Positions 1-64,000 of a stretch of DNA of 64,000 nucleotides are shown piece by piece. The stretch lies in the NCBI RefSeq assembly GCF_037392515.1, contig NC_090283.1, forward strand, positions 31,202,249-31,266,248, in the 5' to 3' direction. Under the pieces are notes generated by a model that was not told the origin of the DNA, ran no database searches, and was given only the letters and a program-made list of their open reading frames with translations. This stretch comes from Haliotis asinina (lineage: Eukaryota > Mollusca > Gastropoda > Lepetellida > Haliotidae). The stretch's first letter is position 1. Every line of letters begins with the position of its first letter. A program made the translations under genes and the position numbers.

Positions 1-915
1 CTACACTTAGCAGTATCACAGCTGTATCATGACTGGTCCCCGTGTTGTCCGTGACACTGAGATCTACATTTAGCAGTATCACAGCTGTATCATGACTTGT
101 CCATGTGTTGTCCGTGACACTGGGATCTACACTTAGCAGTATCACAGCTGTATCATGACTGGTCCCTCTGTTGTCCGTGACACTGAGATCTACACTTAAC
201 AGTATCACAGCTGTATCATGACTTGTCCCTGTGTTGTCCGTGACACTGGGATCTACACTTAGCAGTATCACAGCTGTATCATGACTGGTCACTGTGTTGT
301 CCGTGACACTGAGATCTACACTTAGCAGTATCACAGCTGTATCATGGCTGGTCCCTGTGTTGTCCGTGACACTGGGATCTTCATTTAGCAGTATCACAGC
401 TGTATCATGACCGGTCCCTGTGTTGTCCGTGACACTGAGATCTACACTTCGCAGTATCACAGCTGTATCATGACTGGTCCCTGTGTTGTCCGTAACACTG
501 GGATCTTTATTTAGCAGTATCACAGCTGTATCATGACTGGTCACTGTGTTGTCCGTGACACTGAGATCTTCATTTAGCAGTATCACAGCTGTATCATGAC
601 TGGTCACTGTGTTGTCCGTGACACTGAGATCTACACTTCGCAGTATCACAGCTGTATCATGGCTGGTTCCTGTGTTGTCCGTGACACTGAGATCTTCATT
701 TAGCAGTATCACAGCTGTATCATGACTGGTCACTGTGTTGTCCGTGACACTGAGATCTACACTTAGCAGTATCACAGCTGTATCATGACTTGTCCCTGTG
801 TTGTCCGTGACACTGGGATCTACACTTAGCAGTATCACAGCTGTATCATGACTGGTCCCTGTGTTGTCCGTGACACTGAGATCTACATTTAGCAGTATCA
901 CAGCTGTATCATGAC
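1..915. repeat. 63-bp tandem repeat array (about 14.5 units)
   Basis: Fourteen complete 63-bp units start at positions 1, 64, 127 and so on, followed by a partial unit from 883. Units begin ctacacttagcagtatcac and contain gctgtatcatgactggtcc and gttgtccgtgacactgagat. They differ at few positions, and alternate variants (ctacactt versus ttcattt, gagat versus gggat) recur, which suggests unequal exchange. The array continues past the left window edge. I see no spacers and no coding role. Two diverged units of the same repeat occur at 19440-19552. Confidence 0.95.
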
Positions 916-926
916 GAGTGCATGTA

Positions 927-2110
927 CGAGGGGATATCAAAAGGTTTTGAGTCTCGCCCTGACAAAAGCAAGATTTTGGAATTCATACTGCTGTATTTTT
1001 CAACATAGTCCCCTTCCAACTTCACACACTTCTCCCACCTGGTTTGCCAATTGCTGATTCCTGATTCCTGAAGAACTCCACATCTTGGTCCCCTAGAAAA
1101 CCCTCCACAGCAGCGATAAGCTCATAGTCATCCTGAAATTTCTGGCCCCGGATGTGTTTTTTCAGTCGACGAATGAGGTGGAAGTCGCTAGGGTCTACGT
1201 CTGGTGAATAGGGAGAGTAAGGTAAAATTTCGTACCCGCACTCGCGCGCAGTTTCCATTGCAGCTCGACTTGTGTGGACTGGCGCATTGTCCTGGTGACG
1301 AAGAATCCCTTGCCGGATCTTTCCTCGCCGCTTCTCTTTAATGGACTGGCGTACCTGCTTCAGAAGGTTAGCATAGTACTCTCCATCCATTGTCGTACCA
1401 TGAGGCAAGTAGTCGATGTGAGTAACACCTTTACTGTCCCAAAATAAAAGTTGCCATAACCTTCTTTGGGGACCTGGTCGATTTGAACTTCTATGTACTT
1501 GGAGAGGTGACATGTTTCCATTCCATTGACTCCTGCTTGCTCTCAGGGTCATAACGACGAAGCCACGTTTCATCACAGGTTACAATTCTAAAGTGAAATT
1601 CTTCTGGGTCGTCATGGTAACGAGTCAGCATCGCGCCACTGATGTTGACCCGAGAAAGCTTCATGTCAACAGAAATCTTTCTTGGGACCCATCTTGCACA
1701 CACCTTGGACATGTGGAGATTGTCCTGGAGTATGCTGTGAATGGATCCATATGAAAGCCCGGTTGCATCTTCTAACTTGTGCAGGGTGGTACGACGATTT
1801 CCCATCACTAGTTGATGCACGGTGTCAATGTTTGTTTAGGGGGTACTGGTTGAGGGACCGTTGTCATCATCTAAGCTCTCTCTTCCTCGCTGAAACTCTT
1901 TCACACAACGTTTGATGGTTGCAGCAAAAGGGGAAGACTCCTTGTAAACAGCAGTGAGTCGCTCTCCAACCTCCTTGGCCGTGTTGCCCTCCAGGACAAG
2001 AAACTTTATTACCGCTCTATATTCAACCTTGTCCATTTTTCACAAGAAACTTTATTACTGCTCTGTATTCAACCTTGTCCTTGGCTCAAAACCTTTTTGA
2101 TATCCCCTCG
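927..2110 (-). mobile_element. mariner-family DNA transposon (DD34D type), complete ends
   Basis: A 1184-bp element is bounded by imperfect inverted repeats of about 25 bp: CGAGGGGATATCAAAAGG reads inward at 927 and its complement ends at 2110, with a 1-base indel between them. It is flanked by TA on both sides (925-926 and 2111-2112), the Tc1/mariner target duplication. It sits at the edge of the 63-bp array. The segment 1996-2034 is duplicated at 2042-2080 (46-bp period, two mismatches), covering the start of the transposase. An uninterrupted version of the insertion site exists at 19540-19575. Confidence 0.93.
1022..2036 (-). pseudogene. mariner transposase, disrupted
   Basis: Three minus-strand frames together cover a mariner transposase of about 340 residues. 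The N-terminal part (2036 to 1836, starting MDKVEYRAVIKFLVLEGN) carries the first helix-turn-helix. It ends at an in-frame stop, after which the same frame continues (1820 to 1491) through TGLSYGSIHSILQ to the first catalytic motif, VTCDETW. A frameshift near 1500 moves the rest (about 1540 to 1022) into another frame with WDSKGV, HQDNAP (second Asp) and YSPDVDPSDFHL (third Asp; the usual form is SPDLAPSD). All three catalytic Asp are visible, but the protein cannot be made in one piece. The element is probably immobile unless supplied in trans. Confidence 0.9.
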
Positions 2111-2279
2111 TAATGTTGGAGGAGATACTAGTATTGTATCCATATCTGCACAAAATGACCAAAACATTATGTAAGTAGAACACAGTCCATTTCATAGGTT
2201 CGTTTCATTAAAAATGTCGAAGTGTGTGCTGCTGCAGATTTGTTTTTGTTTGAAAACCATTGAAAGCATACAAAGCTCC

Positions 2280-2765
2280 ACCATAAATGTTTTCCTTATA
2301 TCTGTGTCTTCCATGTAAAAGAGTTACATGCACATGTTCACTAGCAATCTGTCTTCAGTGTACACTAGATCCATAACGCATGTTTTCCTTAGACCTCTGA
2401 CTACAATGTACAGTAGATCTATGGCACATGTTTTCCTTTAAGCACTGTCCATAGTGTTCAATAGATCGATGAGACATGATTCCTTAAATCTCTGTCTGCA
2501 GTGTACAATAGAATCATGACACATCTCTTTCTTTCAGCTCACTCTACAGTGCAATATAGATTAATAACACACGTTTTCCTTAGGTCTCTGTCCACAATGT
2601 ATAATGAATCCATGACACATGGTTCCCTAGAACTCTGTCTACCGAGGACAACAGATCCATTGTATATGTTTCCTTAGATCTCTGTCTACAGAGTAGAATC
2701 GATTGCAATAGATCCATGGGAAACGTTGTCTGTAGGTTTCTGTCTACCTTGTACAATATGTAGAA
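2280..2765. repeat. degenerate ~48-bp tandem repeat
   Basis: About ten diverged copies of a unit resembling tgttttccttagatctctg followed by tctacagtgtacaatagatc. Landmark copies of the ttttcc core lie near 2287, 2381, 2431, 2477, 2525, 2572, 2620, 2667 and 2717, a spacing of 46-50 bp. The unit is unrelated by eye to the 63-bp array upstream. No coding potential is visible. Confidence 0.75.
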
Positions 2766-2959
2766 TTTGTCTACTGATATGTAGTGTTCATACTGATTAT
2801 ATAGTACTTACTATATAAGTACGGTAAGGTAAGGTTTTCACACCTTTTTTGGAGTCAAGGATACGAATTTGGACAGAGAATAATTAGATAATTCATGAGT
2901 CATAGACTGGCTTTAGGACTAAATATTCCACTACGGTTGGCATTTTTGTGTTACAATCT

Positions 2960-4760
2960 TTGTGCCAAAATATCTTCGAAAGTCGAGACACAGGTTTTAT
3001 GCCGCCCTCATTGATTTCCTGTAGGCGTTTGATTTTGTGGACAGACAGAAGTTGCTGTATATCTTACATAATATGGGTGTTGATGGTATGACGTGTATGG
3101 TAAAGCTAAGGCACTCTTTATTAACGAGTTAGCAATAGAATTTAGAAATAGTAGTCTAAGAGGTATTTTTTGTAACTGAAGAAAATGAAGATATACTTTT
3201 CTTGTTGTTTGCTGATGATGCAGTGTTGCTTGACAATTCAGTTATTGGGTGCATAAATATTGTTAAGTTATTGTTAAGTGGGGTATAGAATTTAACTTGG
3301 ACAAGTCAAATGTAATACTCATTCGTAATGGTGGATGTTTAAAGGGCCTAGAGAAGTGGTTTTACTAGGGCAAGGAGGTTAAAACAGTTACTATAAACAT
3401 CTTAGTATTGTATTTTCTTCACGACTAGTTTGGTCCAAGGCTTGTGAAACTCTTTGAGTTCAGGCTAGAGAGGCCTTGTTCCCGGTTTATAACCTAATAA
3501 AACTTTACTCGTCACTCCCATTTAGTGAAGTTCGGAAAATATTTGACAAAATTATTTATGTTTCGGAAATATGGGGTTTTACTTAAAGAGGGGACATTGA
3601 GAAAGTGTACAGTTTATTTTATAACAGGTGGTTGAATATTTCCAGATTTACTCCCTCTCATTTGTTATAATAATATTTTGTAAATTTCGATTCCAGTCAC
3701 ACAAACTAAAGATATGTAAAACAAGGTATGATAACGGTATTGATACTGGCCATCTGTTATGCTCGAATTGTACAATGGGTGTTGTACAATGAACATGAGT
3801 ATCACTTCGTATTGGTTTGCCCATATTATAAGCATCTGAGAGAACAGTTTATCTCTCCATATTATTTTACATATCTACATATATTTTACATATCCATATT
3901 ATTTTACATATCCATATATAACTGTTGATATTTAACAATTCAGAACAAATAAAAAGCTGTCTATATACTTGAAGAGAAGTTTACCTACCTGAGATGGCAT
4001 GCATACTACTGAAATGTACTTTTATGTACTCTTGGCCATGAGGCCTTATCACAGAATAAAGTTGTCACTTGTCACATATAGTAATGTGTTGAGCGCGCGG
4101 TAATATCGATGGTCTAGAATACATAATTTTCATGTGGAGTATGGGCTATTGGGTAGAGGATGGGATGGACAGCGTTGTGTTGTACAGAAGATATAGTTTA
4201 CAGTGTAGAACATACGACAGTATACGTAGACAAAGACGGTAGTGTGTTAAAAGTACAGTGTAAAGATTAGCGGACACTCTGGAGATCACAGAGCGTATAC
4301 CGATCTGTGAAAAGCATAGTGTGACTAGTCTTGTTCATGGTGTCTCAGAATGCTCATATCACGGTGTTCATCTTGTGCCATGACGGTCATGGTTCGTCAT
4401 GGTCATGGCATTCGCGGTCTGAAGGGCTGTTCCTGTCATAGCATTCACGGTGTAATGCGCTGTTCATATCAGTCTGTTGCTTCTTTTCAACTCCAACAGA
4501 GACAAACCCTCATTGACAGATTAAAACGGTTACATCTGTCATGGCGAAGAACATGCTATACAAATGCATAATACTGTGAGTGGGTTTGGATTGACGACAC
4601 TCTCTTCAGTATTTCCGTAATGGCATCGTCCTGTCACTTTAATGTGGTAGAAAAAACTTCTACTTCTGTGCAAATTCCACATTGTTTGCAGAGTGACTTT
4701 GGTAATATTGTAATGACATACTATGACAGATCTATGTCAGTGTTCAACTCTAACTAAGGA
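2960..4760 (+). mobile_element. Decayed non-LTR retrotransposon (LINE), reverse transcriptase part plus 3' region
   Basis: Broken frames read as a LINE reverse transcriptase: an FIDF..AFDFVD motif near 3010-3050 (palm motif A), a FADDAVLLD-like catalytic motif near 3205-3230, NLDKSNVI near 3295, and a C-terminal EHEYHFVLVCPYYKHLREQ segment near 3800-3850 typical of the finger after the RT domain. The 3960-4760 region is non-coding and aligns base for base with 22230-23007, so it is probably the element's long 3' region. Stops and frameshifts are frequent and the 5' end is missing. The clade is uncertain: the FADD motif sets it apart from the FVDD element on the minus strand at 4761-10620. It stops exactly where that LINE's 3' tail begins. 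Confidence 0.75.
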
Positions 4761-6216
4761 GTGAGTGAGTGAGTTAATATTTAACGTCACATCGGTAATA
4801 TTTCAGCCATATCGTGACAAGAACATTTAACGATGAAAAGGAATATGTGTATATTGTAAAACCTCTCAACGAAGGACAGTAAAATCACTCGAATATCACA
4901 ATCTGAATTAGAACTAGCGTGGAAAGTTAAAGCTAATATCACTGTTCGGACAATACACTGTAAAAACTGACTATAGATCACTAACAACTGAAGGTAGATC
5001 ACCATACTAGAGGCCATGGGGACTTACATTACTTCTGCTACTTGCATGGTCGATGCATGATGGATTTACACCATCCCCTCAGCTGCTGGCAACTGTGTGC
5101 AAGATTAGCCACAAATTAAAATGACAGAAATACTACGCCTAAAAAGAAGGAAGATTAAATTTGACTTCAGATGTTTTGGGACTTGCGTACCCTCTCAGGA
5201 GAACAATAATTTTACGGTACTTCAAACCCCTCGAGGATACAGCCACTAACAATGTCAGGAACTGTTGCTAATTTAACTTCCCATCATAAAATACTTATTT
5301 ATTTACAAGTCACTCAACAAATTTATTTCTTTAAAAATGCAATAATTAAATGGGAATTTACGTTACTAAAAAGGTCCTTCATAGTTCTTGATTTGAAATA
5401 ATTATCCCTTGTGATGGAATATTCGACACAGTCAAACAAGACATGCTTGTCCGTGATTATTTCATTACTAGGGATGCAGAACGGAAGATCCTCACCTTTC
5501 AATAAGTATTCATGCGTATATTTTGTATGGCCAATACGACATCGTCGCATGATGACCTCTTCAAATCTGCACTGACAGCTCAAGTAGGTGTAACCAATAT
5601 ACGGTTTTATTTCATGTAACCTGTTTATACCTACTTCAGCGTCCCACTTCTTCTGTATCAGATCACGGATGTAAATTCTAATGCTAGCTTTGTAATCGGA
5701 ATATGGAATAGGAAGTGGTGTCACAGATTTGTTGAGTGCTGCCTTGGCAGCAAGATCAGCCATTGGGTTCCCAGAAATGCCAACGTGGCTGGGTAACCAA
5801 CAAAAGACGATGTCATACTGGCCAGTAGCAAGATCATTAGACATTTCCATAATTTCAGTTAAAAGTGGATGTTTACAACAAATATTTTTAATAGCCTGAA
5901 GGCAAGAAAGGGAGTCGGAAAAAATGTTAAGCGGGAGTCAAAAATTAAACCCAAAACTTGGCCTCCTTCACAACTTTGATGGACGTGCAATTTAAAAATA
6001 GTTATGGTTCCTTGTGCAGCTTATATTTTCTACAAAAGTGTACACAATTAGTTTTTGACTTAGAACATTTAAAGTCCTTTCAAGACACCATTTATTTATC
6101 TTATTTAGACACAACTGCAGTTGTCGTTCAATAGTATGCATATTTTTACCTCGACAAGAAATATTAAAATCATCCACAAATAATGTTCCTTCAATTGAAT
6201 CGTTTAAAACCTTTGA

Positions 6217-6285
6217 TAAACTATTTATCTTTATACTAAAAAGTGTGACTGGTAAACTGTTGATCTTGATGCTGAATAAGGTAAC
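6217..6285 (-). repeat. Tandem 12-codon duplication inside LINE reverse transcriptase
   Basis: Two adjacent 33-nt blocks with a 36-nt period (6285-6253 and 6249-6217, minus strand) both encode VTLFSIKINSL, separated by one Pro codon. By hand alignment they differ at nine positions, all synonymous. The duplication follows directly after the GVPQGSILS motif of the RT. Confidence 0.9.
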
Positions 6286-7673
6286 AGACAAAATACTGCC
6301 TTGTGGGACACCCGGATCCTGATTGTAATGATCAGACAGGGTTGAACCCACTCGGATTTGAAATTGCCTGTCCTTTAAAAACTCTGATATAAAAAGAGAT
6401 AACCGACCCCTTAAACCAAAATTATGTAAATCCTTTAGAATACCATGCTTCCAGGTCGTATCATAAGCTTTCTCAAGATCAAAGAAGATTGATACAGCAT
6501 GTTGCTTATTTACAATAGCATTTTTGACAAAGGACTCTAATCTTACCAAATGGTCAATGGTACTACGGTTTTTCCTGAAACCTCATTGTATATTAGTAAT
6601 AAGGTTATTGGTTTCAAGATACCAAGCTAGTCTGTTGTTTACCATTCGTTCCATGGTTTTACAGACGCAACTTGTTAGGGATATTGGTCAGTAATTTGAT
6701 GGGTCACTGTGATCTCGGCCAGGCTTTGGAATAGGGACAACAATAGCATTACGCCATGATGTAGGGAAAGTCCCTGAAGTCCATATTGTGTCAAAAATAT
6801 TGAGAAGCGTTTCCAAACATGATTTAGGTAGATGCTTCAGGAGCTGGTAGTGAATATTATCAGCCCCTGTTGCAGTATCATGAGCTTGCTCAAGGGCGGT
6901 ATGTAGCTCATGTATTGAAAACAATTCATTATAGTCCTCACCGTCATCTGATTTAAAGTTCATACTTTTCTTCTCCTGTTGTTTCTGATGTTTCTGAAAT
7001 GCAGGAACATGATTGGATGAGGATGAATGTTGAGCGAGAGTTTCGCCAAGTTTGTTGGCAACATCAGTTTTATTACTTAATATATTGCCATCATCCTTCA
7101 GATGGTGAACAGTGGATTCGGAACCTTTGCCCTTAATCCTTTGGACCATGTTCCACACCTTTGAAATTGGTGTTTTTGAATTTATTTTAGAAACATATTT
7201 TCTCCAAGACAGACGCTTATTCTGTTTAAATTTACGTCGAGCCATGGCAGCTAAAGTTTTAAATTTGTTAAAATTATGGACAGTAGGATGTCGCCGAAAA
7301 TATTTTTCAGCTTGCTTCCTGCTCTTTCTGGCCTGTTTCCATTCATTATCAAACCATGGCTTACGAATATGTGGAACTGCAGAGGATTTAGGTATAGTTT
7401 TGTCAGCAATGTCATTGAGTATATTTGAAAACAACTGTATGGGATCTTCACTGTTCGCAAATACATCATGTTTTAAGCGATTAGTACACAGTGTCTCATG
7501 TAATGACCAATCAGTCCAGTTCCTCCTTGATAAAGGTGGATCGTCACCAGGGCTGATTGTTTTGAGAATGGTGGGGAAGTGATCACTCCCACATAGGTCA
7601 TCGTGGACCTCCAATTCAAATTCATTACATAAATTAGAACCAGCAAATGATATATGTTATCATGTCATTAATA

Positions 7674-9111
7674 AACTCTCTCAAAAAAGAAACGTAACCC
7701 TCGTGTTTTGACAATTTTATTTATAAGATTTAAGACAACACATCTTTTTTATTTGTGAAGACTCAGGTCTGATATTTGGCAAACTGATAACTGATATAAT
7801 CATGTTTGAAATGTGCAAATCAAATGCCATTTCATAGACCCCAGTTTGTCACCAGGGGGCGGTTTCCTCAGTATCTCGTATGGGCCCCACGAGCTTCAAT
7901 CACTGCACGGCATCTCCTTGGACAGGAACGAAAAAGTCCGCGGATGATTTCTTGTGGAATAGCTCTCCACTCCTCCTGCAATGCAACAGAGAGCTGTTGT
8001 AGAGTCTGCGGCGCAGGCTGACGTTGACGTGCGCGTCCATCGAGGGTGTCCCATAGGTGTTCGGTCGGGTTGAGATCGGGAGATTTAGATGGCCATGGCA
8101 GGACATTTACGTTAGAATTCTGCAGAAAGGCCGGGCGTTGTCATGTTGAAAAATCTGTCTCTGTCGATCAATAACTGGGAGAAGGTGAGGCTGCAACACG
8201 TCGTTGATATAGCGCTGGGCTGTCAGGTTGCCTTGAACGATCACTAAGTTCGATTTCTGGTTATAGGAGATGGCCCCCCATACCATTATGCTTCCACCGC
8301 CAAATCTGTCCACTTGTCTCATGCAGACAGGCGCAAAACGTTCTTGACGTCTCCTATACACACGCTGTCTTCCGTCGTGACGTTTCGGCACCATCTGAGT
8401 CGTTGGCGACGATGTAGGGGGCGCAGTACAGGTCGAAGAACTGGTCTACGAGCACGTAAACCCACTTCCTTTAGACGGTTCCTGACTGTTTGAGCTGACA
8501 CCCTCCTCAATCCGGGTATCTGTGTGGCTGTCACCGTTGGTAGGGCATGACGATTGCGTAGATGATGGACCCGGATGTACCGATCTTGAGCGTGGGTCGT
8601 GATTCTTGGTCTACCACTTCTAGGGCGGTCGTTTGTCGAATTAAAGTTAGTGTAACGATTCCAAAGTCGAGATATCGTTGTTTTATGAACGTTAAAGTGA
8701 CGTGCAACGGTTCCAAAACTTTCGCCAGCTTGAAGACGACCAATGGCGATATTTCTGTCAGCATTGCTCAATCGTGGCATTTTTAACGCTGCTTCTAGGC
8801 AACAAGTCAATGAATAAGATACGAAATCACACGAGCTTTTATACTCCCTTACATCAACTGCCAGTTTCATGTATTGCACGTGCATTTGTCTTTTTGTGCA
8901 AAGTCAGAAATGCCATTTCATGCGTTTTTCCCGAAATAAGCATTAAACTACACTTCTGTGTGAAAATGGGGTTGTTTGGATGATATTCCTCATTAATAAT
9001 GCGAAGTATTTGAATACATTTCCATAAAAGTTAGTTTGGTAAAATATAACATACATAAAACCTATTTTGAAAATCTGAATACAGGGGTTGCGTTTCTTTT
9101 TTGACAGAGTT
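7674..9111 (-). mobile_element. Tc1-like DNA transposon inserted in the LINE endonuclease
   Basis: A 1438-bp element with terminal inverted repeats: AACTCTCTCAAAAAAGAAAC at 7674 and the complement of AACTCTGTCAAAAAAGAAAC ending at 9111 (one difference in these 20 bases). TA flanks both ends (7672-7673 and 9112-9113). LINE endonuclease reading is found on both sides, so the insertion postdates the LINE. The transposase is on the minus strand and broken. Confidence 0.93.
7868..8780 (-). pseudogene. Tc1-like transposase, lacking the first catalytic motif
   Basis: The start is the ATG at 8780 (MPRLSNADRNIAIGRLQAGE), giving the paired-like HTH (SFGTVARHFNVHKTTISRLW) and the second HTH (RRVSAQTVRNRLKEVGLRAR). 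After LHRRQRLRWC the reading jumps to RHDGRQRVYRRRQERF: the stretch that normally holds the first catalytic Asp (SDESRF type) is absent, so about 25 codons appear deleted near 8390-8420, with a frame change. DRFGGGSIMVWGAIS and the second Asp motif HDNARP follow, then a further frameshift near 8125 before SPDLNPTEHLWD (third catalytic residue, Glu, DD34E) and the C-terminus ARGAHTRY with stop at 7868. Not functional. Confidence 0.9.
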
Positions 9112-10163
9112 TATGTTCCTGTAGCTGGATGTAAATAGTGGCTGATTCGTCATTGAAAATACATACGTTATTATCGGATATAAAATCCTCGAAGATTTTA
9201 ATTTTACCCATAGTATTTGTGTTGACACTTCCCCAAAGCGGGTTGTGCCCGTTTAGATCGCCCATAATTAAACATGGCTTCGGGAGTTGATCATATAGAT
9301 TTTGAAGATCTGATTTTTGGATATTTGAAGAGGGCGATATGTACAAGCTGCACAATGTCAGCGCCATGTGTAAAGTAATGCGAACAGATACAGTTTGCAA
9401 TTGTGTATTTAGAGCGACAGGCCTATGGATGACGTTGTGATGTACTAAAATAGAAGCACTTCGAGTTGCACGATCCCCCTGAGGAGAAACAGAATGGTAA
9501 GCATCATATCGTCTCAAATTAAAATTATCTTTAAGATATGTCTCTTGGATACAGAATGCCGACGGTTGATCATCTTGTACGAGTAACTGTAACTCGTTAA
9601 AGTTATTTTTGATCCCTCTACAATTCCATTGAATTATATTGGCCAGCTGATTCATGGTAGCTCAATTGGAGATCTTTCGCGAGAACGTGACGGGTGTAAG
9701 CACCTCCGCTCGTCCTGTGAGTACGGGGTCACCTCCATGTCTAGAAGTAAAGTAAAAGTATTTTGTAGAGGAACAACATGTGTTTCTTTCCTATTTATTT
9801 TTTTTTCCTTTCTGCTTTTTCACTGGAATAGTGGGTGGCTGTGATGTGGCTAGTGGCGAAGCAGTCGTTTGTGATAACTCAGACTCAATTTCTGTCTAAT
9901 ACTCAGACGTTGTTGGAGTGACTGGGGCAGTAGATTCTTTCGGTTCAGAAGCAGGTTTGTTAGATGAAAACACAGGTTTTTTCTGACTTGACCTGGGTCT
10001 TTGCTGGGGACTTTGCTACAGAACGGGTAACTGCAGCAGAATATGTTATATTTGATGGGGTTGAGGATTGAGTAGTGAAAAGTTTTTGGCTTCAAAATAA
10101 AGGGGATTTTTTCACATTTTATTTTCATTATCTTCGATTTCCTTTGATATATAGGGCATGACC

Positions 10164-10620
10164 TTAAAGAAGCAGCATGTGTCTCTTTGCAGTTAACACA
10201 CTTGCGATCATTCTCGCAACCTGTGCCATCATGAGGATCGCCACAGAATTACATACTGCAGAATTACGACATGAGTAAGTCCCATGGCCAAACTGTTGAC
10301 ATCTATAACACCGGAGTGGATTGGGGACATTCACACGCACCCCGATGCACATGGTCCAGGTATGTACTTTGAAAGCAACAATGATAGACACCGTACAGCC
10401 ACCATGAACTGGAATTACCTGGAGAACGCAGACATGTGCGTACTCGCAAGAATCAACACCAGATCTGAAGGATGTTGGTGCTGATTTACAGGAACAATGG
10501 CGCCGACTCCCAAGTAATGTGTTTCCACGCATCAGACAGTCTATAAGGAGGCGTTGCTTGGCAGTTGTGAACAGACAGGGTGGCCATACACACCATTGAA
10601 CATCACCTCAGATTTAATTT
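10164..10620 (-). pseudogene. LINE ORF1 remnant with zinc knuckle
   Basis: The minus-strand frame contains VNVPNPLRCYRCQQFGHGTY followed by SC, the first CCHC knuckle of an I/Jockey-type ORF1 nucleic-acid-binding protein. Upstream residues are compatible with the end of the ORF1 RNA-binding fold. The second knuckle is blurred by mutation; further C-terminal reading continues in other frames to about 9850. The same knuckle context (IPNPLRCYTCQKYGLGSRSC) occurs in the plus-strand copy at 20434. Confidence 0.75.
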
Positions 10621-12225
10621 CCTGTGATTTGACACTTCACTTTCGCATTTTCCTTGATAAATTCTGTAATCACATGGAACTGATTGTTGGTACTGTAATT
10701 ATTCTCAGTCCATCCCATCAACCTTAAGAAATATATGATAACCTCTTTACCACATTCTTGTGTCCTTTCCTTTGTATGTACCACCCATCAAAGGTTCAGA
10801 CCCACTAGTGTTAATGTAGCCACTTAACTCAGTCAACTGTTCTAAACTAGATTTTGTAAAATAGTCCCCAGTGTTTAAAGGTACTGTTTACACATGAGCT
10901 GATGTATTGTTACAAATTCGTAACTTTGGAACGATTATTGTCATGAGTTCAATAAATCATCAAACTGAGTAAAAAATGTCATATTCTTAACAAACAAATC
11001 AAAACACAGCTGTTCACATCCAAGATATTTGCACATGCTTTTCAGCAATTTGACGCATGATCCTAATGCAATTCACATGTATATGGTTTGCAGTTGGTTC
11101 CCCAAGGTTTGTGGAGAAATTCATCTTCGATGTAACCAAATATATATACATTAAGTATAGTCAGGTCTGTTACGTGAGTCTAAAGTTCTGATGGATAGTA
11201 TATTATTTAATATATGATTGTGAAGTTTCCAGTTTCACACAGTATATTATTGGCAGATCTGTGTTTGGATTGTTGACAAATGAACATTCCTTACTTGCTT
11301 TCAACTGGCCACCTTGTGGACATTACGAAACATGTTAAGAATTCACATCTTACGGTCTAGAAGTATAAACCTATCTTGGATTAAATACTTACACCGAGAA
11401 ATGTGAAATGGGATCCATTTTCAGGGGATCTGCTACAACTAACTACACCTTTAGTGAATTAATTGAGCACCAAATGCAAGCCGATATATACACCGGAGCA
11501 GGGTTATATCACAGAACATGGATGAATGACATCAGTAGTAGGAGTAATAGTAATAGGAGTAGTAGTGGTTGATGGATCAGTGTTTTAGGGAGTATTTGCT
11601 TTCCAAAGAATTTGGTAAACAAGCAATAGTTTGCTTTTATTAATATCTCACCAGTATATACACTATCCAACATAAAAAGACAAAGGAAAACTAAGCGCAT
11701 AGACCAAAATCTGTTGCTAAAATGTTCAAACATGTATAATTCGTGCACAAATAGACTTAAGTCCATCTAATATAACATCAGTTTAAAGGGAGGTAATGTT
11801 TATACAACCAAGTGGATACTTTCAGATAAAAGAGACGTTGAGCGCGATGGTGACGACGTAGCAAGGCCCCGACGACTGGGTTCCTGGCTCTCAGACCAAT
11901 CTATTTCAACCTGTTGCATACAGTTTGACCGGATGTCTCGAGGTCTGCCTGTATGGGGACAGTAATTTGTTACATCTGTTTTGTTTCAACGAGCTGCAAG
12001 CCATGATATCAAGCGCAAACTAACATTCAGACGCCTAGCAACAAAAGACTGGTAACCTTAATCACGCATTATTTTCCAATGCGATGTTCCAAGTCCGAAC
12101 TCTTTACACAAAAACGACAAATTAAACTATATGTTGTGCTTGAAGATACATTTCATTAATTGTGTACACGTGTGGGTGTAGAATACTTTATCAAATCCTT
12201 TAGTCTCAAAGATGCATGGGCTCTA
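10621..12225. other. Gene-free stretch
   Basis: AT-rich sequence with no reading frame, splice-bounded exon or repeat that I can recognise. A short run of imperfect TAG/TAA triplets lies near 11530-11565 and nothing else stands out. Confidence 0.5.
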
Positions 12226-12248
12226 TTATGTTGTTATTGACATGGGGT

Positions 12249-12412
12249 TATGGGGTAGCCTAGTGGTTAAGGCGTTCGTTCGTCCCGTCGAAGATCGATT
12301 TGGATTTCCCACATGGATACAACATGCGAAATCCATTTCTGGTGTCTCCCGAAGTGATAGTGCTGGAATTGAGATAAAAGCGCAGTAAAACCATACCCAC
12401 TCACTCACTCAC
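12249..12412 (+). mobile_element. tRNA-derived SINE with CACT tail
   Basis: An A-box-like segment (tagcctagtggttaaggcg) is followed about 45 bp later by a decayed B box (gatttggatttcc), a middle containing aaatccatttctggtgtctc, and a 3' end cagtaaaaccatacccactc then CACTCACTCACC. This matches the abalone tRNA-SINE pattern as I recall it. Other copies are at 28302 and 28620. Confidence 0.8.
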
Positions 12413-12469
12413 CATTGACCTTCAAATCTGTTTATGTTAAAGAAATGATTTAACGTGCGCTCTTTATAG

Positions 12470-12600
12470 ATCGCACGAGCTGGCGAATAGGAGCCTCAGC
12501 CACATAGGAGAGTGTGGATTCGAATCCCGGAAAGGAATCGGTATATTACTGATAAAATGTACTCCCAAACAAAATATAACTTTAACTTTACAACTGGTCT
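12470..12600 (+). repeat. Possible degraded tRNA-derived repeat
   Basis: The string gtggattcgaatcccgg at 12513-12530 is a good RNA polymerase III B box, preceded by agctggcgaataggagcctc, which could be a decayed A box. The downstream sequence only loosely resembles the B-box SINE at 48.2 kb. Confidence 0.3.
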
Positions 12601-13196
12601 TACACATTCAGAACTATCAAGTGTTCAGAAAAAAATGCATAAAAATAATGCTACAAGTTTATTTCCTCTGTTTTCACAGATATCACAGCGAAATATCTGG
12701 TCAGAAAACGGTGATTTGTGCTCCTCGTAGTCTGAGATTTCTACCTTGTTTAATCTGTAAACTAGTCATGTGTGGATTTAAAACACTTCTTACAAACAAC
12801 AAAACCCAGCTAATTAGAGAAACAAACGATTCTGTGAACTGTCATAAATTCATGATTTAAAACAACTTCTGATGAATTTGTACATTCAGTTATTTGTTGT
12901 TCCATTTACCAGACATGTTTGAAATGTTTGAAACTAGTCACCTACTGTACAATAATAATCAGAACAATAGTCATGTGTGGATGCAAAATGTTTGTAACAT
13001 CCCACAGAATCTCAGTCAAACAGAAAAAGTACACATTTAGCTGACCTCGTTACTTTCTTTATACACACACACAAAAAAAAAACAGCACAAAGACAGACAA
13101 CTTATACGTCCGCCTCAATCACTAAAATTACATCTGACAGTTTAAATAAATAAGTCACACTTACATGTTTACACAATGTCATGTTTGTTTAATTGT

Positions 13197-16100
13197 CTAA
13201 TTCAAGGCATCACGGATAAGTGCCTTCTTTGTGTCAGTCATGGTGATATCTGCCCCACTTATCACCTTCATGTTGACTGTGTAGAGACCTGGCCACCCGG
13301 CACCAAACACGGGAAGAAGAGACTCCCTCAATTCAACATCAACCTTGGCTAAAACAACCTCTCTGTCCAAGTCGATGAAGGCGAGTCTCCCCCTTCCCAC
13401 ATCAAGAACAACGCCATAGTGGAGGGTGTCCAGTGTGCCGCGTGTGTTAGACATTGTGTTACTGTAACACTTCCCTTTCTTCCCCTGCTGACACACCCTG
13501 GTACAGAGACTCCCCAGGTGTGTGTCACAGCTCCCTACACAGACACACCAGGAGCTCTGCTGTAGATAAACATACCACCCACTGTCCACCTGGCTCTCCC
13601 CCACTACACCCACCTCCAGGACAACCCATCCCAACCCTCCACTCACCACACCCACCCTAGAGTGCGTCTCCCAGTACTGAGGGGTGTGTGGGGCAGGGAT
13701 GACAGTAGAGGGGGATGGAGGAAGGGGGATGCAGGTGGAGGCACGTGCACCCCGATATTTCCGTAACCTGCTGCTGTCTCTGTGTTGCTTGGCGGGCGGT
13801 GAGTTGACCAGCTCACCGTCTGTAGTTACGTGGCACATGTCTGTGTTGGCTCGAGCAGCGTCCAGTTGTAGTTGAGGACCTGGAAATATACATTCTGTAT
13901 ACAGTTTAACAAATTTCTCGACTTCAGATAACAAATTAGACATGTTAAATGTCATAATTGTGATTAAAGATATTACAACGTTGTGAAAATGTGTTTGTAT
14001 TCTAAATGTTTTTCATGCAAGTTTACACCGACTGACATTGAAATAAACACTCTACGATACATTTTGTAAGAAATTATTCGTTGAGCTGGTGTGCTCTCTG
14101 TAGTCAGAAATAGACATTTGGCGCCTGAAAACACATTTGTATAAACTTGATATCATGGTAAAACTTTCATTGTTTATATTCTAAACTCTTCTTATACGAT
14201 TTAGTGAACAATAAGACCGTCGTAGTAGTTGTTTGACGATATTTTTACATGAGTGTCTGTTATCAACAGGTAACCGCTTCAATCACTGACCACAATCTGT
14301 ACACACTCGCTGGGCGGGAAACAGCTTGTTAAGTTATGTGTATTGACTTGGACACATGGTTATTTATCATTACACTAAATATTTTAATGTTTGACATTTT
14401 TTCAAATTGATCATATTCGTATTTATTTACAAAGTTCATTACAAAGTTTATGAAAAGTATACACTTTTGCCGGGAGTACACTTAATGTTGCCAGTTAATT
14501 TTACGTATTTGACATTTACGTACTCATAGATCATATTTCACCAAACAAATCTTTAACACTTGCGAATGGAGAAAGTGTCGTTATCAATCAGTTTGTTAGA
14601 TCCATTCCAATAATATTCATGTAAATAACGCTATAAACTGCATTGAATACTGAGCTTGCAGTTTCAACGTTTATTCCGGTTTAGAAACACAAAATTGTAT
14701 TATCTACGTGATATATATGGGAAAACTCATTATTTAGGCATATTAACATATTTTGCTAAAAAACTCTTTAAGTATAACCTCCAAAGGGTAATTTCTTTAC
14801 AGGTTACCTTATATGCATCAAAGTTTTGACATGAGATTTTTCTAACGTTGATAGTGGCAACCTGATTAAGGAAAGTCAACTACGGCCCTGAATTGATTAT
14901 CAATTTGAACTTCCTTTGTACCATACAACTCTTGCAGTTATTAGGTGCACCAAGTTTTTGCAGTTTTCGCATCCATATGAGGTACCCATTTACAGCTGTG
15001 TGGATTGGGACACATAGCCACAGTACTTTGAACAAATGTACTGCACGTTGATGTACCCGCGAGGTTTTTGCACGTTTTCATGTGTCCAACGTTTGGTCAT
15101 TTACTGACGCATTGGTGGGTTCTTTTAAGTGTACAGGGTTCTGTAATGTACACTAGGGGTTGCGACAAAATTGGAAGAGTCTGCACACAAGGTTGTTGCA
15201 GCCAGTCACAGGTGGACTCCTTCCCGACACCTCAGGCTCTCTGGATCTTTATCCTTGGACATGGTAGACCTTTGCACCCTCACACCCTTTACTTCCTGAC
15301 ACCTCAAGCTCTCTGGATGTTTATCCTTGGACATGGTACACCTCGCACCCTTACACCCATTACTTCCTGACACCTCAAGTTCTCTGTATCTTTATCCTTG
15401 GACATGGTAGACCTCGCACCCTCAAACCCCAGGAGCCAATGCTTTAATGAGTCTAACTCCAATGCTTTACCATGCAGTCAGAAGATGGAAAACATACATA
15501 CATTATAACCAGTCCCATGTCTTTGATAAGGGCATGTCCGACACTAGACTGGGCCCCGAAAGGATATCACTGGTTGCACGCTAGGACAGTCAGTAACCTA
15601 TCCCTTTTCAGAAGGGCGCACATCAGTAGTGTAAAGTCACCAATCACGAGACTGACTTTACTCACACAGCAATGTCAACGTGGTGCCTGGTCCTGTTACC
15701 AGACTGTAGGTTTTACTCCCCGCATCTGTAAAACATTTCTAGGATTAAAGAACAAAACCAACAGTGCTTACAGACATGAAGAAATAAAGAGCATCTTCGA
15801 TGTTCAGGACTTGGGAGGTACTCCATCTTAGCATACTATTTCCACGACACATCTGGGTCTATTTAATAGTGAAGATTAAACACAAAATGTGACTGCTGTT
15901 GGGTATTGATAGCATGAAGGATCCTTGTCCATTATGTGTACACATGTCACAATACCAGGATAACATATTGTACAAAATCCGAATGTTCATTACCAAGCTG
16001 TGTATTTGCTAATGTCGTTAACTTGTGACCATTCGTTAATATTTCTATTCAAATCATAAGGATGTTTGGGAATGTGTTTCTGATATATCAGAATAGCTAT

Positions 16101-17815
16101 GTATCTATTGTGATAACATAGCAGGAGAGAAAAGAGAGATGTAAAACAGTTTTGCTGTTTTCTATTTTCATGATTGTTTTCAAGGTAATGAAAAATAACC
16201 TTACCAAACTCTGTCAGTGGTGTCGATTCGTTGACAGCCTCCGGTGACTTCGACTTGAAACGAAATAAGATAGCTCAACGTCGCGATCTTAGATTTACAG
16301 TTGGCATGTTTCAGCTTTAATATACACGCTCATTTTACAGACAATGCGAACATTATAAAATATGTACATCGGTAATCGTGGAGTGTTGATGTTGCTTACC
16401 TAATGAAAAAAGCTCGATGTGTATACGCATGGCTACAGAGTAAGAAGTACTTACCTGCTTGTGTGCGTTCTTCGTGTCAGTTAAATGTGTATCCTTGTCT
16501 GTAAGATAACCTACAGCTGTTCATTAATCAAACCTTTTATGTCATGATAACCAGCAAATGTTTCCTCAATTGATTTAAATGTTTCAATGAATTATTATTG
16601 GAAATGTCTAAATACAGCGTCGATATGCCATCTCAAGGTGACATTATATAATTGGAAAATATATATAAAAAAATGCTTCAAACATTTCACGTTTGATAAA
16701 GCTTTATCAGTATCACTGTAAACATTAAGACGTATTGTTAAAGTATGAAGTAAGCACCTGTATGTGTGTGTTTATCAGATGCTGATCCATGTCCATAGAT
16801 AGATCCGAAGGCAGAGATGTCGGATTTCAATTTATCCAGCCCTCTCGTGTTGAATTTGGCTGCAGGTGTCCTGTGCCTCTCTGGTGGAAGTGATCCGAGG
16901 TGCGTCTTCGTTCTGTCTTGTATTGAACCCTCCAGTGTGAGAAAGTCCGAGTTTGAAGCATATCTGAGCACGGTTTTGATATAGTCTGAGGTCCACTTGC
17001 ATCGTTCACCCTCACCTTCAGAGGTAACTTGCTCGGTGTGTAGATCTGACAGTTCCTGCCTCGTCTGATTCTCAAGCTCGCTGATCAGCTCCTCCTCCCT
17101 CTGGTCGAGTTGTGTCCTCAGAGAATGGAAAGTTTGATGGATGTCCTCCTTCAGAGCACTGCTTGTCTTCTCGATGTCATTTTGAACTTTGCTGATATTC
17201 TTCACATATGCTTTGTGAGCAGTATGATGTGCAGTCACGTTTTTCTCATGCTGTTCTATCCGTCCTTTAGCAGCATCAGCAGCCTCACCTACATCTCCAA
17301 CATCGTGCTCAGCATGGTCACCAAGCCTGCATGTGGCACAGATTAAAATGTTGCAGTTTTTGTCAAAATATTCGAGAGGATAAGGAATGTGAAGTTTGCA
17401 GATTGGTTTAGTATGTATGCTTCCTGGTGCTGCGTCTACAATGGTTTCAACAACATGTCGTCTGGTAGCTTTAAAACTGTTGTGCATGTTCTGGCAGTAT
17501 TCACAGAGTAACTCCTCACACTCCTGACACCAACACACAGCCTGGTTGCCGTCATCTTCGTGTGTACAGAGAAGCTCTGTAGGGCGATGTTTGGCTGTCA
17601 GGTGGAATATTTCCTTCTGTCTCACTGCATCCTTCTGGAGGCTTGTGTCTGTGAGGTTGACCTGCCTCTGACATGTAGAGCATTGTATCACACCACCAGC
17701 TGCAGATGTCACACATATCTCACACACGGCGTGTAGACAGGGCAGTAGGTAGGGGTCGGGGCCTTTCAGGGTAAACTGTTGGTGACAGACAGAACACTTT
17801 GGGAAGGCGTCCATT
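13197..17815 (-). CDS. TRIM-type E3 ubiquitin ligase (RING, two B-boxes, coiled coil, B30.2/SPRY-like), two coding exons
   Basis: Coding exon 1 runs from the ATG at 17814 to 16758; exon 2 from 13879 to the stop at 13197-13199. The intron (donor GT 16757-16756, acceptor AG 13881-13880) is phase 1 at both ends, giving about 579 residues. Exon 1 shows a RING finger (C7, C10, C26, H28, C31, C34, C45, C48), B-box 1 (about 83-120, C83 to H120), B-box 2 (C139, H142, C154, C162, H167, H170) and a coiled coil (about 175-270). Exon 2 has YWETHSRVGVVSGGLGWVVL and YGVVLDVGRGRLAFIDLDRE plus LLPVFG, B30.2/SPRY hallmarks. In the family the RING transfers ubiquitin and the SPRY domain binds targets, often in innate immunity. 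A strong acceptor (ttatatgtttcag) directly before the ATG implies a 5' UTR intron. A small symmetric exon between the two cannot be excluded. Confidence 0.85.
15226..15437. repeat. 71-72-bp tandem repeat, three copies, in the TRIM intron
   Basis: Copies start at 15226, 15298 and 15369, each beginning gacacctcaggctctctgg and containing tttatccttggacatggta. They differ at a few sites. The array lies in the 2.9-kb intron of the TRIM gene and has no coding role. Confidence 0.85.
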
Positions 17816-17839
17816 CTGAAACATATAATATGGATAGCA

Positions 17840-18180
17840 CAGATGTGTAGTAGAAGGGAGAGATGTGTCGAAGGAGGGAGGGGTGTGTGATAGGAGAAGG
17901 GTTACATATAACAGAGGTGTATATGTAGTAGGAGAAGTGGATACAAGTAGAAGGAATCAGGTGTGTAGTAGAAGGATGGGCACGTAAGGTTAGGGTGGTA
18001 CATGTGCAGAAGGGAGGGGGAGGAGCGCGTACCTGAATGAGAGAAAGTTGGGTAATAGAAGGGAGAGATGTATCTCAGCCTGAAGAATAGGTATATGTAG
18101 GAGAAACCGCTGGGGGAAGGTGGGAGACGAGGACAGGGAAGACAGGGATGGAGAGATAAAAAAAGACATTGGATCTCATG
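17840..18180. repeat. Purine-rich low-complexity block upstream of the TRIM coding exon
   Basis: Imperfect iterations of agaagggagagatgtgt and tagtagaag without a stable period. The block sits within or next to the inferred 5' UTR intron of the TRIM gene. Any regulatory role is speculation. Confidence 0.5.
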
Positions 18181-18199
18181 TTGATTGCTGGTATGTCAC

Positions 18200-19439
18200 T
18201 CAAACACAACAAAACCCATATCCTGAGCTACCTAACTGCACACGTTATACGTCCACTTGATCTGCGTCTCCACACCCTGAGCCACCTCCCTGCATTCGCA
18301 GCGTAGCTTACCTATGTCTTTATCGCAGCCGAAACCCCTTTTCCGTGATCAATACACCCGAATACCCAGCTGCCGAATGTATAGACCTGTCTCAGTGAAG
18401 GTAGAAAGCCTATCCTACATATCACGTGGTTACGATAACGCCTCTTTTATGCACTACAATCCAAGATAGTGTGTACTTCAAGGCAGACTGCAGTAGATAT
18501 CACATTATCTACGATGTTCGCGCATATGCACGTATCACCAGATAGGACACACCTACCCGGATGTTTCCTTGCTATCGAATTTAGGAAATTCAGTCACACG
18601 ATTAAACATTACCAGTTCAAACTGAATGATCTGATGTAATGTCTAATGTCCGCTATCCACCCGAGTCTCATAATTCTGCCTCACACCATCCCCTACTTAC
18701 CCTACTTGCTTCTGCCCCACACTCACGGCTGGCTATCTAACAGCATAGATTATTTATCCCCTCCTTCTTCTGCCCCCACACACTACGTATACCACAAACA
18801 ACAATATTTGCAATTGAAGACCGTCGCTAAATGCTTGTCTGTCTTACTGACACCTCTTAAAGTAGCCTGCCCTACACGTCGGGTACATGGCTATGTTAAC
18901 GCCCACTTTCAAGAATTACTATGGACGACATCGTATACTTCAAGGTCGACTGAAGTCTCGTCGTGTCAAGCATCTTCCTGGTGGATCTTCTTAAAGACAT
19001 GGAATCTACCTTAAGATAATTTGTACTAATTCATGCCATGTTGCACTCTCAACTCGTTACGCTTTGCTATTTTTGTTTTGTGACTTATGTATTATGAACA
19101 CGCAACAAGTAATGGCGTCCGAAGTAGGCGTGAAAATATAAGGTTTAGCTGTTTCCTCGACGTTCGATTGTATAAACTGAAATAATGACCAACTTGTATT
19201 TCATATGGTGCACATTGCCCTCCTACACTTACTTACAAGGTGATACATCTCTATCAAGACAACATTACTCACATATATCGAGACTGCACAGGGCACACTT
19301 ACCTGGAGGTTTAGCATCCTTGTTATTATGTCATTTCCGGGCCACATGTTCAGTATCGAGTCGCACGACAAACGAACTATGATCACGTCGGTCACATGAC
19401 ACATAACAATACGTACAGACAGAAAATGGTTACATCATG
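18200..19439. other. Gene-free stretch upstream of the TRIM gene
   Basis: No coding frame with recognisable protein features. The TRIM promoter and non-coding first exon should lie here if the inferred 5' UTR intron is real, but I cannot place them. Confidence 0.4.
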
Positions 19440-19575
19440 TGTTGTCAGTGACACTGACATTTAGCAGTATCACAGCTGTGTTATGACTGGTCCCTGTGTT
19501 GTCCGTGGCACTGAGATCTACATTAACAGTATTACAGCTGTATCATGACGGGTCATGTAATGTTGGAGGAGATCC
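19440..19575 (+). repeat. Two diverged units of the 63-bp repeat plus the uninterrupted mariner target site
   Basis: tttagcagtatcacagctg and gtccctgtgttgtccgtgg recur as in the 1-915 array. After the last unit the sequence reads gacgggtcatgtaatgttgg and continues aggagat, matching the two flanks of the mariner element joined with a single TA (19558-19559). Confidence 0.9.
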
Positions 19576-19594
19576 AAGTACTAGATATATATTG

Positions 19595-20230
19595 CTACGG
19601 TGAAGAAGTTTGCCGTGACAAAAAGCTGTAAGAAATCCCCTTTGAACCAGCAGGCAGCAGGCACCCGTGAAAGGCCACGTCCTCGTGGTGGGTGCTGGGT
19701 AGCGCTAAGAGCCGTTCACCCCCGTTGTGGACCCGAGGGGATATTTGGTCCACCAACCCGTTTGCCGTGGGTTGCGGCCCTGTGTCGGTGGAGGAAGGGA
19801 TCCTGGTGGTTGAGGGCATGGGAGCAGGACCATTGTTCTTATTGCTCAACACACCGCTTTGGCCCTGACTTCCCCTAGACGGGTGGCTGAACGGACCCGG
19901 TTCAACCAATCGGCTGGTCACGCCAACCCTGTGCGTGGATTATCTATGTAATTGCACAGCTTTGACTTGGGATTGTCTCAATGTTTGTCTTGGCCCATTG
20001 TCTTCTTTTAACACCTATTTTGAAATATGTACTTATGATCTCTTGCCCAGAAGGCGGTGGCTCATGGGCCAGTCTGGTGGGATTTATCTTCTCTCGATTT
20101 TTCCTGTTTGAGTATACCCTCCTAGTATCCTTGGTGTCGTCTGCTGGAGATCCACTGACATGAGACATCGTCCTTGTTGAAACCCCATGGTGGGTTGGGA
20201 GCTAGGAGGGTGAATCATATACATTTACAC
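19595..20230 (+). mobile_element. 5' UTR of an I/Nimb-like LINE
   Basis: GC-rich sequence from tacggtgaagaagtttgccg onward precedes an ORF1 start (ATG 20231) and has the layout of a LINE 5' UTR. A short related piece occurs at 35865-35920, sharing tttgccgtgacaaaa and gaaatcccct. The exact 5' terminus is uncertain. Confidence 0.6.
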
Positions 20231-20890
20231 TATGGCACCCCCACTTAAAAACGCTCTTATGAGTCAGATGATTCGTTCTCATCTGAGGATGAGGTTCCTG
20301 CACCTCTGATCAATACTGATAACTGGCCTCGATTTCTTGCCATGACTTCACCCGAAGGTGGTCCTACAAAGCTGAATCCGTTCGCGATAGCTAAGGGCAT
20401 TGAAGAGTGGATGCATAAGGGTGGATGCATTTATCCCTAATCCCTTAAGATGTTACACCTGTCAAAAGTACGGTCTTGGATCTAGATCGTGCCAAACTAA
20501 GGCTGCTTGTTGTCGTTGTGCTGGAACATGTAAAAGTGGTAGTCTTTGTTACAAACCTCCTAGTTGTGTAAATCGTTCTGGTTGTCATCCTTCTTCCTCA
20601 AAAGATTGTCCTACATGGAAATTACAATCAAAATTATCTAAACTGAAGCATGAACGGAATATGTCCCTCCCAGAAGCGAAGAAGAACATTCTTTCAGAAG
20701 AACAGTCGGGTCCATTATACTCTACCACTGTTTCTACATCTATCCAGGCTACAAAACTAAAACTTGTCTCTGTCAGTTGCCAGACAGAGTACACATGGGC
20801 ATGTCGCTCTCAACCGAAGTAAAGACGACGACCCAACAAATGAGCTCCAGTTCAGAAACTTTAACGATATCAAAAAGCGTTAGTCATTCA
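20231..20890 (+). pseudogene. LINE ORF1 (zinc-knuckle protein), internally deleted
   Basis: After the ATG a frame-broken N-terminus reads YESDDSFSSEDEVPAPLINT then DNWPRFLAMTSPEGGPTKLN and PFAIAKGIE, the usual start of this ORF1 type. About 130 residues then appear missing near 20405-20420. The frame continues VDAFIPNPLRCYTCQKYGLG with the first CCHC, CCRCAGTC and CVNRSGCHPSSSKDCPTWK (later knuckles), ending at 20820. It is the same family as the minus-strand element at 4761-10620. Confidence 0.75.
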
Positions 20891-20956
20891 AAGACATCTG
20901 AGATCGATCCGTCGGCATCACAGAAACGTTCTTCAAACCCAGAGGCAATTTGAAAA

Positions 20957-23007
20957 CCAACTTCACTGATTTCCGGTAGGCGTTTGGTTTTGTGGACAGA
21001 CAAAATTTGCTGTATATCTTACATAATATGGGTGTTGTTGGCATAATGTGTAACTTCTTACGTGACATGTAGGGTAAAACTAAGGCATGTATAGTGATGA
21101 ATATGTGTAAAACTGAATCGTTTTCAACACCATACAGCGTTCATCAAAGCTGTATGTTAAGCCCTGTTTTGTTCACACTTTATTAACAAGTTAGCAATAG
21201 AATTTAGAAACAGTAGTCTAAGAGGTACGGAAGAATTTGAACATAACTTTTCTTGTTGTTTGCTGATGATGTAGTGTTGGATGACGATTCAGTTAATCGG
21301 CTACAGCAAAAACTAGATTTTCTGCATAAGTGGGGTATAGAAGTTAACTTGGACAAGTCAAATATAATAGTCTTTCAAAATGGTGGATATTTAAAGAGCC
21401 TAGAGAAGTGGTTTTACTGGGGTAAGGAGGTTAAAATATTTGCTTACTATAAATATCTTAGTATTGTATTCTCTTCAAGGTTAGTTTGGAACAAGCCTAG
21501 AGAAGTGGTTTTACTGTGGTAAGGAGGTTAAAATATTTACTTACTATAAATATCTTAGTATTGTATTCTCTTCAAGGTTAGTTTGGTCCAAGGCTTGCGG
21601 AACTGTTTCAGTTCAAACTAGGAAGGCCTTGTTTCCGGTTTATAAGTAAATTAAGCTTTACCATTCACTCCCATTAAGTGTAGTTCAGAAAATATTGATG
21701 CCAAAATAATGCCAATCTTATTAATGGTTCGGAAATATGGGGTTGTACTTGTAGAGGGGACACTGAGAAAGTTCAAAGTTTATAAAAGTTTATTTCATAA
21801 AAGGTGCTTGAATATTTCAAAGTACATTCCCTCTCGTGTTTTTTTTCTTCTTTTTTTCTGTTGGCGATATCGATGTTGGCGGTGTTGGGAGGTATCTAGT
21901 TTGTGTAAGTTTCTTTAGTTGCTCTTTAGTTGCTCTAGTTTCAGATCTCTGCTAGACACGGAGCGATATCTATAGAATTGTTTAGTCATACAGATGTATT
22001 ACGAATATTTTGTAAATTTAGATTCCAGTCACACAAATTAAAAATGTGCAAAGCAACGTATGATAACGGTATTGATACTTGCCAACTGTTATGGTCTAAT
22101 TGTACAATGGGTGTTGTAGAAGATGGGTAACACTTTGTATTAGTTTGCCCATATCATAAGCATCTAAGCGAACAACTTTTTTATCAACTTTTGACTTCTA
22201 ACAATTCAGAACAAATACAAACAATTGTGTATATATTTGAAAAGAAGTTTATCTATGTGAGATGGCGTGCGTACTACTGAAAAATACTTTTATTTGCTCT
22301 TGGCCATGAGGCCTTTCCACAATAAACTTGTCACTTGTGAAATGGCACATATAGTGCTGTGTTGGGCGCATGGTAATATCGATGGTCTAAAGTACATAAT
22401 GTTTGTATCGGGTATGGGGTATTGTGTAGAGGATGGACAGTGTTGTGTTGTATAGTGGATATAGTTTACAGAGTAGAACATACGACGGTAGATGTAGACG
22501 AAGACGGTAGTGTGTTAAAAGTACAGTGTAAAGATTAGCGGACACTCTGGAGATCACAGAGCGTATACCAATCTGTGGAAAGCATAGTGTGACTAGTCTT
22601 GTTCGTGATGTCTCAGGATGTTCATATCACGGTGTTCATCTTGTGACATGGCTGTCATGGTTCGTCATGGTTATGACATTCACGGTCTGAAGGGCTGTTC
22701 CTGTCATAGCTTTCACGGTGTAATGCGGTGTTCATATCAGGCTGTTGGTTCTCCTACCGAGACAAACCCTCACTGACAGATTAGAACGGTTACATCTTTC
22801 ATGGTGAAGAACATGCTATACAAATGCACCATGGTGAGTGGGTTTGGACTGATGTCACTATCTTCACTATTTTCCTAATGACACAGTCCTGTCATTTTAA
22901 TTAGGCAGAAAAACAAGTACGTCTATGCAACTTCTAAATTGTGACTTTGGTAATATTGTACCGACATACTGGCAGATCTATGCCAGTCTTTAACTCTAAC
23001 TAAGGAA
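20957..23007 (+). mobile_element. Second copy of the decayed LINE (RT part and 3' region)
   Basis: Homologous to 2995-4760 over its length: cgtttggttttgtggacaga (palm motif A region), LFADDVVLDDDSVNRLQQKL (21253, catalytic motif), INLDKSNI-type segment, EKWFYWGKEVKIFAYYKYLS, and a degenerate C-terminal finger. The non-coding 3' part (22230-23007) matches 3960-4760. A 97-bp segment at 21399-21495 is tandemly repeated at 21496-21592. It is joined at about 20940 to the ORF1 of a different LINE, so the junction looks like a nested insertion or rearrangement. Confidence 0.8.
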
Positions 23008-23177
23008 AACAAGGAACCTTTAAACAAACAAAACATATCTGCAGGTAGCGTATTTGTAATATAATTATAATATTTTGGTTACATGCCTTTTTCTCGGGTT
23101 TGTATATGATATCAAGAAGACATATATAGTGATGAGCGTTTCCAGTTGAAATAGCGGACGATTATGAAGTATTAAGA

Positions 23178-23183
23178 TTTATT
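23178..23183 (-). terminator. Poly(A) signal AATAAA of the minus-strand lectin gene
   Basis: AATAAA on the minus strand lies about 20 bases after the stop codon at 23202-23204, implying a very short 3' UTR. Confidence 0.6.
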
Positions 23184-23201
23184 CTGTTCCAGATTACATA
23201 T

Positions 23202-26200
23202 TCAAACGTAGCAAGTCATCCAGTTATACTCGGAGTCGCGGATTTGAGTGTAGCTTCCTTTCTGTACTGTAACGGACATTCCAGACTTTGTGACGTTGGT
23301 TACAGTGACGTTCACGTTGTAGTTTGAACTGCTACTGTGAATGATGTCCATGTGAGTGAGGCTGTACATGGTGCTGGGGGCGTCGTAGAAGGGGTGGGAA
23401 TAACGTAGTGCCGACGTCCTAGGTAACCCGCTGCGAACGTCACCAAATCCGGAATCACCTGGGTTAAAATGTCAGTACAACGTCAGCACATACAGACAGA
23501 CATAACAGAAATAACAGTCAGTTGGCTGTGACTGGAAATCCACGATAAGTATACATAGTAATGTATGGACAATGCATGCTCTATTAAGAAGGTCTATCAA
23601 ACAAAGAAATCAGCACAAGAAAATCATCACGATTTCTCTAAGACATATGGATACTTCAAACATTAAATGGCCTAACAGTGGTTCTTAATTACATGCAATA
23701 CATACGATTTTTCTGAGAACAGTTTGGCAACCCTCTGTTCTTTTCGGAAGTACTTACATCCCATCAGCTCTATTTTCTCTGCTTTCTGTGACAGCGCTGT
23801 GTGGACAGAAAAGTGAATACATAGATATAGTACACATTAACGCAGTTGGGAAAACACACATTTCGTCAAAACAGTCAGAAACCAATGGACATAAGGATGC
23901 GTTCATAAGTATGAATTGCCTAATGAGAGAAACGTGAGCTAAGAATATATGTCCCTCAAATAGATAAGCTTGAAGAAGAGGCAATTGTCTGTGGACCGTT
24001 ACAATAAGCCTATTGGAGCAACCCTGGTACTGAAACTGTCAAGCTTACAGTTGTGAATGACCAGCGACGTGATGTCGACATGAGAATGTTGCATCCGTCT
24101 TTCTTCTCAATCACAGTACAGCTCTGGATACAACTGACTATTATTAAAGGTTTATTAATTGTGTGGATTATAACTTAAACTGGGTCCAGCCTTACAGATG
24201 CTGTTCTTGGAAGGACCCTCTTCACACTCTAAACCAAACCAACCCCGTCTTACTAGACCCCCTAAACCTACTGCTGCACCAGCAACACATATGTGTAATT
24301 ATAAAGACAAAGTCCGTCCTTCTTGGTCCTGCAGCCAGTGCGAACTAATCTGAAGGATTCAGCGAATCGGTGGCCCTATATCTGGGCTGACAGAAACCAC
24401 AGAGGTTATGACACGAGTAACAGCGCGCGCGAGAGAGAGAGGGCCACAGGTATGAGGCAGAGGAGCGCCAACAGCCATATTGCAAGGGCCCTGAACTGTG
24501 CACGTGGTACCATTACTGTTACAATGCCACAGGCAGATTTGCAGTACCCAAGACATGCCACAATCCTTACAACTCCACAGGCTGACTTGCAGCACTCAAG
24601 ACATGCCACAATCAGGCATACCACGTGTGGTGATCCCACATGGAGACCGCCATCTGCGTCCTCGTCATCTGCACATATGCCGGCAATGGAAACGGCGGCA
24701 ACGGCTCTAGGACATCCCGTTAGTCGTCGTACTGTGTGGAAACCAGGGACATCGTGGTGACCAAGGAATATCGCCGTCGTAGGTTACAATGGACTCTACG
24801 TCGCTGCCTGGTACGACATTATCAGCGAGTGGTTTTTGCAGACGGCAGTCAATTCACCATGCTCCATAATGATTGTATGTTTTGCTTTGAACTTAACAAT
24901 AATGAATAAGGGCGTTCATTTTCTCTTGTCCAGTAGTTTACTATCCAAATCGACAAAAAAATTGTAGCAGAGACCTAAGGGTGTAATCACACACAATGCT
25001 AATCTTCTTGTGGCTTGGGATGTTTGAGAGATGAGAGACAATAACCAGGTCTCCTTATATACCCATGAAAAACACAGAAAGATCTGTTCTCAGCGTCACT
25101 GGAGAGTCCGTCAGATGAAAATATGTCTTAATATACATCCAAGGTATTTAAAAAAGACTATAATGTGTACACTAGTAACATAACAGAATGGCGTTCCTTT
25201 GATCGCTGAACACATACACAAGGGTAACATACTACTACTGCCATGTTTAAACCCACTAAACAACATATATCTTATCAACATTGGCCTTTTAGTTCGCATA
25301 TAATTCCACATAACCAACTAGTTCGAAGTTAAGAAAACAGCATGATAAGGAAATACCAAAACAAAAACTAAACATAACAAATTGCAAAAAGAAAACAATG
25401 AAATACTAATGTATAAAATACAAAATCAAAACATAGAAATACACATAGCAATTTCCATCACGTAGTTCCTGCATGTCACACGCGTTTTCACTGGGTTCAA
25501 GTTGAATGAACTTTTAGGCAGATTTGTAGTACATCACTATCCATCACAGACTTTACAGTACAGGAAAGCCAAAGTTGCCTAACGCCCAACATTGACTCAT
25601 CGCTATCACATAAATCCTTTGGTCAGATAAGCTATTGTTCCCAACCGACCATAATGTGTTCCCCTCTCTGGGAAAAAAGACAGGGATTGCACAAGGATTG
25701 AATGATCAAATCAATCAACGAATTTATATCATCTTTACACTGATCTTACCTTGGAAGGTCTTCAGTAGAACGTTCCTCTCCGACATCTGATTGCTGGTGG
25801 CGTTGAACATTTCATCCAGGGACGTAGTTATGTTGTCTATGACGTCATGTGTAACAGAAAGGTCATGGTCACAATCATCTGCTAGAACTGTCAAATTGAC
25901 CCGTGATTCTGTTGTAGAATTGGTGTACCCTTGCAGCAGCTGCAGACGTTGTGTGGTCGAATTGATGACCCCAGTGATGTTCTGAATGCATACGCCACCA
26001 ACATAAACATCGCATATTGTCAGTTACTAGGATGTGTTTGATATTTCACAATCCCCACACTGTACAAGTAGTGCATATGCACATACTAAGTAAAAAATCG
26101 GGGACAGAATGAAGAGAATGATTTTACCCAATTCGTCTTTGAAGTAGTTTATTTAATACTACAACGTATATACTTTTTGACACAACATGCATTTTCTAAG

Positions 26201-27489
26201 TTGTGATAATCCATAAAATCTAAATAAAATGTAACCATCATGTACCAATACATTAATATACACATGAACATTAAAATTACATATCTGAAAGAAATGACAA
26301 TTTCGTAAGTTTTGGATCAAACAAGCGACCGTATCTTGGCGTTACTGAAAGCCTTTTGGAAAGCACTCGAAAAGCTAAGGGTCGCATGTTCTCGTGCTGC
26401 TAAGCTCCAAGCACACTGGGGTTCCAACATGGCAATATTTTCACGGTCATTTTCTGAACTGGTTTGCGAGACGAATTCAATAACTTCTCGTGACATGGCA
26501 GGGTGGTTATTGTCATGGCTGACGCAGTGATGCCATCATTTCTTACTTGATCATTGTCCTCATAGCAATTGTGGTCACAGCTCACTGCTGTACAGTATCG
26601 TTAAAGACATGTAAGATCAGGGGAAACCAATGACCAATGATGACCAAGTCTTAATTCGGTTGGGAAGATGCAATGTTATGATCCAGATGCAGGCATTAAT
26701 CAGCAAAAGTCAGACTCTCCATCAGAGCCATCAGAAAGTGGTTTCGGGCTGTTGGTCAAAGGGCATGTCGTCCGACCTGACGCCCTGTCCTCAATACCGC
26801 AGTAATGGTGATGACTATATAGTGTCATGATGGATCACATTACAACACCAGGGGCAGTCAATGGTCAGTATTATGAGCACCGATACCATCGTCCAAATGT
26901 AGTCCCAAATGAAGCCTCGTCAAATGTCTTTGTGGTGGTCTTCTGTGTTAGAGATCGAGGTAGAGATGCTTCTGTTTAAAATCTGCATGATAGCTCTATT
27001 GGAATGTTGGAAATTTGACCTTTGACTGCCAATATGAGGATGAGACGGGTGGCTTCATCTGGAACTGATATGGTCGCAACTGGTATTTCATACGATCACA
27101 ACAATCACCATGTGAGTCACCCTAACCCAAATGCATTAACTATTACGGATTCATGTTAGGAGAACATTATGACTGAGAAACAAAACTACTCCAACCTTTA
27201 CACGTCCATCCAGGTGCCGAATTCGCTTCCCAATCAATATAATATTTTCTCGGGGAGTCACCACTGATGAATTGACGTTCAAGATGGCATTTTCCAGTTG
27301 AACAACTCTTGATGACAGAGAGGTTCCTGTTTGCCTCACCGCTTCCAATCGCTGACGAAGGGCAGGCAACTCTTTAAGAAACAGCATGAACCCGTCAAAG
27401 CTCAACTGAAACGACGGATCCATAGTGGACGGGAGGGACTGTGCTGTCATCACTCCTAAGGACACAAACACAAAGATGGAGAGACTCAT
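23202..27489 (-). CDS. Secreted coiled-coil protein with H-type lectin domain (minus-strand member of the pair), four exons
   Basis: Exons: 27489-27202, 25981-25750, 23796-23758 (39 nt), 23458-23202; intron phases 0, 1, 1; 271 residues. The start is the only ATG giving a signal peptide (MSLSIFVFVSLGVMTAQS). Exon 1 then has a coiled-coil-like stretch (about 30-72). Exon 2 is a second helical stalk with six N-glycosylation sequons (97, 103, 117, 125, 146, 156) and C133. The third exon is LSQKAEKIELMG. Exon 4 is a C-terminal domain (C187 onward) with FYDAPSTMYSLTHMDIIH, NVNVTVTNVTKSGMSVTV and the end YNWMTCYV, fitting the H-type lectin pattern (Helix pomatia agglutinin, discoidin) including the late Trp (266). 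The family binds GalNAc-type sugars and oligomerises; binding here is inferred. Donors are gtaaag, gtaaga, gtaagt. Paralogue of the gene at 27935-32381. Confidence 0.82.
24430..24870 (+). mobile_element. Tc1-like transposase fragment in intron 2 of the minus-strand lectin gene
   Basis: Broken frames show IARALNCARGTI (first HTH), TAATALGHPVSRRTVW (second HTH) and VVFADGSQFTMLHND, corresponding to the first DDE-motif region (usually FSDESRF). A 48-bp segment containing ccacaggcagatttgcag is repeated in tandem at 24527 and 24575. No terminal inverted repeats are recognised, so this is a relic. Confidence 0.65.
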
Positions 27490-27934
27490 CTGTACAACTC
27501 TGCAATGACGGAATGGTTGAATGGTGTATAGCACAGACACAAAGCTTCAGATTATCAGTGTATCACGGGTGTGGGAAATCTGCACCTGTGCACATAGTGA
27601 CATGGGTCTTTTAATGTCGCCAGAGATAGCGACTTAATGAGGGCATGTTGGCGTGCAGAACATGCAAACGACAGTATCAATATGGCGTAGACACCTGCAT
27701 CTATATGTCTTTTTCTCGTCTTAATTTTCGTGTGGGAACAGCGATTCATACCTTTCTCCAATTTGTGTCGGTTTCCGCTGCCTAATGGTGTATTTGGGAT
27801 AAGTCCTGAAGTTATTTTATTTCAGGTTTCTGGAACAGAGCATTGACTGAACTTGGGGTTATCTATAGGTAACATATGATAAGACAAATGTTAGTAGTCG
27901 GTCTACGAAATAGTTGGTGTTAGTGTTCGGCATT
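27490..27934. promoter_or_regulatory. Intergenic region between head-to-head lectin genes, candidate bidirectional promoter
   Basis: Only 445 bp separate the two start codons, and the genes point away from each other, so both 5' ends and at least their core promoters must lie here unless an upstream non-coding exon exists. I see no convincing TATA box for either direction. On the minus strand cgtcattgcag just before the ATG could be an acceptor of a 5' UTR intron, which would push that promoter further toward, or into, the other gene. Confidence 0.55.
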
Positions 27935-30900
27935 ATGAGTGGTGTTATGTATATCAATATAGTACTCCTCTGCTTAAATATCTGGACAACGAATTCCGCG
28001 ACTACATCAATGAGTGCATCTACGATTGAATCAACGACTGCACGGACGACTTTATCGATGACCTTGGACCCACTTCTCCAGAGCGGTATGGGCGGGTTCC
28101 TACAACTGATTCAGGAGTTCGGATCTCTCCGAGCCCAAGTTGAACAGCAGGAAGAAGCCAACAAGCTTCTCCAGGACAAGGTTGCCAGACTGGAGGCCTT
28201 GTTGAAGCTGGTTAACACTACGGCAGTGCTGGAAACCGACTACCTTAAGCAGGGATCCATGGTAAGTGGGATACCGGCACATACACATAGATGTAAGTAG
28301 TAGTGTGATGTAGCCTAATGGTTGAAGCGTTCACAAGTCACGCCGAAGACCGGGTTCAATTCCTCACATGGGCACAATGTGTGAAGTCCATTGTCTTGTG
28401 TGTGGTCCTCGCCGTAATATTGTCGGAACAGTGCTAAAAACGGCCCAACACAGTACTCACTCTACAACTCTGTAAGTAATATATTTGCTCTCGTGTGTGT
28501 GTGTGTTTGCGCCGATAGCTTGTGGTGACAGATTTATGCTCAGTTGTTCCACCACTTTTTCATCCCAGTAATATACATGCTGATTTTCTGTGGAATAGAA
28601 GAGGTTAGATTTTTTATAAGATCTGGAGTATTGTGATAGAAGCGTCCGCTCAACGCGCCACACAACAGGGTTCGATTCCCCTCACAGTGTTTGAAGCCCA
28701 TTTCTGGTGTCCCTCGCCGTAATAGTGCAGGAATAGTACTAATAGTGTTATGCCAGAAACAGGTATGGGAAATCAAATAACGTGACGATCGAACGCTACT
28801 GCCACTTGGCTTCCCCACCGCCCTTAAACATTAGTATTGACGGAACGTTTGCATTTAGGTGCAACAGGAGATATCAACTCTGCTGCAAACTACAACGTTC
28901 ATCGAGGCAGAGATGACGAATGCCGTGGCGACTGCAACGATGTTGGAGATGGAAATGATGAAAGTTGAGAAGTCTCTGGATGACGTCACCGACTGCCATG
29001 ACACATTCAAAGCGAGGCTGGACAACATGACGTCATCTTTGGTGGACACCACTAATGAAACAAACCGTCTTACATTCAACTCTGAGATGTTGAATCAGAC
29101 AATGGAGGAGCTCAACAAAGACATCAGGGAGTTGACCAGCAAAGGAGATGGTACATAGAATTGTTTCTCCACTAGTTGTAATCGAAAGAATTGTTTGTTT
29201 TGATGTGAGTGACGTAGGTATTATTCTGCTGTAAACAATATTTTGCTATATCACGACGTATACATTCACTGAGTAAAGCCGGAAATGACGAAGGGTTTTG
29301 GCACTTTGGCGAAATCCGCTAGCAGTATATGGTGCTTATGAATCTGGAATTATAATCCGTCAAAACTTTATCATGTTTCATGGTTACTGAGTTACCAGTG
29401 TTTCTGTATTGACCTGAACGTTGTAAGGTTCCTTCATAATGTCAACCTAATGTATACTAACCCGTGTCTGATGAAACAAATGTGTGTGTATCTACACCAT
29501 GGCGTTGTTCAATTACTAAGATTTTGATAGCTTCTTTTTCAGGGAATTAGGTAAAACGCGACATAACAATAGTAACCATATTTTATCATGTAGACTGTCA
29601 TTGTGCATACCCATGTTAATGGTTCATAGTAGTTGCAGTTGCAAGTATAATCCTGTCTGATTCCTATACTTTCAGTGGAATGTATCTGTGATGGTTCTTT
29701 GTGTTATAACGTCATTTATTGCATTGTATATAGACTTTCCTACGGTTTGAATTTGAATTTTTAATTGAATTTTGATTCAAGCATATTTTTAAGCAAGTCT
29801 GCACGATAAGATCCTTTATGGTTTGCACAATTTGGAACCATGTTTGTTTCCAAACAATATGTTGTTGAACTCGGAGTTACAGTTCACCCTGGCTTTAGTG
29901 CAAGTCTCCTGAACGGATTTCCTGCCTAAATGATACCCTGGTTATAATGCAAAACTGCATAAAATGCCAGCTGATAAACCTTTTGAAAGAAAAACTCATT
30001 TTTCCCTGGTTACAATGTCAATGACTGGCGACATGTAGTACACATATCTAAATCGGTTAATTGACATGACTCGAATTAATTACAGTCTTATAATACCAGA
30101 TAGGATAACACATGACAATACACCAACAAGTCACCTGCAACCCCCAGACGCTGGGATTGTCAAGGCTCATTAATTATACTAGAGGAGACATCAAGTCAGC
30201 CACCTCGTTGATTGCATAGGACCTCTTACTGTCCTACGTGGTTATAATGCCATCCCGGATATAATGCCATATTATCTCCTAGGAAAACGGCGGCATCATT
30301 ACCAGGGTATGCTATGCTAACACTCCGTCGATGGTGAAGCAGCTTACACGCAGCAGTTCATGTTATGCACAAAACAGTCTGCTTTCAGGATAAGGGAAAT
30401 AATGTCTTTATGTCATATCCTATAGGTGTAAATGATGGTCTTTGTTTCTCTCCCTTCGGTAAATCACAGCCTTGATTATGAAATAACCTAAATATAATAA
30501 ACAATGGTTGATCAAGGGGATTTTGGGAAAAGCATGGTGCCCAGAATGGGAGAAAACGTCATCGCAAGCGTCGAGGATTTCATTTTATGAAACCATGCGT
30601 GGTCAATCAGCACAAACTGGAACAGGTAGTGCAGACAGAAAGGATGCCCATGCTCCTGTGTGTCTTTCGTTGAAAGAGCTGAAGGTTGATGCAAACGAAC
30701 CTGACAAGTACAAGTTAGCTCATCATAGTCAAGCCCCATATGCAGTGCTAGCTGCTGGAGAGGGGAGCACGATTTTTCTGCTTTGTCAGAATTGCATACA
30801 TTGGCATGACTTCAGCTCACAGCCGAATTTAGCTTGCCTTCGAACAAGACCCGTGGTGTTTAGTCAGTGTGTACAAGGTGATCTTGGATGGGTTCTATGT

Positions 30901-32381
30901 TCTCCGAAGGGTCCCATCTCTGGTTTGTTTGGTGGGACACCAGAGAAATGTAGAGTGCAGAGATGGTTTCCTGTTTACTGGTCCTCGAGTTTCGGTGCGG
31001 TAGCGCTATGAGGGACGTGAACATTCTGTTCAGGGGACTCATTTTGCTCTTTTTAAGTCATCATCATAAGAATAAGCTTACTTGAAACAGAACATCTGCA
31101 ATCATTTTGATCTTTTTAGGTCCGTCGTCATGCTGTCAACGTTACATCACCATCATCCTCATCATAATCATCATAATCATCATCGCTACTTATGCCCAGA
31201 TTAATGTTCCGTAAGAATAAGCTTACTTGAAACAGAACATCTGCAACCCATGTTTGCCATAAAAGGCGACTATGCTTGTAAGAGGCGACTAACGGAACGG
31301 TGGTCAGACTCGCTGATTTGGTTGACACATATCATCGGTTGCCATTTGCACAGATCGATGATCATGCTGTCATCACCGGATTGTCTGATCCAAGCGTTTA
31401 CAGACCGCCGCCATATAGTTGGAATATTAGCATAAGACTAAACTCACTTACTCACCCTTATCTAAATGACCCGTAAAGCTCAGGGGCAGAACCCATACTT
31501 GTAATAGGAAGGCGACTAATGGGACAGGGTGGTCACACACGTCATCGAATCTCAATAGCGTAGATTGATGGTCATGCTATTCATCCCTGAATTGTCTTTG
31601 ATTACTTACAGACCTGCGCCATATAACAGAAATATTGTTGAGCAGCGTAACACTAAGTTACTCACTCACCCTTGTCTAAATGAAACCGTCTATAACTAGA
31701 ATGCATGTGACCATGTGTTTCCCGGAACAAACTTGAGTATCAACGCCCACGTGGACACAAATTTCCCTCGTCAATATTACAATACAATGTTTAAGGTTTC
31801 TTGTACTTCGTTGAATTTCAGACCTGAAAATGTCAACGAGCAGACTCGACAGCGTGGCCTGTGAGTAGTATACGAATAATGCTATGCTTATTGAACTAAT
31901 TTTACCTTGGAAAATACTTGTCTGGTGAATGTTAAACAAATACTATAAATTCTATTAATATATAACTTTGAATTGTGGCAGTACGCCATGAAAGCGGCAA
32001 GAAATTATTCAAAAGCTGTTACAGTCGATGTTATGGAAGGCTATGGAATATTTGATCTATATCTTGTGGCTTATCGTTTATAATGTTGTTTCAGGCCAGT
32101 CAGGAAGGCTTTTCTTCAGAGGTAGCAGTAACTATCGGTACTCGAATACCAGATATGAACAGTGGCCCGAGAATCAAAGGGTTCAATTCACCAAGCAGTT
32201 CATGCGACCACCGACTGTTTCCTACGGCGTGGTTGGTATGGAAGCGGACAAAGACTATGACGTCAAATTCAATCTGACCATCAGTGACGTCAGGAGGTCG
32301 GGGTTCCTACTACAGTGTAATGCCAATGGGAAAGGCGAGCTTGTGAAACTAGATGTCCAGTGGTTGGCATGTCTCGTGTAG
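27935..32381 (+). CDS. Secreted coiled-coil protein with H-type lectin domain (plus-strand member of the pair), four exons
   Basis: Exons: 27935-28261, 28859-29150, 31822-31860 (39 nt), 32095-32381; phases 0, 1, 1; 314 residues. The start at 27935 gives a signal peptide (SGVMYINIVLLCLNIWTTNS); the same frame upstream has no ATG. A Ser/Thr-rich linker (about 20-43) and a coiled-coil segment (about 54-90, LRAQVEQQEEANKLLQDKVA) follow. Exon 2 continues as a helical stalk with C155. The third exon is LKMSTSRLDSVA. Exon 4 (C220 onward) is a typical H-type lectin domain: VQFTKQFMRPPTVSYGVVGM, YDVKFNLTISDVRRSGFLLQ and VQWLACLV with W309. Donors gtaagt, gtacat, gtgagt; acceptors gcatttag, gaatttcag, ttgtttcag. 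Likely an extracellular multimeric sugar-binding protein (defence or egg/mucus lectin is possible). Paralogue of 23202-27489. Confidence 0.88.
28302..28462 (+). mobile_element. tRNA-derived SINE in intron 1 of the plus-strand lectin gene
   Basis: tgtagcctaatggttgaagc (A box), accgggttcaattcc (B box) and a 3' part with cgccgtaatattgtcgg and tactcactctac follow the abalone SINE pattern seen at 12249. Confidence 0.8.
28620..28760 (+). mobile_element. Second, more decayed tRNA-derived SINE in the same intron
   Basis: cagggttcgattcccctcac (B box), gaagcccatttctggtgtcc and tcgccgtaatagtgcagg align with the family core; the A box and 3' tail are poorly preserved. Confidence 0.7.
29936..30307. mobile_element. 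Probable MITE with CCCTGGTTATAATGC-type inverted ends
   Basis: The left end ccctggttataatgc and the complement of the right end ccctggtaatgatgcc are imperfect inverted repeats flanked by TA (29934-29935 and 30308-30309). Variants of the same motif recur inside (ccctggttacaatg at 30006, gtggttataatgccatccc at 30239) and just outside (ccctggctttagtgc near 29887). No coding sequence. The ends remind me of pogo/Tigger-type elements, but the family is unproven. Confidence 0.5.
30508..31011 (+). other. Unassigned 160-codon open frame inside intron 2 of the plus-strand lectin gene
   Basis: An uninterrupted frame with Cys/Trp-containing stretches such as ACLRTRPVVFSQCVQGDLGW and LFGGTPEKCRVQRWFPVYWS. 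I do not recognise the product. It is too long to dismiss at once in AT-rich DNA, but the paralogous gene has no counterpart and the spliced model skips it. A remnant of a transposon-carried gene following the MITE is one possibility. Confidence 0.25.
31147..31189. repeat. Trinucleotide-rich (ATC/ATA) microsatellite
   Basis: Imperfect catcat and aatcat iterations. A 33-bp direct repeat containing agaataagcttacttgaaac flanks this area (31069-31101 and 31215-31247). Confidence 0.8.
31237..31460 (+). mobile_element. Abalone-type SINE, family 2, copy 1
   Basis: acccatgtttgccataaaag, gaggcgactaacggaacgg, tcaccggattgtctgatcc and tacagaccgccgccatatag in order, ending in aactcacttactcaccc. This is the same family as 42024-42300 (minus). 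Confidence 0.85.
31468..31677 (+). mobile_element. Abalone-type SINE, family 2, copy 2 (directly following copy 1)
   Basis: Starts cccgtaaagctcaggggcag and contains aaggcgactaatgggacagg, gaattgtctttgattac and cagacctgcgccatataac, ending gttactcactcaccc. It is in the same orientation as copy 1, inside intron 2 of the plus-strand lectin gene. Confidence 0.85.
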
Positions 32382-32465
32382 TCAGTTCCATGATCGTACA
32401 TTGTCTGAGAAGAAGTTCACCAAAGTGTGTTAAGATATTCTTCATGTACTCGTTTAGCTGTTGGG

Positions 32466-32471
32466 AATAAA
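32466..32471 (+). terminator. Poly(A) signal AATAAA of the plus-strand lectin gene
   Basis: AATAAA lies 85 bases after the stop codon at 32379-32381, at a normal place for a short 3' UTR. Confidence 0.7.
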
Positions 32472-32479
32472 GACGATGA

Positions 32480-34110
32480 AGCAAAATGTACAAAAATAAC
32501 ATCCTTAAATTCAACCTGGAGCACTCGCAGTGGAAAGAAATATCATCAAATATCATATGTAAGAGATAGTTATTCGTAAAGACAATTATGAAATAAGAAA
32601 TTCCGTAAAGGAGGTATTTATATATAGATGTTTTAACATTTGTCTGTGCTCAGTTTAATCGTTTCTGCATGGAGAATATTCGTTGCACTTTACCCTAATT
32701 GTCCAGACACATTAAACTTGAGCCGGTTACTTTAACCTTTCACGTATCAATCCTGAGTATGGTACCCTCAACTGTTGTCTCAATGAGACTGTCAAATCAA
32801 TTACCGAGCCCGATCAAACAGTGCTGTAGTCATCGCGATGTCATCTGATGTACTTATCACTGGCAGAGATGTATATTTCACGTGTCTATTTCTGCCACAA
32901 ACGAACAAAATTCATGGCTTTGGGGTCAGTCAGCGGGACTTCAAAGACGCGCTCTGATCTTTCTCAGCTTCACCACACGAAAGAGCGTGCGTTAAGCTAC
33001 GTTTTTAAATCATTTCTCAATCAGAAAGATTAAATGCGTTCATCGGTAGCGCTTGAAATCAAAGGTGAATGAAAAAAAGGAATAAAAATTAATAACGAGA
33101 CTTTTATGGCCTGGCTGACAAGAGAGGTGAAGAACCTTATATTCCCTACGAGATTCATATGAAGCAACTTTGAACGTTTAAACTCTGCAATTTGATAGTT
33201 CAGATGTGTATTTCATCGGATAGCGCAGTTTGCTGTGTTCTTCAATCGGTTTCGTGACATTTGTTTCGAACAAATCCATTTTAGAGAATCAGAATCAGAC
33301 CGATTATTGTTGATGTAAATAAAGGGACACAAATCTTTTCACTCCCCCTAAGTTCTGGCTGTGTCGTCAGTACGTGACTGTTTGTTTAAGACAATTCAGA
33401 AATATTACAGCTGCATGACAATGTTTGTGTACAATCAGGTCTGGAACCGCTAACCTAGTGATTGACCTCATGAAGTACGGTGGGAGGGCATGTTTTTATA
33501 AATCAGTATCAACTAGTGATAATGCTATGTGTTCTCATAGAGTTAAGCGGATCCTGCTCAGCCGGTAGAAGACGCCATAAATATATGTTAATTCTAGTCC
33601 TTAGTTCACACAGAGACATTTTGGAACGTGTGGTGGAATATCGAATTGGGGAATATCCTCTAATATAATTGTTATTAATGTTGCGTTCAATGTGTATAAA
33701 TCTAAACAAAAACCCATTCAACCATCTGCAGCTTACTTTATCAAGAAAATCAGGACATTCATGACAGTTGTCCGACTCGACACTGAGATGTGAATAGACC
33801 ACCTTGTCTCGGTTGTTCGGACATGTTGACAATCAACTGACAAAGGTGCACACCTTCACAATAATAGACCCATCCAGTTGTGACACTGTCATGGAATGTA
33901 TTAGTATTCACTTGATCAGGTCCAGCTGAGCAAGCCGCAAAGGAACAGTTATTCGCGGAGGGCAAGCGGCAGTAAAATCTTCTCAATGTTTCATGTTTTC
34001 GCGGAAACCAGAGTCAGGAAGTTTCAGAAATAATAATGAACATTAACATCAGTTCGAGTCTGGTTAAAGTATTACGCCATGGTGTTTCATCTTAAAGTGA
34101 ACTTTTTGTC
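32480..34110. other. Gene-free stretch
   Basis: Open frames of 60-107 codons exist but carry no recognisable domain or consistent splice signals. Nothing further is seen. Confidence 0.4.
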
Positions 34111-34112
34111 AC

Positions 34113-34260
34113 ACTCAGCACTATTCCCGCGGCTGTTAGTAAATAATCGAGTTTTGACCAGACAATCCAGTGATGAAAAGTTCAACATCGATCTATACAG
34201 TTGAGATGCAATGACAGCGAGCCTTGCCTACTCCATCACGTTACAAAAAGAGTCACTCGA
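34113..34260 (-). mobile_element. Decayed SINE, family 2
   Basis: cactcagcactattcccgcg, agtaaataatcgagttttga and ccagacaatccagtgatg align with the family-2 SINE at 42057-42130. The 5' part of the element is unrecognisable. Confidence 0.75.
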
Positions 34261-34269
34261 TATGAGGCA

Positions 34270-35864
34270 TGGACTAATTACCACATGACAATGAAACTGA
34301 GCAGATGCTGAGGGAATTAATGTACCATGCGGAACAGAAGAGTGCATCCCCGTCCATCCTCGCCGTCAGTGCGTCTGTATGTCCCTGTGTAATCAATGCA
34401 AGTACCCCATGATGCTGTACGACTATGAAATCGATGTCAGTAGTCTCTGGCTTTGACTGACCATGGTTTTGCATATAAATTATAATTAATATCATTTTCT
34501 AAAATCTAGCGTGGATCATGTTATTGAGATAAAATACTTGCTTTCTTTATGGTATGATTTATGAAACTGGAGATCATTTGTGCGCCCGTATATATGCGTG
34601 TGCGTGTGCGTGTCTGATGGGGGCGGGGAAGGTCGAGGGACAGTATGCGTTTTTTAACAAAAGTCGCTACGTCATGATGTCATGATTGTCGGGTTAATCA
34701 TTGGATTGATCAAAACTCCATTGTGCACACATTCAGCCGCCAGAAAACAAAACAACATTCAAAGAAATAATAATAATAAATCATTTGTTCTTGTGGCGTG
34801 ATTCATTACATAACTGTCAAAACGTGAATTCAGGTAAATGTTAGCGTACGGAGAACAATGTAAATGTTTGTATGAATCAAAGGTTATTGGTAATCAAACA
34901 TGTTCAAACGTGGCTTTTGTTAGAAGCAAACTCTATTTCATTAGAAGGTGACAATAGAATGACATATTGGTAATGGAATCAGATGTGTGAATGTAGACAT
35001 GTACTTTCTATGTTTACGTTAGGCAGTTGAAACGATCAATACCACTTACAATTATTTATGTCTTTTTGTTTCGGAGTGAGTTCCATGCAGAAGGAACCTG
35101 TCAATCAACACACACGCACGTTTCACGACCAGTTGACAGCGGTGCATCTGTATTGTGAAACTTACTAGAGGACTGCATCTGACATGCAATTAACACCAAG
35201 CCTCCTCCCCACACGTCGATTAATGGAGAACTGCCCGGTGATACACGCGAATATACTGTGTCTGTCGAAGGCAGATCAATGGAAATAAATATTTGCTGGC
35301 TTAAGATCGAATTTCACCCAGTTCCTGTCTCTCTGTGCCCGAATTTCCAAAGAATACGAAAGACCCGTTGCTCGCTGACGCAATAGATTATATGTCAAAT
35401 ACAGATTCGTAGCAAATATTTCCCTGTCGTGCCGACACAAAGGCATGTTGTTTGAATATCGATTCGTCTGGATGTGTGGAAACTTAACTATTTAAATTAT
35501 TTTTAAAATTAACTAATTGTGTTGATCAAAATGCGTAACAATTTTGAGAACCGAGGTCACTTCAGCCAGACGACTACCTGATGATCAGATCAGACTGTCT
35601 TTTGGATTTTCTTTGACAAGTTAACGTTTGCGGGAGTGCATATTGGACCGATGTTTGTAACATCAACTTCGTGGAAATCTGAGGATCATTTTTTGTGGTA
35701 AATGTGTGAACATATCTAGCACAAAATACATAAACTACCTGTAGGTGTTGAGCACTACGGTACTGTGGAATAATTCTCATAGGATTTCGTTCGAGGCCAA
35801 AGTGCCCAATTTGGGCAGGGGTGTCATTTAAGCACTGATGTAATACCTGTGGGCGTAGTGTTAC
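34270..35864. other. Gene-free stretch
   Basis: A short GT/GC run (tgcgtgtgcgtgtgcgtgtc) near 34595 and AT-rich unique-looking sequence. No gene or repeat recognised. Confidence 0.4.
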
Positions 35865-35920
35865 GGTTTATAATTTGCCGTGACAAAATGTATAGGAAAT
35901 CCCCTCAGAACCAACAACAT
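35865..35920 (+). repeat. Fragment matching the LINE 5' UTR at 19595
   Basis: tttgccgtgacaaaa followed by tgtataggaaatcccctcag resembles 19608-19650 (tttgccgtgacaaaaagctg, agaaatcccctttgaacc). Only about 50 bp are shared. Confidence 0.5.
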
Positions 35921-36114
35921 ATAACACTGACAAGTCTAAAATATTCAGTAATATGTATTGACCAAAGAGCAAGATACAACGATTCACAATAGAGGTTTCT
36001 AGTACAATGCAATTGAGTCAAATCTACAGTAATGGGTCACAAATATAATGTCTATTCAATAATGTCTTGGTTTTCAGTGAGAGCGAGAACAGTTCTATTA
36101 AATGTTACGCAGCA

Positions 36115-36210
36115 GGCGGTCTCTCCTTGATGTAGGTCAACGTTGGCGAAGAGGCTCATGTTGGCGGTCTCTCCTTGATGTAGGTCAACGTTGGCGAAGA
36201 GGCTCATGTT
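36115..36210. repeat. Perfect 48-bp tandem duplication
   Basis: Two identical 48-bp units (36115-36162, 36163-36210), each containing ggcggtctctccttgatgta and ggtcaacgttggcgaagagg. The absence of mismatches indicates a very recent event. Confidence 0.95.
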
Positions 36211-36339
36211 TAAAACAGTCCAAAACACATACTCATGTGCAGAGGAGAGCCAAATGGGAGGCAACTCTAAAACACTACCTTAAAAGGTACTTAATCATTA
36301 ATGACACAAATTGCAGAAAATACACCCTCGTAACAATAG

Positions 36340-36838
36340 TGATAGGGTAATGAGAGACAAAATAGCCAACCGTAGGATGAGAGACATCCTGTCGATGTAT
36401 TGTCAGGGTAAATTCAGACAACGTAGGTACATGTGAATGTAGTGATAGGGTAAAGCGGGATAATGTAGATACGTGTGATAGTAGGGATAGGGTAAAGCGG
36501 GTGAGTATAGATATCGGTGGGTGCAGTGATCAGGTAAAGAGTGATAATGTGGACACCTGGGAAGCGATAAAACGGTATAATGTGTATGGCTGTGGATGTA
36601 GTGGTAGGGTAAAGCGGAATAATGTAGATACCTGTGGGTGTAGCGATAAGGTAAACCGAGATAATGTAAGTACATGTGGGTGTAGTGGTGAGGTATAACG
36701 AGATGGTGCACATACCTGTGGGTGTAGCTACAGAGTAAAGCGAGATACTGTGGATGCCTGTGAGTGTAGTAATAGGGAGATAATGTGAGTACTTGTTGGT
36801 GTAGTAATATGAGAATGTGATATAATGTAAATACCAGA
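36340..36838. repeat. 42-bp minisatellite, about 12 imperfect copies
   Basis: The unit resembles gtgtagtgatagggtaaagc followed by gagataatgtagatacctgt. 42 is a multiple of three and most copies lack stops on the minus strand, which creates spurious long frames of His/Tyr/Pro-rich repeats. Confidence 0.88.
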
Positions 36839-36893
36839 TGTTATCTTTTTAAATAGAATTTCGTCTATGTCTGTGTAACTCCAGAAAACCCAC

Positions 36894-37024
36894 CTTTGCA
36901 ATTCGAATACCAATCAGTATCTTGCTGGCATCAATATCGTGACAATCAAAGGGCAACATTCGTGTAGAATTTCTTGTGGTTGCAAAATATGTCGGTTTCC
37001 GTTTGAATTCTTCTCTTTGGGTAG
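36894..37024 (-). CDS. Possible exon of an unidentified extracellular protein gene
   Basis: An acceptor-like acatgttcag at 37025 opens a 131-nt frame reading ATQREEFKRKPTYFATTRNS then TRMLPFDCHDIDASKILIGI and RIAK, closed by a good donor (AAAG|gtgggt at 36893). The upstream frame stays open to 37271 with a hydrophobic stretch, so the exon could be longer. Cys spacing and an NST sequon suggest an extracellular domain. I cannot name the family. Confidence 0.35.
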
Positions 37025-37610
37025 CTGAACATGTTGTTTTTTTCAATCCATATAGAAAGTAGAAAACAACGAACGTCAATGCATTGAACAAAGTCAAACG
37101 AGGTATTATTGGAAGACAGATACAAGCCTTCCATGTTAACACCACAAGTATATCTGGAGAGTCACTCGCCGTCCGCGGGTATTGAGTTAGCATGTAAATA
37201 AATAATATTATGCTTTTTGGTTGGAATGTTCTCATGATCGTAAGTCTTAGCAGCTCCTGATCAAGGATCATCCACTCCCCGTCTTGCTGATCGGTGAAGG
37301 ATAAACCAAGTTAATCAACACAAAATGGTACATTACCGTATTTATTACTGATAGAGAAAACAAACGCATGATGTTGTGAGAATGGGAAAGAAAGAAATGA
37401 TATTGTCATCAATTATGTTATTTTGTACCTAGAGCAACATGTCTCCAAAGGATATTCATTTTTTGGATGTATTAACGTACTTCTTGTTGGCATCCAGCCT
37501 TATCCTAGTTACGCCAATTCGGGCAACGTTAAGAAAACGTTTTCTGGTGACAAGCTGTATAATCAAAGAAGGTAGAATCGTTGCTAATTCCAGATACTTT
37601 TGTCTGGATT

Positions 37611-37737
37611 CGGGTTCGAATCCCGGATGGGACTCAACCGAAAAAAGTACTAGAATTTGTACTTTACTAAGAAAGTGAAATCCCAAATATGACATATGTT
37701 GCATTTGACCACTTTCTAAATGGCATCGTGTAATCAT
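37611..37737 (+). mobile_element. Truncated B-box SINE (same family as 48004-48310)
   Basis: Starts inside the polymerase III B box (tcgggttcgaatcccggatg) and matches 48185-48310 nearly perfectly to the common 3' end gcatcgtgtaatca. The head (A box) is missing. tggat occurs on both sides, perhaps a short target duplication. Confidence 0.85.
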
Positions 37738-37739
37738 GG

Positions 37740-39172
37740 ATAAAGTGAATCCAAGGATGACAGGTGTTTAATTCAGTTTGAAAACAAATTAATTGTTTGA
37801 AAAGAAACTTTTCCATGGACGCGAGCAAGAAGCAGGTAATTAGCGAGTCTTTCTGCAACATTTCACGTTCGTGTGTTACATGACAACACTGTTAAATTAC
37901 TATCGTTGCTGTCTGAAACTATATAGGGGACAATATTCTAGAAGAAGAACGAACAGTTTATACTGAGCTGACTGATGACACTTAAAGAACCGATGTGAAA
38001 GAAAAGAACCGATCGACAAAGCTGATAAATGTCATCTCTCGGAAACATTCTTATTTACTTGAACCATATACTAGCGTGTAGCTGTCATGGATGTCCAGAG
38101 TGTTATAGTGGCTTTTTTTCTGAATGTTTGGTTACATTCATCACCAAGAAACATAAATTAAATCAATTGACAGACAATCGATACACAAGTGTGTACTTTT
38201 CATTGATGCATAGTGTGTTACGATGGCTTTGTCTGATTGTTTGGTAATATCAGCAGGAAACATCAAAGAAAACATATTAAAAAAACCGTCGCCGTTACAC
38301 TTCATGACCATATGCCCAGGACATGTGTTCCCTTGTTGCTCTATATGTTGTAGTTTAGTAGTGAAGTCAATATTTTGTAAATCTCAATATCTGTAAAGAA
38401 TTCCAGATTCCGTTGAGACTGACAACATGCATCAGAACATGAAAACGCTTCGTTTTAAAAATGAGTGTTAAATGTTCTATTGTACTAACACCAACAGGAT
38501 CTTTAGTTTTTCTACTTAAAGCTTCCCAACATGGTATGGAGCATGAAATTTATGAATCGTGAACACATTTTAACCCAGTTAGCATGCAGTGTCAAAGTAT
38601 TCGACCGAAATAGCTATGAAACGTGACACTTATGGCATGCGAATGAAAACTCGAAAATGAATATGAAAAGCCTATATCTCTACATGTATACAGAGATTCC
38701 GTGGCTCTAGTTATTACAGATTCATCATAAGGACCAAAGATCTCAAAAGCTGATCTGTCTACCAATAAAATGAGTCTCCATCTTCTGGTAGTTTGGATAT
38801 AAACATAGTGTGTTGGAAAATCAGACGCATATAACGATATTATAATTCTTCTAAATTTGACATAAAACCGAGCGTGAGGTTATCTTAATAACCGCGTTAC
38901 ATACAATACATACTGTGTTGGAAAATCATACACCTCTGGTTAACTTTGATTAACCAATCACAATCCAATCATGGTAGAAGTGTAGTTAAAATTATACAGG
39001 AGTCCAAATTGTAACCAATGTTTTGTATGCACTTTTTACCATGTTCAGCTAGTTCTAGTATGTCTGTATGATGGTGCAATAACACACCGCCCCCAGCTGC
39101 TCGTACATATGCTTTCTGTATGAATATGAGACTATCAAAGAGATAACGATTTAATATTGCAACTGAAATCAC
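37740..39172. other. Gene-free stretch
   Basis: AT-rich, no repeats or genes recognised apart from tgtgttggaaaatca, which occurs twice (near 38810 and 38915). Confidence 0.4.
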
Positions 39173-39295
39173 CTGTCCTCGCAGGTGCACACGTTAAACT
39201 TGACGACGTCCATTCTATAGAGGATCGTGTTCAGACTGTTGCTGTTCAGCTGGTATCCAACGGCTCCTTCGCTCATTGTGTTTGAAGTTAACGGC
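39173..39295 (-). CDS. Possible 123-nt exon of an unidentified gene
   Basis: The acceptor tttgatatcag (AG 39297-39296) and donor GACAG|gtgatt (39172) bound exactly 41 codons' worth of open frame reading PLTSNTMSEGAVGYQLNSNS then LNTILYRMDVVKFNVCTCED, phase 2 at both ends. Local codon quality and the Cys pair look protein-like. It could belong with the candidate exons at 36.9, 41.3 and 44.4 kb, but the intron phases do not all chain. Confidence 0.4.
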
Positions 39296-39375
39296 CTGAT
39301 ATCAAATAAAATACACCCTAACACAGATGAACACTTTGCATGAAGCGCTAATGAAAGTAGTCCCTTCCGAGCCAA

Positions 39376-40997
39376 ATCGACATATTGCTGTTTTTCGTGA
39401 ACCTTTTCAGTTGTTCTAGTTTATTAACGTTAATTTGTTCAGATCCAAGATTTGTATCGAACTGGATTCTTCAATTCCAGTTGTCAAGACTGATGTGAGT
39501 TTGTTTAAGTTACCCTATATAGTCTTCTGTCATATCAGCTCTGTCATCTTTCCACATAAACATATTTACTAGAGTGGTTTAACGTAATTTACAACATATA
39601 CAATCAGCGATAATTATTTCCAAAATATATTCGCCTGTTCAATGAATGAATTAATTACAATTTTCTGGTGTACAATATGTAATTGATGTGCAAGTAAAAT
39701 AGATATTTGTTATAGATTTATTTGCCCTCATCGAGTGATCCGTGAGAGAAATACATAATATTATTGAATTCTATAAGTGATGGAGTTTCTTGACACGGGC
39801 AGCTGTATATTTAGAAACAGTGTTGATATGTGTTATGTCATTGTGCATTTGTTCCGATAAGAGCGTGATATCATGTAAAAAGAATATTGTGAGTCATGCG
39901 TTTTACGACACTCGCCTCTAACATGACACACTGAGTTCCAGATTGATTTAAGTTTGCATTTTATTACCTAGTAGACCACTACAGTATACAAGTAAACTGA
40001 CATCATTAACTTCAATCACCAGTAAGACGGGTATTTAGTACATCGTTCACACTCAAGTAGGTACGCACAAAAGTGAAGGCTCTATATGTTTTTCAAGTCT
40101 AATCATAAATCTTTTTTTTCAAAAGTATATCCGTCAGTCATGACATTGTTCCGACCTTTGTGACACCCCACGTTCCCCGTACATTAAGCTGTGGTTTTGT
40201 ATACCTGTAATACTGAACAAATGGACGTTAAACCTCACTCAAATCTATCGTGACACTGCTTCTGTTCAGGTTCCCGTGAAAAACGAAACAGTCTCTTAAG
40301 TGTTTAAATGTATCTTGATATACAAGTGTCGAACTATGTTGTTTCTTGAAGTCATGAATTGACGTACATTTTGAGATTACGTTCAAAGTGTACACTGAAT
40401 CACCAACTTCTTGTTCTCCCCAACTTCTATCTGCCGTCTACATGGAGACGTGGAAATTCATACCATCAACTTCCTGTCCCCTCTTGAAAAGAGACACATC
40501 CTATCAAGTATTATTAACCACCTCGTAATAAAGAGGTTGTTATCCATAAAGTTTGTCAGTCTTGAAGTAGTGCTTAGTATGAAATGTACAAATCTGGACT
40601 GATACCGAGTGGTATCACTGCAATCTAATATACCACATATTTTTCAATTCTAGTGTCACTTACTGTGTATCAGCTGATTATGTCAAACATTTTCGCCACA
40701 CAAATGTGTACAACACACGACAGAACCCCTCACGTTGTTATTAAAACCCAATGTAGAATCTTTGCCAATTACAAAATTTAATGTAACACAAACATACATC
40801 AAAGACAGGAGTATACTGTTGTGATAGGCAATAAAAGCTAACTTGCTGCGTTAACAATCATAGTCCCTTGAATTACGGAAGTTATGTCATGCAACTTACG
40901 TGTGTCGTTTTGCAAGTGATATGTTTCAGGAACTGGAGTGTGTGTGTATATGTGTGCCTTCTCTTCTCTGGTCGTCCTTGTAAACGCTGATATGTAG
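39376..40997. other. Gene-free stretch
   Basis: No recognisable gene. The segment 40509-40545 (cgtaataaagaggttg, ttatccataaag) faintly resembles one arm of the hairpin at 58.1 kb. Confidence 0.35.
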
Positions 40998-41074
40998 TTA
41001 ACTCATGCACAGAAATGTCTCAAAATAGATGATGTCGTTTCCGGTAGAATTGTGACATGCTATTGTCGGCCATT

Positions 41075-41115
41075 GACAAGAGCCGGAGCAGAGTAGAGCA
41101 GAGTAGAGCAGAGTA
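41075..41115. repeat. Short tandem repeat, unit agagcagagt
   Basis: About four copies of a 10-bp unit (agagcagagtagagcagagt) with one base variation. It interrupts the downstream part of the candidate exon at 41.2-41.36 kb on the minus strand. Confidence 0.85.
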
Positions 41116-41189
41116 AAGCAGAGCAAACAAGACAGAAATGTAACTGGCGTCCCGTTGTCGATTGTAATAGGCTCTGCTGTTTGAAGAGA

Positions 41190-41360
41190 ACCATGACCTA
41201 TATTTGTTGATTCATTCACAGGGACCGTATATATTACAACTTTGATTTCAAAATTCACATTGGAATACTGACATCGCATCGTAAACATTACAAATCCTTC
41301 AGCTTTAATCTTTCTCAGGGAAACTCTCACAGCATTATGATACGCAGGTAGTCCACGTAG
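41190..41360 (-). CDS. Possible exon of an unidentified extracellular protein gene
   Basis: After a possible acceptor (atgtaacag, AG 41362-41361) the frame reads LRGLPAYHNAVRVSLRKIKA then EGFVMFTMRCQYSNVNFEIK and VVIYTVPVNESTN, resembling a beta-rich extracellular domain with an NES sequon. No convincing donor was found, so the 3' limit is arbitrary. A pseudo-exon is possible. Confidence 0.28.
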
Positions 41361-42023
41361 CTGTTACATATGCCTGTCGTGTGTAGCGGAAATGTCAAAG
41401 ATGAAATTCCAAAGAAGGGATTTCTAATCAAGTATTCTTGCAGCTGGATTCCACATCAATGACAATCATAGTACTTAAAGCAGATACGTCTTCAGGGTGT
41501 CACTCTTAAAAGCAGTTGTTGTACGCCGTACGATATCAAATAAAATTTATTTCTGAGATTATTTTCAACCTTTCCATGTTGTGACAGGTCGAGGACAGTG
41601 AAACAGGCAGGTGCTCGCATTTTGTACAGTGATATGGAACACTTGGGTTTCTTAAACAGTCAGATTCGTAATACGGACATTGCCATGTGTCAAGATGCCG
41701 CTCCCATGTCGCAACATACGAAGGGGGAAGGGCTGAATAAGTGTATTTTAGCATAGACAGATTCGAAGGAATAATTTCTTATTTGCTCTGAAGAAATGAA
41801 CATTAGCATATTCTAGAAGGTAGGAATTAAGCCGTTCTCGTATTTCAAAACATAGCTTGGTGTAAACATATTTTTTCACAACGTGAAAGAGATTGGGGAC
41901 AAGTTCTTTCAACTTAGAAAACCCCTCTCCAAAGATATTTACAATTGCATCACAAAAATATTAGAAACAGTAATATTGAAGGATAACAGAGGGAAATGTT
42001 ATAATACAAAAGGCGTATAGAGA

Positions 42024-42300
42024 AAAGTGAGTGAGTGAGTGAGTTTAGTTTTACGCCGCACTCAGCAATATTACAGCTATATGGCGGCGGTCTGTAAATA
42101 ATCGAGTCTGGACCAGACAATCCAGTGATCAACAACATGAGCATCGATCTGCGCAATTGGGAACCGATGACATGTGTCAACCAAGTCAGCGAGCCTGACC
42201 ACCCGATCCCGTTAGTCGCCTCTTACGACAAGCTGAGTCGCCTTTTATGGCAAGTATGGGTTGCTGAAGGCCTATTCAACCCCGGGACCTTCACGGGTCG
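42024..42300 (-). mobile_element. Abalone-type SINE, family 2, well preserved
   Basis: On the plus strand it starts GTGAGTGAGTGAGTTTAG and runs through ttttacgccgcactcagc, tatggcggcggtctgtaaat, ccagacaatccagtgatc, cgatctgcgcaattgggaac and agtcgcctcttacgacaagc to gggaccttcacgggtc. The element itself reads on the minus strand and ends in the ACTC repeat. It is much better preserved than the copies at 31.2 and 34.1 kb. Confidence 0.92.
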
Positions 42301-44168
42301 TATAGAGAAAAGACTACTAGAACACAAACATAAGGAGTCCTTCCATAAGAGTTACCTTTGTGATAAACTGTCAGAGTAAGAGTAACAGACCCAATACAAG
42401 GCATTTAGAATTGATTTGGGCATGGGGCAATAATGGTAGATATTTAACAGAATCGGATTCAATACACGGATTCAATGTCTGAGAGACGTACGCAAACACT
42501 GATCCTGCGGGTCGTGGACATTCCTCTCTTTATCTCAGTCTTATGTTACGAATATGATAAAGAAGGGTTTTCTCTTTTCTTTTTCAGTGGAGCTTAAAGA
42601 AAATGTGTAGGGTACACTGTTCGATCTAATTGTGTTACAGTTTGGGTATATGGTCAGGTACACCAGTCTTCATACTTGGAACAGTATATTCTGTCATACC
42701 ATACTATGTGAAAATGCTCCTCAACCATATAATACATCATCCTAAATATACACATGGAGACGTTTTTCACAACATCTCTAAACGGAACCTCCATAGTAAC
42801 CTCTATTCACATTCATATCAAAATTGTCTTGTTTTGTATGAGTATTTTAAACCTTCAAGTCCACCATATACTGATCTTAGATATACACGTGGTACGATTT
42901 GAAAACTGCGTGTGCCACATGCAAAAACATAGGCAAATATAGAGTAACAGTAAACTGTTATGAAAGCACCACAGCTTCGAAAATATATTAATTCCGTTAT
43001 TGGTGGGAACATATGGGACATTTTAGTGAGGGATATTGCAAGAATGTTGTTATGTGTCCACTATCTGCAGACTGGCTACAAACCAAACGCAAACTAATCC
43101 TAGTAAGACCATCAATGTTGCCGTGGGATCTATGATTGCCAACAACTCCATGGGGTGATACAGAGCTTACAAAATCACTATACATGTATTTCGGAATCTG
43201 TTCATGTTATGCGGCATCCAGATCGTCGTTTGGTCAACAGAATGGTTCGAAATTGCCTAAAATAGGCCAGAATGTAGAGCCAGACGATCTACCAATTGTC
43301 TGTTGTTATCCATGAACATATATCAGTTTGTTCTCAAGCTCAACATTACTGAACTTAAGAACATAGGGAAGGGTCGATTTTTTTAGTTAGGTCGAGCTCG
43401 TCTTTGTCGTCGAAGGAGAATATCTTGGAACTGGGGTTCACTGACGTGTGGTGGTGATGCTTATATGACTGTAAACGTGACATAGTGACTACTAGACACA
43501 ATCTGAATGGACAAGGGCATAACTGACATCCTAGTCAGGGTCGTGACACCACGAGAAAGCAATGGCCACGTCCCGTTTATAATTTCTTACCTTACAAGGT
43601 GGTAACAATTGACCTAAAGCAGCACTGAAGGAAGAACGGAACGCCGCCCCTCAACGTCAAAAGTCTGATGGGGTCAACAAGGATCGGTGTCAGGGATGTT
43701 ATTGCCGTTGGTGGAGGTTGCCACCGACATTGGCTTTGTGATTATTGATACTCATTTGGTTTCTGCAGGCTTGTATGCAACAATCTTGCACATGATCGCT
43801 ATTATTAACGTCAGACGCCCATGGTTAACAGCAAAGAATCAATTTGGTGCCATATCTATGTGTCTTACAGTTTGCTCGATGTTTTAGCGTTTCGGCTTGC
43901 TGTTTAATTATTCCTTGTGGATCAAGTTTTCTTTCAATAGAAAGTTAAACTGAGGCTTAAATGGGGTCCGTTCGCAGTGATTAATGATGAAAAGCATGGG
44001 GTGCCGCGATACTTTTTGCCGTGAGTATATATTACACAACATCACCCTGAGGGTTCTTCCATGCAATGCATTGCACTCATCTTTGGTCTTGTAACTAAAT
44101 AATAGGAGAAAGTTAATCACTTGTTGTAAATACTGTCTGTCCAACAAAATATCATCTCATCACAAAAA
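42301..44168. other. No gene recognised
   Basis: 43200-43870 contains moderately GC-rich sequence (for example gatccagatcgtcg-like and gtcgtgacaccacgag motifs) that may be an old DNA transposon, but I find no transposase motif or inverted ends. Confidence 0.35.
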
Positions 44169-44411
44169 CTAACGGGGAAATGGAAACGATTCCACATTCA
44201 AGTCAACTCCCTGTTTTATATCACATCCAAGTAAAAATGTTTTGATTGAAGAGCTGTCATTGAGAGAGGTTTTGTTTTGTCCGCAGGCTAAATTCGTGTG
44301 CCGATCTTTTCGCAATACAGATAGACACACGTAAAAAGGGTTTTGGTACACCATAGTGTGATTCATTTTAAACCGGAGAGCTCCACATAACCTGTCGCCA
44401 CCCGAGGGTGT
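44169..44411 (-). CDS. Possible exon of an unidentified cysteine-containing extracellular protein
   Basis: A strong acceptor (gactttttcacctttaag, AG 44413-44412) opens a phase-0 frame: TPSGGDRLCGALRFKMNHTM, VYQNPFYVCLSVLRKDRHTN, LACGQNKTSLNDSSSIKTFL, LGCDIKQGVDLNV, then a stop at 44169. Four Cys and three sequons (NHT, NKT, NDS) suggest a secreted domain. An internal donor before the stop is not obvious, so it may be a terminal exon or a relic. Confidence 0.33.
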   Translation of the reverse strand, partial: TPSGGDRLCGALRFKMNHTMVYQNPFYVCLSVLRKDRHTNLACGQNKTSLNDSSSIKTFLLGCDIKQGVDLNVESFPFPR

Positions 44412-44522
44412 CTTAAAGGTGAAAAAGTCCAACAAATCTACAAAGTTAGGTGAAACTAAACACCACAAGAGCAGTTCCTGTGGATGATGTACAGATCCAT
44501 TGTTATGAAGAACATTCGCCAA

Positions 44523-46970
44523 TTACTGTCAAATATTTGTGGCGTGTATAGAAGTAGACATGTGACAGAGACAACGTTTCAAAGTCTAAATTAAAATCAT
44601 ACATTGCATGCAGGAAGTATTGGCACAGTGAGGTTCAAGATGTTTTGGCTACGTTTACGTTTGACAGAGAACTGTCATATTTGCTGGGTCATGCATATTT
44701 TGTCCGTATTTGTTACAAACATGTCCATTTATGTGGTTCATGATGATTTTTGATGATATGAGGGACATTTGTATTTACACTAAGAAACAATGCAGTCTAC
44801 TGAATGGTACGTCCAGCTTCATGAGGGAGAAGAGTAAGAATTGTCCTCCAAGTTTTTTCACCTCATGCATCAATATGATATAGCTAAGTTGGTACCTGTG
44901 ACTAAATATTATTATTCATTAAAGTTTTCACGTAGTGTATTTGTTTCAGGCGTGCCTGTGTACACACCGACCGTATGTGTCATCGTTAAAACCTGACTAT
45001 ACATCGTTAAAACCTGACTATATGTTACAGTTGAATAGTGAACAAGATTATAATTGTGTTTCTTAGAAGGGGACTGAAAATTCTGCAATGATGGTGTGTG
45101 AACAAGGAGTACTTATTTCAGTCGGACTATTATGTTCGAACCTTACCGATGGTCAAAAGTGCTTTTAAAGATTTGGGATCGTAGCCAAAATGGGAGACAA
45201 CTCTTCAGTCAGCGAATGATGCCTATGCAACAATGATAGCAGTTACTGCTCTTTATCTGACCCTCCCATGGTTTTATCATCGAGATACTATTAATCTCTC
45301 TGCAAGGCAAGGTTATAAGTACGAACTTCAAATGTCCATAGACTGTACGTAATGCTAAAACCTTTAACAGTTATCAGTTTTAACAGATATAATGTGGTTA
45401 ATACGGAATGGACTGAATGTTGAAGAGTTCCCACAGATTTCATTTGTATACTGCTTGGCATCGTATTCATTAATGACACACCAGAATCCATGTGTGTGTG
45501 TATTTCTTATGGCACTCATGTGGCTAGAGCTCAGGTTGCAAAAACTACAAAAGAATGTCAGCCTTCTACAATAATTGATATCCCGTGATGGATATCCATG
45601 TATGACCAAAGAACTGAATTTTATCAATGTCCTTGCTATAGCTTGTCAGGCTACATGTGAGTTATTGCTTTAACAAAGTATGCCTGCTTTTTAGAACTAT
45701 TTAATATTCATGAAACTATCACTCTCCCCATACACATGTTTGTGTTTACTTTCAAATCAATCAGTCTCTCTTGGGCAACAAACTAACACTCGACGTCTTA
45801 TGCAATCAATCTGTGAGCGAACGTGGTTATTCTACAGTTCATATTCTCATGACCTTCACTGGCTTCCATTTCATATGTATCTTTCCTCGGCCGACTGGTA
45901 AATGTATTTCTCAGTGATTATATCTGTGAAATTGTCTACAAGCTTCCTCACACAGGGAACCCATTTTACTGAATTCAACCTCTCTTGGGGCATATCTTTT
46001 TGAAGTCAGAACAAAATACCAGTTTGTGGACAATGATATATATGTTAACTTTATTATAGTTTGACTTGAATCAGATATCATAGATAATATAGGCGTTAAG
46101 CCTCAACTTGAACTGTAAAACAATTCAAAAGTTGGTTTTCCTTCACATCTATGATAAGGACAATTACAGCCACAACACAAAGACCTTTCCTCGTGCCTGC
46201 GTATACACATATCCCAATCTTGACAACACAAGGCGCACTCTTTGAATACGGAGCCATCTTGCCTCACTGTTCAAAGCATTGCGTCGAGCTCATCCTAGTT
46301 AATATATATGGTTCTGTATCAATCCACATTTATGCTACTCGCCATACTACCCGTAACAGCTTAAACATGTTTTTTCGGTATCGCCAATGTGATCCGAAGT
46401 ATATTCCCTCTTTCTTTGTCGAGACAAAGTGAAACAAAAATCTTGACGCCCAAAGCCGATGGCCACTAAAATAATGTAGAATTCAAGCTAATATGCGTCA
46501 TACAAATCACCAATCAACATGTTTCAGAAATGTCAATTTTGCTATTGAATGCTTCACGTTACGAAAAAGATGACACACAAATAGACGAAGGAATCAAAGA
46601 GTTAACGTATTGGTGATTGGGTGGCTGGCTGGATGTATCATGCATGAAAGCACACACACTTATACTGAACGCAGTACTTAAGCAAACATGCCAATTAACC
46701 ACGGTGATACGGGACGCTATCGCAAATCATCGCAATTCACCGTGCAGAATTGCGTCCACACAGATGCAAGTCACCGTTATGCCTGTTGTTTAAGGGACTG
46801 TGACACCAGTCCATAGGTGTCATGGTCTGAGACCTGCATCACGTGGGCCTTTCCCTCACATGAAACTGACAAGCGGAGATATGACTGGATTACTGAGGTT
46901 TTGAACCAAATTCATTCACTTCCTCATCTCACCTCACGCATCCAAACACTGCCAAATAACAACAGTCACA
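44523..46970. other. Gene-free stretch
   Basis: Includes a small tandem duplication (tacatcgttaaaacctgact twice at 44990-45020). No genes or mobile elements recognised. Confidence 0.4.
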
Positions 46971-46974
46971 GTCA

Positions 46975-47045
46975 TACAGAGAGACAAACACACACACAGA
47001 CACACACGCTCGCGCACGCACACATGCACATACACATACACAGCC
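46975..47045. repeat. (CA)n-type microsatellite, impure
   Basis: agagacaaacacacacacag, acacacacgctcgcgcacgc and cacatgcacatacacataca in succession. Confidence 0.9.
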
Positions 47046-47049
47046 CAAG

Positions 47050-47991
47050 TACAGTCGGGGTTAAAATTGAACGTCAATATCCAATGGTTGTCGCAACAGG
47101 TGACAAACGGTATCTGGTGGTCAGTTTCCCTGACTTGTTGGCACTTGTCGCAGTATCCCAGTTGTGCAGATCAATCTTCATGATGTTGACCACTGGATTA
47201 CTTACAAACCAGTCAACAAAACAGATGAAAGGAGTTTGGAAGAGAAGCGCACCACTCTCGTGTGTGTCAGATTAGGTATATTATAGAAGATATCACATTT
47301 TCAAAGTCAGTGAACTTAATTCTAATATAAGTTTCGGATAGGGTGCGCAGTATTGTGTGTAACTAAAACACTAAAACAGTCGGATGAATGGAAAGATATA
47401 TTCTTATGAACGAACATTCGATTTCTTTAATTGTCCACCCCAACCCATCCCCTACCCACCCACCCCATGTGCAAGACTTGGCTGAAGCAAGAGCTCGTTG
47501 TTCTTCTGAATATGATCTCCAACAGAATGCTAGTTTCAAACTGCTAGATTCTGTATACAAATTCAATATTACCTAATAGTTCGGTTCATTAACATGAAAC
47601 GACATTTTGACAATCTGAAGACCTTTCGAAGAAGAAACAGTTTCAAAAATATTTACCAGAGAAAATTTGGCGAAAGGATAAATTATCGATTATTTCATAC
47701 AAAGGAAATGTAGTGGTGGGTAGTCAAACTGGACGAGTAACAGAACTGAAGTGTGAAACTCAAGAACTTGTGAGAGCGTTATGTCAGGGTTCTCAGTAAG
47801 TGAGCATCATTGCTGGGACAATGGAACACTGGTGAAAGAGTACAAGTGACTACTAATGTCGGGATAATTGATACAATCCGTTGTTTCTCATTCAGAACTG
47901 AGTATAAACTCTTTGTAAGAAGATAACTCTTATCCCCAATGAAAGCGCTACAAACTGACGTTCTGGATTTGAATGTTAATCCATTTTCAGC
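47050..47991. other. Gene-free stretch
   Basis: A C-rich run (ccaacccatcccctacccac) near 47445; otherwise nothing recognised. Confidence 0.4.
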
Positions 47992-48003
47992 TATGTCTAC
48001 ACA

Positions 48004-48310
48004 ACATATGTCATATTTGGGATTTCACTTTCTTAGTAAAGTACAAATTCTAGTACTTTTTTCGGTTGAGTCCCATCCGGGATTCGAACCCGCACCCTCA
48101 GAGTCAGGCACCTAATCGCGGTGGCTGAGCAGGCTAGGCGGCTGACTTTGTGTGCTGGCGATTACGTGCCTGACTCTGAGGGTGCGGGTTCGAATCCCGG
48201 ATGGGACTCAACCGAAAAAAGTACTAGAATTTGTACTTTACTAAGAAAGTGAAATCCCAAATATGACATATGTTGCATTTGACCACTTTCTAAATGGCAT
48301 CGTGTAATCA
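48004..48310 (+). mobile_element. Palindromic tRNA-derived SINE with target-site duplication
   Basis: The right half has an A-box-like tggctgagcaggctagg (48122-48138), a B box gggttcgaatcccgg (about 48186-48201) and a tail ending gcatcgtgtaatca at 48310. The left half (48004-48119) is the reverse complement of 48158-48273 with one mismatch in 116 bp, leaving a 38-bp centre. tatgtctacaca occurs immediately outside both ends (47992-48003 and 48311-48322), so the whole palindrome inserted as one unit. The head looks derived from a class II (Leu/Ser-like) tRNA; no acceptor stem can form, so it is not a working tRNA gene. Confidence 0.92.
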
Positions 48311-48322
48311 TATGTCTACACA

Positions 48323-49190
48323 CTATAGTAAAGTGTGTGCTGCGGGGTATCTTCAGAAGACAGCTGTTCTGTATTGAGAGCAGACGCTCTCTGGTATACT
48401 CCTTCGAGAAAAAGAGAGAAAAATAAAATAATCACAACTGGGTATAGCAAAACCAAAACTTTACCGTCTTTTTAAATGTGACCAACATGGAACTCCGTCA
48501 ATGTGAGTTAGCGAACGGTAATTGACGAACAGTCAGGCAACCGTTCTAAACCTAGGGATGGTTACTTCCCTCTTTGTTCCAGCTTTCTTACTTCCCAACT
48601 TGAAAGCCACTGACGCTATTTACATACTCATAAAACTTACCCTTGAACGTAAGTGCATGACATGATAAAAACAAGTCCCCATTAAAGCTGTCATCAATGG
48701 CAATGTTGTCTAGGAAGGATGCGGTGTCTTTAAATGACCTATTGTTTTTTCTTCATAACAAAGGAGCTGCATCAATAATTATAGGATCAAACGAACGTTA
48801 ATACCGTCACCGTTTTAAACCTGTAGAATTCGATGGGAAAAGATTATCCAGCCTTGTGACAAGCACATGTTCTCGGGAGCTGAGATGTCGTCTTATTGCA
48901 GTGTCATAATCAGAGGCTCTTATTCAGACAAACATAGATACCCTTCACTTACCAGTTTTACAAAGCAACTGTCGTAAGTCTATGCTAACATTATGGGCAT
49001 TACGACCATATTAGGTTACGAGGTTATTAGTGTTACGCGAGTGTGTTTTTCTCATTTGTATAATCATTGATAGGTGATACTTAACATGACATCACATTTC
49101 GTACAATATATGTGCGAGTATTTTAGCGGCAGACCTTCTTCATTGCATTCCAGTTACCTGCCATTGTGAATCCTGTCAGAGAAAGTTTTA
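48323..49190. other. Gene-free stretch before the LTR fossil
   Basis: AT-rich with no recognised features. atgggcattacgaccat near 48993 recurs with small changes near 50374, flanking the LTR fossil. Confidence 0.4.
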
Positions 49191-49199
49191 TATGAATGT

Positions 49200-50340
49200 C
49201 GATACAGCCGTTTAGTGAAAATATTCTCGACAGTGTGTCAGTCTATATAAAGGCTGGTCGTTGTGTTGACGGGCACACACGGTCTTACACTTTTCATCTA
49301 GAGTTCTGCCTCGACCTATCATCGTCTGTCTGTCAACACTGATTGTCTAACTTCGCCTACATCACCCTCGTTTGACACAGTCTGCCTTTCTACTGACTTT
49401 GTTAACAAGCTTCTCATTTCGTATTTCTGCTCTCACTGTAAAATGCCAAGATACCGGTGACTAAATATTTGATATTTGTGAACCATTACCTTAGATTTGT
49501 GAGTCAATTGTATTGTACTAGAAATCTGTATTTGTGATTCATTGTAGCTTGCTCATTGTTATATTACTTAATATTTAAGACTTGACTGTGTTATATTTTG
49601 CTGATTCAAAGAAGATATTTATGCCTTTTATTAAAAAAATTAGGGGTCGTCCGAGATAGACTTTATTTGACATTTGAGGCCTGTTATGAAATGCATTTCA
49701 CTTTGTTTTTACTTTTGCAACAAGTTAATTATGAAACCAGCAAAGTGGTGATTGAACTTGAGAAGTTTCTATTGTCCCCTGACAATGAGACAGTCAGTCA
49801 ATTCTGCAAATCAAATGTATTGCAAATTTCTTCACATTTCAAACTTGAGGCCAAACCTGCAATGAGGAATTTTCAGATTTTTAAAATCGTTTTGACTTAC
49901 TCTATTGATGAGGGAGTTTTTGGATAGGAAGTTTTTGACATGATTACAGAGGACAGCTCAGGGCAGCTGGAAATAAAGAAACTTGAAATTCAAAAAGAAA
50001 AATAAATAGAAATCAGGAAATAGAAAAGTAAACGGAGTATAGAAAAGAAAAAGATAAAGAAGAAAGGGAAATGAAAAGGTTTAAAATGGAGGGAAAGAGA
50101 AAAATAAGAAAGAAAAATGTTAAAAGTTGAAAGAAACAGTAAGAGGAAGAGACAGAAAAGAAATAGTAAGAGAAATAGAATTGAGAAAGTTGGAAATTAA
50201 CGGAGAAATTAAAATGAAAACAAACCCCTTGAAATAGTTCTCCACCATCAAATTGTCCTCTTTTGACATTACAAGACATGCTAGACTTAGCAGTGTTATA
50301 TTTTGCTAGTTCAAAGAAGATCTCGTATACCTTTCGTCAC
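49200..50340 (+). mobile_element. Ty3/Gypsy-like LTR retrotransposon fossil (LTR, primer site, start of gag)
   Basis: 49200-49638 looks like an LTR (TATA-like ctatataaagg at 49242). It is followed by taggggtcgtccgagat (49641-49657), close to a tRNA-Pro primer-binding site, and then a gag-like N-terminal region with a purine-rich, Lys/Glu-rich stretch to about 50260. The last ~50 bp of the LTR recur at 50284-50335, suggesting a remnant of the other end. Pol and most of gag are missing. The element is broken and looks old; its limits are approximate. Confidence 0.55.
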
Positions 50341-50345
50341 GGCAC

Positions 50346-52220
50346 TTGATTAACCGTATTATATCTTAAAGCATGGGCATTACGATCATCTTACCCCTGC
50401 GACTGCCATAACACAAATGGACAAATTATGGTTATTATTATTTTATTTTTTTATTATTATTTTATCACTTATTTTATTATTTTACCTAAGTTTACCTGAT
50501 ATACTGATTTCGGTGACAATGCCCTTGATATCACCCGAGGTCCTCAAACATCATTCATTTTGAGCATGTGGTGGGGCAATGCTGATAAGAAAACTCAATA
50601 TTGTTACTTAAATCCACATTGTCTCAGTTCACCCAGCTCTAAAATGGGTACCCGCGAGGATGTGCTGACAATGTGAGTGTTTAGGTCAGTAATAGCTGTA
50701 TGGTCCCCAAGGGGGTGTAAAAGTATCAGACAGCACGACAGTGTCCTTTGACCAGGGATATGAGCGCAGGTCTGTTGTTATTAGTATACTGTTTTACGTG
50801 GGCATGATACTCTGTCGGGGGATGAAAAACACAGTCAAGTACGGGACTGATTGAGGAGTCCTGTTGTTCCTAGTTTGCCTAGAGACACACACTATTACGT
50901 TTGTTGTAGTTTGATGTGAAAACGGTATGTGGTCATTATATTAAAGAAACAGACTTGATTATGTGGACCCTTAACTTATAAAAAAATGTTGATTATCCCC
51001 GATATCCGCTCAGCAGACATGACTTTCCCATTTCACGTCACATTACACGAAGTGTCTAGTACGAGGTAATCAATTTCACTTGTCAATTGCGGTAATTCAC
51101 CTTTAACATTTACATCTTGTCTCAATGTAGACACCGTTTTATGAATGTATATTTTATTACAACATATCTAATACGTCTAGCCAGTTAGCCGTAACGTTTG
51201 CTAGGTTCTGCCATCGATTAAAAAAGACAGAGCCATTTCCATTGCAAATAGCAGAGCGCCTTGTCAAACGTGCAGACGGGAGATTACACAAGATCAGTCT
51301 ATAAAGGATAGCCGACACTATTGGACCCCTGTCATAGGTTAACTCGCATAGTCCGCAAAACCGACGGCCATAATTGTGATCTAGACCTTGGTATACCAAC
51401 GCTATCGATATAAGCGAACTTTCGCGCCAGTCTATAGAGCTAAATAGTCCAGGGAGGCAATTGGCCTGAGTCTCAAGATAGAGGTCTTAATTTGATGTCT
51501 GGGTTCAAAACATTTGACGGACGTGAGAGTTTATTTATACATATGCGCTTTGACATCTGGAAAGAGTCTTGGTGCTGATTAAACACGTTTGACTGTGTAC
51601 TCAGATATCAGAGTATCATTATTTCTTAACTTAAAAAATTCTTAACTTAAACCAGTCAGTGTTATTCTGAGCAACCGTCTTAGAGGACACTGAGAGTAAT
51701 TTGTTGATTGGTGCTTAATAAGGAACCGCTCAGTTGAGCATTCGGCGCATTAACAGAAGTGGGTTTATTTCATATCACCATGGAAGTTAACGGCTTTCTG
51801 ACACTGTAAGTCATGAGGTACAATGCCTGATGGGTCCAAATGTGTTATTTGCGTATTTCATTGGCTGAAAGTCACAAGTTGTCCCGTCACAATATCAAGC
51901 CTGTTCTTGGTCTGGAACTATCAAAGTCATCAAGTGACTCCGCTTTTGAGTCGACAACCACAGGCGATGTTGGAGAAACTGGTAAATGTCATTGAGAGAC
52001 GCGTTTCGAAATCGGTTGATATAATGATTCAAACATGTATTGCGACATGCTTGAAAAAATACGACACACGTTCTTTCGTCTGTCACTGGTTCTTAACCTG
52101 AATGAAGTAAGCAGTCTTACCCTCCACATGTTACTGCATGAGGCTGTGTCACAACTGATAAAGCAATAGCCATATTGTATACAGGGTACTGCTTCCAAAC
52201 TGTTCGCCATACTTATTCAA
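50346..52220. other. Gene-free stretch
   Basis: A TTA/TTTA-rich low-complexity run at 50425-50490. Minus-strand open frames around 51157-51399 are not convincing as exons. Confidence 0.4.
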
Positions 52221-52587
52221 GGTGTTTCTTAGTACTCATTAAACCTGTTTCTTAGTACTCGTTAAACCTGTTACTTAGTGCTCATTAAACCTGTTTCTTA
52301 GTACTCGTTAAACCTGTTACTTAGTGCTCATTAAACCTGTTTCTTAGTACTCGTTAAACCTGTTTCTTAGTACTCGTTAAACCTGTTTCTTAGTACTCGT
52401 TAAACCTGTTTCTTAGTACTCATTAAACCTGTTTCTTAGTACTCGTTAAACCTGTTTCCTAGTACTCGTTAAACCTGTTTCTTAGTACTCTTTAAACCTG
52501 TTTCTTAGTACTCGTTAAACCTGTTTCTTAGTACTCGTTAAACCTGTTTCTTAGTACTCGTTAAACCTGTTTCTTAGTACTCGTTAC
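52221..52587. repeat. 23-bp minisatellite, about 16 copies
   Basis: The unit is cctgtttcttagtactcgtt plus aaa. The first part alternates two variants (tttctt...actcgtt and ttactt...gctcatt), forming a short 46-bp higher-order pattern. The rest is nearly uniform, which indicates recent expansion of one variant. Confidence 0.95.
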
Positions 52588-53853
52588 TTAGGCATACGTC
52601 ATGAAGTAATTTCGTTAAACAATGCCATGCGAATCTTAGTCACGCACATTGATAACAGAAACTATACACTAGGTTTCAACATGTAACGTATTAACTTTTC
52701 CTGCAATACAATAGATGTTATAACTGAACGCAAAATATCAACGTTTTAATGATACCACTGCAACATATTTCAGTGTGAAAGATTCAATGCGATGATTAAC
52801 TTTCGGTGATGGATAGTCCTTCGGGGTTAAAATTCATGTCATGCCCATGGAAGATGTTCACGTCTGAAGATCGGAAGCATCCGGGGGCATGACTTATGAC
52901 GCTCTTTTGCAGTGACGACCTTTCCCAAAAACATAATTTATAGCTCCGACAACACCTCATAGGATAATTATGAAAATAAAAACAGTAGAAACTAAAACCA
53001 AATCTCACTGAGACGGGTGCTCCTTCCAGTGACGCCATGTTTTGGTGTGTGTGTTTCATGCAAATCACCGAACTGAACCGAGAAATCTCCGAAGATGGCC
53101 GATCTTGTTTCAAGTATTACCAATATTGTTTCCAATAGGGACGTTGTGTTTATGTTATTACCGCTAAACTACCGACTTGGCTGCAATTGTTTCGCGAGTG
53201 GGCTACGTTTGTTTACATTTGAGATGCAATTCCTTCAAATTTGCCGTAATTCCTTCCTTTACTTAGCGGGGCCTGTAATCTCTCAGAATATAACACATAT
53301 GTTGTGAGCCCATGCATGCACGCTTAAGTGGTCCGTAACCCCACTCTATATGTGTGCTTATATTTGCCACCACCAAGGGTGAGCGACGTTTTGGTTGACG
53401 CTGCCATCAACATTACAGACATATCGCACCGTATAATAGGAACAAGAATTTCTGAAAATTTCCTGCCTTGCATCACATATCGTGACAGCCCGGGTTCGCA
53501 TCTCATATATTAAGGATACTCATGCATTCAAATAAACACAAGGAACGTAACAAACAGATTACAATTTATCTACTGATTTACTGATTAAACTTTATCTATC
53601 ATATACCATTAAAAAAGTGGAGGATATTCCATTTTGCGACCATACCGCTAGTCAATGCTAGTTCATGTGAGTAAAAGCAATGTATATCCGTAAAGATGAA
53701 ACATTCCCAAAGGAATGGCATATATTGTCACATTTTCCCTTCATCTTCTCTTCATCATTTGGTGGTTTCATCATTTGCATTTTATCAGTCTTTAAATATA
53801 AAATCCCCATTGTTTTGGTTTTTTTGGGGGTTTTTTGTTGGTTTTTTTTTTGT

Positions 53854-53856
<3 letters not shown>
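52588..53856. other. Gene-free stretch
   Basis: No recognised gene. ORFs up to about 100 codons carry no domain signature. Confidence 0.4.

Positions 53857-53898
<42 letters not shown>
53857..53898. repeat. (TA)n microsatellite
   Basis: About 21 uninterrupted TA units, preceded by T/G homopolymer-rich sequence (53817-53855). Confidence 0.97.
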
Positions 53899-53899
<1 letters not shown>

Positions 53900-53900
<1 letters not shown>

Positions 53901-56900
53901 CTATGTTCTGCAAAAACAACTAAATGAACTAAAAAGATCAACTAAATGAACATTGTTTTACCTTAAATGGAACCCATGTCCATAGCCACAGCACCCGCTG
54001 GAACTGTACAGTCCATTGTATCAAGAGCAAGTGTCTCAGTCACCAGATAGAAGTGATAACACCATATGTGAAGATTCCTTGTCCCACTGAAGGATTCCGT
54101 CACACCCATACAAGGAAAGTCGATCGTTCATCTGAAAACACATGGAACGTATGGCTCTTATTATGATCTACCCCCGTCTGCGTCCCCGACACATCAAAAT
54201 TGGCTGTGTCCGCCATATTCAGTACTTCGAAATTAGAAGTCGGATTCTCGCCTTGAGAGTTGTCGGTGTATACTGCTTGGTTGGTCATTGTATGACATCG
54301 GACATTCTGTGAAAAGGACGTGCTCAACACTTCTGATTTTATAATAACCTCTTCAACCTTGGATAATACATCACTTATCAGGCCCGGTTTTATCTGCTCT
54401 GGGCAACAAAATAGGCCTGTGCTTTTTCAAACATCACGTTATAGTTGTCTGTGCTAAGAGACTGTAGAGTTTCCTCAAAGTGCATTTAACTTCTAACCCT
54501 TTATCGAGTTTTTATATATTTCTTTTTTATTTAGCATTATCTATTTAGTATACGTCGCATTCGTGTGACATAACTAATCGATAGCACATCACAGGTTTAC
54601 GTTAATGGCAGCCCGACTAACTTCCTGCTTCCCTAGCTGCTTCTTTTGTGATTATCATTTGTCATTTCGTGATCTTTCGCGATTTTCAAAGATATTTCTG
54701 TTTGGACATTAAGTTTTATCCTCCAAAGACAGCAATTGTTTTTCTCGCGTGTATCACTGAATTCTTTGATTCTTTTGCCGTGGCAAATGAAAATGCCTCT
54801 TCTGACGTCGGGATTAAATAATACACTCTGTCCAACATTTAGGCAATACGTATAGCAGTTTGCTGAGGACCTACTGAGTGAATATCACTGCTACAAAGGC
54901 GTGTACTGTAATTCCAAACACAGATTTATCCAAATGATATTGAGTGTCGGTGCATTGTATGAACACGTTTTCATAAGAGTATTCATCTCAAATTACAATG
55001 TACATCACGTCAGCTAGTGAATACTCTAAACAGGTGTTCTATGAAAGTGCATCAAAATGCATGACAAATAGATATAGATAGAAACTTATACGCATATACA
55101 ACCCATGTAAATGATATTTATGTGACCTGAATGGCACACATATACGAAGATACTCCCCTCTCTTTCAGATAACACACGTATCGACAAAACTTTCCTGTCC
55201 TATCAGAGTTAATATTGATGTCATATTACAAGACCGGTGCCATTCTTGTCAGTTTCCTTAACATAGGCCCTGTAATTTTTTTTATTGCAATCTCTTGTTT
55301 GTTTTGTTTGGGTAATTTATGCAAAACAAATCCTAATAAATTATAATCTTCCAGAACATTTTTATGTCGCCTCTATTCATCAATAATAGACACACGCACT
55401 TTTGGTGTCGCGAATTGATGTCATAAGTCCTCTATTATTCATCCTATTCTCAAAGAAACAAATCTACTAGTAAATGGTGCGTACACGGAGGATATTGCAG
55501 AAATTATAAGGTCGTAAATGTGCATTTGTATACAATAATTTATCCAGCTGGATGTATTCTAAACATTTTCTATATGTGAATGTTCTATTTGAATGTTTGT
55601 GTAAGAACGTGCACTCTTTATATAAATCAGAATGGTGATTCTGAAATATTAGATGAAGGAATCGACTAAGAATGTAAACACTATGGATGCCATGTTTCTT
55701 TAATATAAAGGCTGGTAATACAGATGGGGTTCAGATTCACATGCATGGTAGTTAGTTTAGGCGTTTCTTGTGAATAGCCAAGGGGAAATATCGTTGATCA
55801 ACACTTGCTTGTTTCTTAAGAATGCACTGATCTACCTCACCTTGGATATACCTAACGCATGACTCTTGTATTTAACATTACTTACCCGAAAATCTAGTAT
55901 TAAGTCAGGACGTCAGCTTTTGAACAGAGGCGCACAAAGTGGAGTTCAGTTATGCAGGTTCACTGTTACCTATTGTTTGTGAGCAACACATATGCCAAAC
56001 TAGGACAATTCAATTTTATTTGCATTAATTATAGTAAGTAAGACCGTTATGACCCGCAAATTTCCGAAAGCAGGATATGTCTAAATCATGTACATGTATT
56101 TTTCTTGGAATGGTATGTCGTACGTATATGTTTGTGTTCTGAAATATATTTTATGAAATACTTTGAGATGCGACGTATTCAGTAATGGCGGACATTTTCA
56201 TATGATGATCTATAGATCAATAGATAATTATTTCCATACGCAAAAATACATGTGAAATTGGCAAAAGTTACTGTTCTTTTTCATGTAATGAATATTTTGC
56301 ACCATTAATGCAGAGACAATTTTTCCGATTAAGGCTCTTTCTGAAATCTTCTCCAGTATCAGTTTGGATCCCGGCGACAGGCAGTTTGACTTCATTGTCA
56401 CTACAAAGAGCAACACGATTGAAGTACGATCTTTCTGATTGTATTTTAACTCTTTAGATCTGAAGTCAGATGAGACGAAGTGGTTTTACAGAAAGGTCAA
56501 CTATACGTTGTGGTGCTCAAGGAACAGGTTGTCTTCAAAACCTGACACTACCAATGGAGTTGAGTGGAAAACGAGACATCCTTCTATCCTTTAACATGGT
56601 GACTTTAAAGAATCATTAATTTGTTTTCAGATAGAAAACAGATCGTTTATGTATAATGACGAATTTTAATGCATTTACTACAATTCGTCAATTTCAACAA
56701 TCCAGTTATGTTTATTTGTCATGAGGGATGTATTTGAACTATTTCACTGTGCCATTGCAGAAACCATGATACAGTAAAGGTGTCTAAATGCCCTACTAAG
56801 ATGGAGCCTGAAAAAAAGAAGTTTCTTCTATTCTTTGATTTATTGATGGCTAAACTTTCAATGACTTTTATTAACCTAGCAAATGTCCTGAACATTACTC

Positions 56901-57379
56901 TGAAGCAGGGACAATAGGGACAGCGCGTATGCTTTGTGGGCATTCTTATCTGGATGGTCTCTGAAAAACACATATTTGAAAATTATACTGACCACCTGAA
57001 CAATATGCATAGGAAACGTTAACAGGATCCGCTCTTCACTGTGTTCAGATTTATGACTTTTTGGTATCAATCGTCAACTAGATCACGATTGTCTAAATAC
57101 GAAAACTAAAATGCTCAGAAAGTATCCCGGAACCTTGTAAAAAACGTTTCCAAAAAGTCCTACCCATGAACTCTAATTCTTCTACCAAAATATTCATATT
57201 CATATTTTTATAACGAATTGTTATTTCTACAACTATTTCTTGAATAAATTTTATTTCATCGTCCGTTCTCTCGGTAGAAGACTACCTTTTTGAGATCATT
57301 TTATTGATTTAATGGCCTTTGTTAATTGTGTTTAAGATCAAACTACACCCCACAATTTATTTTCAGAAGCAACAATTAA
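53900..57379. other. Gene-free stretch
   Basis: AT-rich, unique-looking sequence. Scattered open frames of 60-84 codons show no domain or splice support. Confidence 0.4.
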
Positions 57380-57830
57380 CAGAACATAACTCGCCTGGTT
57401 GCCAAAGCTGACACGAAGAAAATGTATCCCTCAAATCCTTTGACAAAAATTCACCCCGAAAGATTTTTCTGTGAATAGGTTGATTAAACCAGAGATGATT
57501 TTATTAGCCGACGTATGATGTTGAATCAACTTTGACAAGACGCAGTCGCGGTTTTGACGCCTCCTTTGATGAGAGGATTAGATCTGCTGTCATTAGGTCG
57601 GCAGCTTGGGGAAGAGAACACGCAAGTGGAAGCTATTGTGTCTGATTCCACCAGTGATTGACAAGCTTCTTAAATACCACTGTTTGTGTTCACTGTTAAA
57701 GGTTTAGTTCTAGCTCATGAAGTGATGTAATTACATCTCACCAGAGACGATTAATTGAACATTACACGGCACTTCATGGTAAAAGACTTTTTCTTCAAAT
57801 CAGCCGTTAATTTGGGTTAACTTTGTTTTC
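57380..57830. repeat. Diverged duplicated segment, copy 1
   Basis: Shares gccgacgtatgatgttgaat, acacgcaagtggaagctatt, gtgtctgattccaccagtga and other blocks in the same order with 59520-59940. Function unknown; no open frame is shared. Confidence 0.75.
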
Positions 57831-58060
57831 TAACGTTAGACATTCGTTTTAAAACTGCAAACACGTCAGTTTCATATAAATTAATTTCATATCAAGAATG
57901 ATGAGTTGCTTTACAGAGCTTATCTCTTAGTTAGAGTACTATAGGATCACATCTAACCATATCTGACTATACATTCTGACAAACTAACAAATATTTCACG
58001 AATACTATGTGTTGAAATTAGCTTTCAAGTCTTTGCAGGGCATTTAGAAGTGAAATACAT

Positions 58061-58150
58061 AAGAATGAAGATTTTTATGGACATCAACTTCTTTATTAAG
58101 AGAACACTCATAATAAAGAAGTTGATATCCATAAAAAAATCTTCATTCTT
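58061..58150. repeat. Near-perfect 90-bp hairpin
   Basis: The left arm (58061-58098) starts aagaatgaagatttttatgg and the right arm (58111-58150) is its reverse complement apart from a 2-base indel and one transition. The 12-bp loop is agagaacactca. The size fits a microRNA-precursor-like or foldback structure, but nothing shows expression. Confidence 0.85.
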
Positions 58151-58499
58151 AAATTTGCTTTTGTCTAAATGTAGATGTAAATGTAAATACTCTAATTTCG
58201 AATGGTATATTATTTTAAACTTGGGGTTTACACAAAACAATAACTGCAAAGAATAGCATTCACCAATCAGTAGGTAGACGATTTTAGGATTTGTCACTAC
58301 CTGTGATCCGTTTCAGTGTGATCAAGGCCATAGGCAAATGGACTTCAGTTTCACTCCAGAACGAATGTATCTCAAATTTCCTAAGAGTAAAGTGAGATGA
58401 AAACAGTTTACTCTGCTGTGAACCATCAAAGGTCAATGCAATATTGGTGTGAAGTGTAGACATTAAGTAACCCCTAATATTTTGCATTATAGTGTCAAA

Positions 58500-58830
58500 G
58501 ACGGATAAGTTGAGCACCGCCCTGACAATTGACCCGTATAAGCATGTATGAGTGCCGCCCACTGGCGCTTGCATTGTGAGCGAACAGACCCCAGATTGTC
58601 CGCAATCAAGAGAAGTGCAGTGGATGAAGCGCGTGGCGCGTCACAGCAAACGCATGCACGCGGACTCAATTGCATCGTTATATGTACCTCACGTGCACCA
58701 GCCTACACCTGCACTACCTTTCACAAACCGAAATGGAAAGGCCTTTCTGGTGAAGGCGTTCTCTGTGTCCGTCCAACTTCTTCTTGTTTTCCTGCAAAGA
58801 ATATGTAAGTTGTTATTGTAGTTTTCTGCT
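58500..58830. other. CpG-rich block in an AT-rich surround
   Basis: Contains many CG dinucleotides (aagcgcgtggcgcgtcacag, aaacgcatgcacgcggactc). On the plus strand an open frame with ATG at 58624 (MKRVARHSKRMHADSIASLY) runs to a donor-like AT|gtaagt at about 58802-58808. It could be a first exon or promoter-proximal sequence of a gene whose remaining exons I cannot identify. Confidence 0.3.
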
Positions 58831-59519
58831 GTGCGTGGTGCAAGCATGCGATCTCTTTACTGGAATCCATTAAAAGAGCATCACCGGTAAAAGCGTTTTC
58901 TTTTCTCCCTGATCAATAACGTACTTGTCAATCAAGAAACGCGCAAAAACAACTATTGTTCTCTCAACGGCTGATGAACGTGAGAGTGTGTAAAGTCAAC
59001 AGTTTAGTGCTGTTCAAAAATGTGATTTTTTCACGCATTTGAATGATCTGTCACTACACTGTAAACCTGTCACGTTTTATGCCTTTCCACGCGTTTTGCG
59101 CGTGAAGAGGTGATTTTCAGCAAACTAAATGGTCACATGATCACATAGAAATGTACGTGCTTCTCGGTATGTATATTTTAAATCTGTCAGTCAGATTATT
59201 TCAAGCTAAGTTTGGGTTCAAAATTCATTTTGCATTGCCCATGATGAGTGTGAATTTGGGTGTTGCGTTTCTAATGGATTTTAGTATATCGTTAACAGCT
59301 AATCTGACAGTTCTACATGGAAGTGTAGATGTATTTATATAGACTGACTTCTAAATGCGCTCTTGATAGTTATTGAATAGTCTTTATGTTATAAGCTCAT
59401 TTCCCTTTTTTGTTAGCTTTAGATTTCACAGTTCTGTACTAATGGATATAGTATAATATGTTTTAATATTATTTTAACACTGGTTTGCACAGCAAAATTC
59501 ATTCTGATTACGAATATTA

Positions 59520-59940
59520 TTATAAGGACATACCATGCCTGGTCGAAAAAGCTGACACATCTTCCATAAATTCAATCAACACAAAAAATGAAAACTTTGA
59601 TTAAATCATTGATCTTATTAGCGGACGTATGATGTTGAATAAATATTGACAAGATCCAGTCAAGGTTTAGAAGCCTGCATTGAGATGAGGTCATAAGATC
59701 AGCAGTACGTTGAGGAGTACACGCAAGTGGAAGCTATAGTGTCTGACTTCACCAATGATTGACAGGCTTTGTAAATACTTATGTTTGTTTCAAGCTAAAG
59801 GCTTGCCAATAGCTGATCAAATTTGGGAATTAACTCTCTCTGAAGAAGATTGCTTGAACATTTGTCAGTCGGCAGTACATGCTAACATTATTTCTCATCA
59901 TATTAACTGTTAATTCAGTTTTCTATGATTCAGCATTTGT
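59520..59940. repeat. Diverged duplicated segment, copy 2
   Basis: Shares gcggacgtatgatgttgaat, acacgcaagtggaagctata and gtgtctgacttcaccaatga with 57380-57830, 2.1 kb upstream, in the same orientation. Divergence is perhaps a quarter of positions, by eye. Confidence 0.75.
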
Positions 59941-62900
59941 TGCAAGGTTGTCTGACAAATGCACTTTGCGAAGAGTAATAGTTTCAGCTGCTATGGAGTG
60001 TAATTCATCAAAGTCATTCTTTTTTCTATGAAATGTATTTCAGACGAAACTACACTGCATTGAAATGATTATGAAATTGAATGAATCAAATGTGATACCA
60101 GAAGCGCATAAATAGCAAAGGTAAAGACTGCTTTTGAAGAAGATTAAGTACAAACATCAGTTACCAGAATAAACATATCCATCTATTTCACGGCTACCAT
60201 TTTTGCTCACTGAACAGAAAAAAATACAATTTGTGAATAACCACTTCTCCATTCTATGCATACCTAAATGTTAATATTTACAGTCAAATTCCAAGAAATA
60301 TTGCGTAAAGTTCTTTTTGACGTAACCTGATAATAGTATATATGACCATAAAAGATCACCTTGGAAGGAGGGACTGTGAAATTCTAGACTATCAAACGTT
60401 CGGATTTCTTTCAGTGACATAATCGCAAGATACCTTTCAAGTGTGATGATAATTGTTCACTTCCACCCTAGAAACAGCCCAAATCGCAATTGATAGCCAG
60501 GACCTACCTCACAAATCTGAACGACGTCTTTGCTTGAAATACTGTTTGTATCACGTTGAACCCACAAAAAATGACGATCTAGATGAATATGGGACACATA
60601 ACCCAAACCAAATCAAGTTATCGTTGGAGATGTCTTCGAGAGTGTTGGGAAATAATGTGTTCTTTGAACCTTGCAAAACTCCTTTATACAGGACACGGTT
60701 AAACTGGCTTCGGTTGTTAGAGGTTAAACAGCGTGAGCTGATAGAAGTGAAAGTCCGTGAACTCGAGATGAAGACACGAAGCTATCTATGATTCTTGCAA
60801 CGCAATATTAGAAATGCTGTTGATTCGGAGGTTTTCGTGTTATAAGAAAAGAACATCTCATTTGAAAGATAATTAACAATTTTATGATCATATTATAAAT
60901 GTACAGCACCAGACAAACGTTGCACAAATATACCATCTGTAAACACACTGATCTTTTGAAATGGCTTATGTGAAGATATAAGTATGCCTTCATTGCGTTT
61001 CCTTAATAACAGCAATAATGTCAGTAATGCGTTTCATTCGTACGCGAGAATAATGATGATTCAGGACGGACGTTTCATGCTCTGCGTGCAGAATGTTTGT
61101 CAAAATATCCCAAATCAGACGAAAAATAACAACCATCCTTTGAACAGGAATGTTTAGCTCTCCTGTAAAGTTAATGCACGTATTCTGTTATAGGTTTACA
61201 AAACGTGTTGTCTTGGAATATTTTTTTCAAAGTTTCGGACATTTAATGAATTCATTAAAATGGTGTTTACATTGTGTTTGTGACGTTTCTGATGCTTCTT
61301 CACTCTATAACAGTAAAATCAAGTTTGAACAGTGTCAGTAAGTGACCATCCATGTAAAGGAACATGACCACAATTATGACTGTTTCGAAGAGCGTATGTG
61401 TTAACCGGTGACAGGGGTTGTCAGTGTTGACTAGGCTTCACGGAATTATCTTCCGTAAACATCAGTCTGAACACTCAACCCGGTGCTATGCTGTTTGGAA
61501 TGGAATTGTTAAATCAAAGTCCGACCCCAGTAAATTTATCACGAAGTGGCGAGACAAGTAATACTGCATTCCCTAGTTCAGGGTATGTAGATCACACGCC
61601 ACAAAGACTTAGCTGTCCTAAATTGCTATGTTATGCTCAACAAAGACAATTGCAACAGTTGAGGGCATGTATTGGATGATAGATGAGTGCAGCCAAAATT
61701 TACTCACACGCAAAGGTAACGCAAGTCATGTATTAAAAATATATATGTAAGTTTCTACATGAAATACAAGAAATACAAACAGGGTCGGACAGACAAAAAA
61801 ATGAATGAAGACATTTCGTTGGCTAGCAAGACTGGTGATAGTTTTAAGTTTCCGAAAGGTGCATTTATATGGGTTGACAAGAACTGATCTCACAGGTGTG
61901 GGATGGTGACCCTTGGGTGACCGCTCCAAGGAAGGTCATCTATGGGTTGTGTAGCGTTGCATCGATGCCAGAAACGGTAAATCTTGGTTATGTTTACGTC
62001 AAAATGACGGACAATAATTTGGACAGACACTCCAGCTACCAAACACCTGACAGCCTGTTTTCTTTGAGTTCAAGGTGATATTGTTGAACAAGGAGAGGTA
62101 CACCCAACTTTTGTGCAGATTCATGTCTACCAAGAAAGGTGGCCACTCGTGCATGTTCGATTACACGAGACGTGTGAGCATGATACCCACACATTCACTG
62201 GTATTGTGCGTTTTGGCGAATCCTTCTATTGATGTGTATATACCCGGCCCTTCCAAAACGCAGCAAAAATTCCTGGTTAGAAACTTGCGTTTCATATGCG
62301 TGTATGGGTGTGGGTATTTCGATGAGACGGAGGAGGGTTGCTTGTCCACAGTTACTCCAGTGGGATTTCTAAACCCCTGAGATATCAGGATGCACATTGA
62401 CTTGAATAACCCATTTGAATACAGTATGGACATTTCCGAGACTAACCGTATTTCTTTTATTCCGTTCAGTCTGGGAACCAGGCAGAGTAACAACACATAC
62501 TATATCAAAGTGTCTTTGGACATGATCGTATAAACAACCACATGCTCTCCAGACACTTCATGTGAGCCACAAACCAGGAGGGTTATGTGTACACAAGGTA
62601 GAATATATCTTGTCCACCATTGATTTACGTTTCGGCTATTTTGGCGTAAAATATAACTCACTCTGTTCTTCTGTGTCCTATTCAAAATCCGTCAGCCATG
62701 AAATATTTTACGAACACTGAATTTGGACCTCTGCACCACTGGAGATCTGGGGCTCAAACAGTGATGTCTTTGGACCAGTTATGACTGGTCATTAGGTGAC
62801 ATCTTTTCCATGGATAAGACACGAACGCATAGTTTGAAAAATGTAATGTTGTTTTCCTTGATTACACAAAACACGGCGCTATATATTCATATGCTCAGAA

Positions 62901-64000
62901 TCATGGATGACATGTCGAAAGATGAAGACTGACTATCAGAATCAACATAAGAGTTTGAACAAGGTACTCTCCTTTCTGCATTGTATTCATGAAAAACGTC
63001 TTCTATGAAACTACCTTAAATTTGACGAGAGTCTTTGGCTCTAATCTCACAGTATTATTGTAGGAATCTGGAGGACACTTTCAAATTTGATGACACAAAT
63101 GAAGTACGCGTAGATTCGATGCTGCTATGTTTTTATCACATAAACAATTGACTTCACTTTGCTTGTGTTAAGGACAAGGTCACTTGTTGGGCGGTCGCCT
63201 TTCCCCGCGACTTCGTCATTCCTACAGAAACCTTTGTGGAGAAGCTCCACTCGTAACTGTAGAAAGATCGGTGTTGGTTATTTACTCCAGTTTCTATGCT
63301 AGGGCTTTAAAGACAGTTCGAAACACTTTCATTCCATACACCACCGTCCGAGGTCGCTTGCGTTTTTAATGAATTTGACATTGCATCTTATGTAGAATTC
63401 TATAAACGGTGACATCCTTTGTAGTTCCTAGTAATGTCAAGCCCGTGATCAGTTCATTCAACACGAAGTTGGTAATGTCAAAACAAAGGCAATCACATAC
63501 ACACGTAAATATGAATTGAAAGACTTCGTTGTGTATCGCATGTGTCCTGCTTGACCATTGATTTATTGATCACATGGGAATTTTATGTCGTTTTTGGACC
63601 ATTTTAACTCATGTACGTCCCATGTACGCAGTATCTATAAAAGTAATTTGAATAAATTTATCAATTGTGCTGTAATATTATTATGCATATGCCGTTTGAG
63701 GAATACTGTCTGCCATTGAGATGGACATATGCGTATTGTAACTGTTGTCTTCACCAACCAAAAATCATCAGGTTATAAAGTGCGCCTCCTGGATTTTCAA
63801 GCAGGCAACAGACCTTGCGTTCGCATGATCCAAAGACTGGCTGCTAGTTGTCAACATACACTTGGTTTGAAAAAACAAATAAATATTTTTCTCAGTTATT
63901 TGATTACAGGTTTCCTTTCACAAAATGATATAGGCCATGATCAGTTGTCTATAATATTTCCTGAATGCTGGTTGCAAGGGAGAAAATCTGAAAATGTATA
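59941..64000. other. Gene-free stretch to the window end
   Basis: A plus-strand frame at 60453-60791 (112 codons; contains LLEVKQRELIEVKVRELEMK) and one at 62075-62380 are the longest. Neither is recognised nor supported by splice signals. No repeats stand out. Confidence 0.4.

Follow-up and report, generated by a model that had tools for sequence, protein, structure and literature searches.

Two four-exon genes lie back to back on opposite strands of the 64-kb window (the whole stretch of DNA analysed, 64,000 nucleotides), with start codons separated by 445 bp (Table 1). The plus-strand gene specifies a predicted product of 314 amino acids and the minus-strand gene one of 273. Introns interrupt both genes in phases 0, 1 and 1, all 12 splice sites of the two models conform to GT/AG, and the reading frames stay open throughout all four exons in each gene. 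Candidate poly(A) signals (AATAAA) start 85 nt past the plus stop codon and 19 nt past the minus stop codon. The divergent layout described in the initial annotation, with these intron phases and this distance between ATGs, is therefore borne out. The models are least secure at the donor site that closes minus exon 1 (AAG|gttgga). Two codons upstream lies a rival, CGT|gtaaag, which preserves the phase and would move the 3' end of the exon to 27202.

Table 1. Features of the divergent gene pair (positions within the window)
Feature	Position	Strand	Length (nt)	Content and basis
Minus gene, candidate poly(A) signal	23178..23183	-		AATAAA; motif
Minus exon 4	23202..23458	-	257	H-type lectin head with stop codon; PF09458 (37.1 bits, exon)
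Minus exon 3	23758..23796	-	39	Symmetric (phase 1-1) exon at stalk end
Minus exon 2	25750..25981	-	232	Helical stalk part 2 with stalk Cys135; heptad periodicity
Minus exon 1	27196..27489	-	294	Hydrophobic leader and helical stalk part 1; 3' end may be 27202 (rival donor); heptad register
Interval between start codons	27490..27934		445	Candidate shared promoter
Plus exon 1	27935..28261	+	327	Hydrophobic leader, Ser/Thr-rich linker, helical stalk part 1; hydrophobic N-terminal core, heptad register, homology to minus exon 1
Plus exon 2	28859..29150	+	292	Helical stalk part 2 with stalk Cys155; heptad periodicity
Plus exon 3	31822..31860	+	39	Symmetric (phase 1-1) exon at stalk end
Plus exon 4	32095..32381	+	287	H-type lectin head and stop; Pfam PF09458, 46.9 bits; Foldseek to SLL-2/Helix agglutinins
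Plus gene, candidate poly(A) signal	32466..32471	+		AATAAA; motif

Both proteins begin with a hydrophobic leader, called from hydrophobicity alone, continue with some 165-175 residues of strong coiled-coil periodicity, called from heptad periodicity alone, and end in one C-terminal head. Hydrophobic residues fill 58% and 68% of the heptad core of the two stalks versus 31% and 33% overall, values reached by 0/2000 shuffles in each case, which upholds the helical coiled-coil stalk that had been proposed for both products. When aligned, the exon 1 coils share the same heptad register; the plus stalk undergoes a register shift near the exon 1/2 boundary, which the minus stalk does not. Cysteines common to both chains occur in the middle of exon 2, at the codon joining exons 3 and 4, and in a W-x-x-C motif near the C-terminus. 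The mid-stalk cysteines are offset by three columns in the BLASTP alignment, and their distance to the junction cysteine is 65 residues in one chain and 54 in the other, a difference of 11.

The profile search suggested in the initial annotation identified the last exon of each gene as an H-type lectin domain. The plus head scored 46.9 bits against PF09458 on exon 4 and 43.9 bits within the whole protein, and the minus head, aligned over positions 6-65 of the 67 in the profile, scored 37.1 and 34.1 bits (curated cut-off, 24 bits). Sequence matches of the heads to solved H-type lectins were weak (E of 0.08 or more). The best of five AlphaFold models of the plus head reached a mean pLDDT of 70.0 (57.3 to 34.3 for the other four), and the first five places in its Foldseek search were taken by SLL-2 and four entries for Helix agglutinin (identity 13-18%; TM 0.71-0.73 when normalised by query length; E between 2.3e-4 and 8.6e-4; rmsd of 5.6 to the Helix entries). 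The plus head is thus predicted to adopt the H-type beta-sandwich fold. The minus head yielded a poor model (mean pLDDT 53.5), below the quality that a fold search requires. Matches in a viral fold library were to phage proteins, some of them annotated as H-type lectin domain or as tail fibre; two of the matches had E up to 0.001.

The agglutinins of Helix pomatia and Helix aspersa (PDB 2ccv, 2ce6, 2cgy, 4q56) are mollusc lectins with the same fold and Pfam profile; unlike the proteins described here, their solved chains of about 100 residues leave no space for a stalk, and their Cys42 corresponds to Met in the plus gene. SLL-2 (PDB 3wmp, named a galactose-binding lectin), a soft-coral lectin, is closest in fold to the plus head (E 2.3e-4) and the sole chain matched, weakly (E 0.46), by the minus head sequence. 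It shares the C-terminal W-x-x-C with both heads, but its 94-residue chain has no stalk either. R63, W83 and H84 belong to the GalNAc site of Helix agglutinin; the plus gene has K/N/G at these positions and the minus gene has N/G/S, in a sequence alignment that is uncertain in the loops. SLL-2 retains the Trp at the W83 position, whereas both genes described here lack it. The minus gene carries a Tyr two residues beyond the aligned Helix site position, again within the uncertain loop alignment. Helix-type GalNAc binding by either head is not supported by this alignment. Since these site residues are changed in both genes, sugar binding by the heads is a prediction from the fold; binding of GalNAc or galactose is a trait of the H-type lectin family.

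The overall architecture has counterparts built on other heads. Sections of PMC8878817 describe mollusc FReD and C1q-domain proteins in which a coiled coil is joined to a fibrinogen-like or C1q head. These proteins, together with the animal coiled-coil C-type lectins also covered there, combine a signal peptide, a coiled coil replacing collagen and a C-terminal head, but their head families differ from the H-type head. As judged from their sequences, both products fit this design of leader, coil and single C-terminal head. In the same sections, animal H-type lectins are either lone heads or, in the case of the gastropod HREPs, fusions that carry immunoglobulin-like and H-type lectin domains (PMC8878817). 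HREPs are likewise gastropod multi-part proteins with an H-type head, but their additional part is immunoglobulin-like instead of helical; no immunoglobulin-like family appeared among the Pfam matches listed, which comprised 25 of 36 for the plus product and all 7 for the minus product, and on these matches neither product is an HREP. Within the portions of the literature returned by our search, no account of an H-type lectin joined to a coiled coil was found. Judged by title, the papers listed, among them PMC5549309, PMC9334734 and PMC6368272, contained no study of abalone H-type lectins, and none on a head-to-head lectin gene pair in molluscs. The stalked divergent pair is an unusual version of a familiar design, not new in kind. 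If the ficolin-like reading is true, this head too has been placed on an oligomerising stalk, as the sections of PMC8878817 report for mollusc fibrinogen and C1q heads.

The two genes are old, diverged paralogues as judged by sequence divergence. Local alignment scores of the exon 1 pair (83) and the exon 4 pair (68) were each reached by 0/2000 shuffles, so the paralogy with matching exons claimed at the outset stands for these exons. It does not extend by sequence alone to exons 2 and 3, where likeness was not beyond chance (169/2000 and 1244/2000 shuffles reached the score) and homology therefore relies on position, phase and length. Across a block of 60 codons in exon 1, synonymous differences approach saturation (pS 0.75) and the protein is better conserved (pN 0.49). 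An inverted duplication, the origin envisaged in the initial annotation, was not recovered: DNA-level likeness between the genes did not exceed a best blastn E of 0.68, and the longest of the 12 inverted-repeat pairs in 23000-33000 spans just 31 nt at 71%. The duplication behind the pair appears to be old and to have left no DNA-level trace. A local lectin cluster was sought with both proteins by tblastn (E 10); only three chance-level matches (E 9.3-9.8) were obtained besides the genes themselves, so a dense cluster is not seen in the 64 kb. Pattern searches for relatives gave 34 stretches in viral_contigs and 19 in genome_contigs, none of them confirmed; by description these collections cover viruses, bacteria and archaea, and thus tell little about animal relatives.

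The products of both genes are likely to be secreted H-type recognition lectins that carry a stalk and form oligomers. Each protein probably forms homo-oligomers of its own, with a sugar preference unlike that of the other. The coiled coil would bundle the chains, most likely as trimers because Helix agglutinin itself consists of trimers, two of them according to a section of PMC8431231. The chains may be tied together by stalk cysteines or by those where stalk and head meet. Heads of this family form trimers or hexamers; in the two proteins described here, the pointers to oligomers are the heptad periodicity and the cysteines. Bundled, cysteine-tied stalks would in turn make the heads face one direction, favoring high-avidity binding of repeated surface sugars, a mode of action also proposed for ficolins and coiled-coil C1q-domain proteins. 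By analogy with other members of the H-type lectin family, the proteins are likely to agglutinate or opsonise microbes, or to be constituents of mucus or egg fluids; in snail mucus, a section of PMC10475054 assigns H-type lectins to the protective type only, out of three types.

Alternative readings concern either the integrity of the genes or the meaning of their pairing. Decay or mis-modelling of one or both, e.g., a minus-strand pseudogene, would explain the weak exon 1 donor as well as the lower Pfam score and poor AlphaFold model of the minus head. Such a scenario is highly improbable given that no stop codon interrupts the four exons of either gene, the minus head still covers nearly the entire profile, AATAAA signals are present, and the exon 1 protein is better conserved than synonymous sites. 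As for the pairing, there is roughly an even chance that these are ordinary neighbouring paralogues, placed head-to-head by an accident of duplication or rearrangement and devoid of any functional link, which is compatible with the stalked-lectin explanation of the proteins. A duplication that left no inverted trace in the DNA is in keeping with such an accident, as is a mobile neighbourhood, deduced from transposase matches above the cut-off in 2 of the 10 open frames scanned; on the other hand, the window shows no dense lectin cluster, and the sections of PMC8878817 state that molluscs have not expanded their H-type lectin family.

Co-regulation of the pair from one bidirectional promoter, with the two chains forming hetero-oligomers of mixed specificity, seems unlikely to us. 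The short distance between ATGs, the persistence of so old a pair as neighbours, the common heptad register of the exon 1 coils and the matching exon layout all speak for it. The 11-residue discrepancy in cysteine spacing and the register shift confined to the plus stalk count mildly against it. So does the 445-bp interval itself, in which the one TATA pattern tried, in both directions, found no match and the base composition is near the average of the 64-kb window. This interval contains one CCAAT and four GATA-type matches, and acceptor-like sequences on the plus (TTATTTCAG) and minus (TTGCAG) strands leave space for 5' untranslated exons. The gene pair as such would be important only if expression shows both genes acting jointly.

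The junction-cysteine exon common to both genes offers a concrete splice and disulphide test. Inclusion of the 39-nt exon makes the split codon at the stalk-head junction Cys in both genes (T|GC and T|GT); skipping it would keep the frame and shorten the stalk by 13 residues, with Gly (G|GC and G|GT) in place of Cys. That this exon acts as a splice switch on disulphides, yielding linked and unlinked or homo- and hetero-forms of a two-gene stalked lectin from one divergent locus, is very improbable. Further strong-site mini-exon candidates lie farther upstream, one in the plus gene and seven in the minus gene. With limits picked after the exons had been seen, 4/1000 paired dinucleotide shuffles produced a strong-site mini-exon of equal length in both genes at no more than 400 nt from exon 4, and 1/1000 did so if a common last base T was also required; lifting the 400-nt limit raised these counts to 56/1000 and 15/1000, respectively.

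The initial annotation read two divergent lectin genes with a common four-exon architecture, and the gene models bear this out. The two predicted genes (plus and minus, named after their strands) point apart from start codons separated by 445 bp, share intron phases 0, 1, 1 and carry GT/AG at 12 of 12 splice sites. All four exons are open throughout in each gene, and they stand out because the six introns contain 4 to 52 stops in every one of the three frames. AATAAA follows the stop codon after 85 nt in the plus gene and 19 nt in the minus gene. The one less secure splice site is the minus exon 1 donor, for which a rival site lies two codons upstream and keeps the phase. Acceptor-like strings occur in the stretch between the genes, which thus may have untranslated first exons.

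In a full-length BLASTP comparison the two proteins were 20% identical across 288 columns, with an E-value of 1.6e-7 that applies to this single pairing. The proposed paralogy is firm at both ends, since none of 2,000 shuffles reached the score of the exon 1 pair or of the exon 4 pair; the exon 2 and exon 3 pairs were reached by 169 and 1,244 of 2,000, respectively, so that correspondence of the middle exons is based on position, phase and length. No DNA-level similarity is left between the genes (best E 0.68), and a 60-codon block of exon 1 has pS 0.75 and pN 0.49. On these grounds the pair is, as judged from sequence, an old duplication in which protein has been better kept than silent sites. 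Such a pair could stem from an inverted duplication or from copies that became neighbors only afterwards. A tblastn search of the 64 kb at E 10 revealed no third copy, as the three hits beyond the pair were at chance level (E 9.3-9.8).

Exon 4 of both genes scores well over the cut-off of the Pfam H_lectin profile, in agreement with the predicted lectin head. Sequence searches against solved structures gave weak E-values, with the plus head matching Helix agglutinins (0.08-0.22), SLL-2 (0.58) and also an unrelated cytochrome (0.73), and the minus head matching SLL-2 (0.46). A two-sequence AlphaFold run returned five models of the plus head with mean pLDDT of 70.0, 57.3, 43.3, 41.3 and 34.3. 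When the best model was submitted to Foldseek, its top five hits were four entries of Helix agglutinin together with SLL-2, at TM values of 0.71-0.73 normalized to query length, which suggests an H-type fold for the modeled head. The rmsd was 2.9 to SLL-2 and 5.6 to the Helix entries. The minus head model was poor (mean pLDDT 53.5). Both predicted heads may bind sugars. At Helix positions R63, W83 and H84, which belong to the GalNAc site, the plus gene aligns K, N and G and the minus gene N, G and S, with the loop alignment uncertain; a Tyr lies two residues further on in the minus gene. SLL-2 keeps R and W at the first two positions, whereas neither gene described here does. GalNAc should not be assumed as the ligand of either head, and the two are unlike one another at these positions.

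Measured from an Asp-Pro that both genes conserve in exon 1 up to the cysteine encoded across the exon 3/4 junction, the predicted helical stalk spans 175 residues with one proline (plus) and 165 with three (minus). The best heptad core is 58% (plus) and 68% (minus) hydrophobic versus 31% and 33% overall, values that none of 2,000 shuffles reached in either case, and a 3.4-3.6 periodicity is detectable per exon (shuffle P values of 0.0005 to 0.01). The minus stalk maintains a single register in 19 of 19 windows; the plus stalk shifts register by three near the exon 1/2 boundary, its mixed windows starting at 87-108. Sequons number five in the plus protein and nine in the minus protein. Residues 22-43 of the plus protein (encoded within 27935-28261, plus strand) form a Ser/Thr-rich linker after the leader, possibly O-glycosylated, which the minus gene lacks.

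A mid-stalk cysteine lies 110 (plus) and 111 (minus) residues past the Asp, although BLASTP aligns the two with an offset of three columns, and the junction cysteine follows 65 and 54 residues beyond it. This spacing bears on the earlier proposal that both chains assemble in one mixed bundle to give lectins of mixed specificity. Linkage at both cysteine places would require the 11-residue difference to be looped out or offset, which argues mildly against hetero-oligomers, and we regard them as improbable.

Exon 3 is 39 nt long, of phase 1-1 and ends in T in both genes. Its inclusion creates a TGC or TGT (Cys) codon with exon 4, and its computed omission leaves GGC or GGT (Gly) in frame and without a stop. 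Exons do not usually end in T, and the fact that both of these do suggests that the junction cysteine is kept by selection. Equal-length, strong-site mini-exons within 400 nt of exon 4 arose in both genes in 4 of 1,000 paired dinucleotide shuffles (1 with a shared T), and without the distance limit in 56 (15 with a shared T), figures that flatter the result because limits were chosen after the exons had been seen. Further strong-site candidates lie upstream, farther away, in both introns.

A chain bundled by such a stalk would be secreted and display several H-type heads side by side. By analogy, the natural guess as to oligomer size, target and role would be a trimer whose clustered heads avidly bind microbial or mucous glycans. 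Helix agglutinin is described as two trimers linked by disulfides (PMC8431231). Coiled coils are reported as frequent in secreted mollusc proteins with fibrinogen or C1q heads, where they may enable oligomerization in the manner of ficolin collagen (PMC8878817). The report of H-type lectins in the snail Cornu aspersum only in protective mucus, one of three mucus types, speaks for a mucus role (PMC10475054).

In the literature passages covered, H-type lectins are reported in small numbers: Aplysia has 5 genes (PMC9334734), Mytilisepta 6 transcripts (PMC5549309) and the slug Arion 12 transcripts (PMC4795696). Other passages place the H_lectin domain among gastropod shell matrix proteins (PMC6368272), state that the family has not expanded in molluscs and name immunoglobulin fusions (HREPs) in gastropods (PMC8878817). 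Of the papers searched, only one mentions both H-type lectins and coiled coils, and its passages covered here do not combine them in one protein; other databases may well contain similar predicted proteins that have drawn no comment.

Repeats in the introns resemble those of gastropods, which would be in keeping with an abalone. The Pfam scan covered 10 open frames of the window, which holds 44 of at least 105 codons. Together, the three transposon-type frames gave Mariner-like (Transposase_1) and Tc1-like (HTH_Tnp_Tc3_2) matches over the cut-off, as well as an RNase H match below threshold in what by eye resembles a non-LTR element.

Predicted genes, open frames and repeats in the window
Feature	Coordinates	Strand	Remarks
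Plus lectin gene	27935-32381	+	Start codon at 27935; predicted product of 314 residues
Minus lectin gene	27489-23202	-	Start codon at 27489; predicted product of 273 residues
Frame-shifted Tc1-like transposase remains	~24620-24870	+	By eye, inside minus gene intron 2 (23797-25749); two long frames there lack Pfam hits at E 0.01 or better
174-codon open frame	30487-31011	+	Plus gene intron 2; no Pfam hit at E 0.01 or better
TRIM-like open frame, 387 codons	16741-17901	-	B-box over cut-off (two stretches); RING match sub-threshold
271-codon open frame	13197-14012	-	No Pfam hit at E 0.01 or better
Transposon-type frame	1025-1579	-	Pfam match
Transposon-type frame	8322-8903	-	Pfam match
Transposon-type frame	5326-5937	-	Pfam match
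Tandem array, 63-bp unit	1-915		14.5 copies
Tandem array, 23-bp unit	52223-52586		15.8 copies
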